Assembly (NCBI GenBank): GCA_036504035.1
Contig: DASXVV010000002.1
Location: 124,001 to 188,000, forward strand
DNA length: 64,000 nucleotides
Source of the DNA: Candidatus Deferrimicrobiaceae bacterium
GTDB lineage: Bacteria; Desulfobacterota; Deferrimicrobia; Deferrimicrobiales; Deferrimicrobiaceae
Reading direction: 5' to 3'
Position numbers and translations under genes: made by a program
Shown: piece by piece, positions 1 to 64,000 of the stretch
How the letters are laid out: every line of letters begins with the position of its first letter
Position numbering within the stretch: position 1 is the first letter of the stretch
Notes under the pieces: model-generated
The model's database searches: none
What the model was told of the DNA's origin: nothing
What the model saw: the letters and a program-made list of their open reading frames with translations, nothing else

Positions 1-718
1 GTCCCTGCGCCCGTATCGAATAGGTGAACTCCTGCCCCGGCGGGATCGGCTCCGCCCCTATCTGCCCGGCGGGGTTCACGGCGTTCTGCCGCTCGAGCGC
101 GTTGACAAGCTCCGGAATCGTCAGGTTGAGCTTCGCGAGCAGGTCGGGGCGGACCCAGCAGCGCATCGCATATTGCCCGGCGCCGAAGATCGTGACGCTG
201 GCGATCCCGGGCACGCGCGTCAACTGGTCGTTCAGTCGGATATAGGCGTAGTTCGCGAGGAACGTCCCGTCGTAGGTGCCCTTCGGGGAATAGAGCGCGA
301 AGATGACGAGCGGCGACGCGGGCGACTTCTGGACGGTGACGCCGTAGTTCCGGACGTCGACCGGGAGCTGCGATTCCGCCTGCGATTCCCGCATCTGCGC
401 CAGCACCTGGTCGGTGTTCGGGTCGGTCTTCACGTCGAAGTCCACGACCATCCGCATCGAGCCGTCGTTGGCGTTGATCGAGTAGACGTAGTTCATCCCG
501 TCCACGCCGCTCATCTGCTGCTCGATGGGTGTCGCGACCGATTGCTCGACCGTCTGGGCGTCGGCGCCGCCGTAGACCGTGCCGATGCGGATCTCCGGGG
601 GAACGATGTTCGGGTATTGCGCGACCGGCAGCCCGCGCAACGAGACCAGCCCGACGATCACGGTCACGATCGCGATGACCATCGCGACGATCGGCCGGTC
701 GATGAAGAAGCGGGACAT
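1..718 (-). CDS. RND efflux permease, N-terminal part (AcrB/HAE1 type)
   Basis: Inner-membrane pump of a tripartite drug/solute efflux system. About 239 residues are visible; the rest lies beyond the left edge. The N-terminus MSRFFIDRPIVAMVIAIVTV is the family's first membrane helix. It is followed by the porter-domain segments QYPNIVPPEI, YGGADAQTVEQSVATPIEQQ and GVDGMNYVYS, all typical of AcrB/MexB. The ATG lies 7 bp after the stop of the adaptor gene, so the two are one operon. The substrate cannot be inferred. Family assignment is firm; completeness of the gene is unknown. Confidence 0.93.
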   Translation of the reverse strand, partial: MSRFFIDRPIVAMVIAIVTVIVGLVSLRGLPVAQYPNIVPPEIRIGTVYGGADAQTVEQSVATPIEQQMSGVDGMNYVYSINANDGSMRMVVDFDVKTDPNTDQVLAQMRESQAESQLPVDVRNYGVTVQKSPASPLVIFALYSPKGTYDGTFLANYAYIRLNDQLTRVPGIASVTIFGAGQYAMRCWVRPDLLAKLNLTIPELVNALERQNAVNPAGQIGAEPIPPGQEFTYSIRAQG

Positions 719-725
719 CGCCTTG

Positions 726-2117
726 CTATCTCGCCCCGGCCGCGCATCGGCCTTCGGCGTCCGGAACGGCGCCCAGCAAGGCCGTGAGCCCGGGGGGCGG
801 CGCTTTCGCCGTCACCGGTTGCCCCTGCTTCACCTTCTGGGTGCCCTCGACCACCACGCGCTCGCCCGGCTTGAGGTCGCCCTCGACGACCGCCAGGGCG
901 CACATGCGCTCCGTCGGCCGGACTGTCCTGAGCTCGGCGCGGTCCCCGGGACCGACGACCGCCACCTGGTAGTTCCCCTGGATCTCGGAGATCGCCCGCT
1001 GCGGGACGAGCAGCGCGTTCGCGAGCGTCGTCCCCGCGACGCGCACCCGCGCGAACTGGCCGGGGCGGAGCCGGTTGCCCGGGTTGGGGAACAGGAGAGC
1101 GACGCGCAGGGTGCCCGTCCGTTCATCGACCTGGCGGTCGACGGCGAAGAAGCGGCCCTTGTGGGGATAGACCGTCCCGTCGGCCAGGATCAGCTCGTGC
1201 GGCGTTTCGATCCGGTGCCGGTTCGCCTCGGTCCCGGTGGCGAACGGCTTCATGTACGCGAGATACGCCTGCTCGCTCGTCGTGAAATAGACCTTGATCG
1301 GGTCGAGCGTCGAGACGGTCGTCAGCTCGCCCCCCTGGGCGGGGCCCACGAGGTTTCCGACCTGCGCCTTGGCGATGCCGGCGATCCCGTCGATCGGGGA
1401 GACGATCCGCGTGAACTCGAGGTCGAGCCGCGCCTTCTCGAGGGCTGCGACGGCCGAGGCGACGCCGGCCTTCGCGGTGAGGATCCCGGCCTTCGTGGCG
1501 ACGACGTTGGCCCCGGCGGCTGCGACGTTGGCCTCCGCGGCGGCAACGGCCGCCCGCGTGGCGCCCTCGGCGCCCACCGCATCGTCGAGATCCTTCCGGC
1601 TGACGGCATCCTGCTCGGCCAGGGGGCGCACTCGGTCGAGGACGGCGAGGGCGTTCACGTGGGTCACCTGCGCCTGGACCCGCTGGCTTTCCGCCTGCGC
1701 GCGCTGCCCCTCGGCCTGGGAAAGCTGCCCTTCCGCCCGGGCGAGCTGCCCGTCGGCCTGCCCCTTTTGCGCCCCTGCCTGCGCCAGCGCCGCTCGGAAG
1801 ACGCGGGGGTCGATTTCGAAAAGGATCTGACCCTTCCGGACGAAATCGCCCTCCCGGTACGCCTGTCGGACGAGGTAGCCGGTGACCTGCGCCCGGATAG
1901 ACGCGTTCACCAACCCGTCGGTGACGCCGACCCACTCCTGCCAGACCGGGACGTCCCGCCGGACGACCGCGGCCACCTGGACCGTCGGCGGCGCGGGCGC
2001 GCCCGAAGCGCTTTCCCGGCAACCCGGGGCGCCGGCGAGGAGCAACAGGATGAGCAGGGAGGCCGAGCGGGAGAAAAGAAATTTCCGAGCCTTTATGTAC
2101 GTCCGTTCCTGTTCCAT
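726..2117 (-). CDS. RND efflux periplasmic adaptor (membrane fusion protein)
   Basis: AcrA/MexA-type adaptor, about 463 aa, linking the pump to an outer-membrane channel. The chosen ATG (MEQERTYIKARK) precedes a hydrophobic signal stretch ending LAGAPGC, which looks like a lipoprotein signal although the lipobox is imperfect. A split lipoyl-like domain flanks a long Ala/Gln-rich coiled-coil hairpin (about residues 110-190), then the beta-barrel with the family motif RTGTLRVALLFPNPGNRLRPGQ. The reading frame stays open upstream to 2303 but that part resembles no adaptor. It is directly upstream of the permease; no outer-membrane factor is seen in the window. Confidence 0.93.
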   Translation of the reverse strand: MEQERTYIKARKFLFSRSASLLILLLLAGAPGCRESASGAPAPPTVQVAAVVRRDVPVWQEWVGVTDGLVNASIRAQVTGYLVRQAYREGDFVRKGQILFEIDPRVFRAALAQAGAQKGQADGQLARAEGQLSQAEGQRAQAESQRVQAQVTHVNALAVLDRVRPLAEQDAVSRKDLDDAVGAEGATRAAVAAAEANVAAAGANVVATKAGILTAKAGVASAVAALEKARLDLEFTRIVSPIDGIAGIAKAQVGNLVGPAQGGELTTVSTLDPIKVYFTTSEQAYLAYMKPFATGTEANRHRIETPHELILADGTVYPHKGRFFAVDRQVDERTGTLRVALLFPNPGNRLRPGQFARVRVAGTTLANALLVPQRAISEIQGNYQVAVVGPGDRAELRTVRPTERMCALAVVEGDLKPGERVVVEGTQKVKQGQPVTAKAPPPGLTALLGAVPDAEGRCAAGAR

Positions 2118-2172
2118 CGGAAGACCCCTGAACCGCGATCCCCCCTTAGGTTCCGGCGCCCCCGCGTTGGTT

Positions 2173-4590
2173 TCAACCCGGGGATGCCGGCCGACCGCCG
2201 ATCGCGACCCGGTAGTCATCGCCTTCCCATGCGTTCCGGAGCGGCCACCGGAACGTGAAGCGGATCGCGCCGCCATCCTCCGTGCCAGTCGGGATATCGG
2301 CATAGTCGATTCCCAGCGCGGTCGAAAGCGATTCGGTATCCGTCGCGGTACGCCAGTCGTCGCGGGACCAGCGCAGGAGGAACGGCTCCGGCGCCTGCAC
2401 CCGAAGCGTCGCGCCGGGCGAAACGGCGCGCACGTGCCGGTTCGGCTTCCAGATTTCGATGGTCTGACAGCCCCGCCGGTCGGCGATATAACGGGCCGCC
2501 ACCTCGGGGATGCAGTCGAAGACGCGCCCGTCGCGCCGGGACCGAAGCAGCTTGATGTATTCGGCGTGCGCCCACATGAGCGGGCGGGCGGAACCGGTCG
2601 GGCGCCCGAGATACATGTGGAGGTCGGGCCGGTCGGGCTCGTCCCACACCTGCTCGGGCAGGAGGCCGGTCGGAATGGCGAACGCCTCCATCGCCCGGAG
2701 ATACGGTTGGGGATCCTCGCCCGCGGCCAGCGCGTAGTGCCCCCGCTCGCCGGTCAGGAGCGGCCAGGCGCGCCCCTTTCCCCACCCGGTAAACGGGCCG
2801 CCGTCCTCCCGCTGGCCATAGGCGTCGTGGTTGTAGCGGCGCCACACCGGACCGCAGCCCGTCTCGACCTTGAGCACGGCGTCGATCACGCGCAGGGAAT
2901 CGAGCACGACCGGGTCGTCGGGGCGGCGGATGCCGTACCGCACCAGCTCGAGGAAGCCGGCGTCGACGATCTCCCGGGCCGGGAATCGCCAGGGCGTTCC
3001 GGGCGGGCGGTTGTTGAGCACGAGCACGCCGCAGTCGGGATCCTCGACGGGCGAGGGATCGTCCACGTCGACCGGCAGGATGCGGATGTAGTGCCGCGGG
3101 ATCCCGGGCACCAGGGTGCCTGCGCGCGTGACGGTCCACGCCTCGACGTGGCATTCGAGGAAATCGGCGTACTCCTCGAGGAAGCGCGCCGTCGCCTCGT
3201 CGCCCCGCCTGCGGGCGAAGGAAGCCGCGCAGACCAGCGCCGCGATGTTCGCGGCAAGCGTCGACGGGGAATATCCGGAGGCCTCCTCCCACCGCTCCTG
3301 CTGCGTCACGGGGCCATGCGCCACCAGGTATCCGGCTGCCCTGCGCACCATCGGCCAGGGATCGAACTCTCCCAGCGCCCCGGCCCGTTCGAGGTGCCAG
3401 GCGAGCAGGATCGGGAACGCCACCTCGTCGAGCTGGACGCCTTGCCAGTAGGGCGTCCCGTCGATCCAGAAGTTCTGCGGGAATCCGCCGTCCTCCTGCT
3501 GGCTGACCGCCAGGTAGACGAGCGCACGCAGCGGGGAATCGGTGTTGCCCGCGGCGAGCAGCCCCAGCGCCGTGTTGACGAGGTCGCGCGTCCAGACCAG
3601 GTGATACCCCCCCTGGTCCCGGTCGTCCTTCGCCTCTCCCCAGGGAATCGAGAGCGACGCGATGAAGGCGCCCGGGTAGGTCTTGTCCTCGTGGCCGAGC
3701 AGCAGGCTGTAGCTGCCGTGATAGAGGTCGCACTCCTCGCAGTCCGCGTCCTCGAGCGGCAGGATCTTCCGGCCGGTGCGGCTCCATTGCCCCGTGAACC
3801 GCTCGAGGTGCGCCTCGAACGGCACGGCCAGCGACTCGAAGAGCGCCGTCGCGGCGTCGTGCAGCCCCCGGCCGAACGCCAGCCCGACGGTGAACGCCCG
3901 GCAGCCGTCGAGCGCCAACTCGCCCGTCAGCGCCAGGTTGCCGTCGCGCGCGACGTCGAATTCCCATTCAATCCGGCCATGGGCCGCCAGATCCGTCCAT
4001 CCGTCGCTGGCGCCGACATACCCGGCCGAAAGCTTCGAGAACGGGACGCCCGCAGCGACCACGAGCCACGTCCCGTCCTTCTCGGCGGCCAGGATTCGCC
4101 GCCCGGCAACCTCGAGAACGTAGCCGTTGTTGCCCCATCCTCCTCCCCCGAGGTGGGGGGCGCAGAGCAGGTGGAACTTCAGGCGGGAGAGGACGCTCTC
4201 GTCGCCGGCGAGATAGGTCCGCTGCAGCACTACGGGCAAGTGCGGGTCGCAGATGATCTCCTTGAGGATCTCGTACCGGCCTTCCCGGTCCTTGTTGGTG
4301 ATCCGGTAGCCCAGGACGTGCCGGGAGAGCCGCTGGGTCGTCGTTCGCAGGTGCCTTTTCTCGTCTTGAAACAACCCATTCCCGTCGGTCACAAGGAACT
4401 GGAGATCGCGGATCTGGGGGCGATCGACGGTCGGGTAATAGACCTCGGTGATGACGCCGTTCCACAGGGTGAACCAGACGCGGCTCGAACTGGAATAGGC
4501 CGTTCCGACGCCGTCCTTCGCCCCCTGGGTCCAACGGGGCGGAATGCCCGGCCACCCGAAGGCCTCCCGGCCCGGCCCGATCACTCCCAT
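2173..4590 (-). CDS. Glycoside hydrolase family 15 glucoamylase/glucodextranase-like
   Basis: 805-aa bacterial-type GH15 enzyme releasing glucose from alpha-glucans. The N-terminal beta-supersandwich (residues 1 to about 270, with NGVITEVYYPTVD) is followed by the (alpha/alpha)6 barrel. Two family-typical acidic motifs are visible: WEEASGYSPST near residue 435 (general acid Glu) and PLMWAHAEYIKL near 673 (general base Glu). WTRDLVNTALGLLAAGN and GGFPQNFWIDGTPYWQGVQ are also characteristic. No signal peptide is evident, so it probably acts in the cytoplasm, for example on glycogen. The ATG has a GGAGG about 5 nt upstream and follows the rhodanese stop by 18 bp, suggesting co-transcription. Confidence 0.93.
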   Translation of the reverse strand: MGVIGPGREAFGWPGIPPRWTQGAKDGVGTAYSSSSRVWFTLWNGVITEVYYPTVDRPQIRDLQFLVTDGNGLFQDEKRHLRTTTQRLSRHVLGYRITNKDREGRYEILKEIICDPHLPVVLQRTYLAGDESVLSRLKFHLLCAPHLGGGGWGNNGYVLEVAGRRILAAEKDGTWLVVAAGVPFSKLSAGYVGASDGWTDLAAHGRIEWEFDVARDGNLALTGELALDGCRAFTVGLAFGRGLHDAATALFESLAVPFEAHLERFTGQWSRTGRKILPLEDADCEECDLYHGSYSLLLGHEDKTYPGAFIASLSIPWGEAKDDRDQGGYHLVWTRDLVNTALGLLAAGNTDSPLRALVYLAVSQQEDGGFPQNFWIDGTPYWQGVQLDEVAFPILLAWHLERAGALGEFDPWPMVRRAAGYLVAHGPVTQQERWEEASGYSPSTLAANIAALVCAASFARRRGDEATARFLEEYADFLECHVEAWTVTRAGTLVPGIPRHYIRILPVDVDDPSPVEDPDCGVLVLNNRPPGTPWRFPAREIVDAGFLELVRYGIRRPDDPVVLDSLRVIDAVLKVETGCGPVWRRYNHDAYGQREDGGPFTGWGKGRAWPLLTGERGHYALAAGEDPQPYLRAMEAFAIPTGLLPEQVWDEPDRPDLHMYLGRPTGSARPLMWAHAEYIKLLRSRRDGRVFDCIPEVAARYIADRRGCQTIEIWKPNRHVRAVSPGATLRVQAPEPFLLRWSRDDWRTATDTESLSTALGIDYADIPTGTEDGGAIRFTFRWPLRNAWEGDDYRVAIGGRPASPG

Positions 4591-4608
4591 CGTGCCTCCG
4601 TCATTCCG

Positions 4609-4929
4609 TCATGCGGCGAACGGAAAGCCCAGCGCCTTCCAGGCCTCGACGCCTCCCAGGAGCGCCTTCGCATTCACGAACCCTTCCCCGATGTATTTCC
4701 CCGCCTGACCGGCGGAGGTCGCCTCGGTGGGTCAGGCACAATAGAAGACGATTTCTTTCCTCCGGTCGAGCGTCGGGACCAGCGCCCGGAACTCCTGAAG
4801 CGAAATCGCGCCGTCAAGCCTAAGGCTGCGATACTTGTCCTCGTCCTCGTAGGCGCACACCAGGAGCGCCTCGCCCCTTTGCGCCTTGATCCTCGCGTCC
4901 GACGGGTGAATCCGGGGGACTTCCCACAT
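4609..4929 (-). CDS. Rhodanese-like selenoprotein (in-frame UGA = Sec66)
   Basis: Single-domain rhodanese-like protein of 106 residues if the TGA at 4732-4734 is read as selenocysteine. The ATG at 4929 has a strong AAGGAGG upstream. The frame reads ...EIVFYCA, then UGA, then PTEATSAGQAGKYIGEG...LLGGVEAWKALGFPFAA and a TGA stop at 4609-4611. Related proteins carry Cys in this CACP.EATSA-type active loop, so Sec replaces the second Cys. The sequence after the UGA is a complete rhodanese C-terminus (LLGG..AW) in the same frame, and a SECIS-like hairpin lies just after the UGA. A stop-truncated 65-aa pseudogene is the alternative and seems much less likely. Sec machinery genes are not in this window. 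Confidence 0.85.
4699..4717 (-). promoter_or_regulatory. Bacterial SECIS-like hairpin after the UGA codon
   Basis: In mRNA sense, starting 15 nt after the UGA, CUCCGCC pairs with GGCGGGG (7 bp with one G-U), closing a 5-nt loop GGUCA. SelB-binding bacterial SECIS hairpins lie at about this distance inside the coding region and carry a GGUC-type apical loop, as in E. coli fdhF. Folding here is by eye. It supports reading the UGA as selenocysteine. Confidence 0.75.
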
Positions 4930-5086
4930 GGACTGCCTCCTTTTTGGCTGGTGCACGGCTCCCTGCGGAGGAGCCCGCTTTCCGGTTAGATTGCCGACAG
5001 GCGGACATTGGTTCCCGACATTTTTTTGAGGATATACTCGTAATCGCGGCGCCGCGGTGGAAGCGGGCGCGCAAGGCGGGGGAAGC

Positions 5087-6169
5087 ATGGCGGAATTCCC
5101 GGATCCGGGCCCGGTGGCCCTCTTCGGCTCGGGCGAGACCTCGCGGGTCGGCGGCAACGTGTTCGAACGGCTGGCCGCGCGCGGCGGAGGCCACGGCCCT
5201 TATCGCATTTCGATCCTCGAGACCCCCGCGGGCTTCGAGCCGAATTCCGACCGCGTCGCCGGGCGCATCGCCGATTTCCTCCGCCGGCGCCTCGAAAACC
5301 GCCGCCCCGAGATCGAGATCATCCCCGCGCGGCAGCGCGACACCCCCTTCAGCCCCGACGATCCGGCATTGCTTGCGGGCCTGCTCCGCGCCGACCTCGT
5401 CTTTCTCGGGCCGGGCAGCCCGACCTACGCCGTCCGCCAACTTCGGGACAGCCTCGCGTGGCACACCCTCTTGGCGCGTCACCGCCTGGGAGCGACGACC
5501 GTCTTCGCCAGCGCGGCGATGATCGCCATCGGGGCGAGCGCCCTGCCCGTCTACGAGATCTACAAGGTCGGGGAGCCGGTGCACTGGACGGAGGGACTGG
5601 ACCTGTTCGGGGCCTACGGGCTCTCGCTGGCCTTCGTCCCGCACTGGAACAACACCGACGGCGGCGAGGAGCTCGACACCAGCCATTGCTACATGGGGGA
5701 AAAGCGGTTCGAGGCGCTGCGCGCCCTGCTCCCCCCCGACCGGACGATCGTCGGCGTCGATGAGAGCACGGCTCTGGTGGCGGAGCTATCGGCAGGGCGG
5801 GGGGAAGTCGTCGGGCAGGGGACGGTCACCATTCTCCGGGGCGGGCGCGAACAACGGTTCGCCGCCGGTCAATCGTTCGACCTGGGCATCCTCGGGCCTT
5901 TCGACAAAAGAAGCGGGCGCGGGGCGATCCCTTCGGCAGTATGGGACGCGGCGGTCGCCGCCACGGCGTCTCCCGCCGTCCGGCCGCCCGTCGTCGTCCC
6001 CGACGAGGTCAAGACGCTGGTTGAGGCGCGCCAAACCGCGCGGGAACGGCACGACTGGGGGGAGGCCGACACGCTGCGGAAGCGGATCGGCGCGCTGGGC
6101 TGGAAGATCACCGACACCCCGGAGGGTCAGGTCATCGAGGCGCGGCCGGCCGGCGCCTCCGACGAATGA
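5087..6169 (+). CDS. S51/cyanophycinase-like protein with CysRS-like C-terminal segment
   Basis: About 360 aa from the ATG of MAEFPDPGPVALFGSGE; the frame is open back to 5057. The N-terminal about 240 residues resemble the class I glutamine-amidotransferase-like fold of peptidase S51/cyanophycinase: an opening VALFGSGE strand, LVFLGPGSPTYAVRQL, and a candidate nucleophile Ser in TTVFASAAMIAIG. The last about 45 residues (VEARQTARERHDWGEADTLR...GWKITDTPEGQVIE) match the helical C-terminal region of cysteinyl-tRNA synthetase, although no catalytic CysRS domain is present. Substrate unknown. It is divergent from the selenoprotein rhodanese. The fold call is moderate; the function is unassigned. 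Confidence 0.75.
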   Translation: MAEFPDPGPVALFGSGETSRVGGNVFERLAARGGGHGPYRISILETPAGFEPNSDRVAGRIADFLRRRLENRRPEIEIIPARQRDTPFSPDDPALLAGLLRADLVFLGPGSPTYAVRQLRDSLAWHTLLARHRLGATTVFASAAMIAIGASALPVYEIYKVGEPVHWTEGLDLFGAYGLSLAFVPHWNNTDGGEELDTSHCYMGEKRFEALRALLPPDRTIVGVDESTALVAELSAGRGEVVGQGTVTILRGGREQRFAAGQSFDLGILGPFDKRSGRGAIPSAVWDAAVAATASPAVRPPVVVPDEVKTLVEARQTARERHDWGEADTLRKRIGALGWKITDTPEGQVIEARPAGASDE

Positions 6170-6196
6170 CCCGACGCCCCCCGGCGCGCCCGCGAG

Positions 6197-6799
6197 TTAC
6201 TTCCCGAAATCGACCTTCGGCACTTCCTTCGCCCCCGCCTCGGCCTCGAAGAACGGCTTCTTTTGCGCGCCCGCGAATCCGGCGACGAGGCTGTTCGGGA
6301 ACGTGACGATGTAGCTGTTGTAGACGCCGATCGAGTCGTTGTAGCGCTTCCGCTCGACGGCGATCCGGTTCTCGGCGCCGGCAAGCTCGTCCATCAGCCG
6401 GGTGAACTGCGTGTCGGCCTTGAGGTTCGGATAGTTCTCGACCACCACGAGCAGGCGGGACAGGGCGCCCGACAGCTCGCCGTTCGCCTTCATGGCCTCG
6501 GTGGGCGTCTTTGCGCCGCCGAGCGCGGCCCTGGCCGCCGAGATGTTGGCCAGCACGTCCTTCTCGTGGATGGAATACCCCTTGACGGTCGAGACGAGGT
6601 TCGGGATCAGGTCGGCGCGCCGCTGGAGCACGTTCTGCACCTGCCCCCACGACTGGTCCACCGCGACCGTCATCTTCTGGATCGTGTTGTACTTGCCGAC
6701 GAGCCATCCGCCGGCCAGCAGCACGATCAGCAGCAGCCCCCCGAGCACGGCCGCGACGACGACGCCGGCGCCCCCGCGATTGTTTTCCCTGATGTGCAT
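6197..6799 (-). CDS. LemA family protein
   Basis: 200-aa membrane-anchored LemA protein. One N-terminal transmembrane helix (about residues 12-33) precedes a helical-bundle domain with the hallmark RRADLIPNLVSTVKGY followed by YNDSIGVYNSYIVTFPNSLVAG. The ATG of MHIREN has AAAGGAG upstream. It lies directly downstream of the TPM-domain gene, an arrangement seen in many bacteria, but its biochemical role is not established. Confidence 0.94.
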   Translation of the reverse strand: MHIRENNRGGAGVVVAAVLGGLLLIVLLAGGWLVGKYNTIQKMTVAVDQSWGQVQNVLQRRADLIPNLVSTVKGYSIHEKDVLANISAARAALGGAKTPTEAMKANGELSGALSRLLVVVENYPNLKADTQFTRLMDELAGAENRIAVERKRYNDSIGVYNSYIVTFPNSLVAGFAGAQKKPFFEAEAGAKEVPKVDFGK

Positions 6800-6837
6800 G
6801 GATGAAGCTCCTTTCAGTCGTTTCCGTGATTGCCCGG

Positions 6838-7623
6838 TCAGAAATCGCCCCCGGCGCCGCCGCCGCCCGAGTCGCCCCCGCCGAAGTCGCCGCCGCCCGA
6901 ATCGCCGCCCCCCGAGCCGCCGCCTCCGAAGCCCCCGCCGCCCATGGGGAACCCGCCGTAGGGACCGCCGCCCCCGCCGCCTCCCCGCGGGCCGCGACCT
7001 CCCCGGCCGAACAGGCTGGCGACCAGGAAGACGAGGAAAAGGAGGCCGAGCGCGATCCACGGGGTGTGGAGGAGCGACCCCTTCCGGGGCTGCCCGGTCG
7101 CGACGTCCTCCCCTTTTTGCCCCGCGGAGAGCACGATCGCACGCACCGCGTCCACCGCCTGGGAGAGGCCTTCGCCGTAGCGGCCGTCCTTGAATGCGGG
7201 CCGCAGGATCGCGTCGCGGATCTCGCCGACCTTGCCGTCGGGAAGGATCTTCTCTGTGCCGTACCCCGTCGTGATCCAGATCTTCCGGTCGCGGACGGCG
7301 ACCAGGAAGAGGAGGCCGTTGTCCTTGCCCTTCTTGCCGATCTTCCAGCGGTCGTAGACGCGCTGGGCATAGTCGGCGGGCGCCTCGCCGGCGAGCGTGT
7401 CGACCGTCAGCACGCCGATCTCGAAAGAGGTCTTCCGCTCGAGGTCGGCAATGGAGGCCGCGATCCTCGGCGCCCAGTCGCCCAGGACGCCGGCCGTATC
7501 GGTCACATATCCGGTATGCGCCGGGACCTCGTCCGGGGTCGCCGCGGCGGCCGGCGCGTACATCATGGGGAGTCCCGCGGCCAGGAACAGCAGCGCGGCG
7601 AGGAGGAGGCGTCGCATCGTCAT
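6838..7623 (-). CDS. TPM-domain (YgcG-like) exported membrane protein
   Basis: 261 aa. A signal peptide (LLLAALLFLAAGLPMMYAPAAAA) is followed by a TPM domain (about residues 38-170; GYVTDTAGVLGDW, FEIGVLTVDTL, DNGLLFLVAVRDRKIWITTGYG). A single transmembrane helix lies near residues 192-208, and a tail composed almost only of Gly, Ser, Asp and Phe follows. TPM proteins paired with LemA are common; a role in envelope maintenance is inferred from that pairing only. Confidence 0.93.
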   Translation of the reverse strand: MTMRRLLLAALLFLAAGLPMMYAPAAAATPDEVPAHTGYVTDTAGVLGDWAPRIAASIADLERKTSFEIGVLTVDTLAGEAPADYAQRVYDRWKIGKKGKDNGLLFLVAVRDRKIWITTGYGTEKILPDGKVGEIRDAILRPAFKDGRYGEGLSQAVDAVRAIVLSAGQKGEDVATGQPRKGSLLHTPWIALGLLFLVFLVASLFGRGGRGPRGGGGGGGPYGGFPMGGGGFGGGGSGGGDSGGGDFGGGDSGGGGAGGDF

Positions 7624-7632
7624 AACGGCCTA

Positions 7633-8205
7633 TCATAATCCAAGATGAAGCGCTCCGGCGTATCGGCTGGAAAACTCCCGGATCCGCGCGGCGTTCCTGC
7701 CGAGATCGCTCAGCCCGATCCGTGAAACGGAGCGGACGTCCACGCGGCTGCTGCCGCTCTCCTCCGGCCGGATGCGGATCACCACGTCGTCCTTGAGCTT
7801 CAGCCAGCGCGTCCGATCGGTCGCCTCGATCCGCCCGGCGGCCGGATCGGCCCCGGCGATCGCCCAGCCCATCCCGCGCGCCACATCCAGCGCCCGCTCG
7901 AACGACTCGGCCGGCGGCAGCGATGATTCGATCGGGACGATGTCCGGATACGCCTTCCGCTGTTTTTCCGCCACCACGGCCCCGCCGTATTCCGCCCCGT
8001 TGAACGAACCATTCCGTTCCGGGAGCAACGCGACAAAGGCGGGAGGATCCGACGGGTCGGTCGTGATGTCGTGGATCATCGGCACGTTCTTGGCGACCCG
8101 GTACGAGACGGCCGACACGCCGATCGCCACGCACCCGATCACGATCCCGAAGCCGAACGCGATCGAGACGGTCACCTCTCCCGCACGCCCCCGCAACCAC
8201 CGCAT
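7633..8205 (-). CDS. DUF1499 domain protein
   Basis: 190-aa protein with an N-terminal transmembrane helix (about residues 12-34) and a DUF1499 domain recognised by NVPMIHDITTDPSDPPAF and YPDIVPI..SLPPAESFERAL. The function of DUF1499 is unknown. It ends 10 bp before the TPM gene and reads the same way, so DUF1499-TPM-LemA probably form one transcript. Confidence 0.85.
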   Translation of the reverse strand: MRWLRGRAGEVTVSIAFGFGIVIGCVAIGVSAVSYRVAKNVPMIHDITTDPSDPPAFVALLPERNGSFNGAEYGGAVVAEKQRKAYPDIVPIESSLPPAESFERALDVARGMGWAIAGADPAAGRIEATDRTRWLKLKDDVVIRIRPEESGSSRVDVRSVSRIGLSDLGRNAARIREFSSRYAGALHLGL

Positions 8206-8379
8206 CGCGCACCTCCCGCCTGTTGGATATCCGCCGACCGGTGCGGGTTTCCCGACGCCTTCGGGCGGATTTCACGCCGATCCCGTGCCAGCGGAATCAT
8301 GCAGAGGGTTAATTCTTGAGATCGGGCATCGCGATAGCTACCCTGTCCGTTGGCAAAAATACAGGCGGGAGACGTGCGA

Positions 8380-10710
8380 ATGACCGAGGAAAGAAGATTC
8401 AAGGGAAACCCGGCGATGGTGACCGTCGGCATCACGGACGGCCGGTCGATCGTCGGGCGTCTCAAGAGCTTCCGGCCCACGGACCCGGAGCTCATCCTCG
8501 CCGTACGCTCCCGGGACGCCGCCGGCATCTCCACCGAATCGACCCAACGGTTGGCGTCCGGCAGCGTCGCCTACGTCGCGATCCATCGCGTCGGCCAACC
8601 GTTCCCGGTACCGTCATCCGGCAAGACGCAGTCGCTCGACGTCCACGTCGCTGGCGGAATCACCTTCTCCGTCCTGGCCGCGGCCGAAAAAGGGTCGGCG
8701 CGCCCCGGCTTCTGGGCCGTGCCGGCCACCAATGCCAGCCTCTTTTCCGAAATCTATTTCTACGCCCACGGGATCAACGCCCGGGAGGACAAGGTCTCCC
8801 TCGGCGAGCTTCTCGTCGAGACGGGCGTCATCGAGGACGAAAAACTCACCCGCGGCCTCGAGGAGCAGGCGGAGCGCCGGGCGCTCAACATCGGGGATAT
8901 CCTCATCCGTCAGAACAAGGTGGGGGAGGCCGAGGTCAAGGCAGCCGCGGCGACCCAGCGGGAAGCGGCGGCGAAGGGTCGGAGGATGCGCCTGGGAGAA
9001 GTGCTGGTCGAGGCCGGGCTCGCACGCGAGGAGGACATCGAGGCCGCGCTCGAGGAGCAGAAGAAGAAACGGGGGAAGCGGATCGGCGAGGTGCTCGTCG
9101 AGATGGGCCTCGTCAGCGAGTTCGAGCTGGCCAGGACGCTCTCGAAGAAATTCAACGTGCCCTTCATCGACCTGGACGAGACCGAGGTGGACCCGGAGGC
9201 CGTTTCGCTCGTCCCACCGGAGCTGATCCAGAAATATTCCGTCCTGCCGGTCCACTCCGACGAAAAGGGGCTGACGATCGCCATCTCCGACCCCCTCGCC
9301 TTCGAGGCGCTCGACATGCTGCGGTTCACGCTCGGCGTGCGGATCATGGAAACGGTGGCGATGCCTTCCCAGATCGCCCGCCTCATCTCGAAGATGGTCG
9401 CGAACGGCGACGACTTCGTCGCATCCGACCGGATGGAGGAGATCCTCTCGGACATCCAGATCGACAACCTGTCCGAGGAAGCCCCCGACGCCAAGGACCT
9501 CACGATCGCCAGCAATGACGACAGCGGAGTCGCTCGCCTTGCCAACCAGATCATCTTCGACGCCCAGGCCCGCGGGGCCTCCGACATCCACATCGAGCCG
9601 GACGGCGAAGGCCGGGAGACGACGGTCCGCTTCCGGGTGGACGGGATCTGCGAGACCTACCGGAAGTTCCAGCCCATACTCCGCTCGCGCCTCGTGGCCC
9701 GCCTGAAGATCATGGCCCAGCTCGACATCACCGAGCATCGCAAGCCGCAGGACGGCAAGATCCGCCTCCGCCTGAAGGACAAGCCGCTGGAGTTGCGCGT
9801 CGCCACGATTCCGACCGTCTCCCGCGACGAGGACGTGGTGCTCCGGATCCTCTCGGCCGGCGAACCGATCCCGATGGATGAGTTGCTCCTGTCGCCCCGC
9901 GACCTGGCCGAGGCGCGCCGGATCGTCGGGAAGCCGTACGGCATGGTTCTCGCGGTGGGGCCCACCGGATCGGGCAAGACGACGACGCTCCACTCGCTCA
10001 TCGGATCGATCAACACCCCCGCGCGGAAGATCTGGACGGCGGAGGATCCGGTCGAAATCACGCAGCGGGGGCTGCGCCAGGTCCAGGTCAAGCCCCGGAT
10101 CGGATTCGACTTCGCCACCGCGCTCCGCGCCTTCCTCCGAGCCGATCCCGACGTCATCATGGTGGGCGAGATGCGCGACCAGGAGACGGCCACGATGGCC
10201 GTCGAGGCGTCGCTCACCGGCCATCTCGTATTCTCGACGCTTCACACCAACAGCGCGCCGGAGACCGTCACCCGCATGGTCGACATGGGGCTCGACCGGT
10301 TCACCTTTTCCGATGCGATCCTGGGCGTGCTCGCCCAGCGGCTGGCGCGGAGGCTATGCGTCGAGTGTCGCCAGTCGTATGACGCCACCCTGGCGGAACG
10401 CGAGGAGATGGAGACGCTGTTCGGGTCGGACGAACTGGACCAGGCGCTCGACGGGCGCCCGCTCCGCCTCCATCGCGCAACGGGCTGCCCGAAGTGCGAG
10501 GGGCGCGGGTACAAGGGACGGCTCGGCCTCTATGAACTGCTGGTGGCCGACGATGCCATCCGCCAGGCGATCCAGAAGAAGGTCCCCGCCGACCAGATCC
10601 GCACCCTGGCCGTCGCCGGCGGGATGCGAACCCTCCTGCAGGACGGGATCGGGAAGTGCCTCAAGGGGTTGACGGACATGCGGCAGGTGCTCGCCGTCTG
10701 CAACCGCTGA
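8380..10710 (+). CDS. GspE/PilB-type secretion/pilus ATPase
   Basis: 776 aa from the ATG of MTEERRFK, which has GGGAGA upstream. The C-terminal half is a type II secretion/type IV pilus assembly ATPase: Walker A GPTGSGKTTTLHSL (about 526), Asp box WTAEDPVEI, Walker B FLRADPDVIMVGEMRD, a His-box region and a zinc-binding tetracysteine (CVEC...CPKC). The N-terminus carries an unassigned about 130-residue domain and then four tandem T2SSE_N/MshEN-like units starting LGELLVETG, IGDILIRQN, LGEVLVEAG and IGEVLVEMG. MshEN domains can bind c-di-GMP, but binding here is not shown. No other pilus or secretion genes adjoin it. Confidence 0.93.
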   Translation: MTEERRFKGNPAMVTVGITDGRSIVGRLKSFRPTDPELILAVRSRDAAGISTESTQRLASGSVAYVAIHRVGQPFPVPSSGKTQSLDVHVAGGITFSVLAAAEKGSARPGFWAVPATNASLFSEIYFYAHGINAREDKVSLGELLVETGVIEDEKLTRGLEEQAERRALNIGDILIRQNKVGEAEVKAAAATQREAAAKGRRMRLGEVLVEAGLAREEDIEAALEEQKKKRGKRIGEVLVEMGLVSEFELARTLSKKFNVPFIDLDETEVDPEAVSLVPPELIQKYSVLPVHSDEKGLTIAISDPLAFEALDMLRFTLGVRIMETVAMPSQIARLISKMVANGDDFVASDRMEEILSDIQIDNLSEEAPDAKDLTIASNDDSGVARLANQIIFDAQARGASDIHIEPDGEGRETTVRFRVDGICETYRKFQPILRSRLVARLKIMAQLDITEHRKPQDGKIRLRLKDKPLELRVATIPTVSRDEDVVLRILSAGEPIPMDELLLSPRDLAEARRIVGKPYGMVLAVGPTGSGKTTTLHSLIGSINTPARKIWTAEDPVEITQRGLRQVQVKPRIGFDFATALRAFLRADPDVIMVGEMRDQETATMAVEASLTGHLVFSTLHTNSAPETVTRMVDMGLDRFTFSDAILGVLAQRLARRLCVECRQSYDATLAEREEMETLFGSDELDQALDGRPLRLHRATGCPKCEGRGYKGRLGLYELLVADDAIRQAIQKKVPADQIRTLAVAGGMRTLLQDGIGKCLKGLTDMRQVLAVCNR

Positions 10711-10831
10711 CGGGCACCGGCACGCCGTTCGGGTCCCGGCGCTTTAAGCGTCTCCGGCGGAGGCCCCCTGCACTCCGGAAGCAGAGGGCATCCGTCGTTG
10801 AACCCCGGCATCCCGTGCGTTAACCTGAGGC

Positions 10832-11692
10832 ATGAATGCGCCGCAGAAAACCATCTTCGCAGCGGCCCTCCTCGGGCTTCTGATCGCCGGCGCTCTTCCC
10901 GCCTTCGCAGGGCGGCCGGCTTGCCCGGAGCACTATTTCCAGGGGATCTCCCCCGACATCACCAATCCGAAGATGATGAAGGATTTCCGGGAGCTCTGCT
11001 TCGACGGCTTCGGCGTCATGCATTCGGGCATCACGCGCACGCCCCTGTGGTCCGCGGAGCACCTGACGCGCGACGCCCTGTCGTCCGCCGAAGGACTGGT
11101 GCGGGTCAACAGCTTCCACCCGGAGGGGAGATTGCCTGCGGGAAGCCGCGCCGAACTGCGGGATTACGCCCGATCGGGATACGACCGCGGGCACATGGCC
11201 CCGAACGGCGACATGCCCGACAAGCCGTCGCAGCACGAGAGCTTCTCCCTCGCCAACATCGTCCCCCAGGATCCGGAATCCAACCGCGGCATCTGGCAGA
11301 AGATCGAGTCGTCCGTGCGGACCCTCGCAAAAAAACGCGGAGAGCTGTTCGTCCTCACTGGCCCGTTGTTCCGAGGCGCCCAACTGAAAAGGATCGGAGA
11401 ACGCGTGATGGTCCCGTCGCACCTCTACAAGATCGTTTTGGACCCGAAAAACGGGCGGGCAGGGGCCTATCTCGTCGAGAACGCCCCGACCTCCGAATAC
11501 GCGACGATGAGCATCGCGGAGCTGGAGTCGATCGCCGGGATCGATTTCTTTCCCGGTATGCCGGCATCCGTCAAGAAGGCGAAGCCGGACCTTCCGAAAC
11601 CGTCTCGAAACCGTGGCCGCGGCCGGAAGCGGGCCCCGCCGGATGACGATCCGGATGCCTTGGTTCGTGGACTGAAGTCGCTGTTCCGATAG
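10832..11692 (+). CDS. Exported DNA/RNA non-specific endonuclease (NUC1/EndoG family)
   Basis: 286 aa with a signal peptide ending near AFAGRPA. The beta-beta-alpha-metal nuclease motif is visible as YDRGHMAPNGDM (residues about 116-127; the His is the general base), with the metal-ligand Asn segment FSLANIVPQDPESNRGIW downstream. Two further conserved stretches are LFVLTGPLF and VPSHLYKIVLD. The basic and disordered tail (NRGRGRKRAPPDDD) is unusual. It probably degrades extracellular or periplasmic nucleic acid. Two small paralogous genes follow on the same strand. Confidence 0.92.
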   Translation: MNAPQKTIFAAALLGLLIAGALPAFAGRPACPEHYFQGISPDITNPKMMKDFRELCFDGFGVMHSGITRTPLWSAEHLTRDALSSAEGLVRVNSFHPEGRLPAGSRAELRDYARSGYDRGHMAPNGDMPDKPSQHESFSLANIVPQDPESNRGIWQKIESSVRTLAKKRGELFVLTGPLFRGAQLKRIGERVMVPSHLYKIVLDPKNGRAGAYLVENAPTSEYATMSIAELESIAGIDFFPGMPASVKKAKPDLPKPSRNRGRGRKRAPPDDDPDALVRGLKSLFR

Positions 11693-11707
11693 AAGGAGGG
11701 AAAACCG

Positions 11708-11959
11708 ATGGGTACGAAATTCGAACCATTTGCGAATGAATCGGACGCGGTCGGCATCGGGGAGTTGAACGTCGAGAACCGGGTGGATCGCGTCTCCATC
11801 TTCGGCTCCGTCGACATCACCTGCGACAAGGAAGGGTTGGCCAACATCCGGATCCTGAAGGAGATCGTCGACGCGACCGCGAAGGCGCTGGCGCAGCGGG
11901 AACTGCCTGACAAGGTGAAGGTGAAGCCGCCCGGGAAGGTGGATAACCCCTTCGCGTGA
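11708..11959 (+). CDS. Small conserved-looking protein, paralogue of the next gene (cytoplasmic form)
   Basis: 83 aa, unrecognised family. The ATG has AAGGAGG upstream and begins 15 bp after the nuclease stop. There is no signal peptide. It aligns end to end with the mature part of the next protein: FEPFANES/FDPYKNES, VENRVDRVSIFGSVDIT/IENRLDRVTMIGSIDLT and the C-terminal VDNPFA/IDNPFE. The maintained similarity with many conservative changes indicates a real gene pair under selection. Function unknown. Confidence 0.8.
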   Translation: MGTKFEPFANESDAVGIGELNVENRVDRVSIFGSVDITCDKEGLANIRILKEIVDATAKALAQRELPDKVKVKPPGKVDNPFA

Positions 11960-12025
11960 TATCGAACCATTAGGCGGCACGGTTGTGGCAACGTTGCCCG
12001 GACCCCGTTCCCCGGAGGTTTTCCC

Positions 12026-12379
12026 ATGCCGACCGCGTCCCTTCGAAGAATCGCCTGCGCTTCGATTCTTGTCCTGCTGTCGACCGTCGCCCTCGCAGCT
12101 CCCGACGCGCGGAAGCCGACGGAGCCCATCCCGTTCGATCCCTACAAGAACGAATCGGAGGTGATCGGCATCGGCCCCGATCTGACGATCGAGAACCGGC
12201 TCGACCGCGTGACGATGATCGGAAGCATCGATCTGACGCTCGACCAGGAAGGAATCCGAAAGGCCGAGGCGCTGCGGATGCTGCTCGACCGGGTGTGCCG
12301 GGCGCTGCGCGAGCGGAAACCGCTCCCGCCAAAAGTCGTCACCGTTTCCCCGACCGCCATCGACAATCCGTTCGAGTAG
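12026..12379 (+). CDS. Small exported protein, paralogue of the preceding gene
   Basis: 117 aa with a clear signal peptide (RIACASILVLLSTVALAAPDA); the mature about 90 residues are homologous to the 83-aa protein just upstream. Shared features are the IGIG segment, the NRLDRVTMIGSIDL core and the terminal DNPFE. A GGAGG lies about 8 nt upstream of the ATG. Family and function are not recognised. A GC-rich inverted repeat follows at about 12386-12408, where it converges with the VanZ gene. Confidence 0.8.
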   Translation: MPTASLRRIACASILVLLSTVALAAPDARKPTEPIPFDPYKNESEVIGIGPDLTIENRLDRVTMIGSIDLTLDQEGIRKAEALRMLLDRVCRALRERKPLPPKVVTVSPTAIDNPFE

Positions 12380-12410
12380 TTCTTGGCGGGGGGCGGCCCG
12401 CCTCCCCGAT

Positions 12411-13292
12411 TCAGGACTGCCGCAACCACGCAGCGGCGAACCGGTGCACCGCGATCCCGAGGACGTTACCGAGGAGCCCGAACGCGATGGCGCCCCAGTT
12501 GGGGGCGAAGGAGCGGAAGAAGATTCGCGGAAGAGGAAAGAGGATCGCCAGGATCGAGGAAATCAGGAATACCGGCAGATAGGTAAAGCGGGTCCGGAGA
12601 GACGGAAAGCGATCCATGATCCACTCGGAGAACGAGCAGGAGAAAACGCCAAGGAGAATCAGCGGGAGCGTCGCGTTCTCGAACGACCAGCGGTCGAACC
12701 AGGGCGAACGGATAAAGGCCTTCGCGTGGCCTTCGAGTTCACGGACGGAGCGGACCGGATCGAGGTCGACCGCGGAGACCAGAAGGATCAATGCGACCGC
12801 CCCCGCCGCGGCGGCCCCCGCGATGTTCCAGCCGAGGCCACGACGAAGCTCACCGGACGATACCGTCGCCCCGATCCGCTCGCAAACCGCGGCGGCGACC
12901 GCGCCCGAAAAGGCCCCAAGCGTGTTCGCGCCGACGTCCATGACCTGAGGGTAGCGGGTGGGAAGCCAGATCTGGAGCGTTTCGCACAGGAAACTCAGGA
13001 AAGCGGCGCCTGCGATGGCGACCGCGATTCTCGACATGGCTCCCCGTCTCTTCACCAGTCCCAGGAACAGCGCGGCCCCGAGCGGGAAGAAGAGCAGCAG
13101 GTTCTGCACCGCGTCGATGTACAGCGATTCGTGCTCCGGAACCGGCAGCAACGCCAGGTCGACCTTCCCCATCCGCATGGCCGTGAACCCCGCATCGAAG
13201 CGGAAATCAAACGGACGAAGCGTCGCGATCAGGATGAGGACAACGATCGCCGCAGGCAGGATCGGGCGCCAGTTGAAAAAGGTACGGGACAT
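12411..13292 (-). CDS. VanZ-like membrane protein
   Basis: 293 aa, polytopic. The N-terminal half has VanZ-family features: DAVQNLLLFFPLGAALFLGL, then FLCETLQIWLPTRYPQVMDVGANTLGAFSGA. The C-terminal half adds three or more hydrophobic helices. VanZ relatives affect glycopeptide resistance in some Gram-positives, but in this setting the role is unknown. It lies downstream of the asd terminator and converges with the small paralogues. Confidence 0.85.
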   Translation of the reverse strand: MSRTFFNWRPILPAAIVVLILIATLRPFDFRFDAGFTAMRMGKVDLALLPVPEHESLYIDAVQNLLLFFPLGAALFLGLVKRRGAMSRIAVAIAGAAFLSFLCETLQIWLPTRYPQVMDVGANTLGAFSGAVAAAVCERIGATVSSGELRRGLGWNIAGAAAAGAVALILLVSAVDLDPVRSVRELEGHAKAFIRSPWFDRWSFENATLPLILLGVFSCSFSEWIMDRFPSLRTRFTYLPVFLISSILAILFPLPRIFFRSFAPNWGAIAFGLLGNVLGIAVHRFAAAWLRQS

Positions 13293-13339
13293 TCCCGGAT
13301 CATAACCGGGAGCCGGCAGGCTTTCGAGCGAAATGACGA

Positions 13340-13374
13340 CGGCCCCCTTCCCGTATCGGAAAGAGGGCCGCGTT
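13340..13374 (-). terminator. Probable terminator after asd
   Basis: About 40 bp past the asd stop, CGGCCC.CTT.CC and GG.AAG.GGGCCG form an imperfect 13-bp stem closing a short loop. The T-run is better on the plus side (CGTTTTCG), so it may act in both directions. It ends the long ilv-leu-asd operon. Confidence 0.55.
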
Positions 13375-13414
13375 TTCGTACCTTAACGGGCGGACGAGCC
13401 GCTCGGGAACGAGC

Positions 13415-14437
13415 CTACAGGTACTTCTCCGCCAGCACTTCGGCGATCTGCACCGCATTGAGCGCCGCCCCTTTTCGGAGCTGGTCGCCGCACACCCACA
13501 GATTGAGCGTGTTCTCGGCCGACTCGTCGTCGCGGATGCGCCCGACGTAGCAGTCGTCCTTGCCCGCGGCAAAGAGCGGCATCGGGTAGACGCCGTTCTT
13601 CGGGTCGTCCATCACCTGGCAGCCGGGGAACGCCGCGATCAGCTCGCGCGCCTTCTCGGGCGTGATCTTCTTCTCGAACTGGGCGTTGATCGCGATGGAG
13701 TGCGCAGTAAGCACCGGAACGCGCACCGTGGTGCAGGTGACGCGCAGGCCGGGCAGCCCCATGATCTTGCGCCCCTCGTTGGTCATCTTCATCTCTTCCT
13801 TCGTGTAGCCGTTGTCGAGGAAGGAATCGATGTGCGGGATGACGTTGAACAGGATCTGGTGCTTGAACGCCGCGACTTCCATCGTCTCGCCCTTGGCGAA
13901 TGCGTGCGCCTGCGCGACCAGCTCGGCCATCGCCTTGGCGCCCGCGCCCGAGGTGGCCTGGTAGGAGGACGCCACGACGCGCTTCAAGGTGCCGAAATCA
14001 TGCAGGGGTTTCAGCGGCATGATCGAAATGATGGTGGTGCAGTTCGGGTTCGCGATGATCCCGCGCTGCTTGTACTGCGCGATCGCCTCGGGATTGATCT
14101 CGGGAACGACGAGCGGCACGTCGGCATCCATCCGGAACGCGGACGAGTTGTCGACGACCACCGCGCCCGCCTCCCACGCCGGCCCGGCGAACTCCTTGCT
14201 GCGCGAGGCGCCCGCCGAGAAGAGGGCGATGTCGATGCCCTTGAATGCGTCCTTGGTCAGCAGCTCGCACGGGATCTCTTCGCCCTTGAACTTGAGCTTC
14301 TTGCCGACCGACCGCTCGGACGCGAGCAGCCGGAGGTTCCTGATCGGGAAGTTGCGCTCCGCGAGGATGCTGAGGAACACGTCCCCGACCGCGCCGGTCG
14401 CGCCTGCGATGGCCACGTTGAACTGTTTCTTGCTCAT
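13415..14437 (-). CDS. asd: Aspartate-semialdehyde dehydrogenase
   Basis: 340 aa. It reduces aspartyl phosphate to aspartate semialdehyde, the branch point to lysine/diaminopimelate, threonine and methionine. The NADP-binding N-terminus VAIAGATGAVG and the catalytic Cys in IIANPNCTTIISIMPL (about residue 133) are visible, as are VVDNSSAFRMD and SSYQATSGAG. I start at the ATG of MSKKQFNV rather than the GTG four codons upstream, because AGGTGA is better placed for it. It overlaps neither neighbour in frame and follows leuB by under 10 bp, so it ends the operon. Confidence 0.97.
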   Translation of the reverse strand: MSKKQFNVAIAGATGAVGDVFLSILAERNFPIRNLRLLASERSVGKKLKFKGEEIPCELLTKDAFKGIDIALFSAGASRSKEFAGPAWEAGAVVVDNSSAFRMDADVPLVVPEINPEAIAQYKQRGIIANPNCTTIISIMPLKPLHDFGTLKRVVASSYQATSGAGAKAMAELVAQAHAFAKGETMEVAAFKHQILFNVIPHIDSFLDNGYTKEEMKMTNEGRKIMGLPGLRVTCTTVRVPVLTAHSIAINAQFEKKITPEKARELIAAFPGCQVMDDPKNGVYPMPLFAAGKDDCYVGRIRDDESAENTLNLWVCGDQLRKGAALNAVQIAEVLAEKYL

Positions 14438-14445
14438 TTTCCTGG

Positions 14446-15537
14446 TCACCTCACCGAGTTGATGATTGCCTGACGGACCTTCTCGCCCATCTCTCTCGTG
14501 CCGACCTTCGTGATGCCGGGGCCTTCGCGGAAGATATCGCCGGTACGCCAGCCGTCGGTCAGCACCTTCTCGACCGCGCGTTCGATCAGCGCGGCCTCGT
14601 TCGGCATGTCGAACGAATAATTCAGCATCATGGCCATGGACAGGATGGTGGCCAGCGGGTTCGCAAGCCCCTTGCCCGCGATATCGGGGGCGCTGCCGTG
14701 GATCGGCTCGTACATGCCGACCCGGCCGCCGAGCGACGCCGACGGCAGCATGCCGATCGAGCCGGTGATCATCGACGCCTCGTCGGTCAGGATGTCTCCG
14801 AACAGGTTAGTCGTGAGGATGACGTCGAACTGGCGCGGGGAGCGGATGAGCTGCATCGCGCAGTTATCGACCAGCATGTGGACCAGCGTGACGTCGGCGT
14901 AGTCCTTTGCATGCACCTCGGAGACAACCTTGCGCCACAGCTCGGTTGCCTCGAGCACATTGGCCTTGTCGACGGAGGTGACGTGGTTGCGACGCTTCCG
15001 GGCCAGGTCGAACGCCATTCGCGCCGCCCGCTCGATCTCGGGACGGGTGTAGATCTCGGTGTTGATGCCGGTCTCGACGCCGTCGATCATGGAGACGCCG
15101 CGCGGCTCGCCGAAGTAGATGCCGCCGGTCAGCTCGCGCAGCACCATGAGGTCGATCCCCTCGACCAGCTCGCGCCGCAGCGGCGACGCGTCGAGCAGCG
15201 GGGCGAAGACCTTGGCCGGGCGGATATTGGCGAACAGCCCGAGATTCTTGCGGAGGCCGAGCAGCGCCCGCTCGGGGCGGACGGCGAACGGCAGGCCGTC
15301 CCACTTGGGACCGCCGACCGCGCCCAGAATGACCGCATCCGACGCCTCGGCCAGCGCCATCGCCTTGTCGGTCATCGGCACGCCGTGGGCGTCGTAGGAG
15401 CAGCCGCCCAACAGCTCGGACTCGGTCGAAAACAGCTTCTTGCCGGCGACCGACTCGATCGTCTCGAGCACCGCAAGCCCCTCGGCCACGACCTCGGGGC
15501 CGATCCCGTCACCCGGAAACACGCAAAGTTTCTTCAT
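14446..15537 (-). CDS. leuB: 3-isopropylmalate dehydrogenase
   Basis: 363 aa; NAD-dependent oxidative decarboxylation of 3-isopropylmalate in leucine synthesis. The N-terminus [17 protein letters not shown], the substrate loop [16 protein letters not shown] and the family signature [17 protein letters not shown], followed by [15 protein letters not shown], are all present. Full length for the family. It sits between leuD and asd. Confidence 0.98.
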
Positions 15538-15542
15538 CTCGA

Positions 15543-16043
15543 TCAGGCTCCCTTCTTCAGTCGCGCAGCCGTCCAGTTGAGCAGGCCGCCCGTCGCGATC
15601 AGCTCCTGCATGAAGGCCGGGATCGGGACGATGGCGTATTCCTTGCCCTTGGTCGCGTTGCGCAGGATGCCCTTCTCGGTATCGAGCGACAGGGCGTCGC
15701 CGGCCTCTATCTCGTCGACCGCCTGCGGCGCCTCGAAGATCGGCAGACCCATGTTGAACGAGTTGCGGTAGAAGATGCGGGCGAACGACCTGGCGATGAC
15801 CGCCGACGCGCCCGACGCCTTGATCGAGATCGGGGCGTGCTCGCGCGACGAGCCGCATCCGAAGTTCTTGCCGGCGACGATGAAGTCGCCGGGCTGAACG
15901 CCCTTCGCGTACGACTTGTCGATATCTTCCATGCAGTGCGACGCCAGCTCCTTCGGGTCGGAGCTGTTGAGGTACCGCGCCGGGATGATCACGTCGGTGT
16001 CGACGTCGTTCCCGTATTTCCAGGCCTTCCCTTTCAGTTCCAT
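15543..16043 (-). CDS. leuD: 3-isopropylmalate dehydratase small subunit
   Basis: 166 aa; partner of LeuC in isomerising 2- to 3-isopropylmalate. This is the short, archaeal/homoaconitase-type form: [18 protein letters not shown], then [21 protein letters not shown] and [13 protein letters not shown]. It starts at the ATG of MELKGKAW and ends 5 bp before leuB. A 388-bp gene-free stretch separates it from leuC, unusual inside an otherwise tight operon. Confidence 0.97.
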
Positions 16044-16431
16044 ATCGCCATCGCCCCCTCGCAAATATTTCGTTTCATTGTGAAGCGGATGCCCCTCTAT
16101 TCCTTCGTTCCGGGGAGGGGGGCCGTTCACTCCGTAGTCAGCCGCAACACTTCTATCCATCGGCACTTCGCTCAGACCCACCCGCCACTTCGCTACGGAT
16201 GCAGCGGGCATCCGCCGTTGCCGTCATGACGGAGCCGTCGCACTTCCCGGCCGGCGCAGCGGCTCGGGGTGCCCTTGGCGGGGGCGTGTGCCCCGAGCGT
16301 TCTGGGGCGCCAGGGATGGCGCCGCGAGCCTGGGCACCCGAGGCGCAGGACGGGAATGGATACCCGGACAAGCCGTCCCCCGCCAAGGGTACCCCGCGAC
16401 GCGGAGTGGGCCGCGCCGTGCGTCTACCCGC
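16044..16431. other. Gene-free gap between leuD and leuC
   Basis: 388 bp without a convincing gene. The leuD-proximal part (16044-16265) holds only short hairpins such as GGATGC/GCATCC. The leuC-proximal part is the inverted-repeat element described separately. A minus-strand reading frame here has a Pro/Arg/Ala-rich composition resembling no protein. Confidence 0.6.
16266..16395. repeat. 130-bp element with 19-bp terminal inverted repeats
   Basis: The left arm at 16266-16284 begins GGGGTGCCCTTGG and the right arm at 16377-16395 ends CCAAGGGTACCCC; they are complementary with a single mismatch. Internal inverted repeats (CTCGGGG/CCCCGAG and GGCGCC/GGCGCC around AGGGAT) make the whole element highly foldable. 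This looks like a non-coding interspersed (MITE- or REP-like) element inserted in the leuC-leuD gap. Other copies cannot be checked here. Confidence 0.6.
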
Positions 16432-17694
16432 TTACAGCTCGTCGGGGCCGCCGATGTGGCCCAACACCGCCGACGCGGCGGCGATCACCGGATTGGCGAG
16501 GTAGACCTCGCTCTCGGGATGCCCCATCCGGCCGACGAAGTTGCGGTTGGTGGTCGCGATCGCGCGCTCGCCCTTGGCCAGAATGCCCATGTGGCCGCCC
16601 AGGCAAGGGCCGCAGGTCGGCGTCGAGAAGACCGCGCCCGCGTTGACGAAGATGTCGACCAGCCCTTCGTGGAACGCCTGAAGGTAGATCTTCTGCGTAC
16701 CGGGGAAGATGAGCATCCGGACGCCGTCGGCGACCTTGCGGCCCTTCATCACCTCGGCGGCGGCGCGCAGGTCTTCGATCCGGCCGTTGGTGCACGACCC
16801 GACAACCACCTGGTCGATCCGGACGTTGCCGACCTTGGACAGCGGCCGCGTGTTCTCGGGCAGGTGCGGGAAGGCGATCTGCGGCTCGAGCGTCGACAGG
16901 TCGACGGTCATCTCGGCGGCGTATTTCGCGTCGGGATCGACCGTCTCGACGATGTACTTCTTCCCCTTGGCGTGCGCGTCGGCGTATTCCTTCGTGATCG
17001 CGTCGAACGGGAAGATGCCGTTCTTGGCGCCCGCCTCGATCGCCATGTTGGAGATCGTGAAGCGCCACGCCATCGGCAGGTACTGCAAGCCGTCGCCCGC
17101 ATATTCCATCGCCTGGTAGAGCGCGCCGTCGACGCCGATCTTCCCGATGATGTAGAGGATGATGTCCTTGCCCTGGACGCCCTTCGCCGGCTTGCCCACG
17201 AGGTTGATCTTGAGCGTCTCGGGCACCTTGAGCCAGACCTCGCCCGACACCATCGCCGCGCCCAGGTCGGTGCTGCCCACGCCGGTCGAGACCGCGCACA
17301 GGGCGCCGTAGGTGCAGGTGTGGCTGTCGGCGCCGATCACCAGGTCGCCGGGGACCACCAGCCCCTCGTCGGGCAGCAGGACGTGCTCGATCCCCATCCG
17401 GCCGACCTCGAAGTAGTTGACGATGCCGAACTCCTGTGCGAACTCGCGCATCAGCTTGACCTGCTCGGCCGACTTGATGTCCTTGTTCGGCGCGAAGTGG
17501 TCGGGGACCAGCGCGATCTTCGCCTTGTCGAACACTTCCTTGACACCCACCTGCCGGACCGCGTCGATCGCGATCGGGGCGGTCACGTCGTTGGCCAGCG
17601 CCAGGTCGACCTTGGCCAGGATCAGCTCGCCGGCCGTCACTTTTATTTTTCCCGCGTGGCGGGCGAGAACCTTTTCAGTCAGCGTCATGCCCAT
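16432..17694 (-). CDS. leuC: 3-isopropylmalate dehydratase large subunit
   Basis: 420 aa [4Fe-4S] aconitase-family subunit acting with LeuD. Visible are [62 protein letters not shown] and the cluster ligands in [14 protein letters not shown]. It is of the short LeuC type that matches the short LeuD. The start ATG overlaps the end of pssA by 20 bp. No leuA lies between pssA and leuC. Confidence 0.97.
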
Positions 17695-18529
17695 CTTCGT
17701 TCCCTTTCTCGTTATCATCCGTATTTTTCGTGCGGCCCCGCCGCATGGCGCCGATCAATTCGCCGACCGGCCCGGAGATGATGTAGCCGGTGATGGCGAA
17801 GAAGATCATGATCTGCGGCTCGGAGAAAAGCAGCAGCGTCCCGAAGATGAACACGACCAGCGTGTTGAACGGCCGCTTCAGGAACGGGTCGAGATCCTTG
17901 AAGCTGTTGAATTTCACCGTGCTGACCATCAGGAACGCCAAAATGTAGATGGCCAGCAGCACCACGAAGGGCCGGTAGGCGTCCATGGCCGCCGAGACGC
18001 CGGACAGCCACCCCAGAATATCTGAGCGCGATCCCCCGCTCTCGATCTCGATGTGCTGCAGGTAGGTGATGAAGAGGATGCACGACGCCACGAAGGTGGC
18101 GGCCGCCGGGATCGGCAGCCCGTTGAACTTCCCCTTCTCGACCGTGTTGACCTGCACGTTGAAGCGCGCCAGCCGCAGCGCCCCGCACACGAGGAACAGG
18201 AACGCCGCGAGCCAGCCCCACCGGTCGAACGGCGACAGCGCCCACCCGTAGACCAGGAACGCCGGCGCGACGCCGAAGGAAACCAGGTCGGCGAGCGAAT
18301 CGTACTCGACGCCGAACCGGGTGGTCGTATGCGTCATGCGCGCCACGCGGCCGTCGAGGCCGTCGAGCACCACGCCCGCGATGATGGCGAAGGCCGCATG
18401 TTCGTACCGCCCGAAATGGGTCTGGACGATCGAATAGAACCCGGCGAACAGCGAACCCGACGTGATCAGGTTCGGCAGGACGTAGACCCCTTTGCGGAGA
18501 CTGTCCCCCGCGCGATGCCTGCGGCTCAA
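17675..18529 (-). CDS. pssA: CDP-diacylglycerol-serine O-phosphatidyltransferase
   Basis: 284 aa, several membrane helices. It makes phosphatidylserine from CDP-diacylglycerol and serine. The CDP-alcohol phosphotransferase signature is intact as [10 protein letters not shown], followed eight residues later by G...D...D in [15 protein letters not shown] (residues about 57-86). It overlaps psd by 4 bp upstream and leuC by 20 bp downstream. It supplies the substrate for the adjacent psd product. Confidence 0.96.
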
Positions 18530-19161
18530 TGCAACACCCCGATGATCGTTTCGCCCGCGATCGTCTTGTCGCCTACCTGGATGCCGGCGGCGAAGGACGG
18601 GGGCAGGTAGACGTCGACGCGCGATCCGAAGCGGATGAGCCCGACGCGCCCGCCCCGCCGGACCGGGTCGCCCGGCTTGACGTCGCAGACGATGCGGCGC
18701 GCGATGAATCCGGCGATCTGGACATAGGTCACGGGCACGCCGCCCGGCGTCTCGATCGTCACGCCGTTCTGTTCGTTTTCGAGGGACGCCTTCTCGGCGT
18801 TGGCCGCGAAGTACTTCCCTTTATTATAAAGCACCCGGGTCACCCGCCCTGCGACGGGCGCCCGGTTGACATGCACGTTGAGCGGGGTCATGAAGATGCA
18901 CACCCGCTTGCCGGGGGCGTCGAGGTATCGGCCCGCCGGCACATCGCCGACGTCGATGACGGTGCCGTCGGCCGGCGCGAGGACGCTGCCGCCCGGATCG
19001 GGCGGCGGCGTCCGCACGGGATTGCGGAAGAACCAGAGCGAGAAGGCGGACAGCAGCAGCAGGACCGCCGCCGCAGGCCACCCCCGCGGGTACAACCACC
19101 ACACCGCGGCGCCCAGGACGAGCGGCACCAGGATGAAGGGCCACCCCTCGGGGGCGATCAT
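18526..19161 (-). CDS. psd: Phosphatidylserine decarboxylase proenzyme (short type)
   Basis: About 211 aa from the ATG of MIAPEGWPF; an in-frame GTG at 19206, nearly abutting the ilvC stop, is an alternative start. It decarboxylates phosphatidylserine to phosphatidylethanolamine. Two N-terminal hydrophobic segments precede the catalytic region with VLAPADGTVIDVG, FMTPLNVHVNRAPVAG and the self-cleavage site in LIRFGSRVDVYLP, where Gly-Ser cleavage creates the pyruvoyl group. Neighbouring pssA encodes the previous step. Confidence 0.95.
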   Translation of the reverse strand: MIAPEGWPFILVPLVLGAAVWWLYPRGWPAAAVLLLLSAFSLWFFRNPVRTPPPDPGGSVLAPADGTVIDVGDVPAGRYLDAPGKRVCIFMTPLNVHVNRAPVAGRVTRVLYNKGKYFAANAEKASLENEQNGVTIETPGGVPVTYVQIAGFIARRIVCDVKPGDPVRRGGRVGLIRFGSRVDVYLPPSFAAGIQVGDKTIAGETIIGVLH

Positions 19162-19209
19162 GCCGCCCGCCCCCCGCAGCGGACTTTCGGGACTCAAACC
19201 GCCCACTCC

Positions 19210-20226
19210 CTAGTTCTTGTTCTTGTCGACGATCTTGTCTTTCATCCAGGGCATCAGCGCGCGCAGCCGGGCGCCGACGGCCTCGATCGAGTGCTCCTGG
19301 CCCTGGCGGGCCAGCGCGTTGAAGCGCGGGCGGCCGACCTGGTTCTCGAGCAGCCACTCGCGGGCGAAGGTGCCATCCTGGATCTCGGCCAGGATCTGGC
19401 GCATCTCGTCCTTGGTGTCTTCGTTGACGACGCGGGGACCGCGCGTCAGGTCGCCGTACTCGGCGGTGTTGCTGACCGAGTAGCGCATGTTGGCGATGCC
19501 GCCTTCATACATGAGGTCGACGATGAGCTTGAGCTCGTGGAGGCACTCGAAATAGGCCATCTCGGGCGCGTAGCCCGCCTCGACCAGCACCTCGAAGCCG
19601 GCCGTGACCAGCGCCGACGCGCCGCCGCAAAGCACGGCCTGCTCGCCGAACAGGTCGGTCTCGGTCTCTTCCCGGAAGGTGGTCTCGATGACGCCGGCGC
19701 GCGCGCCGCCGATGCCCGCCGCGTAGGACAGCGCCAGGTCGCGGCTCTCGCCGGACGGGTCCTGGTGGATCGCGATCAATGCCGGGACGCCCTGTCCCTT
19801 GACGTACTGCGCGCGGACCAGGTGGCCCGGCCCCTTGGGAGCGACCAGGAAGACGTTGTTGTCTTTCCGGGGGACGATCTGCCCGAAGTGGATGGCGAAC
19901 CCGTGCGCGAACACCAGGCTGGCGCCCTGCTTGAGGTTCGGGGCGATCTCGTCGCGATAGATCGCCGCCTGGTGCTCGTCGGGCAAAAGCAGCATCACGA
20001 CGTCGGCCTTCGCGGTGGCCTCGGCGACCGTGGCGACGTCGAGACCCGCTTCCTTGGCCTTGCGGACGCTGTCGCTCTCGGGACGGAGGCCGACGATCAC
20101 CTTGACGCCGCTCTCTTTCAGGTTGTTGGCGTGGGCGTGCCCCTGGCTTCCGTAGCCCAGGATCGCGACCGTCTTTTTCTTGATCAGCTCGGGACGGGTG
20201 TCGCTCTCGTGGTAGACCTTGACCAT
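19210..20226 (-). CDS. ilvC: Ketol-acid reductoisomerase
   Basis: 338 aa class I enzyme; isomerises and reduces acetolactate and acetohydroxybutyrate in valine and isoleucine synthesis. The NADPH-binding motif [17 protein letters not shown], the metal/substrate region [11 protein letters not shown] and [17 protein letters not shown] are intact. The ATG of MVKVYHES is preceded at proper distance by GGAGG, which decides against the upstream in-frame ATG. Downstream of ilvN by about 55 bp. Confidence 0.98.
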
Positions 20227-20281
20227 GTTCTTTTCCTCCATTTATGGGATCTGTTTCGTCGATTGACGGATCGGTCGGGGG

Positions 20282-20755
20282 TCACCCGCGTGCGATGGCG
20301 ATCTTGCCGGTCCTCACGATGTCCTTGATGCCGACGGGACGCAGGAGCGCGAGGAAGGCGTCGACCTTCGCCTCGTCCCCCGTCATCTCGATGGTGTAGC
20401 TGCGCGGCGCGACGTCGACGATCTTCCCGCGGAAGATGTCGACCAGGCGGAGCACCTCGGTGCGCGTCTCGTTCTCGGCGTTGACCTTGACCATGATCAT
20501 CTCGCGGTCGACCGTGTCGGTCCCGGAGAAGTCGACCACCTTGATCACCGGGATCAGCTTGTTGAGCTGCTTGAGGATCTGTTCGATGATCTGGTCGTTG
20601 CCGACCGTGACGATCGTCATGCGCGAGATGGTCGGGTCGGCCGTCTCGGCGACGGAGAGCGATTCGATGTTGAAGCCGCGGCCGGAAAAGAGCCCCGCGA
20701 CCCGGGAGAGCACCCCGAATTCGTTTTCGACCAGGACTGATATGGTATGTCGCAT
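20282..20755 (-). CDS. ilvN: Acetolactate synthase small (regulatory) subunit
   Basis: 157 aa. The N-terminal ACT domain (HTISVLVENEFGVLSRVAGLFSGRGFNIESL) is followed by the ALS_ss C-terminal domain. It stimulates IlvB and mediates feedback inhibition by valine. I start at the ATG of MRHTISVL, 8 nt after AGGAGG, rather than two codons upstream. It is separated from ilvB by an inserted inverted-repeat element. Confidence 0.97.
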   Translation of the reverse strand: MRHTISVLVENEFGVLSRVAGLFSGRGFNIESLSVAETADPTISRMTIVTVGNDQIIEQILKQLNKLIPVIKVVDFSGTDTVDREMIMVKVNAENETRTEVLRLVDIFRGKIVDVAPRSYTIEMTGDEAKVDAFLALLRPVGIKDIVRTGKIAIARG

Positions 20756-20769
20756 CGGCATCCCCTCCT

Positions 20770-20952
20770 AGGGCCTGGCCATGGATAAGTTGGCCGAGAT
20801 TGCGCACAGATTTAGGGCAGATTCGGCTTGAGCCGATTGAGCCAAACCGGAGGCGTAGTTGAAACTACGGTGAGGATTTGGCGATTGAGGCTCATCCGAA
20901 GGTGCCCTGAAGATGGGATGCAAGATGGTCAGGTTATCCATGGCCAGGCCCT
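20770..20952. mobile_element. MITE-like element with perfect 19-bp terminal inverted repeats
   Basis: 183 bp bounded by AGGGCCTGGCCATGGATAA at 20770-20788 and its exact reverse complement at 20934-20952. The interior has further hairpins (CGTAGT-TGAA-ACTACG; CGGCTTGAGCCG) and no gene. It fills the ilvB-ilvN gap. Its last base is also the first base, on the minus strand the last, of the ilvB TAA stop. A target-site duplication is not clear. No transposase is encoded, so it would be non-autonomous. Confidence 0.75.
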
Positions 20953-22646
20953 TAGACCAGCAACATGTCGGTGAGCGCCGCGCCTGCCGGCACCATCGGG
21001 TAGACGAGCTCGTTGGGATCGGTCTGGATGTCGATCATCACCGGGCCCGGGGTCGCGAAGCCCTTCCTGAGCACGCCCTCGACCTCCTCGGGCTTCGTGG
21101 CGCGGAAGCCGGCGGCGCCGTACGCCTCGGCCAGCTTGACGAAATCGGGGATCTGCGGAAGGCAGGTCTGCGAGTATTTCGCGTCGAAGAACAGCTCCTG
21201 CCACTGGCGGACCATGCCCAGCGCCCCGTTGTTGAGGATGACCACCTTGACCGGCAGCCGGTATTGCATGGCGGTTGCCAGCTCCTGGATGTTCATCTGG
21301 ATGCTGCCGTCGCCCGCGATGTCGATGACGAGCGCGCCGGGCAGCGCCACCTGGGCGCCGATCGCGGCCGGCAGCCCGAAGCCCATGGTGCCGAGCCCGC
21401 CCGAGGACAGGAAGGTGCGCGGCTTGTCGTACTTGTAGAACTGCGCCGCGAACATCTGGTGCTGCCCCACCTCGGTGGCGATGACCGCCTTCCCCTTCGT
21501 CAGCTCGTAGATCTTCTCGACCACGAACTTGGGATTGATCTTGCCCTTGCCCTGCTTGTACCGCATCGGATGCGTCGCTTCCCAGCGGGCGATCTCATCG
21601 CGCCACGGAGCGACCCGCTTTTTGCAGGCCGCGGCCACCTTCGGCGCCTTGGCCAGCTTGAGCATCTTCTTGAGGACGTCCTTGACGTCGCCGACGATCG
21701 GGATGTCGACCCGCACGTTTTTCTGGATCGAGGTGGGATCGATGTCGATGTGGACGATCTTGGCGTGCGGCGCGAAGGCGGCGATCTTGCCGGTGACGCG
21801 GTCGTCGAAGCGGGCGCCCACGGCGAGGATGATGTCGCTGTGGGAGATCGCCATGTTGGCCGCGTAGGTGCCGTGCATGCCGAGCATCCCCATGCAGAGC
21901 GGGTCGGTGCCCGGGAAGGCGCCCATCCCCATCAGCGTGGTGGTAACCGGGATGCCGAGGAGGCGCGCGAACTCGGTCAGCTCGGCCGCCGCGTTGGAGA
22001 GGATGACGCCGCCCCCGACGTAGAGGACCGGCTTCTCCCTTTCCTCGAGCAGCCGCATGGCGCTCTCGACCTGCTTGGGGTGCCCCTCGTAATTGGGATT
22101 GTAGCCGCGGAGCTTGACCTCCTTGGGCATGGCGTACTCGGCAGAGGCCATGAGGACGTCTTTGGGCATGTCGACGAGCACGGGCCCCGGGCGCCCGGTG
22201 GAAGCGATGTAGAACGCCTCTTTCATCACGCGCGCCAGGTCGGCCGTGTCCTTGACCAGGAAGTTGTGCTTCGTGCAGGGGCGCGTGATGCCGACGATGT
22301 CGGCCTCTTGGAACGCGTCGTTGCCGATGAGCGGTGTGGGGACCTGCCCCGAGAAGACCACGATCGGGATGGAATCCATGTAGGCGGTGGCGAGACCGGT
22401 GACGGTGTTGGTCGCGCCCGGCCCGGAGGTGACGAGGCAGACGCCGACCTTGCCCGAGGCGCGGGCGAATCCGTCGGCCATGTGGACCGCGCCCTGCTCG
22501 TGACGCGGCAGCAGATGGCGGACCTTGGTGTTCTTGAACAGCTCGTCGTAGATGTTGATGACGGAGCCGCCGGGATAGCCGAAGATCACGTCGACGCCGA
22601 GGTCGGCCAGCCCCTTGACGAATATTTCCGCACCGGTCAGTTTCAC
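20952..22646 (-). CDS. ilvB: Acetolactate synthase large (catalytic) subunit
   Basis: 564 aa, ThDP-dependent. It condenses pyruvate with pyruvate or 2-oxobutyrate. N-terminal [35 protein letters not shown] and [19 protein letters not shown] are typical, and the C-terminal ThDP motif [17 protein letters not shown]...NN is present. The start is the GTG of VKLTGAEIF at 22646, which has AAAGGGGG upstream; the longer frame overlaps ilvD and matches nothing. The stop codon abuts the MITE-like element. Confidence 0.97.
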
Positions 22647-22692
22647 AGCGTTGCCCCCTTTCACTGCGGCCGTGCTTTCATCCAGTCGTTCG

Positions 22693-24345
22693 CTATCGGA
22701 CGACGGCCCCCTCGTCGGCCGAGCGAACCAGCTTGGCGTAGCGCGCCAGGTAACCCCGCTCGATCTTGGGGTGGGGCGCCTTCCATGTTTTCTTGCGCCG
22801 CGCCAGCTCGGCCGCGGAAACATCAAGCGTCAGCTTGCGCTTCGGGATGTCGAGGATGATCGTGTCGCCGTCCTTGACCAGCGCGATCGGCCCGCCGTCC
22901 GCCGCCTCGGGCGAGACGTGGCCGATGCAGGGGCCGCGCGTGCCGCCCGAGAAGCGCCCGTCGGTGACCAGCGCGACGCTCGTGCCCAGCCCCATCCCCA
23001 TGATGGCCGAGGTGGGCGAAAGCATCTCGCGCATGCCGGGGCCGCCCTTGGGCCCTTCGTAGCGGATGACCACGACCATGCCCGCCTTGATCTTGCCGCC
23101 CATGATGGCGGCCATCGCGTCGGCTTCGGCGTTGAACACCTTGGCTTTTCCCTTGAACTCGAACATCGACGGGTCGACCGCGGAATGCTTGACGACCGAG
23201 CCGTTGGGCGCCAGGTTGCCGGTCAGCACCGCGAGGCCCCCTTCGGGCCGGACCGGCTTGTCGAGCCGCCGGATGATGTCGTCGCCGACCGGCTTGCCCT
23301 TCTTCGCGATCTCCTTGATGTCGAAGCCCGAGACGGTCGGGTTCTTCTTGAGTTTGGGCAGCAGCCGGTTGAGGATGGCCGGGACGCCGCCGCAATACTC
23401 GACGTCTTCCATGAGGTCGGGACCGACCGGCGTCACCGTGGTGAGCTGCGGCGTTTCGCGCGCGATCCGGTCGAACTCGGAGAGCGGCAGGTCGACGCCC
23501 GCCTCGCGGGCGATGGCCAGCAGGTGGAGCACCGTGTTGGAGGAACCGCCCAGCGCGACGTCGACGCGGATGGCGTTCTCGAATGCCGCGCGGGTCATGA
23601 TCTTGCGCGCCGTAACGTTCTTGCGCACCAGCTCGACGATCCGCTCGCCGGTCGCGAAGCCGATGTGCCGCTTCTTGGCCAGCCCCGCGATGGCGGTGGC
23701 GCAGCCGGGCAGCGACATCCCCATGGTCTCGGTCAGGCACGCCATGGTGTTGGCGGTGTAGAGCCCCTGGCACGAGCCCTCGCCGGGGCACGCCTCGGCC
23801 TCGAGGTGCCGCAGCTCGGACTCCTTGATCTCGCCCCGCTGGAAGCGGCCGACCGCCTCGAAGGTGTCGTTGATGAGCGACAGCCGCCGGTTGCCCATCC
23901 GGCCGCCCTGCATGGGGCCGGCCGTCAGGACGATGCACGGGATGTCGAGCCGCGCCGCGGCCATGAGCATGCCGGGCGTGATCTTGTCGCAATTGGTCAG
24001 CAGGATGAGGCCGTCGAGCGCGTGCGCCTCGGCGACGGATTCGACCATGTCGGCGACCAGCTCGCGCAGCGGCAGCGAGTAGTGCATGCCGGCATGGCCC
24101 ATCGCGATGCCGTCGCAGACCGCGGGGACACCGAAGATGAACGGGTAGCCGCCTCCCGCGTGGACGCCGTTCTCGGCAACCCGCTCGAGCGCCCGCATCC
24201 CGACGTGGCCGGGCACGAGGTCGGTGAACGACGACGCGATTCCGATGAACGGCTTGCCCATCGATTCCTGGGGAACGCCTGCGGCGCAGTAGAGCGCCCG
24301 CGCGGGCATCCGCTCCAATCCTTTTTTCGTCCGGTCACTTCGCAT
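22693..24345 (-). CDS. ilvD: Dihydroxy-acid dehydratase
   Basis: 550 aa Fe-S dehydratase for valine/isoleucine/leucine synthesis. Diagnostic motifs are [38 protein letters not shown] with cluster Cys, and [22 protein letters not shown]. The ATG of MRSDRTKKG is preferred over a GTG three codons earlier. It is the first gene of the minus-strand ilv-psd-pssA-leu-asd operon. Confidence 0.97.
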
Positions 24346-24367
24346 GGTTATCACCCTTTCCAGACGG

Positions 24368-24419
24368 CAAATACAAAAACGCCGCCGCAGGGCCCCCCGA
24401 AATTGGCGGGCCCTGCGTA
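24368..24419 (-). terminator. Rho-independent terminator after the YdcH/DUF465 gene
   Basis: On the minus strand, GCAGGGCCC and GGGCCCTGC form a perfect 9-bp stem around a short loop, followed by GGCGGCG and a TTTTTGTATTT run. It lies between the DUF465 stop and ilvD, separating the two transcripts; the ilvD promoter must lie in the same about 100 bp. Confidence 0.75.
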
Positions 24420-24449
24420 GCGATCGCTCGTTTCGTCGAGATGAGCGGC

Positions 24450-24668
24450 TTACTGCGCGTTCAGTAGTTCGGCGATCTTGTCTTTCTTGGCCAGCTTCAG
24501 TTTCTGAAGGCGTTTCCGCTCGACCTCTTCATCGGGGAGGAGGTAGACTTTCCGGTCGAGTTCCCGGAGCGCATCGTCGAGAACCCGATGCTCTTCGACC
24601 AGTTCCCGGATCCCGGGATCGTCCACGATCAGTGCTGCCAGCTTGGCGTCCATGGTGGCCTGGTCCAT
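24450..24668 (-). CDS. YdcH/DUF465 family small protein
   Basis: 72 aa starting at the ATG of MDQATMDAK, 5 nt after GGAGG. It is a short helical protein: [41 protein letters not shown]-type sequence is the DUF465 signature (mid-chain, residues about 25-65). Function unknown. It stands alone between the hipBA pair and the ilv operon with its own terminator. Confidence 0.9.
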
Positions 24669-24818
24669 CGTCACCTCCGTGACTGGATAGTGGTAGTTCA
24701 GTCTAACAAAGGAAGGGCCATATTACAAAGCCCGCCGGAAAGCGCGCATTTTGCCCCCGACCGCGACGGTCCCGCCCTCGGGAGGGCGCCGCCAAGCGAG
24801 GGATACAGTCGGCCCCTG

Positions 24819-26027
24819 CTACGGAAGGGTCTTCGGGTGCGCCGAAAGTCCCTCCAACCCGGCCCGCCACGCCGCGAGCATCCCCTCTCCGACAGGGACG
24901 AACCCGGGATGATCGGCCATGTAACGCCGTACTTCGTTTTGCGTTCCGTCGACCGCATCCACAACGCGGTCGATGATCTCGCGTGCCTTTCCCGGCGGGA
25001 TGGAAAGGTGGAGAACGGCGAACTTCTCGAGCGTTTTCCGGGGCCACCAGATCTTTCGTCCCTCGAGCGTCAACGCCGGAACGTCGCTCTTCAGGTACGC
25101 GGTCGTCGTCACGATGTCATAAACCGGCGCAAGGCGGACCGGCCCCTTCGCATCGTCATAAAGGACGCCGAAGTTCTTCAGGTGCGCATCGCCGTTGCGG
25201 ACGGCCACGGAGAGAACCAGGGCACCGAAGAACCTTTCCCGCGCCTCGGTCCGATGTTCCGGCGACACGAAATCGGCGATCGACTTCGCCGCCCTCTCGT
25301 AGCTCCCGGCATACTTGCCGTCGGTCCCCAACCCCTGCAACGAACAGAAATCCTCGAAGCCGTGCGACGACCCATCAGGACCGATGTCGAACCGCTTCAT
25401 CACAAAAAGACCGCCGTTCTCAGCAAGATGAAATTCGGGAGTCGCCAGCCCCGCCTTCCGCGCCGCCGTCATGCAGAGGAACTCGTTTGCCCCGAGCTGG
25501 GGAAATTCGCCTCCCCACGACTTGACGATGAAGCCGGAAGAAACCGCCGTCGCCCGTTCGGTCGCCGGGAGAAGGACCTTCGGTTGGACGCCGGAAACCC
25601 CGGACCGAAGCGCGTAGCGAGCGACGAGTTCATTGAACAGTTCGATCGCGTCGGGGAACGAAAGTATCTCCTCCAGCGACTCGGGCTCGGAGGGGAACAT
25701 CGGCGCGTCGTCTTCCACGCGCGAAAAACGATTTCTCCCGATCGGGTTCCCGCCGACGATTCGGAGGACCGTCAGATCGTCGGTCCCGGCGACCTTCGCG
25801 ATCGCACTCCGCACCGCGACAAGCAGCGCCCCTTCGGGAAGATTCATCTGGAATACGGGATGGAGGTCACGGCTCTGCCAACTCCTGAGCCGAACCGGCA
25901 TCGTCAGGGAGACCGCGTCGGACGGCAAGGCGTCGGGATGATACGCAAACACATAATCGTCGGCCCGCTCGAGCCTCCCTGCCTTGCGGAGTCCGACCCA
26001 GACCGCCAGGGACCGAATCCCGGCCAT
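24819..26027 (-). CDS. hipA: HipA-family toxin kinase
   Basis: 402 aa Ser/Thr kinase-fold toxin of a type II toxin-antitoxin pair. An N-terminal coupling domain (FQMNLPEGALLVAVR) precedes the HipA kinase core with SGVQPKVLL, catalytic loop AVRNGDAHLKNFGVLYDD (Asp) and metal-binding LAPVYDIVTTTAY. E. coli HipA phosphorylates glutamyl-tRNA synthetase; the target here is unknown. All recognisable core residues are present, so it is probably active. It follows hipB by 3 bp. Confidence 0.92.
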   Translation of the reverse strand: MAGIRSLAVWVGLRKAGRLERADDYVFAYHPDALPSDAVSLTMPVRLRSWQSRDLHPVFQMNLPEGALLVAVRSAIAKVAGTDDLTVLRIVGGNPIGRNRFSRVEDDAPMFPSEPESLEEILSFPDAIELFNELVARYALRSGVSGVQPKVLLPATERATAVSSGFIVKSWGGEFPQLGANEFLCMTAARKAGLATPEFHLAENGGLFVMKRFDIGPDGSSHGFEDFCSLQGLGTDGKYAGSYERAAKSIADFVSPEHRTEARERFFGALVLSVAVRNGDAHLKNFGVLYDDAKGPVRLAPVYDIVTTTAYLKSDVPALTLEGRKIWWPRKTLEKFAVLHLSIPPGKAREIIDRVVDAVDGTQNEVRRYMADHPGFVPVGEGMLAAWRAGLEGLSAHPKTLP

Positions 26028-26030
26028 CGC

Positions 26031-26276
26031 CTACCGTTCCTCCCGGATCTCTTCAAGCGTAGGCGGAGCCCCCGCGGGTCTCGTTGTCAGCTCAAGTCCC
26101 AACCGGTCGAGGATTCGAATCACCTTCCGGATGCCCAGTTCCTGAACCTTGCCGCTTTCGAGCAAGGAGAGGGTTGTCCGGGAGATTCCGACCTCGGCGG
26201 CAAGCGTCGCCTGCGTCAGGCCCTTCCCCTTCCTGGCCTCAAGCAGCTGATTTCCGATCCTCTTCAAATCATCCAT
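26031..26276 (-). CDS. hipB: HipB-like XRE-family antitoxin/repressor
   Basis: 81 aa helix-turn-helix protein: LTQATLAAEVGISRTTLSLLESGKVQ is a standard XRE HTH (residues about 20-46). It precedes hipA and would neutralise it and repress the operon. The ATG at 26276 coincides with the expected transcription start from the consensus-like promoter just upstream, so it may be translated from a leaderless mRNA; no ribosome binding site is visible. Confidence 0.9.
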   Translation of the reverse strand: MDDLKRIGNQLLEARKGKGLTQATLAAEVGISRTTLSLLESGKVQELGIRKVIRILDRLGLELTTRPAGAPPTLEEIREER

Positions 26277-26340
26277 TTGCACATTATACGAAACATATAT
26301 TCCAAATACAACCATTATGCAGTCTATACAAAACATCTGG
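26277..26340 (-). promoter_or_regulatory. hipBA promoter with repeated operator-like motif
   Basis: On the minus strand, TTGTAT (26306-26311) and TATAAT (26283-26288) are separated by exactly 17 bp. A motif read on the plus strand as TATACGAAACAT (26285-26296) recurs as TATACAAAACAT (26325-26336), 40 bp apart, one copy overlapping the -10. This would suit HipB autorepression. Confidence 0.7.
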
Positions 26341-26887
26341 GATATCCCGGCCGCAGAAGGGAATACGGAACTCGCGCTGCTGCGGAATATCGCCCCGGGC
26401 GTCACCGCTGCTCGCCGCCTTCCCTAGCCCAGCAGGAAGTCGAAGTCCTCCCGCGTGATGGCTCCGCCGCCGCTTCCCCCTGCATCCTCCAGCAGTTCTT
26501 GGAACAGCTGCCGCTTGCGGCGGAGGCACGTGCGGGGGGAATGGGCGCAGCCCTGGACTCGGGGGAGATCATCGTCATGGCAAGCGGGACACCGGTTCAG
26601 GACCCGGCCATGGTGTCGAGCAACGCATTCATGGCGGGAGTCGGGGGCATGGGAATGCATTATCCGTCAGAAGTACCCTGTCTGGAAATGGTCGGCCATC
26701 CGGGCCGGCATCATGGAAATCGCCGATTTCAACGCCTCGAATTCGCTCAAAAGCAACTTTCCGGCAATTGCCTTGATCACGCCTTCGGTAACCGCGCTTT
26801 CTATCCGGCGAGTCGGGCGGGGAATGCCCCCAAGAACGTATTGTAATTCGAATTGACAATATGTGCCAAAATGCATAACCTTTCGTT
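26337..26887. other. Gene-poor stretch between hipB and the AAA ATPase, with coding remnants
   Basis: About 550 bp without a convincing intact gene. Two minus-strand frames, 26424-26660 (78 codons, ending LFQELLEDAGGSGGGAIT...DFLLG) and 26667-26876 (69 codons, with IAGKLLLSEFEALKSAISMM), have codon-like composition and could be small genes. More likely they are decayed pieces of a lost gene, because a second frame in the first stretch is also coding-like and broken by a stop. No family recognised. Confidence 0.4.
26853..26881 (+). promoter_or_regulatory. Promoter of the AAA/DUF4143 ATPase gene
   Basis: TTGACA at 26853-26858, 17 bp, then TAACCT at 26876-26881. The predicted start of transcription falls at the gene's ATG (26888), which lacks a ribosome binding site, so the message may be leaderless. 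Confidence 0.5.
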
Positions 26888-28048
26888 ATGATTGAAAGAT
26901 CGGCTCACCACACGTTGTTTCGGTTGGCGCGGGGATTCCCCGTTGTCGCCATGACTGGTCCTCGCCAGTCCGGCAAGACGACCCTCGCCAAAATGGCGTT
27001 TCCCAATAAACCGTACCTGTCACTGGAAGACCCGGACATGCGTGCGCTTGCTGAAAGTGACCCCCGTGGGTTGCTGGCGCGCTTTCCCGATGGGGCGATT
27101 CTGGACGAAGCTCAGCGTGCTCCGGAACTGTTTTCTTATCTGCAGACGCGGGTCGACGCGGATTCGCGCGCAGGCCTGTTCGTGTTGACCGGCTCCCAAC
27201 AGTTCGGCCTGCTGTCCGGCATCAGTCAATCTCTAGCCGGCCGAGTCGGGTTGGTGCAATTGCTCCCGTTTTCGGCCGAGGAACTGAAAGCGGCGAAGTG
27301 CCTTCCCGGGAATCTCGACGAGTTGCTCTTTCGAGGCCTGTACCCGCCGCTGTACGACCGGGATATTCAGCCGGGCGACTGGTATGCCGGCTACATGACG
27401 ACCTATATCGAGCGAGATGTGCGCCAGTTGATCAACGTCCGCGACCTTTCCACGTTTCAGCGTTTCGTCAAGATGTGCGCGGCACGTACCGGGCAACTGC
27501 TCAACCTCTCTTCCCTTGCTTCGGACTGCGGCATCTCCCACAACACGGCGGCATCCTGGATTTCAGTGCTGGAGGCGAGTTATATCATCCACCTGCTTCG
27601 ACCCCATCACCGCAATTTCAACAAACGTCTCGTCAAGTCGCCCAAGCTCTATTTCTGGGATGTCGGGCTGGCGGCATGGCTGCTGGGAATCCGGGAAGTT
27701 GGGCAGATCGCATTCCACGCCCAACGCGGGGCGTTGTTCGAGACCTTTGTAGTGGCGGAGTTTCTCAAGGCGCGATTCAACCGCGGATTGCCGTCGAACC
27801 TGTTCTTCTGGCGCGACAGCAAGGGGCTGGAGATCGACCTGGTCATTGAAGAAGGCGAAACACTGACGCCGGTCGAAATCAAATCGGGACAGACGATCGC
27901 GCCGGATTTTCTCGACGGTCTGAAACGGTGGGCGGCACTCTCCGGCACGGAGAAGCACCCGGTCTGGCTCGTGTACGGCGGCGACAAAGAGATGATTCGC
28001 GGACTCGCAACCATCCTCCCCTGGAACGATTTCCGTCGCTTCCAGTGA
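26888..28048 (+). CDS. AAA_14/DUF4143 ATPase
   Basis: 386 aa. The N-terminal AAA domain has Walker A VVAMTGPRQSGKTTLAKMAF and Walker B-like GAILDEAQRAPELFSYLQ, with sensor LFVLTGSQQF. The C-terminal DUF4143 domain contains PKLYFWDVGLAAWLLGI, GALFETFVVAEFLKARFN and a nuclease-like FFWRDSKGLEIDLVIE...PVEIKSG (PD-(D/E)XK-type pattern D..ExK). Such proteins are widespread accessory genes of uncertain role. Its stop is only 6 bp from the oldest CRISPR repeat, so the array ends against this gene. Confidence 0.9.
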   Translation: MIERSAHHTLFRLARGFPVVAMTGPRQSGKTTLAKMAFPNKPYLSLEDPDMRALAESDPRGLLARFPDGAILDEAQRAPELFSYLQTRVDADSRAGLFVLTGSQQFGLLSGISQSLAGRVGLVQLLPFSAEELKAAKCLPGNLDELLFRGLYPPLYDRDIQPGDWYAGYMTTYIERDVRQLINVRDLSTFQRFVKMCAARTGQLLNLSSLASDCGISHNTAASWISVLEASYIIHLLRPHHRNFNKRLVKSPKLYFWDVGLAAWLLGIREVGQIAFHAQRGALFETFVVAEFLKARFNRGLPSNLFFWRDSKGLEIDLVIEEGETLTPVEIKSGQTIAPDFLDGLKRWAALSGTEKHPVWLVYGGDKEMIRGLATILPWNDFRRFQ

Positions 28049-28054
28049 ATGGTT

Positions 28055-31000
28055 GCCCTCGTCCCCGCGCTCGCGGGGAACGGAGCGAAGGTCGAGCCGG
28101 AGCCGGCGGAACCGACGGTTCATCCCCGCGCTCGCGGGGAACGGCCGACTCTTTTCCGTATGCCGACGGATCTGTTCGGTTCATCCCCGCGCTCGCGGGG
28201 AACGGCTCGGTATCCAGTGCATTATTCACAATTCAACCGGTTCATCCCCGCGCTCGCGGGGAACGGCCAGAGCCGCCCGATCCGCCCGGGTGGACCATCG
28301 GTTCATCCCCGCGCTCGCGGGGAACGGTGCTCGACGACCGGCACCGGGAAGAACGCCCGCGGTTCATCCCCGCGCTCGCGGGGAACGGCTGGTCCAGGCC
28401 GCGCTGGCGGTGCTTGAGGTCGGTTCATCCCCGCGCTCGCGGGGAACGGGCAAAAAGCAAATGCTTTTTCATCGTCGTCTCCGGTTCATCCCCGCGCTCG
28501 CGGGGAACGGTTCGGCATATCAGCTGGCCTTGGCTTCGGAGTGGGTTCATCCCCGCGCTCGCGGGGAACGGGCGACATTCCCGTCGGCAAGGATCGCCAC
28601 CGTCGGTTCATCCCCGCGCTCGCGGGGAACGGGAAGAAAAAGTCGAGGCGAATATCCTCGTCGTCGGTTCATCCCCGCGCTCGCGGGGAACGGTGTCAAG
28701 GTTGCGCTATCCGATTTCTCAAAACCGGTTCATCCCCGCGCTCGCGGGGAACGGCTTTGAGCAGGATGCCGTTAACCCTATATCCTCGGTTCATCCCCGC
28801 GCTCGCGGGGAACGGGGCCAGAAGATCTACATCCCCAAGGGGATCAGCGGTTCATCCCCGCGCTCGCGGGGAACGGACCGCCGCGATGTCGGCTGTCGAA
28901 GTCGAATCCGGTTCATCCCCGCGCTCGCGGGGAACGGAGCTCCTTGGTCGCCGCCGTGTTCACCATCGACGGTTCATCCCCGCGCTCGCGGGGAACGGTG
29001 TTCGCCTATAAGGTACGGGCGGGCGGGCGCCGGTTCATCCCCGCGCTCGCGGGGAACGGATATTTGCAGGACCCGTCAAGCGTGCCGTTTTCGGTTCATC
29101 CCCGCGCTCGCGGGGAACGGGATGCCTTCTCGGGGGTCGACCCGCAGGTGGCCGGTTCATCCCCGCGCTCGCGGGGAACGGAGTGGCAGGAAGTGCCGAA
29201 CCTCCGCCATCCCCGGTTCATCCCCGCGCTCGCGGGGAACGGCCGCTTCCGTCGGGACATAGTTTCCCTGGTTTCGGTTCATCCCCGCGCTCGCGGGGAA
29301 CGGCAATGCGTCACACGTTAGATGATCATCTAACGCGGTTCATCCCCGCGCTCGCGGGGAACGGGTTTTCGGCTCGCAAAAGGCGCAATGCGGTTTCGGT
29401 TCATCCCCGCGCTCGCGGGGAACGGTCGATCTTTCCATTGTTCGTTGGCGCTCGATGCGGTTCATCCCCGCGCTCGCGGGGAACGGGCTACACGGTAAAC
29501 ATATCCGCCGGATACAGTCGGTTCATCCCCGCGCTCGCGGGGAACGGCTTTGCGGCAAACCATTATGTTAGGCCGGGGGCGGTTCATCCCCGCGCTCGCG
29601 GGGAACGGGCGAACAGCCAGTGCGCGACGGGCACGGAGAGCGGTTCATCCCCGCGCTCGCGGGGAACGGTGGAATTGCGGATTTCTGGTCACCATACGGG
29701 GCGGTTCATCCCCGCGCTCGCGGGGAACGGCATGAGCCGAGAACGCTCAAATACTACGCCGACGGTTCATCCCCGCGCTCGCGGGGAACGGGATGGTGGC
29801 GAAGCGCAACGACGTGTCTTCCCCGGTTCATCCCCGCGCTCGCGGGGAACGGCAATGCCGTCGTCAAGGGGAGATCAAAGGTTTCGGTTCATCCCCGCGC
29901 TCGCGGGGAACGGGTTGATTTCCTCGTCGAACATCTCGGGGAGGTCGGTTCATCCCCGCGCTCGCGGGGAACGGGCTTGGCCCTTGTGCTTCCACATCTT
30001 CGCGGCCGGTTCATCCCCGCGCTCGCGGGGAACGGTACATGGCACCGACCGGAAAATGGCAATTCAACGGTTCATCCCCGCGCTCGCGGGGAACGGTTCT
30101 TCAACATCGCCGGGAAATTTGAAGACGCCGGTTCATCCCCGCGCTCGCGGGGAACGGTGAAAATCGCACCCGGTCTCCGGGTGGACCGACGGTTCATCCC
30201 CGCGCTCGCGGGGAACGGCGACGCCTGACCCCGGGGACGGGAAGCGCCGACGGTTCATCCCCGCGCTCGCGGGGAACAGAGGTTGTCGAACATGATCCGC
30301 GTATTCGGCATCGGTTCATCCCCGCGCTCGCGGGGAACGGTCCTACCCCGGCGTTTCCAAAAGTACCAACGGCGGTTCATCCCCGCGCTCGCGGGGAACG
30401 GTGTGGGGGCCGCTGAAAATACAAGACAACGTCCGGTTCATCCCCGCGCTCGCGGGGAACGGGGGCAATGCGACGGACGTATGGACCGCACCGTCGGTTC
30501 ATCCCCGCGCTCGCGGGGAACGGACGGCGGCGGTCGGCGCGAGAAACCCGTCCGCCGGTTCATCCCCGCGCTCGCGGGGAACGGATCCAGGAGTGCCGGG
30601 GCGGGATGGTGTTTTTCGGTTCATCCCCGCGCTCGCGGGGAACGGAACGCCATGCTCGCCCCAATGACGGCGGCCCCCGGTTCATCCCCGCGCTCGCGGG
30701 GAACGGGGATCACGTCGTCATGGATAGGTTCGGCGTCCCGGTTCATCCCCGCGCTCGCGGGGAACGGTTATCCGGGCGCTCGCACCGATCGATGAACCGC
30801 GGTTCATCCCCGCGCTCGCGGGGAACGGTGGCGAGCTCGATCGCGGACCAGGTGTAACCCCGGTTCATCCCCGCGCTCGCGGGGAACGGTCGATGAGGAT
30901 GCTGCTCGGCGTGCTGCTCTCCGGTTCATCCCCGCGCTCGCGGGGAACGGCCTAGTAATATCTACTAATGTCCCCCATCCCCCGGTTCATCCCCGCGCTC

Positions 31001-32900
31001 GCGGGGAACGGTATATTTTTTTCGTCGGCCTTGCATAGTCTACGGTTCATCCCCGCGCTCGCGGGGAACGGATACGGGCCATGTCCCGGCCCGGCCGAGC
31101 AAACGGTTCATCCCCGCGCTCGCGGGGAACGGGCCAGCGCGTCGTACCTGAAAAACCTAGACATCGGTTCATCCCCGCGCTCGCGGGGAACGGATCCTGA
31201 GGGAACAAGCTTAATGCGTGATGTTCGGTTCATCCCCGCGCTCGCGGGGAACGGAGCATTTAAAGCGATATTGCTAACTAAATTCCCGGTTCATCCCCGC
31301 GCTCGCGGGGAACGGAAAAATCCCGTCCTCCTCTCACCATGAAAGACCGGTTCATCCCCGCGCTCGCGGGGAACGGTTTCCCGCCCCGGATAGATACCGG
31401 GTAATCGACGGTTCATCCCCGCGCTCGCGGGGAACGGCACCATGCAGTAATACCAGCGAAAGCACCCGACGGTTCATCCCCGCGCTCGCGGGGAACGGCC
31501 GAGAGATATCCAAGAAAACAGGTAAACCCGCGGTTCATCCCCGCGCTCGCGGGGAACGGAAATTTAGATAACTTAATAACTTTCATGATGGCGGTTCATC
31601 CCCGCGCTCGCGGGGAACGGCTTCTGCTTGCGCTTTGCTCCCGATTCGCTATCGGTTCATCCCCGCGCTCGCGGGGAACGGAATTTTTCCGAACGATTGC
31701 GCCAGTCGTATGACGGTTCATCCCCGCGCTCGCGGGGAACGGATCGCCCACAACATATCTTCAACCCCGTTGGTCGGTTCATCCCCGCGCTCGCGGGGAA
31801 CGGACGGCACCCGAATACCGATTCGCCTGCTCGAACGGTTCATCCCCGCGCTCGCGGGGAACGGTCGCCAAACCTTCGAATGTGTCCCAGTTCGACCGGT
31901 TCATCCCCGCGCTCGCGGGGAACGGCAACCTCACGCTTGCCGAAGCGCCGAAACCCACGGTTCATCCCCGCGCTCGCGGGGAACGGGTGCGGGTGATGAC
32001 CTCCAACTCGGCCAACGCCGGTTCATCCCCGCGCTCGCGGGGAACGGGGTCTGTCCGATGCGGATAGGGGGCATGATGTCGGTTCATCCCCGCGCTCGCG
32101 GGGAACGGGGGTACGGCGTGCTGGGGCTGTCGCGCTCCGGCGGTTCATCCCCGCGCTCGCGGGGAACGGATCCGGCTCCGGATCCGCTCAAGATCGACAC
32201 GCGGTTCATCCCCGCGCTCGCGGGGAACGGTTCCGCTGTGGACACGTAGGCGCGGCGGCGATCGGTTCATCCCCGCGCTCGCGGGGAACGGGAGATCGTC
32301 GTACTCTCCCGGATGAGGCCCACCGGTTCATCCCCGCGCTCGCGGGGAACGGCCCGCGTGTTCCTTCCCAACGATACGCACTCACGGTTCATCCCCGCGC
32401 TCGCGGGGAACGGGCCATCCAGCCGCAGCACGAGGCCGGGAACATCGGTTCATCCCCGCGCTCGCGGGGAACGGAGTCCCCCGGGAACCACCGGTAATAT
32501 CCATCGCGGTTCATCCCCGCGCTCGCGGGGAACGGATTGGCGCTCGATTACGTGTTGCCAAGGGTTACGGTTCATCCCCGCGCTCGCGGGGAACGGTCGT
32601 CGGTGTAGATAACCCCGGTCAGCGCGTCCGGTTCATCCCCGCGCTCGCGGGGAACGGAACCCCCACTTCGCGTCGGCGTAGACCTCGCTCGGTTCATCCC
32701 CGCGCTCGCGGGGAACGGGGGGCGGCGGGCTCCTGGGGAGCGGACTGCGCGGTTCATCCCCGCGCTCGCGGGGAACGGTGGACGGCCCGCACGGAATCGG
32801 TGAACCCCATCGGTTCATCCCCGCGCTCGCGGGGAACGGTCGTCGTAGCCGACCGATACCACGGCGGACGACGGTTCATCCCCGCGCTCGCGGGGAACGG
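28055..32900 (-). CRISPR. Type I-E CRISPR array: 80 repeats, 79 spacers
   Basis: Repeats are 29 bp, starting CGGTTCATCC and ending CGGGGAACGG on the plus strand, with a palindromic CCCCGCG/CGCGGGG core, spaced 61 bp apart; spacers are 32 bp except two of 31 bp (31012-31042 and 32719-32749). The repeat at 28055 differs at five or more positions in its first half, marking the distal end. The reverse strand gives the I-E form whose crRNA 5' handle would be AUGAACCG, so transcription runs right to left from the leader beside cas2. One repeat (30251) ends GGGAACAG, and one (28543) begins with G instead of C. By eye, no duplicated spacers were noticed. Confidence 0.98.
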
Positions 32901-33006
32901 ACTTCGCGTAAGCACGCGAAGTCATAGACATATAATTGACTGATTATTTCCACCAATAAATTGCGCTCTAATCAAATGTCAAAGATCATCTCCTAATCGC
33001 TTACAG
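32901..33006 (-). promoter_or_regulatory. CRISPR leader and array promoter
   Basis: 106-bp AT-rich stretch between the cas2 stop and the first repeat. On the minus strand, TTGACA (32977-32982) and TTTATT (32955-32960) are 16 bp apart, giving a transcript starting about 48 nt before the first repeat. A perfect 9-bp inverted repeat, ACTTCGCGT-AAGC-ACGCGAAGT, occupies 32901-32922 and touches the first repeat. A one-mismatch IHF-like site (AATCAGTCAATTA, minus strand) lies in between. Confidence 0.75.
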
Positions 33007-34192
<1,186 letters not shown>

Positions 34193-34195
34193 TCG

Positions 34196-34882
34196 CTATC
34201 CCGCTGAAGCCACGGACAAGAGACCGAGCCCCATGGCTTTTCCGTGACCAATTCCGCCCAGCACCGCAGATCGAAACTTTTCCGGATCGGAAACGATCAG
34301 CGTCCCGTCATAGAGAACTGAAAACACGCATATTTCATGATCGTTCCCTCTCTTCTTGCTCCTGAGTATCTGTTCCTGGGATATGGCCACACCAAGGCGG
34401 AGTACCTGCCCTTCCTCCTCATCATCAACCCTTTTGAGCGAAGGGAGATCGAATCCGTGGTAATCCTTACCCTTCCGGAACAGCCACTTTTCCTGTTCTG
34501 GAGTTTTCATCAGTCCAAGCCGTTTCCCGCCGCGGCATACGCTCGGATTCGCGCGAAGACGGAAACGGAATTTTTGACCTGATCGAATTGCCCCCAATCC
34601 AAGTCGCTCGTCGATGTCGATCGCCGGATCCGGCTCGCGCTTCAACCATCCCTTGATCCCGATCCGCGACCAATCCGGAAGAGACCTGCTTTGGATCAGA
34701 ATTCTGGGTGATCCGACCGTCATATTTTCCGGTTCCATCCGCCAAAGGAATTCCCCTTGCGGACATTTCGTGTCCCGACTTGAAAATGCCCGGCACAAAG
34801 TCGAATGAAGTTCGTAGGGTTCGGCAAGATCCCGGCGCGCCTCCCGGCAACGTGCATCGAGGAATATCCTATGGAGATACAT
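34196..34882 (-). CDS. cas6e: Cas6e crRNA endoribonuclease (CasE)
   Basis: 228 aa. It cleaves pre-crRNA at the repeat hairpin and stays in Cascade. The N-terminus MYLHRIFLDARCREARRDL is typical of Cas6e (MYLSR..L), with HSTLCRAF containing a candidate catalytic His. The C-terminal glycine-rich loop GGIGHGKAMGLGLLSV is the family hallmark. The start is at the ATG of MYLHR; it overlaps cas5e by 14 bp. Confidence 0.95.
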   Translation of the reverse strand: MYLHRIFLDARCREARRDLAEPYELHSTLCRAFSSRDTKCPQGEFLWRMEPENMTVGSPRILIQSRSLPDWSRIGIKGWLKREPDPAIDIDERLGLGAIRSGQKFRFRLRANPSVCRGGKRLGLMKTPEQEKWLFRKGKDYHGFDLPSLKRVDDEEEGQVLRLGVAISQEQILRSKKRGNDHEICVFSVLYDGTLIVSDPEKFRSAVLGGIGHGKAMGLGLLSVASAG

Positions 34883-35561
34883 CACGGCCCTCCGCTGGAA
34901 AGGGAATCCACTCGGACTGGACATACCGTCCGCCAAACTTTCGTTCGGCAAAACTGCTCAGAGGTTGGTCCATCCGAAATGAACCTGATCCATCAAAAGA
35001 CTCGCTCGACAGCAAAAGCCGATCAGGTACATTTTCCCGTGACCGCTTTGTGACGATCCAAGGCCAGAGGGAAAGGGCTTCCTTTAGCGAAACATCCTGT
35101 ATTCCGTCATCAAGCCAAATCGGCTCGGATGGCACATATGACTTCCTCCCCAAGGATAATGGCCATACAGGGTTCTGGAGGCTTGCCTGGATCTTATCTA
35201 GCAATTCCCGGTTGCCTTCCATCCCAACGAGAAAAGCCGAGTCGGCGAGGTAATGACGAGTCGAGACGACGCCGTCCTTCGATCGGGTGCCATCAGCCTT
35301 GATGACCGTGTCGTCCTTGTTGCATCCAGCTGTCTGGTACTCACGCCTTGGGATCCCTGCACGATCGTGCCGCACGCCCATCGGCATTCGGACCATGGGC
35401 TCGAGGTCATCCCAGTTTCCGCGATCAATACCCCTCGCTGCGGCAAGCAGACCGATCACACCAGACTTGCTTGGTTCCTTCCCGGTATCGCGTTCGTTGA
35501 ATCGACTGGTCGTTCCCCAAGACTGAAGGGGGCCGATCAGCCGAAGGAGTATCGTTGGCAT
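34869..35561 (-). CDS. cas5e: Cas5e Cascade subunit (CasD)
   Basis: 230 aa; caps the 5' handle of crRNA. The family N-terminus TILLRLIGPLQSWGTTSRF is followed by TGKEPSKSGVIGLLAAARG and the MGVRHDRAG segment. It lies 2 bp after cas7e and overlaps cas6e. Confidence 0.96.
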   Translation of the reverse strand: MPTILLRLIGPLQSWGTTSRFNERDTGKEPSKSGVIGLLAAARGIDRGNWDDLEPMVRMPMGVRHDRAGIPRREYQTAGCNKDDTVIKADGTRSKDGVVSTRHYLADSAFLVGMEGNRELLDKIQASLQNPVWPLSLGRKSYVPSEPIWLDDGIQDVSLKEALSLWPWIVTKRSRENVPDRLLLSSESFDGSGSFRMDQPLSSFAERKFGGRYVQSEWIPFPAEGRDVSP

Positions 35562-35563
35562 GG

Positions 35564-36739
35564 CTAGCCCCTCACGGCCTCTATCGTCCGCTCGATGAGA
35601 TTTCCTAGCGAAACAGTCTCGGTCCCGAATTCCTTGATTTCAGCGCCCACCGGGTTGAGAACAAAAGTTTGCTCCTCGCCACCATAGACGCCCTTTAGAG
35701 AATTCCCTTTCTGGACCAGCCGATCTGCAGACACACGAGTCAACGATTCGTCTTTCCTTGCCCGGATAGCGTTTTCGAAGGCATTGGCGAGGTTGCGCGG
35801 AGCACCATTTTTCCGGATAGTGACTGCGACGAACTCCGGAGGGTTGTGTGCGGCAAACGTATTTTGCTTGCCGGTCGGCTCCGAGATGACGAACCCTTCG
35901 ACAAATGCCCGAAGACCTTTCTCCGCCAAGCCATCCACTTCCTTGTCTCCGAGATTCGATTGGAGCTTGTCGAAATCCACGACGGCATACCGATAGAAAC
36001 ATGCCGAATTGAACTCGATTGTTCCCATCATGTCGGCTCCCGCCGTGTCTTCCGGCTTGCGCTCGTCCACTGCCGTATAAAAATCGAATTCCCGCTCGAC
36101 GGCATGCGTGGAGATGGCATGAGCAACCTGGCAGGAGGCATCCTGATTTTTTTGGGGCATATTTGCAAGCATGCGACCGAACAATGCCAAGTCAATTGCC
36201 TTTCCACCGTCGAACACCTTGAGGATCTCTTCCTTGAGTTTCGGATTCTCCCCCTTTTCCTTTTTCCCCTTTCCCTTCTTCTTGCCTTCCGGCACCTCGA
36301 ATTCGGCCCCATTATCGGCATCAAGCTCATCCCATTTGGCCTCGATGATTTCGGCCAGCTGCCCGATCTCCTTTTTACCAAGGAACAAGAGAACTTCGTT
36401 TTTGCCATCTTCAGAAACCGGAAGCCCAACAACTTCCAATGCAAGACGAATCTTGTTTTCCGTGATTTCCTTGTCGGTGTGCCCCTTTCGATCTAGTTCT
36501 TCCAGCAAGGCGTCCATGACCCGCTTCGTCCGTTCAGCCATATCGGCCTTGGCAATCAGTCTCCCTTCGCTTACAAGCCCATAGAAATGTTGACGCACGG
36601 CCCGTTTCAGGCATTGGCTCGATATCCGCGCACGACGGCTGCCACCGAATATCGCGTCCTTCGGCGCGCCCGTATCATCCCTGTTCAAGTTTGAGGGAGC
36701 GTAGTTCTGCAGGATATGAATCTCGACCAGTTTCTTCAT
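35564..36739 (-). CDS. cas7e: Cas7e Cascade backbone subunit (CasC)
   Basis: 391 aa, the repeated crRNA-binding backbone. The N-terminus LVEIHILQNYAPSNLNRDDTG, GGSRRARISSQCLKRAVR and the thumb-region NMPQKNQDASCQVAHAISTH are typical. An extra lysine-rich, low-complexity insertion (GKKKGKGKKEKGENPK) interrupts the chain near residues 151-167. It overlaps the end of cas11 by 4 bp. Confidence 0.96.
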   Translation of the reverse strand: MKKLVEIHILQNYAPSNLNRDDTGAPKDAIFGGSRRARISSQCLKRAVRQHFYGLVSEGRLIAKADMAERTKRVMDALLEELDRKGHTDKEITENKIRLALEVVGLPVSEDGKNEVLLFLGKKEIGQLAEIIEAKWDELDADNGAEFEVPEGKKKGKGKKEKGENPKLKEEILKVFDGGKAIDLALFGRMLANMPQKNQDASCQVAHAISTHAVEREFDFYTAVDERKPEDTAGADMMGTIEFNSACFYRYAVVDFDKLQSNLGDKEVDGLAEKGLRAFVEGFVISEPTGKQNTFAAHNPPEFVAVTIRKNGAPRNLANAFENAIRARKDESLTRVSADRLVQKGNSLKGVYGGEEQTFVLNPVGAEIKEFGTETVSLGNLIERTIEAVRG

Positions 36740-37260
36740 CGTGTTGCCTCCGCGTCGGGAATGGATTCGTTATCGTCTGCGACATCATTCGCCTGGATTC
36801 GGTAGAAAGATCGTGCCCACTCGTTCTGTGTTCGTCTCTTGTCGTCGTTCCACCACAAAAGCCCCTTCAACAAGTTATCGAAATCGATGTTTCGGTCTTT
36901 CAGCAGGGAAACCATCTGCCGCAGGCGGTACGGCAGCTGGTCGCGGTCCGAATCGAGCAGGGCGATGAATCGGTTCTCGGTGCTGCTTGAGTTGGCGTCC
37001 TTCATGTGGGACGAGCAAGCCCTGGCGAGCGGGACGCATTCTCCAGATCTGCCGCTGCGCCAGTGGGCAGCCCAGAGGCCCGCAACCAAATAGTGGGCCT
37101 CGCGTCGCCATCCATCGTCCAATCCGACCAAAAACGGTTCGACATAGGGATACGCTGATGGAAATGCGCCGGGCGGAAATGAAAGGCTTCGTCTCAATAC
37201 AGCCCGCACCTTGGTATCTCTTTCGCCTTGCTTCTCCAGCCATTCGATGAATCGGCTCAT
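36736..37260 (-). CDS. cse2: Cas11e small Cascade subunit (Cse2/CasB)
   Basis: 174 aa, all-helical small subunit contacting the target strand. LVAGLWAAHW and LPYRLRQMVSLLKDRNIDFDNLL are typical of Cse2. The ATG overlaps the cas8e stop (ATGA), preceded by AAGGAGGAGTC; the same junction sequence recurs at the cas3-cas8e boundary. Confidence 0.94.
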   Translation of the reverse strand: MSRFIEWLEKQGERDTKVRAVLRRSLSFPPGAFPSAYPYVEPFLVGLDDGWRREAHYLVAGLWAAHWRSGRSGECVPLARACSSHMKDANSSSTENRFIALLDSDRDQLPYRLRQMVSLLKDRNIDFDNLLKGLLWWNDDKRRTQNEWARSFYRIQANDVADDNESIPDAEATR

Positions 37261-38789
37261 GACTCCTCCTTCCGCAGGTACTCCTCAAGCTCCAAAATCC
37301 GACGTTTCAGCTTTATTCCTTCTTCAAAAATCTTCCTTTCGGATTTGACGAGCGCACGGATCGACCATGCGTCGCCTCCGTCAATCGACGACTTGTGACA
37401 CTCCCATGCATCAATGAGAGCCTTGTGAACAGAACTGATCCAGGTCATTTCCACCCGGAAAGGATCCGCCTCACAGGTAAACGATTGGAGGGTTTCCTGA
37501 AATCGTCCCTCCAGCATCGACCAATAACGTGGAAGACAAGGCATTTGGGAAATAAAAGCAGAGACGTCCTTCTGATCAGGCCGCCCATTTCCCCTGCTGA
37601 TCAGGTCTCCCGCATATGCACGACATGTGGCAAGAAGGACATTTTGGGTTTGCTCGGCGGCGTCAAGGAAGGAACGTATGTCGGCCCTCACGTCCGGGTG
37701 ACTTGCAAGGGCAGTTGGCAATGCAAACCGCTCCATCCTCCAGAAATCAATTTTAGCTTTGGTGTTCGAAAGGCCAAGCACTATGATCCCGGTCGGGAGT
37801 CTAGCGACATTGTGTCCTGACAACCGGATGGCATGCTGGATTACAGCTGGGGTCCCACGTTCTTCATCGCCACCAGGCAGGAGAGAATCGAAGTTTCTCC
37901 ATACCCCCCGGCCATGGAATTGAACAGGAAGCAGACCAAACTTATCGTGGGTCTTGTAGGCGAGCATCGGGTCCCGATGACTTCCCACATCGCAATTCAC
38001 TCCCGACGCAAACCCCAGTCTTGAAACCCCGGGCATGCCGTCATCCTTGAATCTTATTGCCCGCGATAGCCATGAATAACGGTCGGCAAATCCAGTGATT
38101 CCCCGAGGAGCCATTTTTCGTAAACTTGCAACCGTTTCAAGTTTTCTTTCCCATATCGGGAGATCGCCTTCTACCACGTCTTTCGTCTCCGGAACCAGCA
38201 TGGAGGCGAGGGTCTCCCTCATGGATTTCCCGATCGGAATAACCATCATCGCGCCGGTCGATGGCGCGTCTTTCGTATGAGCAATCTCACTTTTTCCTGA
38301 ACTGACTGAAAATGTCAGACTTGCCAACAACCACCTTGCCGCAGAAGAATCATCGATACGGCTATCCCCCAAAGTCGAAACATGATCGAACACGATTTTT
38401 GCGTTATCCGCGTTGTGTTCAATCGCGATTGCGGACCACATTCGCCAGTTGGTCGGCTCAAACGAAGGAACCTGCCCGAACGGATGCTCCTCGTGAAATA
38501 GCCAGAATCGGTCGCTCCACTTTTCCAGATAGGCGGTGATCTTTTCGGCAGGGAACCCGTTATTGAACAAATCCTTCGCTTCGTCGATGTCGGTCGGTCC
38601 TTCCAGCGCCCGATAGAGAACCGCGAGCAGAAACCGATACAGCGATGCAACGACGAGAGGCGATCCGTCTTCGATGCCTGCAATTTCATCGGCATGCAGG
38701 AGAACGTCCCGAATGCCCAACTCCTCCCTTCTTCCATCGCGGAAGCAAACCGGAATCCATTTTTCATCGATCAGGTTGAATCGGCTCAA
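37257..38789 (-). CDS. cas8e: Cas8e large Cascade subunit (Cse1/CasA)
   Basis: 510 aa; recognises the PAM and recruits Cas3. I start at TTG 38789, giving (M)SRFNLIDEKWIPV, the usual Cas8e N-terminus (..NLI.E.WIPV). AAGGAGG lies just upstream and the TTG overlaps the cas3 stop (TTGA). The longer frame to 38861 runs into cas3. A loop such as FADRYSWLSRAIRF and C-terminal four-helix bundle segments are visible. Confidence 0.93.
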   Translation of the reverse strand: MSRFNLIDEKWIPVCFRDGRREELGIRDVLLHADEIAGIEDGSPLVVASLYRFLLAVLYRALEGPTDIDEAKDLFNNGFPAEKITAYLEKWSDRFWLFHEEHPFGQVPSFEPTNWRMWSAIAIEHNADNAKIVFDHVSTLGDSRIDDSSAARWLLASLTFSVSSGKSEIAHTKDAPSTGAMMVIPIGKSMRETLASMLVPETKDVVEGDLPIWERKLETVASLRKMAPRGITGFADRYSWLSRAIRFKDDGMPGVSRLGFASGVNCDVGSHRDPMLAYKTHDKFGLLPVQFHGRGVWRNFDSLLPGGDEERGTPAVIQHAIRLSGHNVARLPTGIIVLGLSNTKAKIDFWRMERFALPTALASHPDVRADIRSFLDAAEQTQNVLLATCRAYAGDLISRGNGRPDQKDVSAFISQMPCLPRYWSMLEGRFQETLQSFTCEADPFRVEMTWISSVHKALIDAWECHKSSIDGGDAWSIRALVKSERKIFEEGIKLKRRILELEEYLRKEES

Positions 38790-41440
38790 GACTCCTCCTT
38801 CTTCGTCCCGTATACCAAACCCAATTCTTGGTCGAGGCGGACGTTTTGATCGGATTGCCATTGCCCGATATCGTCGAGAAGCATCGGATAGGCGTTTCGA
38901 AGCAATGACGATTTGTTCCAGCCTGCCGGAACCCCTTGATCCTTTAAATTACGAACGATTCCTTTCCTGGAGATGGACACGCCCCGCATGAACCAACGTT
39001 TCGCGGTCTCGAAGTCAGGCGTTGAATTTGGATCGAATCCTTCGGGGGGGAAGAGCGGAACAGCCAGGATGGAGGGCTCCCCCAAACGGGTTTGTGCGAC
39101 AAGGGCTGGGTGGATTCCGGGGTCGTCCTCATCGGCTCGTACCCATCTCCCCGGATCATCCCAGGAAGCGTCATCTGGTCGTCCGATGATCGCTTGATGC
39201 GCCTGCTGGCACTGGGCGAACACAATTCCTTCCGCCAGTCGCGCCTTGTCCATTCGTTCCCGCATGGATTCGGGAACGATGATTTCTTCCTCGTAGATGG
39301 CGCGAACCATCGGTTCAATCGCGTCAGGCAGGATGATCTCCGTGGTCAAGTGAAGCGCAATCCATGTCGACAGGAGGAGGTCTTCCCGATAGACGCTTCC
39401 CCACCATAGCGGGCCTCCAAAACATGGCGGTTCTTCCCCGGCCAATCCCGAGACAACGAGAGCCGGCCTGTTGACCGGACGCCCATCCCTTTGATGACGC
39501 CACAATCGTCCCGCGCGTTGGAGCAACAGATCGATGGGAGCCAGATCACTCACGATGACGTCGAAATCCAGATCAAGACTTTGCTCGACTACCTGAGTTG
39601 CCACTAGAATTTTCCGGCCGCTACGATCCCCACCATTGCCGAAAGTCCGTACGACGGCCTCTTCCCGATTCTGGCGCTCGTCACCCGGATATCGCGCGTG
39701 GAACAGGAATACCGCAGTTCCGTCTTCAAGATACTTTCCGACCTGTTTCCCCGATGCGACAACGATCGGCTCGCCTTCGGGGAAAGACCGGTACAGATCT
39801 TGAGATCGCTGGACGGTATTCATCAAGGCGAGCCCATATCCCCCAAATACCAGTCTTTCTTCGAGCGATGCCTTGACGGACAGAAGATCAGGACCGACTC
39901 GGGCAACTTCGATTCGGGTGCGTCTGGCTGGGTCCGATTGCAGGGGTATCTGATGAGTTTCACCTTTTCGGAAAACGGAGAGTCGTGGATAGGGGACATC
40001 GTCAAACGACATCCCTTTCCCCTCCACAGTCTCGGCAAACTTCTTTCGGATAGAAGACGGAAGCGTCGCAGAAAGCAGAATGACGGAAGAACCAAGCGCC
40101 AGTAGCCATCGGACCAAATGAATCAGAAGGGTTCCGGTGTAGGCATCGTACGCATGGATCTCGTCGATGACGACAACCCTGTTTGCGAGGCCCCAAAGGC
40201 GGACAAACTGGTGACGGACCGGAAGAATCGTCAGCAACGCTTGATCCACGGTTCCAACACCGTATTCCGACAAGAGCGCCCGCTTCTTTCGCGTGAACCA
40301 CTCCCCTGCACGAACACCTCCGCCCAACTCCGGATCGTCGATGGCGGCTTCTTTCAGCCCCTGGAATTCCTCATTCAATAAGGTTCCACCATGCAGAAGT
40401 TGGAGGTCGAGCCGACGGTCCGAACCAAACGATTTGAGGAAAAGGTGTGTTCTGTGAAACATGGCATTCCCGGTCGCCTTGGTGGGTAGGGCGACATAAA
40501 GGCCGCGATGACCAAAGCGTCTCTGCAACTCAATGTATGCATGGAATGCCGCTTCGGTCTTCCCTTCTCCCATCGGGGCTTCGAGAAGAAACAGTGCGGG
40601 GCCGGAGACGGCACCCACCGCTTCCACTATGGCCTGTTGCAAAGGCCTTGGAGATAACTCGAAAATCGACTCGAATGATCTTGCTTTGGTGATCAAGGGC
40701 GTGCGGGCTGCCCACCCGATGGCATCGAGGGCTTTTCGTGCAGAGTTGCCGCTAGCCGCTAACCAGCGGAGAGGGTCTTCGCAATCTTTCGGGGTGCCAT
40801 ATGAGAACCAGATTTCGTTTGATCCGATCCAGTCGGCAAAACTTGTAAGCCCCGCAAGTAACATGAAATCGGGACCTGACATTTTTTGCTTGATGGGTGG
40901 AACGATTGCTCCAAAAAGATCCATCAGTAAATCGAAAATCTCCTGCCTGGCTGCAGACCAATCCCGATCGCCAATTACTCTTGATCCTATCCGCTCAAGC
41001 GCGGATGAAGAGGGCCGTATGCCATGATGGGACGTCACTGCATCAGCAATCAGATGCGACATTTCCTCCGGCCAACCACGCTTTGCAAGAAGGTCTGACA
41101 GGACAACCTGACCAACGGCTCCATGGTGGACAAATCCCCCCAACGGGGGTGGAAGTCTCCTGAACCCAGCGGAAGAAAGGAACGGCTCTGCACTCTCTCT
41201 CTTGAACTGAAATCCAGGAAATGCCTTGCCTATATCGTGATTGGCGATCAAGGTAAGGATCCACGGACGGGCCTGCTCCCAAGACAAACCCAACACGCCT
41301 CCCATCCTCTCCCGGGTCGCCGCCGGCTCCCGATCAAGAATTGCATCTGCACAGGCGGCAACCTCGATCAGATGCAGCAGAAGAGGATGGAAGCCATCAT
41401 CCCTACTTTTCGCCCAAAGCATTGCGAATCCTTTTCTCAT
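38786..41440 (-). CDS. cas3: Cas3 nuclease-helicase, type I-E
   Basis: About 884 aa from the ATG of MRKGFAMLWAKS, which has AAAGGGA upstream. The HD nuclease comes first: LLHLIEVAACADAIL, NHDIGKAF (about residue 68), VHHGAVGQ, SHHGIRP. The SF2 helicase follows: Walker A LEAPMGEGKTEAA (about 285), VVVIDEIHAYD (about 425), LLSATLPS, and motif VI QRAGRLWRHQR (about 640). It degrades DNA marked by Cascade. First gene of the cas operon; no cas regulator is visible upstream. Confidence 0.96.
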   Translation of the reverse strand: MRKGFAMLWAKSRDDGFHPLLLHLIEVAACADAILDREPAATRERMGGVLGLSWEQARPWILTLIANHDIGKAFPGFQFKRESAEPFLSSAGFRRLPPPLGGFVHHGAVGQVVLSDLLAKRGWPEEMSHLIADAVTSHHGIRPSSSALERIGSRVIGDRDWSAARQEIFDLLMDLFGAIVPPIKQKMSGPDFMLLAGLTSFADWIGSNEIWFSYGTPKDCEDPLRWLAASGNSARKALDAIGWAARTPLITKARSFESIFELSPRPLQQAIVEAVGAVSGPALFLLEAPMGEGKTEAAFHAYIELQRRFGHRGLYVALPTKATGNAMFHRTHLFLKSFGSDRRLDLQLLHGGTLLNEEFQGLKEAAIDDPELGGGVRAGEWFTRKKRALLSEYGVGTVDQALLTILPVRHQFVRLWGLANRVVVIDEIHAYDAYTGTLLIHLVRWLLALGSSVILLSATLPSSIRKKFAETVEGKGMSFDDVPYPRLSVFRKGETHQIPLQSDPARRTRIEVARVGPDLLSVKASLEERLVFGGYGLALMNTVQRSQDLYRSFPEGEPIVVASGKQVGKYLEDGTAVFLFHARYPGDERQNREEAVVRTFGNGGDRSGRKILVATQVVEQSLDLDFDVIVSDLAPIDLLLQRAGRLWRHQRDGRPVNRPALVVSGLAGEEPPCFGGPLWWGSVYREDLLLSTWIALHLTTEIILPDAIEPMVRAIYEEEIIVPESMRERMDKARLAEGIVFAQCQQAHQAIIGRPDDASWDDPGRWVRADEDDPGIHPALVAQTRLGEPSILAVPLFPPEGFDPNSTPDFETAKRWFMRGVSISRKGIVRNLKDQGVPAGWNKSSLLRNAYPMLLDDIGQWQSDQNVRLDQELGLVYGTKKEES

Positions 41441-41619
41441 ATTCCCTTTCATTAACCGATCGTACTCGCCAGCTCGCCGATCAGCATACGCTTTCCTGCC
41501 GATCTTTGAACCGGGCGTTCCGGGTCGCATGGGTCGGTCGGCGCGGGGCTCGGTTCATGGGAGGAGTCTCAACCAAAGCTGTCGCAAATGCGGCGACACT
41601 CCGTCGAGAAGGCCGGGAA

Positions 41620-41665
41620 TTGTTATTCGACAGGGGTGGACATACAATATAACTTGTATATACAA
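41620..41665 (+). promoter_or_regulatory. Promoter and operator of the RHH/PIN pair
   Basis: TTGTTA (41620-41625) and TACAAT (41643-41648) lie 17 bp apart. The -10 sits in a set of half-sites, TACAA (41643), TTGTA (41654) and TACAA (41661), the last two making a perfect 12-bp palindrome TTGTATATACAA. This fits autorepression by the ribbon-helix-helix antitoxin. Confidence 0.6.
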
Positions 41666-41683
41666 ACCGATGACGAGGTGCCC

Positions 41684-41935
41684 ATGTCTTCCCAGTTGAT
41701 CGTGCGGATCGATCCGGAACTGAAGGAAAAAGTCAGCCGGCTGGCTTACCGCGAGGGGAAGACGACGAGCCTCCTGGTGCGCGAGCTGCTTGCGGAATAC
41801 GTGAAGAACCGGGACATCTCGGGATATATCGACGACCTCTGGAACCGGACGGGCGGGAAACTGGCCGACGCGGGCACGACGGAGAAAGACGTGGCGGAGG
41901 CGATCCGGAGCGTCCGGGGCCGGGGCGGCCGTTGA
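41684..41935 (+). CDS. Ribbon-helix-helix (CopG-like) antitoxin
   Basis: 83 aa starting at the ATG of MSSQLIVRID, 5 nt after GAGGTG. SSQLIVRIDPELKEKVSRLA followed by EGKTTSLLVRELLAEYV is a ribbon-helix-helix DNA-binding domain; the C-terminal part would bind the toxin. It overlaps the PIN gene by 4 bp, the usual antitoxin-toxin arrangement. Confidence 0.88.
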   Translation: MSSQLIVRIDPELKEKVSRLAYREGKTTSLLVRELLAEYVKNRDISGYIDDLWNRTGGKLADAGTTEKDVAEAIRSVRGRGGR

Positions 41936-42354
41936 AGGTCGTCCTCGACACGAACGTCTTCGTCTCCTCGTTCTACGGCGGCAATCCCAGGAAAGTGATC
42001 GACCTGTGGCGGCAAGGCGCCGTGACGCTCTGCCTCTCCGGACCCATCGTCGAGGAATACCTGGAAGTGCTGCGACGGATGGGGCTCGGAAATTCGGGGG
42101 AACTTGAGGAACTGGCCCGGCTCTTTGCGGAAGGGTTCAACCTTTTGTTTTTCGCGCAGCCGCCCCGGATACAGGTCGTGCCGGACGATCCGGACGACGA
42201 CCGGTTCTTCGAATGCGCGGTGGCGCTTTCCGCGGATTTCATCGTCAGCGGGGACAAGCACCTGCTTCGGGTCGGGAACTTTCGGGGGATTCCGGTCTAC
42301 GGCGTGAAGGAATTTCTGGACCGCTTCCCCGCATCACCGGACAGGCGGACGTAG
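41932..42354 (+). CDS. PIN-domain toxin (VapC-like)
   Basis: 140 aa starting at a TTG that overlaps the antitoxin stop (TTGA). The PIN fold is visible: KVVLDTNVFVSSFYGG (first catalytic Asp and Asn), the conserved Glu in GPIVEEYLEVL, and DDPDDDRFFECAVALSADFIVSGDKHLL with the remaining acidic residues. Probably an RNase of the putative-toxin COG1569-like group. All expected acidic residues are present. Confidence 0.9.
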   Translation: MKVVLDTNVFVSSFYGGNPRKVIDLWRQGAVTLCLSGPIVEEYLEVLRRMGLGNSGELEELARLFAEGFNLLFFAQPPRIQVVPDDPDDDRFFECAVALSADFIVSGDKHLLRVGNFRGIPVYGVKEFLDRFPASPDRRT

Positions 42355-42358
42355 GCCG

Positions 42359-42883
42359 TCAGCGGGGGCGGCCGAAGACGGTCGGGCCACCCGCCTTCCG
42401 CCAGGCGTAGTCCTCGATAATGCGCGTGCGCTCGTCGACCAGGACCCAGAGCCGGTCGGTGTCGGTCCGGTGGTCGATGTCGATCCAGAAGATGAGGACG
42501 ATGCAGGCCAGGTCCTCCTTCGACCGGCGGAACAGGTAGATCCGGCGGTGGTCGCCGCCGCCCGGCGTCTTCGGGAAGAGTTCGAAAGCGCTGTCGGTGT
42601 CGAAGTCGACCGGTCGCTCCCACGGGGGGGCGGAGAGAGCGCGGCCTTGCTCCGGGAGGATGGAGGCCGTCTCCCCCGGGGCCAGGACCGCCGCCGGGAG
42701 GCCGAACCGGTCGAAGATCTCCCCCTTCGTCGTGACGCCTGGGCGGAGCGCCGCGACCGACGCCGCAGGAATCAGCGTTCCGCCTTTCGAGGCGCCTCGC
42801 GGGATGTAGCACCCGCTTAGAAGAAGGGCGAGCGCCGCGACAGCGATGGCCCCCCGCGCTAGTGCAGCAATTCGTCCGGCCAC
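42359..42883 (-). CDS. BamE/SmpA-like lipoprotein (third paralogue)
   Basis: 174 aa from the GTG at 42883, which has GGAGG 5 nt upstream. The lipoprotein signal ends LALLLSGCYIP (lipobox LSGC). SVAALRPGVTTKGEIFDRFGLPAAVLAPG matches the BamE/SmpA pattern (G.t..ei...fG.P). The C-terminal RLWVLVDERTRIIEDYAWRK resembles RLFLLVDE and TLWVLLDE in its two neighbours. The start lies 25 bp inside the preceding gene. The precise role is unknown; an outer-membrane location is inferred from the lipobox. Confidence 0.8.
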   Translation of the reverse strand: MAGRIAALARGAIAVAALALLLSGCYIPRGASKGGTLIPAASVAALRPGVTTKGEIFDRFGLPAAVLAPGETASILPEQGRALSAPPWERPVDFDTDSAFELFPKTPGGGDHRRIYLFRRSKEDLACIVLIFWIDIDHRTDTDRLWVLVDERTRIIEDYAWRKAGGPTVFGRPR

Positions 42884-43338
42884 GGAACCTCCGACATCGG
42901 GATCTTCCGATCCGCCGATCCGACCTCGCGTCGGGTCACTGAGCCGGTCTTTTCGTCGAGGAGAACCCAGAGCGTCCGGGTCGTCAGGACCGGCTCCGTC
43001 GGATACGGGATGCAACCGTACTGCCCGCAGAGGAGGAAGATCGTGAAGCGGCTCTCCGCCGCGTCGTACCGGTAGGCGACCGTGCCCGGTCCGACCCCGC
43101 CCGGCGGAAGAGGCTGTGAGGCCCCGTCCCGGACGACCCCGTCCGGAGGGCCGAGCCGGTCGAGAAGCTCCCGGCGCGTGGTCTGCCCGGGCAGGATTCC
43201 CGCGATCTGGGCGTCGGTGAAGTGCGCGACGGGAACGCGACGGTCGCGGACGACCGCGCACCCCGCCCCGGGCGACGCGGCCGCAAGACAGCCGAAAAGC
43301 GCGCAAAGCCGCAGCGCCGTCCCGGCCCGCCGATTCAC
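42859..43338 (-). CDS. BamE/SmpA-like lipoprotein (second paralogue)
   Basis: 159 aa from the GTG at 43338, preceded by GGAGGG and overlapping the previous stop (GTGA). The signal sequence LRLCALFGCLAAASPGAGC has a candidate lipidated Cys (AGC). QIAGILPGQTTRRELLDRLGPPDGVVRDG is clearly homologous to both neighbours, as is TLWVLLDEKTGSV. Function unrecognised. Confidence 0.78.
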   Translation of the reverse strand: MNRRAGTALRLCALFGCLAAASPGAGCAVVRDRRVPVAHFTDAQIAGILPGQTTRRELLDRLGPPDGVVRDGASQPLPPGGVGPGTVAYRYDAAESRFTIFLLCGQYGCIPYPTEPVLTTRTLWVLLDEKTGSVTRREVGSADRKIPMSEVPWPDELLH

Positions 43339-43817
43339 GGGGCCCTCCGGAAGACGACGTCCTCGACGCGACCCGTCCCCTCGTCGACGAGAAGGAAGAG
43401 CCGGTCGACGACCGCTTCCCGCGTCACGCCGCCGCCCCCGATGAGCGGAAAGACGAGGAACTGGTTCGCCGCCTCGACGGGAGCGTCGTAGTAGAAGACG
43501 ACCTCGGACGGACGGAGGGGCTGCCTCGCCGCGAAGAGGGCGAGGAACGCCTCGGAGGGGACCGACTCCCCGCCCGCACGCCACCCTCCCGGCGGCGGGA
43601 ACGTCATTTGCGTCCCCGGCCGCGCGACGGCGCGCGGCGGCCCGAACGCCGCCAGGATCTCCAAGCGCGTCGTGACGCCGGGACGAATGGCGGCCACCCG
43701 CTCGGGGAGGAGCGGCTCGTCGAAGACCGTCCGCTCCCGCATCGCGAAGCACCCGCCGAGAAGAAGGAACAGGAGCGCCGGGAGCGCGAAGGCCCGCCCG
43801 AGCGTCGCCGGCGTCAT
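43335..43817 (-). CDS. BamE/SmpA-like lipoprotein (first paralogue)
   Basis: 160 aa from the ATG of MTPATLGRAF, which overlaps the previous stop (ATGA). Lipobox LLLGGC. RVAAIRPGVTTRLEILAAFGPPRAVARPG and RLFLLVDEGTGRVEDV carry the same two blocks as the next two genes. Function unrecognised; these blocks recall the BamE fold, in which a short helical N-terminus is followed by a small beta sheet. Confidence 0.78.
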   Translation of the reverse strand: MTPATLGRAFALPALLFLLLGGCFAMRERTVFDEPLLPERVAAIRPGVTTRLEILAAFGPPRAVARPGTQMTFPPPGGWRAGGESVPSEAFLALFAARQPLRPSEVVFYYDAPVEAANQFLVFPLIGGGGVTREAVVDRLFLLVDEGTGRVEDVVFRRAP

Positions 43818-44494
43818 CGGACGGTATCCCCGGCGTCCGCCGGCGGCGAAGCCGGCGCTGTACGCGGGGGCGGCAGCGGTTTTGCCGCCCCCGCGTACAG
43901 CGCCGGAAGCAGGTCGGCAAACGCATGGTCGACGGCGGCGGCCAGACGGGTCTCGAACGGCCCCGGATCGGACGGAACCGTCGGCCAGCGCGTCTCGGAG
44001 ACGACACGGCCGGTCGCCATATCGAGGAGCGACGCCGAGACCGCCGGCTGTTCGAACGCCGCCGATCGAGGGCCGGGAATCGAAACGGCGCCGAAGAGGA
44101 CCCCGTCGACCCCGAGTGCGATTCCGACCCGGTGCGCCTCGTTGTCGGAGAAGCCGCCTTCCGGCCGGGGCGACGTCCCCTTCGCTCGAAGCGCCCACTC
44201 GGCGGGTGCCGGGTCGACGACGTCGACGATCCCGAGCGGCCGGAGCCGGTGCGCGAACCACTCCGCCGCCGGACGCCGCAGCGACGGATCCCCCCCGAAC
44301 GGAAGGACGGCAACCGTTCGCCATGGCCGTTTCCCCGGTCCTGCGTTCGAGAAGGTATTGTCGAATTTCAGGAAATGGGCGGGGGATGGGACGCACGCGG
44401 CGAGGAAGAACGCCAGCGCCAAGACCGCCGCGGTCGGCAAGGCCGCAGACCCGCGGAAGCTTCGTTCGGTGAGCGACGGGGAACGCGTCTGCAT
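43814..44494 (-). CDS. Lipoprotein of unknown function, first gene of a four-lipoprotein operon
   Basis: 226 aa. Signal peptide with lipobox FFLAAC. The mature region WRTVAVLPFGGDPSLRRPAAEWFAHRL and GIALGVDGVLFGAVSI recalls the LpoB/CsgG-like or GNA1162-type lipoprotein fold, in which an AVLPF strand is followed by a GVDAVL segment. That link is by pattern only. The C-terminal about 25 residues are Pro/Ala-rich and encoded by a perfect 24-bp palindrome. Three BamE-like paralogues follow, each overlapping the next. Confidence 0.75.
   Translation of the reverse strand: MQTRSPSLTERSFRGSAALPTAAVLALAFFLAACVPSPAHFLKFDNTFSNAGPGKRPWRTVAVLPFGGDPSLRRPAAEWFAHRLRPLGIVDVVDPAPAEWALRAKGTSPRPEGGFSDNEAHRVGIALGVDGVLFGAVSIPGPRSAAFEQPAVSASLLDMATGRVVSETRWPTVPSDPGPFETRLAAAVDHAFADLLPALYAGAAKPLPPPRTAPASPPADAGDTVR
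43852..43906. repeat. Perfect 24-bp inverted repeat inside a coding region
   Basis: Arms at 43852-43875 (starting CCGGCGCTGTACGCG) and 43883-43906 are exact reverse complements around a 7-nt loop GCGGTTT. They lie in the last about 90 bp of the first lipoprotein gene and encode part of its Pro/Ala-rich tail. Such a palindrome is far beyond what coding needs and looks like an inserted palindromic element or an internal transcription/mRNA-stability signal. Confidence 0.85.
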
Positions 44495-44588
44495 CGGTTC
44501 CTCCAGGTCAAGGCATGTTCCCTGGGAATATCGTGTGCCATCCGGGCCCGGAGGTAAACCGGTTTCTGTGCCGGTGAGGGATTCGGGG

Positions 44589-45329
44589 CTACGGGGTTCG
44601 GGGATGGTCCAGCGACCGGTTCACCTCGGCTTCGGAGAGGCGGACGTAGGCCGGCACCAAGACGGCCGGGTCGGGGAGCGGCGTCCCGGCGGCCAGCATC
44701 TCGAGGGCGAGGCCGCCGACGGCGGCGGCCGACGGGTAAGGGGCATCGCCGGCAGGAAACCGGGCGCGGGCGCCGAAGGTTCCGGCCAGCAGGTCGCGGT
44801 ATGGGGGGACGGCGTCGCCGCAGAAAAGAAGGGGGCCGTCGGGCAGCGCCCCGGCGAGGGCATCGGTCGGGACCGCCCGGTCGGGAGACAGGCGGTGAAG
44901 CGCCCCACCCTCGTACCGGAAGGTCGCCGCGTAAAGCTCGCCCCGGCGGGCGTCCTGGACCGGGCAGAGCGTGACCCCCTCGCGCCGGAAGCGCCACGCC
45001 AGCGCCTGCAGCGTGGGAACGGGAACCAGCGGCACGCCCCAGCCGAAGCAGAATCCTTTCGCGGCCGCCATGCCGACCCGGAGGCCGGTGAACGACCCGG
45101 GCCCGGCGGACACGGCGACGTGCGTCACCGGCCGGGCTTCCGCCCCCGGCAGCGTGAGCAGCGCGTCGATCGCCTGGAGGAACGACCGGTCCATCCGGTT
45201 GCCGCCCTCGAGGCGATGCTCGCCGATCACCCCCCCGTCGGACACAAGCGCGACGCTGCCGTGCGGGGTGGCGGATTCGATCGCAAGGACGACGCGCGGC
45301 GACTGCGGGGACGACCCATCAGCCGGCAT
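44589..45329 (-). CDS. tsaB: tRNA t6A synthesis protein TsaB
   Basis: 246 aa ASKHA-fold partner of TsaD in N6-threonylcarbamoyladenosine formation on tRNA. The family motif VAVSAGPGSFTGLRVGMAAAKG (residues about 70-91) and N-terminal VLAIESATPHGSVAL are present. It overlaps the end of rseP by 11 bp and ends the rpsB-to-tsaB run. Confidence 0.95.
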   Translation of the reverse strand: MPADGSSPQSPRVVLAIESATPHGSVALVSDGGVIGEHRLEGGNRMDRSFLQAIDALLTLPGAEARPVTHVAVSAGPGSFTGLRVGMAAAKGFCFGWGVPLVPVPTLQALAWRFRREGVTLCPVQDARRGELYAATFRYEGGALHRLSPDRAVPTDALAGALPDGPLLFCGDAVPPYRDLLAGTFGARARFPAGDAPYPSAAAVGGLALEMLAAGTPLPDPAVLVPAYVRLSEAEVNRSLDHPRTP

Positions 45330-46722
45330 GGAACATCCGCATGAGGAATCGGCCGACGGCGTTGAAGACGTCGAGGCGCGCCAGGTCGTTGTAGAACACG
45401 AGCACCATCAGCATGAGCAGCAGCGTCAGCCCGACCTGCTGAGCGATGCCGCGCGTCTTCTCGGACAAGGGTTTTCGGCGGATGCCCTCGATGGAGAAGA
45501 ACAGCAGGTGCCCGCCGTCGAGCACCGGCACCGGCAGCAGGTTGAGGATGCCCAGGTTGACGCTCAAAAGCCCGAGGAAGTTGGCGAACTGGCCGAGTCC
45601 CAGCCGCGCCTGGTCGCCCGCCATCTGGGCGATGAGAATCGGGCCGCCGAGCGTCCTGGCGGGAACCGTGCGCGCGATCAGCTTGACGACCACCATCACC
45701 GTGAGGACGATCAGCTCCCATACGCGGCGGAAGGCGAGCGCCACCGCCGATAGCGGGCCGGCTTTCCGGAGGATGGTCTCGGGACTGGCTGAGATCCCTA
45801 CCCGCGGGTCCATCGTCTTCTTTCCCGAGGCATCGACCCCGGGCTCGAGCCGCGGAGTCACGTTGAATGTCATCTCGGTCTTGCCGCGCCGGACCTCGAA
45901 CCGCATCGGGCGATCGGGGCTACCGGTGTGGACCATCCCGGACAGGACAGACCAGCTCGCGATCGAGACATTGTCGATCCGGAGCACCAGGTCGTCGTTC
46001 TGAAGACCGGCCGCCGCCGCCGGAGAGCCCGGAAGCACGGACCCGATGCGCGGCAGGGAGACGGGCGCCACGCCGATGCCCACCCCCTTGACCTTCTCTC
46101 CGAAGGGATTCCGGCCATCCTCGGGAACCGTGACGACGGAAAAGGAGAGCAGCGTTCCGTCGCGCCGCACCGACAGCGCGAGCGGCTTGCCCGGCCCCTT
46201 CTTGCTCACGGCGCTGTCGACGCCATCGAAGTCGGAAACCGGCGCGTTGTCGACCGCGACGATCAGATCGCCCGACCGGAGCCCGGCCTTCTCGGCCGGC
46301 CCGCCCGGATCGACGGAGATGCGGGAGGTCAGGACCGGCGCGCCGAGGACGAAGAACAGCCAGAAAGCGACGATCGCAAACAGGAGGTTGCCCGCAGGCC
46401 CCGCCGCGACGACCGCCATCCGGACCCACACCGGCTTGTGGTGGAAGGAACGCGCGCGATCCTCGGCCGGCACGTCGTCGCCGTCGCCCTCGCCGATCAT
46501 CTTGACGTAGCCGCCGAACGGGATCGCCGAAACCAGGTACTCGGTTTCGCCCCGCGTGAACCCGAACAGCTTCGGGCCGAACCCGAACGAGAACTTGGTC
46601 ACCCCGATGCCGAGCTTGCGCGCGACGATGAAATGGCCAAACTCGTGGACGAAGATGAGGATGCCCAGGGCGACCAGGAAGGAAAGCGCATAGGTGAGGC
46701 CGGGCGGGATCAGGTTAGTCAA
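45319..46722 (-). CDS. rseP: Site-2 intramembrane metalloprotease RseP
   Basis: 467 aa from a TTG at 46722 (LTNLIPPGLTYAL), preceded by GAGGAAG and overlapping the dxr stop by 8 bp; the frame stays open to 46773. The zinc protease motif FVHEFGHF lies in the first helix, the GGYVKMIGEGD loop follows, then two PDZ domains and the C-terminal NLLPVPVLDGGHLLFF with the zinc-ligand Asp. In relatives it cleaves anti-sigma factors such as RseA. Confidence 0.95.
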   Translation of the reverse strand: MTNLIPPGLTYALSFLVALGILIFVHEFGHFIVARKLGIGVTKFSFGFGPKLFGFTRGETEYLVSAIPFGGYVKMIGEGDGDDVPAEDRARSFHHKPVWVRMAVVAAGPAGNLLFAIVAFWLFFVLGAPVLTSRISVDPGGPAEKAGLRSGDLIVAVDNAPVSDFDGVDSAVSKKGPGKPLALSVRRDGTLLSFSVVTVPEDGRNPFGEKVKGVGIGVAPVSLPRIGSVLPGSPAAAAGLQNDDLVLRIDNVSIASWSVLSGMVHTGSPDRPMRFEVRRGKTEMTFNVTPRLEPGVDASGKKTMDPRVGISASPETILRKAGPLSAVALAFRRVWELIVLTVMVVVKLIARTVPARTLGGPILIAQMAGDQARLGLGQFANFLGLLSVNLGILNLLPVPVLDGGHLLFFSIEGIRRKPLSEKTRGIAQQVGLTLLLMLMVLVFYNDLARLDVFNAVGRFLMRMFHAG

Positions 46723-47905
46723 GTTGGGTTCTTCCTCTCCGGGTGCGGGACAGGATGCGTCCCGTTTCTTCACGTGCCGCTGCGTCGGCTTCGAGCACGT
46801 CTTCGAGCGTCCCGTCGGCCGTTCCGCAACGGGTGGCCTCGATCGCGCGCCGCACGATCCGGACGATGTCGGTGAACCGGATCGCGCCCTCGAGGAACGC
46901 GTGGACCGCCACCTCGTTGGCCGCGTTGAGCACCGCCGGCGACGTCCCGCCCGCCTCGGCCGCCGCGTAGGCCATGGATAGCGCGGGGAAGCGGCGCAGG
47001 TCGGGCTTGCCGAAGCTCCAGCCGCCGTTGAGATGCGACGCGATTCCCGGCAGTTCCAGCGGAAGCCGGCCGGGCCAGGACAGGGCGTAGCCGATCGGGA
47101 TGCGCATGTCGGGGGGGCCGAGCTGGGCGATCAGGGAGCCGTCGCGATATTCGACCATCGAGTGGACCACCGACTGTGGGTGGACGACGACGTCGATTTT
47201 GGAGGGCGGCAGGCCGAACAGCCAGGTCGCCTCGATCATCTCGAAGCCCTTGTTCATGAGCGTCGCGGAGTCGATCGTGATCTTGGCGCCCATCCGCCAG
47301 GTGGGATGCCCCAGCGCGTCGGCCACCGTGGCCTCGCGCATGCGCGCCACGGTCCAGGTGCGGAACGGGCCGCCGGAAGCGGTGAGCAGAATGCGCGCGA
47401 TGTCTTCGCGCCGGTGCCCCGCAATGGCCTGGAAGATCGCCGAATGCTCGCTGTCGACCGGAAGCAGCTCGCCGCCGGAGCGCCGGGCCGCCTCGACCAG
47501 GAACTTGCCCGCCATAACGAGCAGCTCCTTGTTGGCCAGCGCGATCCGCTTGCCCGCCCGCGCCGCGGCGATGACGGGCCGGATCGACGAGACGCCCGAG
47601 GCGGCGGCCAGCACGATGTCGGTTCCCTTCGCGGCGACCGCTTCGTGCATGCCTTCCTCGCCGAAGACGACGCGCGTGCGGGACGGGATGCCCTTGAGGC
47701 GCGAGGGGGACACCGGTTCGGACAGGCACAGAACCGACGGACGGAAGCGCTGGGCCAGCGCGACGAGCGACTTGACGTTGCGGCCGGCGCACAGCGCCGT
47801 GACGCGAAAGCGCCTGGGAAAACGACCGATGACGTCGAGCGCGTTGAGGCCGATCGAGCCGGTCGCGCCGAGGAGGGCGACGCCCTTGACGGGCGGCGCG
47901 GTCAC
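46715..47905 (-). CDS. dxr: 1-deoxy-D-xylulose 5-phosphate reductoisomerase
   Basis: 396 aa; second step of the MEP isoprenoid pathway. The GTG start at 47905 overlaps the cdsA stop (GTGA). The NADPH-binding GVALLGATGSIGLNALDVI, ANKELLVMAGKFL, LLPVDSEHSAIFQ and TIDSATLMNKGFEMIEA...VVVHPQSVVHSMVEY are all diagnostic. A frame extending upstream through cdsA is spurious. Confidence 0.97.
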   Translation of the reverse strand: MTAPPVKGVALLGATGSIGLNALDVIGRFPRRFRVTALCAGRNVKSLVALAQRFRPSVLCLSEPVSPSRLKGIPSRTRVVFGEEGMHEAVAAKGTDIVLAAASGVSSIRPVIAAARAGKRIALANKELLVMAGKFLVEAARRSGGELLPVDSEHSAIFQAIAGHRREDIARILLTASGGPFRTWTVARMREATVADALGHPTWRMGAKITIDSATLMNKGFEMIEATWLFGLPPSKIDVVVHPQSVVHSMVEYRDGSLIAQLGPPDMRIPIGYALSWPGRLPLELPGIASHLNGGWSFGKPDLRRFPALSMAYAAAEAGGTSPAVLNAANEVAVHAFLEGAIRFTDIVRIVRRAIEATRCGTADGTLEDVLEADAAAREETGRILSRTRRGRTQLD

Positions 47906-48711
47906 AGCCCGCTCCCGGCCATCGGCGCCAGGAGCGCCAGCAGGTAGAGGAGCGGGGAGACGGGAATGATGCTGTCGGCGCGATCGAACATGCCGCCGTG
48001 CCCGGGAATGATCGTCCCGCTGTCCTTGACGCCCGCCGCGCGCTTGAGCAGCGACTCGAACAGGTCGCCCGCCATCCCGGCGGCGCCCGCGAGCCCCGAG
48101 ACGCCGAACGCGTACCACAGTGGGAGCGCAGGCAGGAAGTGGGCCGCGTAGGCCGTGCCGAGCAGGAGGCTGGCCGACATCCCGCCGATCGCTCCCTCGA
48201 CGGTTTTCTTGGGCGACAGATGGGGCGCCAGCTTGTGCTTCCCGAGGAATCGACCGGTGAAATAGGCGGCCGTGTCGTTGCCCGCGACGACGAGGATGCC
48301 GAGCAGAATCCAGTGACGGCCGCCCGGCAGCGCGATCAGCCGCGGAAAGCACGAGAGGAAGCCGCCGATGTAGACCGCGCCCAGCGCGAGCATCGACGCG
48401 CGCCGCGCCTTGTCTTCGGGGGGAGTATCGCCGGGGAACACGTGGAAGAGCGCGGCCGTCACGACCAGCAGCATCGAAGGAAGCGCCGCGGACGGCGGCA
48501 GGAGCGCGCACCCCAGGAACGCGAGCAGCGTCAGCACCACGGAGGTCGCCCGGTCGCGAAGCCCGGGGAAGAACATGCGGGCGTATTCGAACCCGCACAG
48601 GGCGGTAACGACGCCGACGAAAGCGAGGAAGAGCCACCCGCTTCCGTAAAGCGTCACGCCCAGCAGCAGCGGCACCAGCACGGCCGCCGCAAGTACGCGC
48701 GTCAACAGCAC
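47902..48711 (-). CDS. cdsA: Phosphatidate cytidylyltransferase
   Basis: 269 aa integral membrane enzyme making CDP-diacylglycerol, the substrate of PssA encoded elsewhere in this window. Several hydrophobic helices; the CdsA signature is SLLKRAAGVKDSGTIIPGHG followed by GMFDRADSI at the C-terminus. It sits 2 bp after uppS. Confidence 0.96.
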   Translation of the reverse strand: MLLTRVLAAAVLVPLLLGVTLYGSGWLFLAFVGVVTALCGFEYARMFFPGLRDRATSVVLTLLAFLGCALLPPSAALPSMLLVVTAALFHVFPGDTPPEDKARRASMLALGAVYIGGFLSCFPRLIALPGGRHWILLGILVVAGNDTAAYFTGRFLGKHKLAPHLSPKKTVEGAIGGMSASLLLGTAYAAHFLPALPLWYAFGVSGLAGAAGMAGDLFESLLKRAAGVKDSGTIIPGHGGMFDRADSIIPVSPLLYLLALLAPMAGSGL

Positions 48712-48713
48712 GG

Positions 48714-49496
48714 CTACTTCCGGGAGTCCGGCTGCCCGAGCTGCTCGGCAGTCAGGCCGAAACGGCGGCGGCGGCGGGAATATTCATCGAGCGCCAGAAG
48801 GAACTCGGCCTTGCCGAAGTCGGGCCAGAGGACGTCGGTGAACACGAATTCGGCGTAGGCGGCCTGCCACAGCAGGAAGTTGCTGATCCGGATCTCGCCG
48901 CTGGTGCGGATGAGCAGGTCGGGATCGGGAATCCCGGCCGTGTCGAGCCGGGCCGCAAACGTTTCCTCGTCGATGTCGGCGGGCGAGAGCCTGCCCGCTG
49001 CGACATCCTCGGCCAGGCGGCGGGCGGCGCGCACCAGCTCGTTGCGCCCCGCGTAGGACAGGGCGAGCGTCAGGGTCATTTCGGTATTGGAAGCGGTGGC
49101 GGACATCGTGTGGCGGAGCGCCTCGCGGACGGCCATGGGAAGCCGCTCGGCCTCGCCGATGACGTTTAGGCGGATCTTCTGGCGGGAGAGCTCGGGGAGT
49201 TCCTTGAACAGGAAATCGCGGAGCAGCCCCATGAGGGTGGTGACTTCGATCTCGGGCCTTCCCCAGTTTTCGGCGGAGAAGGCGTAGAGCGTCAGGTGGG
49301 AGATGCCCAGTTCCCGCGCGCACTCGACGATGGCGCGGACCGAGCGGATGCCCATCCGGTGCCCCTCGACACGGGGGAGCCCCCGCTGCGTCGCCCAGCG
49401 CCCGTTGCCGTCCATGATGACGGCAACGTGGCGCGGGAGCGCAGCGGAACCTTCGGACTCGTTATTCCTGGACGATTGCACCGGTCGGGCAAGCAT
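48714..49496 (-). CDS. uppS: Isoprenyl (undecaprenyl) diphosphate synthase
   Basis: About 260 aa cis-prenyltransferase producing the lipid carrier for cell-wall synthesis. ALPRHVAVIMDGNGRWA with catalytic Asp, RVEGHRMGIRSVR, LTLYAFSAENWGRP and the C-terminal DLLIRTSGEIRISNFLLWQAAYAEF are canonical. The start is uncertain: the ATG at 49496 lies 35 bp inside the ferredoxin gene, a GTG at 49481 is possible, and neither has a clear ribosome binding site. Confidence 0.95.
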   Translation of the reverse strand: MLARPVQSSRNNESEGSAALPRHVAVIMDGNGRWATQRGLPRVEGHRMGIRSVRAIVECARELGISHLTLYAFSAENWGRPEIEVTTLMGLLRDFLFKELPELSRQKIRLNVIGEAERLPMAVREALRHTMSATASNTEMTLTLALSYAGRNELVRAARRLAEDVAAGRLSPADIDEETFAARLDTAGIPDPDLLIRTSGEIRISNFLLWQAAYAEFVFTDVLWPDFGKAEFLLALDEYSRRRRRFGLTAEQLGQPDSRK

Positions 49497-49629
49497 CGAT
49501 GCACGCCAGGCACTCTGTGCATGCATCGGTGATGGCGTACTTGGTTTCGCCTTCGGAGATGGCGCCGGTGGGGCAGGTGTCCTGGCAGACGCCGCAGGTG
49601 GTGCACTCATCGGTGATCTTGACGGTCAT
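49462..49629 (-). CDS. 2[4Fe-4S] ferredoxin
   Basis: 55 aa: MTVKITDECTTCGVCQDTCP followed by a second cluster motif CTECLACIDACPTGAIVQE. Both CxxCxxCxxxCP motifs are complete, so it should hold two [4Fe-4S] clusters and act as a low-potential electron carrier. AGGAGG lies upstream of the ATG. It is placed between frr and uppS, inside the translation/lipid gene run, and overlaps the proposed uppS start. Confidence 0.95.
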   Translation of the reverse strand: MTVKITDECTTCGVCQDTCPTGAISEGETKYAITDACTECLACIDACPTGAIVQE

Positions 49630-49680
49630 TTGGATAATCCTCCTTGCTTTTAGCGTGATGCGAAAGCCGTGCGGCCCTCG

Positions 49681-50235
49681 TTATACTTCCATGATCTCCT
49701 GTTCCTTTGCCTTGAGGATGTCGTCGATCTTCTTGACGAAGGCGTCGGTCTCTTTCTGGATATTTTCATGACCGCGCTTGACGTCGTCCTCGGAGATCTC
49801 TTTCTTCTTTTCCTTGTCCTTCAGCTTCTCGACCCCTTCGCGCCGGATGTTGCGGATGGCGATCCGGGCTTCCTCGGCCTCTTTCTTGAGCACCTTGACC
49901 AGCTCCTTGCGGCGCTCTTCGGTCAGTGCCGGGACCGGGACGCGGACCACCTTGCCGTCGTTGGACGGGTTGAGGCCGAGCCCCGCGGACTGGATGGCCT
50001 TCTCGATCGGGCCGATCATCTTGGTGTCCCACGGCGTGACCGTGATCAAGCGGCTTTCGGGAACCGACAGCGTGCCCACCTGCTGGATCGGCGTCAGCGT
50101 GCCGTAGTAGTCGACCTTGACCCCTTCGAGCAGCGCGAACGACGCCCGCCCGGTGCGGACCTTCCCGAGCTCTTTCTTGAACGCCTCGATGCTCCGGTTC
50201 ATCCGGTCGTCGACGTCCTTGATGATCGGGTCCAT
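49681..50235 (-). CDS. frr: Ribosome recycling factor
   Basis: 184 aa. It splits post-termination ribosomes with EF-G. The family sequence is unmistakable: KELGKVRTGRASFALLEGVKVDYYGT, LTPIQQVGTLSVPESRLI and LNPSNDGKVVRVPVPALTEE. It begins 1 bp after the pyrH stop. Confidence 0.98.
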   Translation of the reverse strand: MDPIIKDVDDRMNRSIEAFKKELGKVRTGRASFALLEGVKVDYYGTLTPIQQVGTLSVPESRLITVTPWDTKMIGPIEKAIQSAGLGLNPSNDGKVVRVPVPALTEERRKELVKVLKKEAEEARIAIRNIRREGVEKLKDKEKKKEISEDDVKRGHENIQKETDAFVKKIDDILKAKEQEIMEV

Positions 50236-50236
50236 C

Positions 50237-50968
50237 CTATTTGCCTCCGTGAACCACGGTGCCGATCTTTTCCCCGCCGACCACCCGCACGATGTTGCCC
50301 TCGACCGTGGAGTCGAAGACGACGATCGGGAGGCTGTTGTCCATGCAGAGGGAAATGGCCGTGGCATCCATGACCTTGAGATTGCGCTGGAGCGTGTCGA
50401 GGTACGTCAGCTCGGAAAACTTCTTCGCGTTCTTGTGGAGCATCGGATCCTTGTCATATACGCCGTCGACCTTGGTGGCCTTGAGGATGACGTCGGCGTT
50501 GATTTCCATCGCCCGGAGCGCCGCGGCGGTGTCGGTCGTGAAGTACGGGTTGCCGGTGCCGGCGGCGAAGATGATGACGCGCCCCTTCTCGAGGTGGCGA
50601 AGCGCCCGGCGCCGGATGTAGGGCTCGGCGATGGAGCGCATCTCGATGGCGGAGAGGACGCGGGTGACCAGGCCGTCGCGCTCGAGCCGGTCCTGCAGCG
50701 CGAGGCTGTTGATGACGGTGGCCAGCATTCCCATGTGGTCGGCCGAAGCCCGCTCGATGCCGTAGGTGCTGGAGGTGCGGATGCCGCGGAAGATGTTGCC
50801 CCCGCCGATGACGATGGCGACCTGGACCCCGGACGACGTCACCTCGCGGATCTCGCGCGACAGCCCGGCCAGGATGGCCGGATCGATGCCGTAGTCCTGG
50901 ACGCCCATGAGCGCCTCGCCCGAGAGCTTGAGCAGGATGCGACGATATGCTGGCTTCTTCTTTACCAC
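50237..50968 (-). CDS. pyrH: UMP kinase
   Basis: 243 aa. It phosphorylates UMP to UDP. I start at the GTG of [20 protein letters not shown], with GGGGG upstream; the longer frame runs through tsf. [29 protein letters not shown] and [20 protein letters not shown] are diagnostic. Between tsf and frr as in many bacteria. Confidence 0.97.
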
Positions 50969-50994
50969 CGGACCCCCGGTTTTAAGGACAGGAA

Positions 50995-51906
50995 TCAGCC
51001 CTGTCCCATGGTCTTGGCTACTTCGGCCGCGAAATCCTCGGCCTTCTTCTCGATCCCTTCGCCGACCTGGAAACGGGCGACGCGGGAGACCTCGAGCACG
51101 CAACCGGACTGCCCGCCGACTTCCTTGACGAGGTCGCGCACCTTCTTGTCGGGGTCCTTGATGAAGCCCTGCTCGACGAGGCAGAAATCGCCGAAGAACT
51201 TCTCGAGCTTGCCCTTGGCGATCTTGTCGAGGATGGCCGCCGGCTTGCCCTGCGCCACGGCCTGTTCGTGGTAGATGGCCATTTCGCGCGCGATCACGTC
51301 GGCGGGAACTTCCTCGCGCCGGACGGCGGTCGGGTTGGCCGCCGCCACCTGCATCGCCAGGTCGCGGCCCAGCGTCGAGACGGCTTCGGTTCCGGGGGCA
51401 GCCCCGGTCAGCTCGACCAGGACGCCGATCTTGCCGCCCATGTGGATGTAGGAGGCGATGGTGCCGCCGGCCGTCTCGAAGCGGACGAAGCGGCGAAACG
51501 AGATCTTTTCGCCGATCTTGGCGACTTTCTCGGTGAGCGCATCGGCCAGCGTGCCCGCGCCGAACGGCAGCGCCATCGCCGCATCGAGGTCGGCGGGCGC
51601 CTTGTCGCGCACCAGCTCGGCCACGGAATTGACGAAGGAAACGAAGTCTTCGGTCTTGGCGACGAAATCGGTCTCGGAGTTCACCTCGACGAGCGCGCCT
51701 TTGGAGCCGGACACGCTGGCCGCCACGAGGCCCTCGGACGCGATGCGCCCCGCCTTCTTGGCCGCCGCCGCGAGGCCCTTGGTGCGCAGGACGTCGAGCG
51801 CCTTGTCCATGTCGCCGTCGGCCTCGATGAGCGCCTTCTTGCAATCGAGCATGCCCGCGCCGGTCTTTTCGCGCAGGTCGCGTACCATTTCCGCAGTGAT
51901 CTGCAT
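50995..51906 (-). CDS. tsf: Elongation factor Ts
   Basis: 303 aa nucleotide-exchange factor for EF-Tu. N-terminal UBA-like domain with [19 protein letters not shown], then [18 protein letters not shown] and the [13 protein letters not shown] segment. Standard length and position after rpsB. Confidence 0.98.
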
Positions 51907-51948
51907 CTTGTCTTATCTCCCGAATCGATATTTGTAAGGAAGGGGCGC

Positions 51949-52785
51949 CTACACCTGGGGCGGCACAGCCGGCGTGGCCGGAGCGGCCGGCGCGACGACT
52001 TCTTCGTCGCCCTCGGTGGAGATGAGCGCCATCGTCACTTCGAGGTCCTCGGTGCCCTTGTCGGCCTTGGAGGCGTTCTTCTCGGCGTACATCGCCTTGC
52101 CCTCGATGTAGGCGTCGGCCATCTTGGACAGGAACAGCTTGATGGCGCGGATCGCGTCGTCGTTGCCCGGAATGATGTGGTCGATCAGGTCGGGATCGCA
52201 GTTGGTGTCGACGATGGCGACGATGGGGATGTTGAGCCGACGGGCCTCGAGCACGGCGATGGTCTCGCGCGACGGATCGACGATGAACAGGGCGTCGGGC
52301 AGGCGGCGGAGCTGGGCGATGCCGCCGAGGATCTTCTCGAGCTTGGCGTGCTCCTTGTCCATCAGCAGCACTTCCTTCTTGGGAAGGCGCTCGGCCGTGC
52401 CGTCGGTGTGCATGTCGGCCAGCTTCTGGAGCCGGTCGAGGCTCTTGCGGATGGTCTGGAAGTTGGTGAGCATGCCGCCCAGCCAGCGCTGGTTGACGTA
52501 GGGAGCCCCGGCGCGGCGGGCTTCTTCCTCGACCGCTTCCTGGGCCTGCTTCTTGGTGCCGACGAAGAGCAGCGTCTTGCCTTCGGAGGCCATGGTGCGG
52601 ACCGTGTCATAGGCGGCCCGGAACATCTTGACCGTCTGCTGGAGGTCGATGATGTAGATGCCGTTGCGGGCCGTGAAGATGTACTTCTTCATCTTGGGGT
52701 TCCACCGCTTGGTCTGGTGACCGAAGTGGACGCCCGCCTCGAGCAATTGCTTCATGGTGATGATGGAGCTCTGGCCGTTGGACAT
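51949..52785 (-). CDS. rpsB: 30S ribosomal protein S2
   Basis: 278 aa. [34 protein letters not shown] and [13 protein letters not shown] are diagnostic. The C-terminus has an Ala/Pro/Val-rich extension ([18 protein letters not shown]). GGGGAGG lies upstream of the ATG. First gene of the run, with its own promoter and structured leader. Confidence 0.98.
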
Positions 52786-52942
52786 TGCTTTGAATCCTCC
52801 CCTGCTGGGTTTTTTCCTCCGGGCGTTCGTCCCCCCTCCCGACCTGTCGGCTGCGAAAGCCGGCAGGCACCCGGGAAAGAGTCCCGACCCGTGGGTAATG
52901 GTGAAACGTTTTCTTATACCACCGAAACGCGGTCAGGATCAA
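52786..52942 (-). promoter_or_regulatory. rpsB promoter and structured 5' leader
   Basis: On the minus strand, TTGATC (52937-52942) and TATAAG (52913-52918) are 18 bp apart, giving a leader of about 120 nt. The leader contains a 10-bp hairpin with one mismatch (CCTGCCGGCT/AGCCGACAGG) and GGGTCGGGA-type complementary runs. It may mediate autoregulation by S2, as known for other rpsB leaders, but it matches no family I can name. Confidence 0.6.
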
Positions 52943-53264
52943 GCAAAAGGATTTCAGGGGACATTTGCCTGCATCACAATCCCGTAATCCGCACCTCTCT
53001 TTAATTTCAGAACTGTTCTCGATAAGCTGGTGTCAGCCATGCCCCCTGTTTTACCGAATCAGGAATTCAGTGCAATAACGGATGACTACAAGCAGCGGCT
53101 CGACCGGACCCATTTTTGGCATGATCGATGCGTAAGACCTCCGTATCCGAAACGTTCGTTAGATTTTGCACGACCCGGCACTCAGGCCATGCTGCGTGAA
53201 CAAGGCGTTGGGAACCTTCGCGCCCGCCGGGAACCGATACCTTTCCATAGGGGGCAGGAGAACC
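52943..53264. other. Intergenic stretch between rpsB and the ASH-repeat protein
   Basis: About 320 bp without a gene. The only promoter-like feature seen for the rightward gene is a sigma-54-like pair at 53117-53131: TGGCAT, then GC placed ten bases after the GG. The -12 element is weak (ATGC rather than TTGC). I see no known riboswitch in it. Confidence 0.4.
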
Positions 53265-55559
53265 ATGACACAAGGAAACGGAAAACGGCTCTTCGGGATT
53301 TTCGCACTGATGATCGGGCTGCTGGCAGTCTCGGGGGGGGCTGCGCACGCATCCCCCGGCTACCTGACCAGTTTCAATACACAATACGGGACCTCGGCGA
53401 CGAGGCTCAACACCTGCACGCTGTGCCATACGAGCCCGCCGGCGCTCAATCCGTACGGAAGCGCCTTTGCGGCCGCCGGGCATAGTTTCACCGCGATCGA
53501 GGCGGCGGATTCCGACGGGGACGGCTACACGAACCTGGTCGAAATCAAGGCGCTCACCTTCCCGGGCGACCCGGCGGACCATCCGGCTGCAACGACCGGA
53601 AGCCCTGCGATCTCGCTCTCGCCGGCCTCCGACGCCTTCGGCAGCGTCACCGTGGGCCTTTCTTCCGCCCCGGCGATAACGACCATCACGAACAGCGGCA
53701 CGGCGAGCCTTTCCGTGACCGGCATGACGCTCTCCGACACGGCGGACTACGCCCTCAACGTCAACGGCGGCACGAACCCGTGCGGCAGCACCGCCAAGGC
53801 GCTGGCCGCGGGCGCGAACTGCACCGTGGCCGTCACGTTCAGCCCGAAATCGGCGGGCAGCCTCCCGGGCACCCTCACGATCGCTTCGAACGATGCGGCC
53901 AAGCCGTCCGCGGCCGTCTCGCTCACGGGAACCGGCGTGGTCGCGGCGGTCCCCAAGATCTCCGTCACCCCGGCATCCGACGCGTTCGGCAGCGTGACCG
54001 TCGGCGGCGCATCCACGCCGGCGATCTCGACCATCGCCAACACCGGAACCGCGGCGCTCGCCGTCAGCGGCATGACTCTTTCCAACGCAACCGACTACAC
54101 CCTCAATCTCAACGGTGGCGCGGCCCCCTGCGGAACCGCGGCGAAATCGCTGGCCGCCGGCACGTCGTGCACCGTAGCCGTCACCTTCAACCCGAAATCG
54201 GCAGGCGCGAAGACCGCGAGCCTCGCGGTCGCCTCGAACGACCCGTCCGCCCCGTCCACAACCGTCGCCCTGACCGGCACCGGCGCGACCGCGGCGGCGC
54301 CGAAGATCGCCGTCTCGCCCGCGAGCCTCGCGATCGGAAGCGTGACCGTCGGCGCGTCCTCCGCGCCCCAGACCGTCACCGTCTCCAATAGCGGAAACGC
54401 AAACCTCGCGGTCGGCAAGCTCACGCTCGGCGGCGCGAACGCCACCGAGTTCGGCCTGCAGAACGACCGCTGCTCCTCGCAGACGCTGGCTCCGGCCGCG
54501 ACCTGCACCGTGCAGGTCGTCTTCACTCCGTCCTCGGCCGCGGCGAAGGCTGCGACGCTGGCCATCCCCTCCAATGACGCCGCCACGCCGAACGTCGGCG
54601 TCTCCGTCAGCGGCACGGGTGTGACCCAAACCAACACGCCGCCGTCGGTCGTTTCGGTCATGCCGGCCTCCAACGCCGTCAACGTTTCACCGAACGCGTC
54701 CGTCAGCGCGGTCTTCAGCGAGACGATGAACGCCTCCAGCATCTCGACCTCGACCTTCACCCTTTCCGCCAACGGCAGTCCCGTGGCCGGGACGGTCGCG
54801 TACTCCGGCACCACCGCCACCTTCACCCCCGCGGCCCCTCTGGCCGCCGGGACGGTCCACACGGCGACGGTCACCACCGGCGCGCAGGACCTGGGCGGCG
54901 CCGGGATCGCGTCCAACTATGCCTGGAGCTTCACGACCCTCTCCGCGGTCGACAACACCGATACCGACGGCGACGGCATCGTCGACAAGGATGACGATTA
55001 CCCGAACGACAACCGGAGAGCGACGCCCCACTCGAGCCATGGAACAGGGAAGGTCAAGATCGACGTCTCCTCGATCCTCGGAGCCTACATGACCGAGGTC
55101 CAGGCCATGCCGGAAGGCACGCACGGAGGCAATCCGGCCGGCTACCACTTCAACGACGGCCTGTTCTCCTTCAAGATCAACCACGGCTCCGGCGCCGCCA
55201 CGGTCACGCTGACCTTCGGCGAGGCCGTACCCGCCGGGAGCAAGGTCTTCATGGTCACCTCCTCCGGGTACAAGGAAATCCCGGGCGCCGTCATCTCCGA
55301 CAACACCGTGACGATCCCCGTCCTGCCCACCACCGTGACGGGCGCTTCGACGACCTCGCTCACGATGGGCGGCACCGGCACGGCCACCGCGAACATCGTC
55401 GGCGTGGCCTCCCCGGACGCGGCTGCAACCGCCGCATCGGGCGGCGGCTGCAGCGCGACCGGCACCGCGTCGGGCGTTCCCGACGGCGGCCTGGCCGGCC
55501 TGCTGCTCATCGGCGCCGGCCTCCTGGTCCGGCGCAAGATGTCCGTCATCCGCCGGTAA
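53265..55559 (+). CDS. Exported multidomain ASH-repeat protein with CxxCH motif and C-terminal sorting signal
   Basis: 764 aa from the ATG of MTQGNGKRL, which has AGGAGA upstream. Signal peptide, then a single haem-attachment motif CTLCH (about residue 50) and a calcium-binding DSDGDGYTN repeat. Three choice-of-anchor-D/ASH repeats follow (each ..ASDAFGSVTVG...NSGTA...CTVAVTF.PKSAG), then a Big_5 domain, DTDGDGIVDKDDDYPNDN (type 3 thrombospondin) and a beta-rich domain. The C-terminus SGGGCSATGTASGVPDGG, hydrophobic segment, RRK is a Cys-containing sorting signal of the MYXO-/JDVT-CTERM kind. Probably surface-displayed. Role unknown. Confidence 0.85.
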   Translation: MTQGNGKRLFGIFALMIGLLAVSGGAAHASPGYLTSFNTQYGTSATRLNTCTLCHTSPPALNPYGSAFAAAGHSFTAIEAADSDGDGYTNLVEIKALTFPGDPADHPAATTGSPAISLSPASDAFGSVTVGLSSAPAITTITNSGTASLSVTGMTLSDTADYALNVNGGTNPCGSTAKALAAGANCTVAVTFSPKSAGSLPGTLTIASNDAAKPSAAVSLTGTGVVAAVPKISVTPASDAFGSVTVGGASTPAISTIANTGTAALAVSGMTLSNATDYTLNLNGGAAPCGTAAKSLAAGTSCTVAVTFNPKSAGAKTASLAVASNDPSAPSTTVALTGTGATAAAPKIAVSPASLAIGSVTVGASSAPQTVTVSNSGNANLAVGKLTLGGANATEFGLQNDRCSSQTLAPAATCTVQVVFTPSSAAAKAATLAIPSNDAATPNVGVSVSGTGVTQTNTPPSVVSVMPASNAVNVSPNASVSAVFSETMNASSISTSTFTLSANGSPVAGTVAYSGTTATFTPAAPLAAGTVHTATVTTGAQDLGGAGIASNYAWSFTTLSAVDNTDTDGDGIVDKDDDYPNDNRRATPHSSHGTGKVKIDVSSILGAYMTEVQAMPEGTHGGNPAGYHFNDGLFSFKINHGSGAATVTLTFGEAVPAGSKVFMVTSSGYKEIPGAVISDNTVTIPVLPTTVTGASTTSLTMGGTGTATANIVGVASPDAAATAASGGGCSATGTASGVPDGGLAGLLLIGAGLLVRRKMSVIRR

Positions 55560-55599
55560 CCCGCCCGCCCCGGCGTCAAGGCCGAGGCGTACAATCGAC

Positions 55600-55640
55600 A
55601 AAGGGGGAGCCGCCCGCGGGCGGTTCCCCCTTTCCATTTC
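55600..55640. terminator. Bidirectional terminator
   Basis: AAAGGGGGA-G-CCGCCC around GC pairs with GGGCGG-T-TCCCCCTTT, giving a 15-bp stem with one mismatch and A/T runs on both sides. It lies between the convergent ASH-repeat gene and the hybrid kinase gene and should stop both. Confidence 0.85.
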
Positions 55641-55680
55641 TGCCCGGCTGCTTGCGGCCGGCCCCCCCGCATCTTCTTTG

Positions 55681-58002
55681 TCAGCCGGCCCTCACCCTGT
55701 CGTCCAGCAGTTCGCCCAGCGTCCGGATCAGTGCGTCGTCCCTGTACGGCTTGGGGACCGCCGCCCGGAAACCGTAATTCCGGTAATCGGCCATGACGGG
55801 GTTGTTCGAGTAGCCGCTGGAGACCACCAGGACCGCCTCGGGATCGAACGCCAGGATCCGCTCGGCGACCACCCGGCCGTCAGGGCCTGCCGGTAGCGTC
55901 AGATCGAGGATCGCCGCGGAGAACGGCGTCCCGTTCGTCTTCGCCTCCCGGTAGAGGTCGACCGCCGCATCCCCGTGCTCGCAGGCGGTCACGCGATAGC
56001 CGAAATACTCCAGCGTCTCCCGGGCGAGAACCCGGATCAATTCCTCGTCGTCGAGAAACAGGATGGAGCGCCCGTTTCCTCTTGCCGGCGACGGCCGCTC
56101 CGGATCGGTCGGGTCGTCAGGGAGCACCGATCCGATCGACGGGAGGTGCAACGTGAAGGTCGCCCCGCACCCGACCTCGGATTGGACGGTGATGACCCCG
56201 CCGTGCCGCTCGACGATCGACCGGACCGAGGCGAGCCCGAGCCCGCTCCCGACGCCCGCCTTGGTCGTAAAGTAGGGATCGAAGATCTTCTCGCGCATTT
56301 CCTCGGGAATGCCGCATCCGGAGTCGGAGATGGCTATTCGCACGTATTCGCCCGGAGGCAGGCTTGGCGGCGACGCGGAAGGACAGACGTTCTCGCAGCG
56401 GATGGCGATCTTCCCTCCGTCCGGCATCGCCTGGACCGCATTGATGAGCAGGTTGTTGAAAACCTGCCCCAGCTGCCCCTCGTCCGCTTCGATCCCGCGC
56501 AGACCCGGCGGGATCTCGATCGATGCGCCCACGCGCGTTCCCACCAGCGCCAGCGACACCGCATCCTCGAGGACCTTCCCCACGGAAATCGACGCCTTGA
56601 CCGGCTCCCCGCCCCGCGCAAACGTGAGGAGCTGGGCGGCGATGCCTGCCGCGGCGCGGGAAGCATTCTCGGCCTTGTCCAGCAGTTCCCGCGCCTTGGC
56701 GGGGTCGTTCAGCTTCCGGCGTGCGAAGCTGACATATCCCAGGATGGAGGTGAGGGCGTTGTTGAAATTGTGCGCGATCCCGCCTGCGAGGACTCCGAGC
56801 GTCTCCATCTTCTGGATCCGGATGATCCGTTCCTGCATCGCCTCTCGCTCGGTGATGTCCAGAAGCGTGACGACGACCCGCTCCTTCCGGACCTGGCTAC
56901 GGAAGATGATGCGCTTGACGGAGCCGTCCCGGCAGGTGACCTGCCCCTCGTAGGTCGCGACGTCGGCCCCCCGCTTCCGCGCGGCCCCGATTGCCGAATT
57001 CTTTGCCGCCAGCGCCTGCCGACGGGCTTCGGGGTCGGGATAAGCGCGGATAAACCAGTCGTCGACGGTGCGGATCTCCCCGTATTCGTATCCGAAGCTC
57101 TCGATCGTATACCGGTTCATGAACTGGACGTTTCCGGCCAGGTCGGTCCAGGCGATCCCGGCGGGCATCGCATCGAGGAGCTCCCGGAGCGTCCGCTCTC
57201 CTTCGCGCGCCTCCGTTTCCGCCGCGGCGCGCACCCGGATCTCGTCTTCGAGCGCGAGATGCAGCTTCCGGTTCTCCGCGTCCCGCGTCTTCAACGCCGC
57301 TGCGAGCTCGTTCACGTTGGCGGCCGCGAGCCCCAGCTCGCTTCCGGAATCGACAGGCAGCGGCCGGTCGTACTCGCCCTCCCGGATCGCGCCGATTCCG
57401 CGGAGCAGGCCGTCGAACGACCGCATCGCCCTCCGGAGAACCGGATAGCTGACGGCCGAGACAAGGAGCAGGAACAGGAAGGCGGCCGCGCCGGCGAACA
57501 GGGCGGCGTCCCGGGCCTGGCGGGAGAGGCGGACGGTCTCGTATTCGACCCGGATGGCGCCCAACAGCGTCTCGCCGACGCCGCCCTCGCCGGTGAGGAC
57601 CCGCTCGGGGGACGCCCCGGACGGATTGCGGCGCACCGGGACCGACAGGGGCAGCAGCGTTCCGGACGGGGAAGCGCCCGTCCTCTGGAGGTCGACCAGG
57701 ACAAGTCCCGTCCCGTCGAGGATCGTCGCCCGGCGGATTCCCGGTCGAGCGATCGCGAAGCGAGCGAGGTTCGCCAGTTCCTCCCGGTTCCCGGAGAACA
57801 GGGGTAGCCGGACGCTTTCGGCAAGACTCATCGCGGTCAGGCGCGCCATCGCTTCGTTGTGCCGACGATCCTCGCGGATCTCGGTGAAGATGTAGAGGGA
57901 ACAGACCAGCAGGGCGACGGCGGATGCAGTCAGCAGGAAGATGGCGACGAGCCGGCCGAGGAAGCTGTTACGGAGCGTTTCGATCTTGGACTGCAGTTTC
58001 AC
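55681..58002 (-). CDS. Hybrid sensor histidine kinase with PAS and C-terminal receiver
   Basis: 773 aa. Transmembrane helices near residues 16-36 and 168-188 flank a periplasmic sensor region; then HAMP, PAS (about 278-395, WTDLAGNVQFMN), and the phosphoacceptor motif GVLAGGIAHNFNNALTSILGY (His about 413). The HATPase N-box NNLLINAVQAM and GSGLGLASVRSIVERHGG follow, then a receiver domain with phosphorylatable Asp in AAILDLTLPAG (about 700). It lies downstream of the binding-protein gene in the same direction. No DNA-binding partner is present nearby. Confidence 0.92.
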   Translation of the reverse strand: MKLQSKIETLRNSFLGRLVAIFLLTASAVALLVCSLYIFTEIREDRRHNEAMARLTAMSLAESVRLPLFSGNREELANLARFAIARPGIRRATILDGTGLVLVDLQRTGASPSGTLLPLSVPVRRNPSGASPERVLTGEGGVGETLLGAIRVEYETVRLSRQARDAALFAGAAAFLFLLLVSAVSYPVLRRAMRSFDGLLRGIGAIREGEYDRPLPVDSGSELGLAAANVNELAAALKTRDAENRKLHLALEDEIRVRAAAETEAREGERTLRELLDAMPAGIAWTDLAGNVQFMNRYTIESFGYEYGEIRTVDDWFIRAYPDPEARRQALAAKNSAIGAARKRGADVATYEGQVTCRDGSVKRIIFRSQVRKERVVVTLLDITEREAMQERIIRIQKMETLGVLAGGIAHNFNNALTSILGYVSFARRKLNDPAKARELLDKAENASRAAAGIAAQLLTFARGGEPVKASISVGKVLEDAVSLALVGTRVGASIEIPPGLRGIEADEGQLGQVFNNLLINAVQAMPDGGKIAIRCENVCPSASPPSLPPGEYVRIAISDSGCGIPEEMREKIFDPYFTTKAGVGSGLGLASVRSIVERHGGVITVQSEVGCGATFTLHLPSIGSVLPDDPTDPERPSPARGNGRSILFLDDEELIRVLARETLEYFGYRVTACEHGDAAVDLYREAKTNGTPFSAAILDLTLPAGPDGRVVAERILAFDPEAVLVVSSGYSNNPVMADYRNYGFRAAVPKPYRDDALIRTLGELLDDRVRAG

Positions 58003-58077
58003 GCGTGTTGTCCCGTGGACAGGAATTTCCTGTATTTAACACGACAGGGAATCGAAGTCCAACGAATCCGGAGGCGA

Positions 58078-58938
58078 TTACCTTAATTCGGCGGGGATCT
58101 CGAGCCCGAGGTTCCGGGTCACGGTGTCGTTTGCGTGCAGCCGGACCTTGCGGGCGTCGAGCGCCATGGAACGGGCACCCACATGGGCCAGCAACACGGT
58201 CGCCAGCTCTCCGGCCTGGCGGCCGAGGTCCGTCCGGTCGATGTCGAGCGACATCGCCGCGCCCTTCGCCAGGTACTGCTCGCTGAAGGTCACCACCGGC
58301 ACCTTATGCCGGAGGGAGAAGCGGGAGAACGCCTCCAGCGTCTCGGCCGTCACGGCAGTGCCGTCGGGGAGCATCCAGAGCGCATCGACGGCGTCCTGCA
58401 TCTGTTCCAGGCGAGCGGCCGTTTCCTTCGGGGAGCGCACCTCGCGGACGACCAGCGTGATCCCGGACTGGTGCGCGGCCGCCCGTGCCCGCTTCAGATA
58501 ATGGCCCGTGCGGGCCGGGTCGTGGACAATCCCCACCCGCCGGACGCCGATGGCCTTGAACAGCTCGAGGTAGCGCTCGGGCGCCGGCAGCACGCCGACG
58601 CCGCCGACGGAGCCGGCCGGGCCCTTCGCCAGGTTCAGGCTCAGCGCCAGCAGCCCGACCACCGGTACCCGGTCGACCTTCCGGCTGGCGGCGAGCGCCG
58701 CGTCGCCGACGGCCAGTACCAGCCGCGGCTGCTCTTCCTTTACTACCCGCACCACGTCGACCTCGGCGTAGTCGGACAAAACGAGCGTTTGGACGGTCCC
58801 CTTGCACGCCGACCGGAAGCCGCGCAGCGACTCTTCATATGCCGCGCTCCGGCTCGACTGCACGACGAGGATGTCGGCGGCCCGGGCAGGCAGCGCACCC
58901 AGGACGAGGAGCGCGACGAGATATCTCAGCGCGCGCAT
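58078..58938 (-). CDS. ABC-type substrate-binding-like periplasmic protein
   Basis: 286 aa from the ATG that overlaps the TonB receptor stop (TGATG). Signal peptide LRYLVALLVLGALPARAADI; the mature part has the two-lobed pattern of uncharacterised ABC periplasmic components (PF04392-like): RLVLAVGDAALAASRKVDRVPVVGLLALSL, GVRRVGIVHDPARTGHYLKRA, LWMLPDGTAVTAETLEAF and VPVVTFSEQYLAKGA. No permease or ATPase gene is adjacent. It may serve as the ligand sensor for the hybrid kinase just downstream. Confidence 0.82.
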   Translation of the reverse strand: MRALRYLVALLVLGALPARAADILVVQSSRSAAYEESLRGFRSACKGTVQTLVLSDYAEVDVVRVVKEEQPRLVLAVGDAALAASRKVDRVPVVGLLALSLNLAKGPAGSVGGVGVLPAPERYLELFKAIGVRRVGIVHDPARTGHYLKRARAAAHQSGITLVVREVRSPKETAARLEQMQDAVDALWMLPDGTAVTAETLEAFSRFSLRHKVPVVTFSEQYLAKGAAMSLDIDRTDLGRQAGELATVLLAHVGARSMALDARKVRLHANDTVTRNLGLEIPAELR

Positions 58939-60818
58939 CAGAAGTTCCACCGCACGCCGCCCTCGAACCAGCGGGGCGTGTTGACGTACAGCTCGGCATC
59001 GGTCGTCTGGACGTTCGAGAAAAGGTTGCGTCCCGAGAAGAACAGCACGGGCGACAGTTCGGCCTGCGGCTTCACCTTCCACGAAAGGTGCAGGTCCCAG
59101 ACCATGCCCCGGCTGGCCGAGAGGTCTCCTTCCACCGCATTCCAGACGACGTGGCTACCGGTCAGGGCGCCCCGCACCCCGAGGTCGGCCTCGTCGTAAA
59201 GGATCCCCATTTTGAGCAGGTGGGAGGGGACCACCTGGCCGTTGGCGGTCTTGACCCGCGTCCCGGAGTCGGCATCCCTCGCGTAGGTGAAGGTGTAGCC
59301 GGCGGTCAGCGACAGTCCGAGCCAAGGCGCGGTGCGACCTTCCATCTCGAAGCCCTGCCGGTCCTGGTTGGATAACGTTCCGGGGCCGACCAACTCGATG
59401 TCGCGCAGCCGGTTGAAGAAATAGGTGCCCTTGATCCAGAGGAATGGCAACTCTTCGGACTCGAAACCCGCCTGCAGGGTCGAGACGTGCATCAAGTCAT
59501 GCTTCTGGACGGGGCTCGGCAGACCGTAACCGCGGGCGCCGTAAGCGCGCAGAAGCGTCTTCCCCGTCGCCTGCCAGGTCGCACCCAGAGTAACACTCGT
59601 GTAATCGCTGGCGATCCCGGTGTGGTCGAACCGAACGCCCGGGAGAACCGTCACGCGCCCGATGGAAAGCGTGCCGTTCGCGTAAGCCGCCCATCGGTTC
59701 CAGTCCCGGTCGAACCAGAGAACGGATGTGGGGGCGATCTGTTCCGATTTGGTCCGGTCGTGTCCGAATTCCGCCCCGGCTACCAGGTTCCGCGAGCTGT
59801 CGCCCCACGAGAGCCGCGCGCCGGCGCCCCGGCTCGACTCGTTGACCCGCGTGTATCGGTAGGGGAGGTTCTCGCCCGCAATTCGGTCGTTGAGGTCGGC
59901 CTCCCCCATGCGATCGAGGGCATACCCGTCCAGGTCGAGGGTGAGCCGCTCGGCCAGCGGCCTTGTGTACTTTAACGACCCGCTGGCCAGCGACCGGGAA
60001 GCATCGTCATGGACCGGCCACCCGCCGGTGGTCCCCTCATCCATCCCGTGGTGGTTGTTGTAGCCGGCTCCCCCGACCGTCAGTACGCCGCCGGCGGAAT
60101 CGCGCCAGACGACCTTGCCGGACGCGTGGTTCAACTCCGTGCCGTTGTTCGGGCGGAGGCCGTCCGATCGGATGTTGCCGCCGGCGAGGTAGTAGCCGAT
60201 GGACCCCGCCGCGCCGCTCAGCTCGAGCCGGCTGTCGGCGGTCGCCCGCCGGCCGATCGAGCCGGAAAGGAGCCCGCCGCTCGGCCGTTCCCAGTCCGGC
60301 GACTTCGTAACGATGTTGATCACGCCGCCGAGCGCCGACCCCCACGCGGCCGACGCCGCCCCCTTGACGATCTCGATCCGCTCGATCTGCTGCACCGGGA
60401 TCAGCCCCGGCTCGGCCATGTCGAGCTGGAAATCGTTCTGGCGGACGCCGTCCACGAGGACGAGGACGGTGGTGTTGTGCGTTCCTTGGATGCCGAAGAA
60501 AGTGAAGGTGGTCGGTGTGCGCAAGTAGTCGAGCTGGATGCCGGGAATCGTTTGAAGCACGTCCGCCAATGTGTGGGCGTTGAGACGAGCGATGTCGTCG
60601 GCGGTGACGACCGTGACGTTTTCGGCGATCTTCGAAGCCGGACGGGGAGATCGCGCGACGGGCGCCGCTTCGGGCGTCTCGTTATCGAGCCCCAGCGCCG
60701 ATGCGGGGGCGTCGGCGGCATACCCCGGCGCCACGCTGCAAAGCGAACACGCCAGCAGCACGAGGAGCAAAAGATGGGAAAACTTGTGCAGCAGATCTTC
60801 TCCCGGGGTGTAACGCAT
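58938..60818 (-). CDS. TonB-dependent outer-membrane receptor
   Basis: 626 aa. Signal peptide, plug domain (ENVTVVTADDIARLNAHTLADVLQTIPGI; VLVLVDGVRQNDFQ; IERIEIVKGAASAAWGSALGGVINI) and a 22-stranded-type barrel ending in the aromatic F of GVRWNF. It is BtuB/FepA-like in size; the ligand cannot be deduced. It heads an operon with the periplasmic binding-like protein and the hybrid kinase and is divergent from the RiPP genes. Confidence 0.93.
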   Translation of the reverse strand: MRYTPGEDLLHKFSHLLLLVLLACSLCSVAPGYAADAPASALGLDNETPEAAPVARSPRPASKIAENVTVVTADDIARLNAHTLADVLQTIPGIQLDYLRTPTTFTFFGIQGTHNTTVLVLVDGVRQNDFQLDMAEPGLIPVQQIERIEIVKGAASAAWGSALGGVINIVTKSPDWERPSGGLLSGSIGRRATADSRLELSGAAGSIGYYLAGGNIRSDGLRPNNGTELNHASGKVVWRDSAGGVLTVGGAGYNNHHGMDEGTTGGWPVHDDASRSLASGSLKYTRPLAERLTLDLDGYALDRMGEADLNDRIAGENLPYRYTRVNESSRGAGARLSWGDSSRNLVAGAEFGHDRTKSEQIAPTSVLWFDRDWNRWAAYANGTLSIGRVTVLPGVRFDHTGIASDYTSVTLGATWQATGKTLLRAYGARGYGLPSPVQKHDLMHVSTLQAGFESEELPFLWIKGTYFFNRLRDIELVGPGTLSNQDRQGFEMEGRTAPWLGLSLTAGYTFTYARDADSGTRVKTANGQVVPSHLLKMGILYDEADLGVRGALTGSHVVWNAVEGDLSASRGMVWDLHLSWKVKPQAELSPVLFFSGRNLFSNVQTTDAELYVNTPRWFEGGVRWNF

Positions 60819-60970
60819 GGTGCGTCGATGCGTAGTAATCCCTGGAATCGGAGGGGGGCAACGACAGAATGAGCCATTATTGATAACAAGTTCCCTTGCG
60901 AAAGTCTAGACGAAGATTGCATGCGACGATCCAACACCCGGACGGCAACGCCCGAAAGGAGGCACGGATC

Positions 60971-61090
60971 ATGGAAAACGAAACGCAGGAAACGGATGAA
61001 TGTGAAGTAGAGGTACTGGTGGAGGGTCAGCTCGAGATCGAGGAAGTGTCAAGCTGCTGCACGGCGGGGACGCAAAGCTCCCGCAACTGA
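60971..61090 (+). CDS. RiPP precursor peptide (geopeptide-like)
   Basis: 39 aa, with AAAGGAGG 8 nt upstream of the ATG. The leader is strongly acidic (MENETQETDECEVEV, LVEGQLEIEEV) and the core is SSCCTAGTQSSRN, rich in Cys, Ser and Thr. It directly precedes a radical SAM/SPASM protein, the usual geometry of radical-SAM-modified peptides. The maturase pairing and core type suggest the geopeptide group known from Geobacter; that name rests on memory of the family, the precursor call on sequence and context. Confidence 0.82.
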   Translation: MENETQETDECEVEVLVEGQLEIEEVSSCCTAGTQSSRN

Positions 61091-61112
61091 GGCCCCTTAA
61101 CCCGCTGAATCC

Positions 61113-61134
61113 GGGGGAAGCAATTGCTTCCCCC
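61113..61134. terminator. 22-bp perfect palindrome between precursor and maturase
   Basis: GGGGGAAGC-AATT-GCTTCCCCC is a perfect stem-loop 22 bp after the precursor stop. It lacks a T-run, so it is more likely an attenuator or RNA-stabilising hairpin giving more precursor than maturase mRNA than a full terminator. Confidence 0.65.
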
Positions 61135-61164
61135 TCCCGCCCTGATTCCCATGGAGACTCCGTC

Positions 61165-62463
61165 GTGCCGCTTTCCCGATATCACGTGTGCTTTTCCGAC
61201 CCGGACCGCCCCGGATTCTCGCTCCTCTACTCGACGAAAAAAGGATCGCTGGTCCGACTCGCCGACCGGCGAATTGCCGCCATCCGGAACGGTAACCCGA
61301 CCGACGCCGAGCGCGCCACGCTGGGCCGGCTGGAACTGTGGACCGATGATCCGGACGCCGAGCGGACCGACATGGCCGGCCTCGTCGACCGCACCAATGC
61401 CGCAAGCCGCCGTTTCGCCGCGACGGTCGTCCTGACGCTGGACTGCAACCTGGCGTGCCCCTACTGCTTCGAGGGGAATTTTCGCGACGGGGGGACCATG
61501 GACGAGGCCACCGCCCGTCTGCTGGTGGAAGTCGTCGTCCGGGAACAGATCGGCCGGGGACGCGACGTGGAGATCCGCTTCTATGGCGGCGAGCCGCTGA
61601 TGGCGGTCCCCCGCCTGAAGGCGATCGCCCGGCCGTTGCAGGCGGCGGCCGCTTCGCACGGAACGCAATTTTCCATGAGCCTGGTCACCAACGGCACGCT
61701 GCTGACCCGCCCGCGGGTCGAGGAACTGCTTCCGCTGGGACTGGCCGGCGCCCAGGTCACGCTGGACGGCTCTGCGGCGATCCACGACCGGCAGCGCCCG
61801 TACGCCTCCGGCCACGGGAGCTACCGGGATATCCTGGCCAACGTCGCCGCGGTCCACGATCTCGTGCCGCTCAAGCTCGGCGGCAATTTCAACCCCGACA
61901 ATTACCGCGATTTTCCACGGATGCTGGACGACCTGCTGGCTGCCGGGGTCGCCCCCGCCCGGCTCGGCCCGGTCCAGTTCGCCCCGATCCTGCCCAGGTC
62001 GGGACGCCCGGCGGTCGGTGACGTCTGCGGGTGCGTTTCGGCCGGAGACGACCCGTGGCGAATCGATGCGGCGCTGTTCCTGCGGGAGGAGACGCTGAAG
62101 CGGGGCTTCGCGGTGGACAAGCCGGCGATGGGAATCTGCATGGTCGAGCTGGAAAACCGCTGGGTGGTCGACCGGAACGGGGCGCTGTACAAGTGCCCCG
62201 CATTCATGGGGTGGCCGGAAATGGCCGTGGGTACCTTGGCGGAGGGGATCGGCGATTTCCGCGACTCCCACCGCCTCGGATTCTGGCAGGAAGACCGATG
62301 CCTCGACTGCCGCTACCTGCCGCTTTGCTTCGGCGGCTGCCGGCTCCTTCCCATGCTTCGCGAGGGAGCCATCGACGAACCCGATTGCCGGAAGGCGTAT
62401 TACGACGCCGCCCTGGAGAAGATCGTCCGGATGGACCAACGGTACCGAATTCAGGCCCGGTGA
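61165..62463 (+). CDS. Radical SAM/SPASM peptide maturase (geopeptide type)
   Basis: 432 aa from the GTG of VPLSRYHVCF, with GGAGA 7 nt upstream. An N-terminal leader-recognition-like region (about residues 1-85) precedes the radical SAM motif LDCNLACPYCFEGNF (Cys 94, 98, 101) and FYGGEPLM. The C-terminal SPASM region has GNGALYKCPAFMG-like (RNGALYKCPAFM) and CLDCRYLPLCFGGCRLLP cysteines for auxiliary clusters. It would install a crosslink, probably thioether or carbon-carbon, on the upstream 39-aa peptide. No exporter or protease follows. Confidence 0.92.
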   Translation: MPLSRYHVCFSDPDRPGFSLLYSTKKGSLVRLADRRIAAIRNGNPTDAERATLGRLELWTDDPDAERTDMAGLVDRTNAASRRFAATVVLTLDCNLACPYCFEGNFRDGGTMDEATARLLVEVVVREQIGRGRDVEIRFYGGEPLMAVPRLKAIARPLQAAAASHGTQFSMSLVTNGTLLTRPRVEELLPLGLAGAQVTLDGSAAIHDRQRPYASGHGSYRDILANVAAVHDLVPLKLGGNFNPDNYRDFPRMLDDLLAAGVAPARLGPVQFAPILPRSGRPAVGDVCGCVSAGDDPWRIDAALFLREETLKRGFAVDKPAMGICMVELENRWVVDRNGALYKCPAFMGWPEMAVGTLAEGIGDFRDSHRLGFWQEDRCLDCRYLPLCFGGCRLLPMLREGAIDEPDCRKAYYDAALEKIVRMDQRYRIQAR

Positions 62464-62508
62464 TCTCCCGATCGCCCCTGCCACGCGCCGGAGCGATGCC
62501 CTTCCGGG

Positions 62509-63420
62509 TTACGGCAGGCGGCCGGCCTTTCGGAGCGTGTCGAGGATCTCGCGGATTTTGGGCAGCGCCGCCGTGGCGGCCTTCTCGCCCTCGAAAATGG
62601 CGTCGTTGCGCCTCGTGAAATCGCCCGAGGCGATGTGGCCGACCTTGGGACGGATGACGACGTCGGCCTTCTCGAGCTGCCGCTCGGACAGGCGGGCGTA
62701 CATGATGTTGACGGAGGTGAGGATGGCGTCGATCGTGCCGGTGGGGTCGGGGTTGTCCTTGCCGCCGCCGGAGATGTCGACGGCGATGACGACGTCGGCG
62801 CCCATGCGCCGGGCCGCGTCGACCGCGACCGGGCTGACGACCCCGCCGTCGATGTAGAGCGCGTCGCCGATCCGGACCGGGCGAAAAACGCCGGGCACCG
62901 AACAGGATGCGCGGACCGCCTGCCCCGTGTTGCCCCGGCCGAAGACCGTCTCCTGACCCTTGTGCAGGTCGGTCGCCACCGCGTAGAACGGGATCTTGAG
63001 CTTCTCGATCGGGACGTTGTTCACCGCCTTGTTGACGAACGCCTCGAGCTTCTCGCCCTTGACGAAGCCGACGTCGGGGATGCCCAGATCGGCCACGTCG
63101 TCGCGCTCAATGGCGAGCGCCATCTTCTGGAGCGTGAAGGCATCGTACCCCGAGGCGTAGAGCGCCCCGACGAAGCTGCCGGCGCTCGTGCCCACGACCA
63201 TGTCGATCGGAATTTTCTGGGACTCGAGCACCTTGAGCACGCCGATGTGGGCGAATCCCTTGGCGGCGCCGGAGCCGAGCGCCACGGCGATGCGGGCCGG
63301 CCGCGGGGGCGGCGCGACGACCACCGGCGGGGTGGGCGTGTGGGCGCAGGCGGACAGGAACGCGCCCGCCGCCAGGATGAAGGAACGGAACCTGCTCTTC
63401 ATGTCGTCGATGACGGGCAT
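62509..63420 (-). CDS. Patatin-like phospholipase lipoprotein
   Basis: 303 aa. Lipoprotein-type signal ending AAGAFLSAC, then a Pro-rich linker and a patatin domain: oxyanion loop VALGSGAAKGFAHIGVL, nucleophile elbow VVGTSAGSFVGAL and catalytic Asp in YIDGGVVSPV. It is of the RssA/PlpD-like bacterial group and probably hydrolyses lipids in the envelope. The ATG at 63420 has GGAGGGGG upstream; the ATG at 63402 is an alternative. Confidence 0.92.
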   Translation of the reverse strand: MPVIDDMKSRFRSFILAAGAFLSACAHTPTPPVVVAPPPRPARIAVALGSGAAKGFAHIGVLKVLESQKIPIDMVVGTSAGSFVGALYASGYDAFTLQKMALAIERDDVADLGIPDVGFVKGEKLEAFVNKAVNNVPIEKLKIPFYAVATDLHKGQETVFGRGNTGQAVRASCSVPGVFRPVRIGDALYIDGGVVSPVAVDAARRMGADVVIAVDISGGGKDNPDPTGTIDAILTSVNIMYARLSERQLEKADVVIRPKVGHIASGDFTRRNDAIFEGEKAATAALPKIREILDTLRKAGRLP

Positions 63421-63445
63421 GGCGGCGCCCCCTCCGGGATGGCGG

Positions 63446-64000
63446 TCAACTGCGGTACCCCGCGTTGCAGTCGATATAAGCGTGCGTCAGGTCTGAAAAA
63501 TAAACGTAGTGGCTGCCTGGACCGGGTCCGAGGTCGACGCGGATCTCGTAGGCCTCTTTCCGGATCTTGGGCGCGGCGCGCCGTTCGGCCGCGGTATCGA
63601 TGACCATGCCCGGCTTGAGCACGGTCTCGCCCGCGAACGAGACCGAGGCGCGGTCCTGGTCCATCGGGATGCCGGCCCTCCCCACGGCCGCGATGACGCG
63701 CCCCCAGTTGGCGTCGGCGCCGGCGACCATCGTCTTGACCAGCGGGGAGGTCGCGACCGCCCGCGTCGCCTTCTCGGCGTCGGCGTCGTTGCGCGCCCCC
63801 GTGACGGCGATGCGCACCACGCGCGTCGCTCCCTCGCCGTCGCGCACGATCATGAGCGCGAGGTCGAGCAGCAGGTCGTGGACCGCCGCGGCGAACGCCG
63901 CCAGGTCGTCGCCGGAAAGCGGCGGCAGCCCGCACGCCCCGTTGGCGAAGATGGCGGCGGTGTCGTTGGTGCTCGTGTCGCCGTCGACCACGATACGGTT
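63446..64000 (-). CDS. argJ: Bifunctional ornithine acetyltransferase/N-acetylglutamate synthase, C-terminal part
   Basis: About 184 residues visible; the start is beyond the right edge. VVDGDTSTNDTAAIFANG, VTGARNDADAEKATRAVA, SPLVKTMVAGADANWGRVIAA and the C-terminal YFSDLTHAYIDCNAGYRS are ArgJ signatures. It recycles acetyl groups in arginine synthesis. The self-cleavage Thr lies outside the window. It is followed 25 bp later by the patatin gene. Confidence 0.96.
   Translation of the reverse strand, partial: NRIVVDGDTSTNDTAAIFANGACGLPPLSGDDLAAFAAAVHDLLLDLALMIVRDGEGATRVVRIAVTGARNDADAEKATRAVATSPLVKTMVAGADANWGRVIAAVGRAGIPMDQDRASVSFAGETVLKPGMVIDTAAERRAAPKIRKEAYEIRVDLGPGPGSHYVYFSDLTHAYIDCNAGYRS

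Follow-up and report, generated by a model that had tools for sequence, protein, structure and literature searches.

A predicted selenocysteine-containing rhodanese in a Candidatus Deferrimicrobiaceae genome and its CAY subfamily

A rhodanese frame interrupted by a single UGA

The window, that is, the whole 64,000-nucleotide stretch of DNA that was analyzed, carries a short rhodanese gene preceded by a ribosome-binding site and followed by a glucoamylase gene (Table 1). The first-pass annotation had reported an in-frame TGA at 4732-4734 without giving a strand. The gene's strand is the minus strand, and the TGA is present there as codon 66 of a frame that starts at ATG 4929-4927. This UGA (4734-4732) is the sole interruption of the 106-residue rhodanese frame, and 40 codons run from it to the closing stop, TGA 4611-4609. 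When the UGA is counted as a residue, the protein matches the Pfam Rhodanese family (PF00581) at 25.8 bits against a gathering cut-off of 22.2 (E 1.4e-5). The earlier statements that the remaining 40 codons complete a rhodanese and reach a normal stop, and that a product cut at the UGA would have 65 residues, thus agree with the frame.

An AlphaFold2 model built from a 27-sequence alignment shows a confident rhodanese fold (pLDDT 94.3, pTM 0.88), and its matches in the PDB are rhodaneses, GlpE and YgaP included. C25, C64 and residue 66 are among the invariant residues of that alignment. The protein has no visible signal peptide.

The glucoamylase gene is co-directional with the rhodanese gene, as previously described, with its ATG at 4590, 18 nt past the rhodanese stop. 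Because this adjacency is kept in the congener only, it is uninformative on function, and the glucoamylase is probably not part of the selenoprotein system. Clustering of the gene neighbourhoods yielded no partner kept outside close relatives, and none that would name a substrate. The divergent neighbour (window 5087-6169, plus strand) encodes 360 residues; its C-terminal domain resembles that of cysteinyl-tRNA ligase (CysS_C), and it matches cyanophycinase weakly.

Table 1. Features of the locus, with window coordinates and the basis for each assignment.
Feature	Position	Strand	Basis
Predicted selenoprotein gene, 106-residue rhodanese with Sec66	4609..4929	-	Pfam, relatives, alignment, AlphaFold
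UGA codon predicted to be read as selenocysteine, residue 66	4732..4734	-	UGA in 65/65 Sec-form relatives; two others have a Cys codon
Codon of Cys64, the first CxU chalcogen (replaced by Sec in UxU relatives)	4738..4740	-	Alignment
Cys25 codon, subfamily-invariant (LLVCAY), replaces Asp of the canonical DVR motif	4855..4857	-	Alignment against NF041203 members
Ribosome-binding site AAGGAGG, 6 nt before ATG	4936..4942	-	Read from sequence
Predicted bacterial SECIS hairpin, 7 bp, GGUCA loop (loop 4710-4706)	4699..4717	-	Compensatory changes; agreement with bSECIS constraints
GH15 glucoamylase / glucodextranase neighbour	2173..4590	-	Adjacency found only in same genus

Conservation and predicted decoding of the UGA

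A single-sequence scan of genome contigs returned no relatives, but an alignment-based scan did find them. The gene is present in 26 of 395 genomes of the phylum, with the TGA inside every one among the matches listed. Across the phylum genomes and a GTDB scan, we collected 65 distinct genes in which UGA occupies the residue-66 position and two in which a cysteine codon does (L115 and L116, both Planctomycetota, with TGC/TGT). Of the two scan patterns, LLVCAY leaves residue 66 free, so the search itself does not simply produce the rarity of cysteine forms. The gene occurs, among others, in Deltaproteobacteria, Geobacter relatives, Rokubacteria, Nitrospirota, Synergistota, Acidobacteriota and Planctomycetota MAGs, as well as in two named strains that appear to be cultured, Geomesophilobacter sediminis Red875 (L068) and Desulfofustis glycolicus DSM 9705 (L113). 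A UxU motif, with selenocysteine predicted also at the position of Cys64, is found in six relatives (L053, L072, L076, L104, L112 and L114). The first-pass annotation had placed the TGA exactly at the active-loop cysteine of the family. Homologues do carry selenocysteine (65 genes) or cysteine (two genes) at residue 66, but Cys64 is a second active-loop chalcogen, either invariant or replaced by selenocysteine.

Comparison of the window with its congener gave dN 0.19 and dS 1.27 before the UGA, and dN 0.10 and dS 0.55 after it. The latter values indicate that the downstream codons are protein-coding and under purifying selection, and the lower dS after the UGA is as expected for a coding stretch with an overlaid RNA signal.

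Such a signal had been proposed, namely a 7-bp hairpin with a GGUCA loop 15 nt past the TGA, and it was found at 4717-4699. Its sequence is CUCCGCC-GGUCA-GGCGGGG, with the first base at the 15th nucleotide past the UGA, and it folds with -12.6 kcal/mol; only 1 of 200 shuffles was as stable. Stability alone proves little, because the wider region folds with an unexceptional energy (z -1.3), and the case for the hairpin rests on comparison and covariation across relatives. Bacterial SECIS elements (bSECIS) are expected to have an apical loop of 3-9 nt, a stem of 4-16 bp, a G at loop position 1 or 2, a UGA-to-loop distance of 16-37 nt and an MFE <= -7.5 (PMC13188914). The hairpin agrees with every one of these constraints (loop 5 nt, stem 7 bp, GG loop start, 21 nt, and the energy given above).

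Covariation was counted in the alignment past the UGA. The most informative pair, 18/30, lies between the third positions of two codons, both of them synonymous wobble positions. Among the 65 sequences it is C-G in 32, U-A in 29, U-G in two and unpaired in two; none of 2000 shuffles paired as often as the observed 63/65. Because it shows the largest departure from independence among the 1066 third-position pairs in the gene, a common G+C content is no explanation. Pair 21/27 is C-G in 64 sequences and U-A in one, and every one of the 65 has G at loop position 2. In a 25-sequence count, the covariation score was 0.275, versus 0.147 when shuffled and at most 0.160 with slid partners. The outer pairs 15/33 and 16/32 are formed in only 27 and 44 of the 65 sequences, which reduces the conserved stem core from 7 to about 5 bp. 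The hairpin is lost in both cysteine orthologues.

The decoding machinery was sought in the host genome (G000; 3.17 Mb, estimated 100% complete), following the check suggested for selA, selB, selC and selD, and all four genes are present. The tRNA-Sec (selC) scores 70.1 bits, over the Rfam cut-off, and ARAGORN also calls a tRNA-Sec with anticodon UCA. Rfam and tRNA scans of the whole window gave no match; selC sits elsewhere in the genome. Genes for SelB and SelA were found, and the SelD gene carries one in-frame TGA (L038, G000:C6:172184-172990), so that SelD is probably itself a selenoprotein. SelB was detected in each of the 31 Sec-form genomes examined; of the two Cys-form genomes, one has it and the other gave no match. 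This association is consistent with selenocysteine decoding rather than decisive for it. The two Planctomycetota cysteine orthologues, which lack the hairpin and one of which lies in the genome without detected SelB, may record a switch from selenocysteine to cysteine.

Selenocysteine insertion generally competes with termination, and one may therefore ask whether the UGA is a working stop, with a 65-residue half domain as the main product and occasional readthrough by near-cognate tRNAs. This is very unlikely: the half domain would be missing the helices that follow the active loop in the AlphaFold model, the codons past the UGA are constrained as protein, the hairpin obeys the bSECIS rules, and SelB accompanies the Sec form in every tested genome. 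We rejected the reading on the downstream constraint, the hairpin covariation and the conservation of the TGA. A pseudogene, in which a cysteine codon decayed to TGA and left the downstream frame as a remnant, has in its favour only that one in-frame stop splits the frame. It is less probable still and was rejected, given that 65 distinct genes across several phyla share the TGA, the purifying selection past it and the covarying hairpin. Least probable of all is that the TGA is a misreading of TGC/TGT introduced in sequencing or assembly; this was rejected because independent assemblies, both distant and congeneric (L018/L062), share the TGA at the same codon. The refuting conditions set by the first-pass annotation, checked through the sel genes, the homologues and the congeneric assembly, thus all came out in favour of its reading. 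Taken by sequence comparison, the gene is almost certainly a genuine selenoprotein gene, and residue 66 is its predicted selenocysteine.

Relation to known selenocysteine rhodaneses

Predictions of selenocysteine-containing rhodaneses date back to 2005 (PMC1088965), and a CxU rhodanese with the model NF041203 is already listed in reviews (PMC9312934, PMC13188914). That model, rhodanese_LYCAU or 'rhodanese-related (seleno)protein', corresponds to rhodanese form 3, CxU (PMC13188914). Its members share with the present gene a single rhodanese domain, a YCxU (or YUxU) motif with selenocysteine at the same alignment position, a SECIS-like hairpin past the UGA, and the occurrence of UxU variants. 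For instance, in the NF041203 members L129, L135 and L137 both active-loop chalcogens are UGA-encoded, as they are in the UxU relatives of the present subfamily.

Despite this likeness, the gene does not reach the NF041203 cut-off of 115 bits, with 55.9 bits for a match confined to the C-terminal half, and the best of the 27 relatives (E 1.6e-19) also falls far below it. As judged by eye, the NF041203 members retrieved for comparison start with a signal-like segment and keep the DVR motif, whereas the present subfamily lacks the segment and has CAY instead. In a 96-row tree with few columns and weak inner forks, the present family falls on one side of a branch with support of 100/100, and NF041203 is separate (97/96). 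Some genomes (e.g., G024, G211 and G253) carry members of both families. Because of the sub-threshold scores, the clade of its own, the differences in motif and N-terminus and the co-occurrence in single genomes, we place the gene, by sequence, as a predicted CxU rhodanese selenoprotein like NF041203 but in a separate subfamily. It is possible that the present subfamily was sighted earlier under the broad label COG0607.

A further type with selenocysteine at the second position of C-x-U and a SECIS-like hairpin consists of DedA (VTT)-rhodanese fusions from related genomes (L028, L029, L032-L034, L036 and L037). These differ from the present gene in being membrane fusions (shown for L028), in keeping a canonical D-L-R motif and in lying in another part of the tree. 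In all seven (L028:1-1821, L029, L032, L033, L034, L036 and L037), a rhodanese domain with an FYC[TS]U motif and its in-frame TGA, followed by a GCGCC-loop-GGCGC hairpin, lies at the end of a long frame; in L028 a DedA/VTT domain precedes the rhodanese. L031 is a cysteine version of this type. A DedA-rhodanese selenoprotein is absent from the rhodanese forms found in PMC13188914, and the literature searched did not bring DedA, rhodanese and selenoprotein together.

Among rhodaneses of known structure, GlpE, the YgaP domain and BH2092 (PDB 1gmx, 2mrm and 3nhv) have the same fold and a cysteine at the position of Cys64 (shown for BH2092), but they lack selenocysteine, and in the solved sequence that matches best (6mxv) the active loop has two residues fewer.

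Active-site loop and proposed chemistry

The two extra loop residues, seen in the HMMER alignment with 6mxv, affect how the active site is read. If the alignment is anchored on the strand that precedes the loop, the canonical catalytic cysteine falls on Cys64; if it is anchored on the helix and GG motif that follow the loop, that cysteine falls on Sec66. Since either residue can be aligned with the catalytic cysteine, the nucleophile could be Cys64 or Sec66.

The comparison supports insertion of selenocysteine at residue 66 by SelB and tRNA-Sec, with translation continuing to a complete single-domain rhodanese. The protein would be a cytosolic sulfur/persulfide redox enzyme, with Cys64 and Sec66 side by side on the lengthened active-site loop. 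The Sec66 selenolate would attack the sulfane sulfur of a persulfide, polysulfide, thiosulfate or similar donor; Cys64, perhaps with help from Cys25, would resolve the Se-S intermediate as a selenenylsulfide, and a cellular reductant would re-open it. We hold the chances of this persulfide or selenenylsulfide redox chemistry of Cys64/Sec66 to be about even.

The same gene, with the same selenocysteine insertion, may instead do another job, using Cys64 and Sec66 as a redox pair in a reaction like that of a thiol peroxidase, an oxyanion reductase or a disulfide reductase. The lengthened loop, the resemblance of the CxU pair and its UxU variants to redox motifs, and CAY in place of the DVR motif all speak for such a role, but the fold is near that of sulfurtransferases. 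We regard this alternative as a serious one, if somewhat less probable than the proposed chemistry. More tentatively still, the CAY rhodaneses may form a previously unmodelled, nearly selenocysteine-obligate subfamily in which Cys25, Cys64 and Sec66, sometimes with two selenocysteines, act as a redox relay with non-classical chemistry. Taken as a whole, the best explanation of the locus is a genuine selenoprotein, a selenocysteine-decoded single-domain rhodanese, to which we assign a probability of roughly 90%.

Because gene callers stop at the UGA, members of this subfamily are likely absent from annotations or shortened in them. The occurrence of the gene in two named, apparently cultured strains makes the prediction testable. 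The scarcity of cysteine versions points to an important part for selenium in the reaction.

Follow-up and report, generated by a model that had tools for sequence, protein, structure and literature searches.

The window analyzed here, a stretch of 64,000 nucleotides from a Candidatus Deferrimicrobiaceae bacterium, carries a geopeptide-type RiPP locus in which a short precursor gene and a radical SAM/SPASM maturase gene adjoin genes for a TonB-dependent receptor, a PF04392 binding protein and a sensor histidine kinase, a set that recurs around related maturases. From sequence comparisons, we read the geopeptide system as a small RiPP that has a receptor and a sensor of its own, and give this explanation as a whole a probability of roughly 0.55. 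The peptide-maturase pair is already known as a family; the partners reported here (receptor, binding protein and kinase) lie outside the two NCBIfam models that define geopeptides.

The precursor ORF (60971-61090, forward strand) extends from an ATG at 60971 to a TGA at 61088-61090 and encodes the 39-aa product MENETQETDECEVEVLVEGQLEIEEVSSCCTAGTQSSRN; a ribosome-binding site, AAAGGAGG, lies at 60955-60962 on the same strand, 8 nt 5' of the ATG. The leader motif EVLVEG is followed by SS-CC-TAGTQSSRN. Against TIGR04229 (geopeptide), the peptide obtains 18.9 bits (E 9.7e-4), short of the curated cut-off of 30, so that on score alone it does not count as belonging to this family. This score is a poor guide at such a length: six precursors taken from other maturase loci include a single one that passes (32.5), and two of the five failures are narrow (29.9 and 29.2). 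Assignment of the precursor to the geopeptides is nonetheless plausible from its motif, its position and the conserved CC pair. Two homologues from the same genus read LEVLEEGQAGTE(D/E)LMACCK(A/G)G(T/S)GSAR(V/A).

The adjoining maturase gene (61165-62463, forward strand) starts with a GTG preceded by a GGAG 8 nt upstream, and encodes a protein of 432 aa that matches TIGR04280 (geopeptide radical SAM maturase) with 611.3 bits over model positions 1-427 of 428, the cut-off being 400. Hence, the enzyme does belong to a peptide-modifying SPASM family, and a small peptide with a leader motif and a CC pair near its C-terminus stands beside it. The 39-aa peptide, the strong ribosome-binding site, the 22-bp palindrome and the radical SAM/SPASM gene listed in a preliminary description of this locus are thus all present where it placed them. 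Its attribution to the geopeptide group stands firmly for the maturase and agrees with the build of the precursor, but not with the score of the latter. The cysteines of the radical SAM CxxxCxxC motif (C94, C98 and C101) and of the seven-Cys SPASM motif (C325, C344, C379, C382, C388, C392 and C408) are invariant in 20 homologues. A full-length structural model (pLDDT 90) has CteB as its nearest full-length solved structure, with which it aligns over residues 4-429 (Z 26.9, rmsd 4.5). Residues 1-71 are predicted to form three strands and three helices, and in this model the N-terminus appears RRE-like and may bind the leader. Given the proximity to CteB and the presence of PapB and CefB among the other high-scoring families, a thioether crosslink of the sactipeptide or ranthipeptide kind is plausible in the product. 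Among related loci, L080 (G512:C3, 1438175-1439059) has two maturase copies side by side, the first intact and the second truncated, and no CC precursor was found there; in-frame stops were flagged in the maturases of G419, G470 and G436.

Between the precursor and maturase genes, the perfect 22-bp palindrome GGGGGAAGCAATTGCTTCCCCC (61113-61134, forward strand) folds as an RNA hairpin with a 9-bp stem and an AATT loop. Of 56 loci tested, 47 have at this place a hairpin whose stem is stronger than in shuffled sequences (z>2; mean z 4.45). Stems are often GGGGAG/CTCCCC, and both sequence and loop vary among loci. A protein-binding site was considered and rejected, position and stem being kept while sequence and loop symmetry are not; conservation of the arms around a variable loop argues for an RNA hairpin instead. 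This element likely acts as a partial terminator or stabilizer that would give an excess of precursor over enzyme. Taken together, the 611-bit match, the CC peptides beside most maturases and the recurrent hairpin place the peptide-maturase association beyond chance. No enrichment of sigma-54 promoters over shuffles was observed 5' of the precursors, and no riboswitch, cobalamin riboswitches included, exceeded threshold between 54000 and 64000, where a SAM-VI match (E 0.55) is at the level of chance.

Comparison was extended to 66 maturase sites, drawn from 60 fetched wide regions, the window and two named loci (L007 and L086 are one locus). A peptide of the same build adjoins the maturase at 60 of them, so the conserved peptide expected from the preliminary description does exist: after the motif [VI]-L-[DE]-E-G, or one close to it, come a spacer that in most cases counts 8-12 residues, the CC pair, and a tail ranging over 7-15 residues and mostly of 8 or 9 (mode 8). 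While the Gly of the motif is kept in 60/60 precursors, the invariance of CC is partly by construction, since CC was demanded when precursors were selected. The CCTAGT core that had been put forward as possibly invariant did not survive this alignment: only CC is conserved, TAGT is not, and the tails are hypervariable, ranging from polar (TGGTASARK) to hydrophobic (IYLYLYIGLI). Half of the precursors (30/60) have an Arg eight residues past CC; no His and no further Cys occur in the 60 tails, in which Asp accounts for 1.3% and Glu for 0.6% of residues. Two loci display unusual precursors. L051 (G415:C12) has only one Cys in place of CC in its related, geopeptide-like precursor (GICFGSYFIVRG). 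L085 (G442:C1:2263700-2281000) combines two tandem maturase genes, one receptor and three near-alike precursors with different tails (CCTAGSSNRT, CCGGGNSGRT and CCSAGNSNRT).

Clustering of the proteins encoded within 8 kb of the 66 sites revealed four recurrent families, namely the maturase, a TonB-dependent receptor (62/66), a PF04392 protein (57/66) and kinase-family proteins (54/66, from a loose BLAST cluster that includes response regulators); the next unrelated family occurs at 6/66 sites at most. Upstream sequence of 6.5 kb or more is available at 53 sites; of these, 50 have the receptor, 50 the PF04392 protein and 48 kinase-family genes, 44 have all three partners and only one lacks them all. 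A stricter count is confined to the 55 sites with the binding protein; at 38 of these, a kinase-family gene lies no more than 400 nt behind the binding protein gene, in the same orientation. Gene order varies by lineage between two arrangements, both of which keep all five genes: either the receptor, binding protein and kinase genes are divergent from those of the peptide and maturase, or the receptor gene is co-directional with the latter two, and the binding protein and kinase genes are divergent. Sigma-54 response regulators are found near 24/66 sites, and in L007, L077, L090, L110, L111 and L112 one of the NtrC type adjoins the module kinase, whereas the kinase of the window carries its own receiver domain. 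No exporter, leader peptidase, immunity gene or inner-membrane permease is recurrent in the neighborhood of the 66 sites.

In the window, the three partner genes span 55681-60818 on the reverse strand, divergent from the precursor gene. The receptor gene (58938-60818) encodes a 626-aa protein with a Plug domain (PF07715) and a 22-strand barrel; the start of the binding protein gene (58078-58938; PF04392, 58 bits) overlaps its end, and the kinase gene (55681-58002) encodes a membrane protein with HAMP, HisKA, HATPase and C-terminal receiver domains, according to Pfam. The preliminary statement that no exporter, protease or immunity gene is present holds for the conserved surroundings, but it passed over this receptor operon, about 150 bp upstream on the opposite strand; and calling the fate of the product open overlooked a conserved module standing next to it. 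Only two TonB plug proteins are encoded in the whole genome, and a single PF04392 protein; this locus accounts for the latter and for one of the former, which argues that their adjacency to the peptide is not due to chance. Modeling of the receptor (pLDDT 83) yields a plugged 22-strand barrel nearest to BtuB, with structural matches that include Cir, FhuA, siderophore receptors and PqqU. A plain vitamin B12 receptor was rejected (TIGR01779, 90 bits for a cut-off of 599.7; no cobalamin riboswitch nearby). The N-terminal STN signaling domain of FecA-type receptors was looked for in this protein and not found: Pfam finds Plug only, and the model leaves residues 30-61 disordered. NF041285 gave a weak match, and relatives of the PF04392 protein are annotated as tryptophan-type binding proteins. 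Two further genes flank the locus. A large secreted-looking protein (53166-55559, forward strand), with repeated domains that by eye are of the choice-of-anchor type and a C-terminal sorting-like tail, ends just before the kinase gene. A patatin-like phospholipase gene (62509-63420, reverse strand) is convergent with the maturase gene and has no conserved link to the module.

A scan of genome contigs with a single protein returned only two close loci. TIGR04280 occurs in 102 of 141 Geobacterales genomes; a phylum-wide sample of 395 genomes has it in 30, and the order to which the window belongs in 3 of 24, all three of the same genus as the window. Within these 24, a close PF04392 binding protein is found in exactly the three maturase genomes. 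The window genome belongs to the same phylum as Geobacter but to a different order, outside Geobacterales; because its receptor nests with strong support among Geobacterales receptors in the receptor tree, its lineage probably acquired the module horizontally.

The receptor module also occurs by itself. Among the close binding proteins of Geobacterales, 95 of 150 are encoded within 10 kb of a maturase and 55 are not. Of these 55 unlinked loci, 20 were fetched; in 19 of them both peptide and maturase are absent, and most keep the receptor and a kinase. Unlinked receptors are scattered in the receptor tree, whose supported branches force at least eight changes. Maturases seldom lack a receptor or binding protein, whereas receptors often lack the peptide; a shared extracellular molecule would be expected to give this pattern, which is also compatible with a receptor that has a second ligand. 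Loci L134-L153 have the receptor and the PF04392 protein, mostly with a kinase, and no peptide or maturase; the near-complete genomes G501, G509 and G406 carry such receptors with no maturase match and could be eavesdroppers.

Co-variation was analyzed over 45 loci by correlating distances in Mantel tests. Tail distance follows receptor distance given the maturase (r 0.33, p 0.0002) and not maturase distance given the receptor (r 0.08), and the opposite holds for the leader (r 0.33 for the maturase, 0.12 for the receptor). Against a null simulated along a single concatenated tree, the tail-receptor correlation alone is expected from shared history (P 0.37), whereas the leader-maturase correlation exceeds it (P 0.003-0.01) and the combined leader/tail contrast is mildly unusual (P about 0.02). 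In light of this simulation, Mantel tests were rejected as sole evidence of tail-receptor co-evolution. Tail co-variation above the null is located mainly in the predicted extracellular loops L3 and L4 of the receptor, residues 255-329 (max-minus-median P 0.011; P 0.15 in the 40-residue window version of the same test), which is suggestive and falls short of proof. Overall, the pairing of receptor and peptide appears supported by linkage and moderately by co-variation.

These observations, of gene content, linkage, leader motif, hairpin and tail hypervariability, can be assembled into a scenario whose biochemical steps are all inferred. The putatively RRE-like N-terminus of the maturase would bind the [VI]LDEG motif of the leader, and the enzyme would then act on the short tail around its CC pair, most probably introducing one or more thioether crosslinks, while the intergenic hairpin would hold the precursor transcript in excess. 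Unlinked housekeeping functions would remove the leader and export the product; secretion is an assumption here, as neither an exporter nor a leader peptidase is linked. The linked TonB-dependent receptor could then capture the mature tail outside the cell and import it into the periplasm, where the PF04392 protein would bind it and the sensor kinase report its presence. Strict linkage, receptor-only loci and co-variation point to these uptake and sensing steps. Sensing is favored over feeding, as the binding protein comes with a kinase and a conserved inner-membrane permease is missing. The same missing permease, and a tail that is hypervariable around a fixed CC, make us prefer a kin-specific signal to a carrier of nutrients or metals. 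Pushed one step further, geopeptides could be kin-specific signals of Gram-negative anaerobes, with a crosslinked tail, a co-evolving TonB receptor, a binding protein/kinase readout and receptor-only eavesdroppers, a proposal that we advance tentatively and find somewhat doubtful in its full extent.

The closest competitor is a metallophore, in which the modified CC peptide would scavenge a metal such as copper or iron and be taken up with it through the receptor, the binding protein and kinase then signaling how much is available. Two adjacent conserved Cys, a receptor with the fold of BtuB, Cir and siderophore receptors, receptor-only loci such as those seen in siderophore piracy, and the precedent of methanobactin, a RiPP encoded beside a TonB-dependent transporter (PMC3621798), all speak for it. 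Nevertheless, the composition of the tails leaves no conserved metal-binding residue beyond CC, engagement of both Cys in thioethers would leave no thiol ligand, and no inner-membrane metal or siderophore permease recurs. Hypervariability of the tail favors specific recognition over metal chelation, and we regard a metallophore as unlikely.

Since the receptor module is found by itself at other loci, it may have another ligand, and the peptide could be a regulated product in place of that ligand. The product could then remain inside the cell as a cofactor or modified peptide, like PQQ or mycofactocin, while the module imports a different, regulating molecule, which would also account for the missing exporter and peptidase. 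Such use is rather improbable: a hypervariable tail is unlike a cofactor, the peptide and maturase nearly always adjoin the receptor across two arrangements, and PQQ itself is imported by the TonB-dependent receptor PqqU (PMC12124388). Even less probable is a narrow-spectrum antimicrobial that kills relatives through their homologous TonB receptor, as microcins do, with the kinase controlling production. TonB receptors are common gates for microcins and colicins, Cir and FhuA are among the structural matches, and a hypervariable tail would fit; however, the conserved set includes no immunity gene or exporter, a producer that keeps the receptor would be sensitive, and killing requires neither a binding protein nor a kinase.

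Bacteria of the Geobacter type are important in metal reduction and bioelectrochemistry, and geopeptides are a named family for which we found no described product or role in open papers. Our search of the open-access literature, whose coverage is limited and leaves subscription papers outside, returned no paper on geopeptide, TIGR04280 or a Geobacter SPASM maturase, a weak negative, and no description of the linkage to a TonB receptor, a PF04392 protein and a kinase. With this linkage, an orphan RiPP becomes amenable to testing. If geopeptides are signals, they would constitute a TonB-dependent peptide communication system, of which we know no earlier description.

Compared with the geopeptide family (TIGR04229/TIGR04280), the locus of the window agrees in its maturase, well above cut-off, and in the motif, size and CC of its precursor; it differs in its host, outside Geobacterales, and in a precursor below the TIGR04229 cut-off. 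PQQ is a product derived from a RiPP by a SPASM enzyme and taken up by a TonB-dependent receptor (PMC12124388), PqqU being among the structural matches of our receptor; yet PQQ is an invariant cofactor, and the receptor reaches only 24.6 bits against the PqqU model, for a cut-off of 1200. Methanobactin operons place a short Cys-containing RiPP with a variable core, MbnA, beside the TonB-dependent transporter MbnT (PMC3621798), an association shared by our locus. However, they rely on MbnB/MbnC and a MATE exporter and signal through FecIR-type genes, whereas here a radical SAM enzyme, a binding protein and a histidine kinase are found; the neighbors of the window precursor are these proteins, the receptor and the patatin-like protein, with no MbnB/MbnC. 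Finally, ranthipeptides and sactipeptides (CteB, PapB, SCIFF) share with the geopeptides a SPASM maturase, whose N-terminus in the window enzyme may likewise be RRE-like, CteB being the nearest full-length structure to our model. The window system is distinguished by a single CC pair without a Cys-repeat core, by its Gram-negative context and by a linked TonB receptor in place of an ABC exporter or protease. A part in quorum sensing has been reported for SCIFF-derived ranthipeptides (Chen et al., 2020, as cited in PMC8326336), and geopeptides could perhaps resemble them in role.
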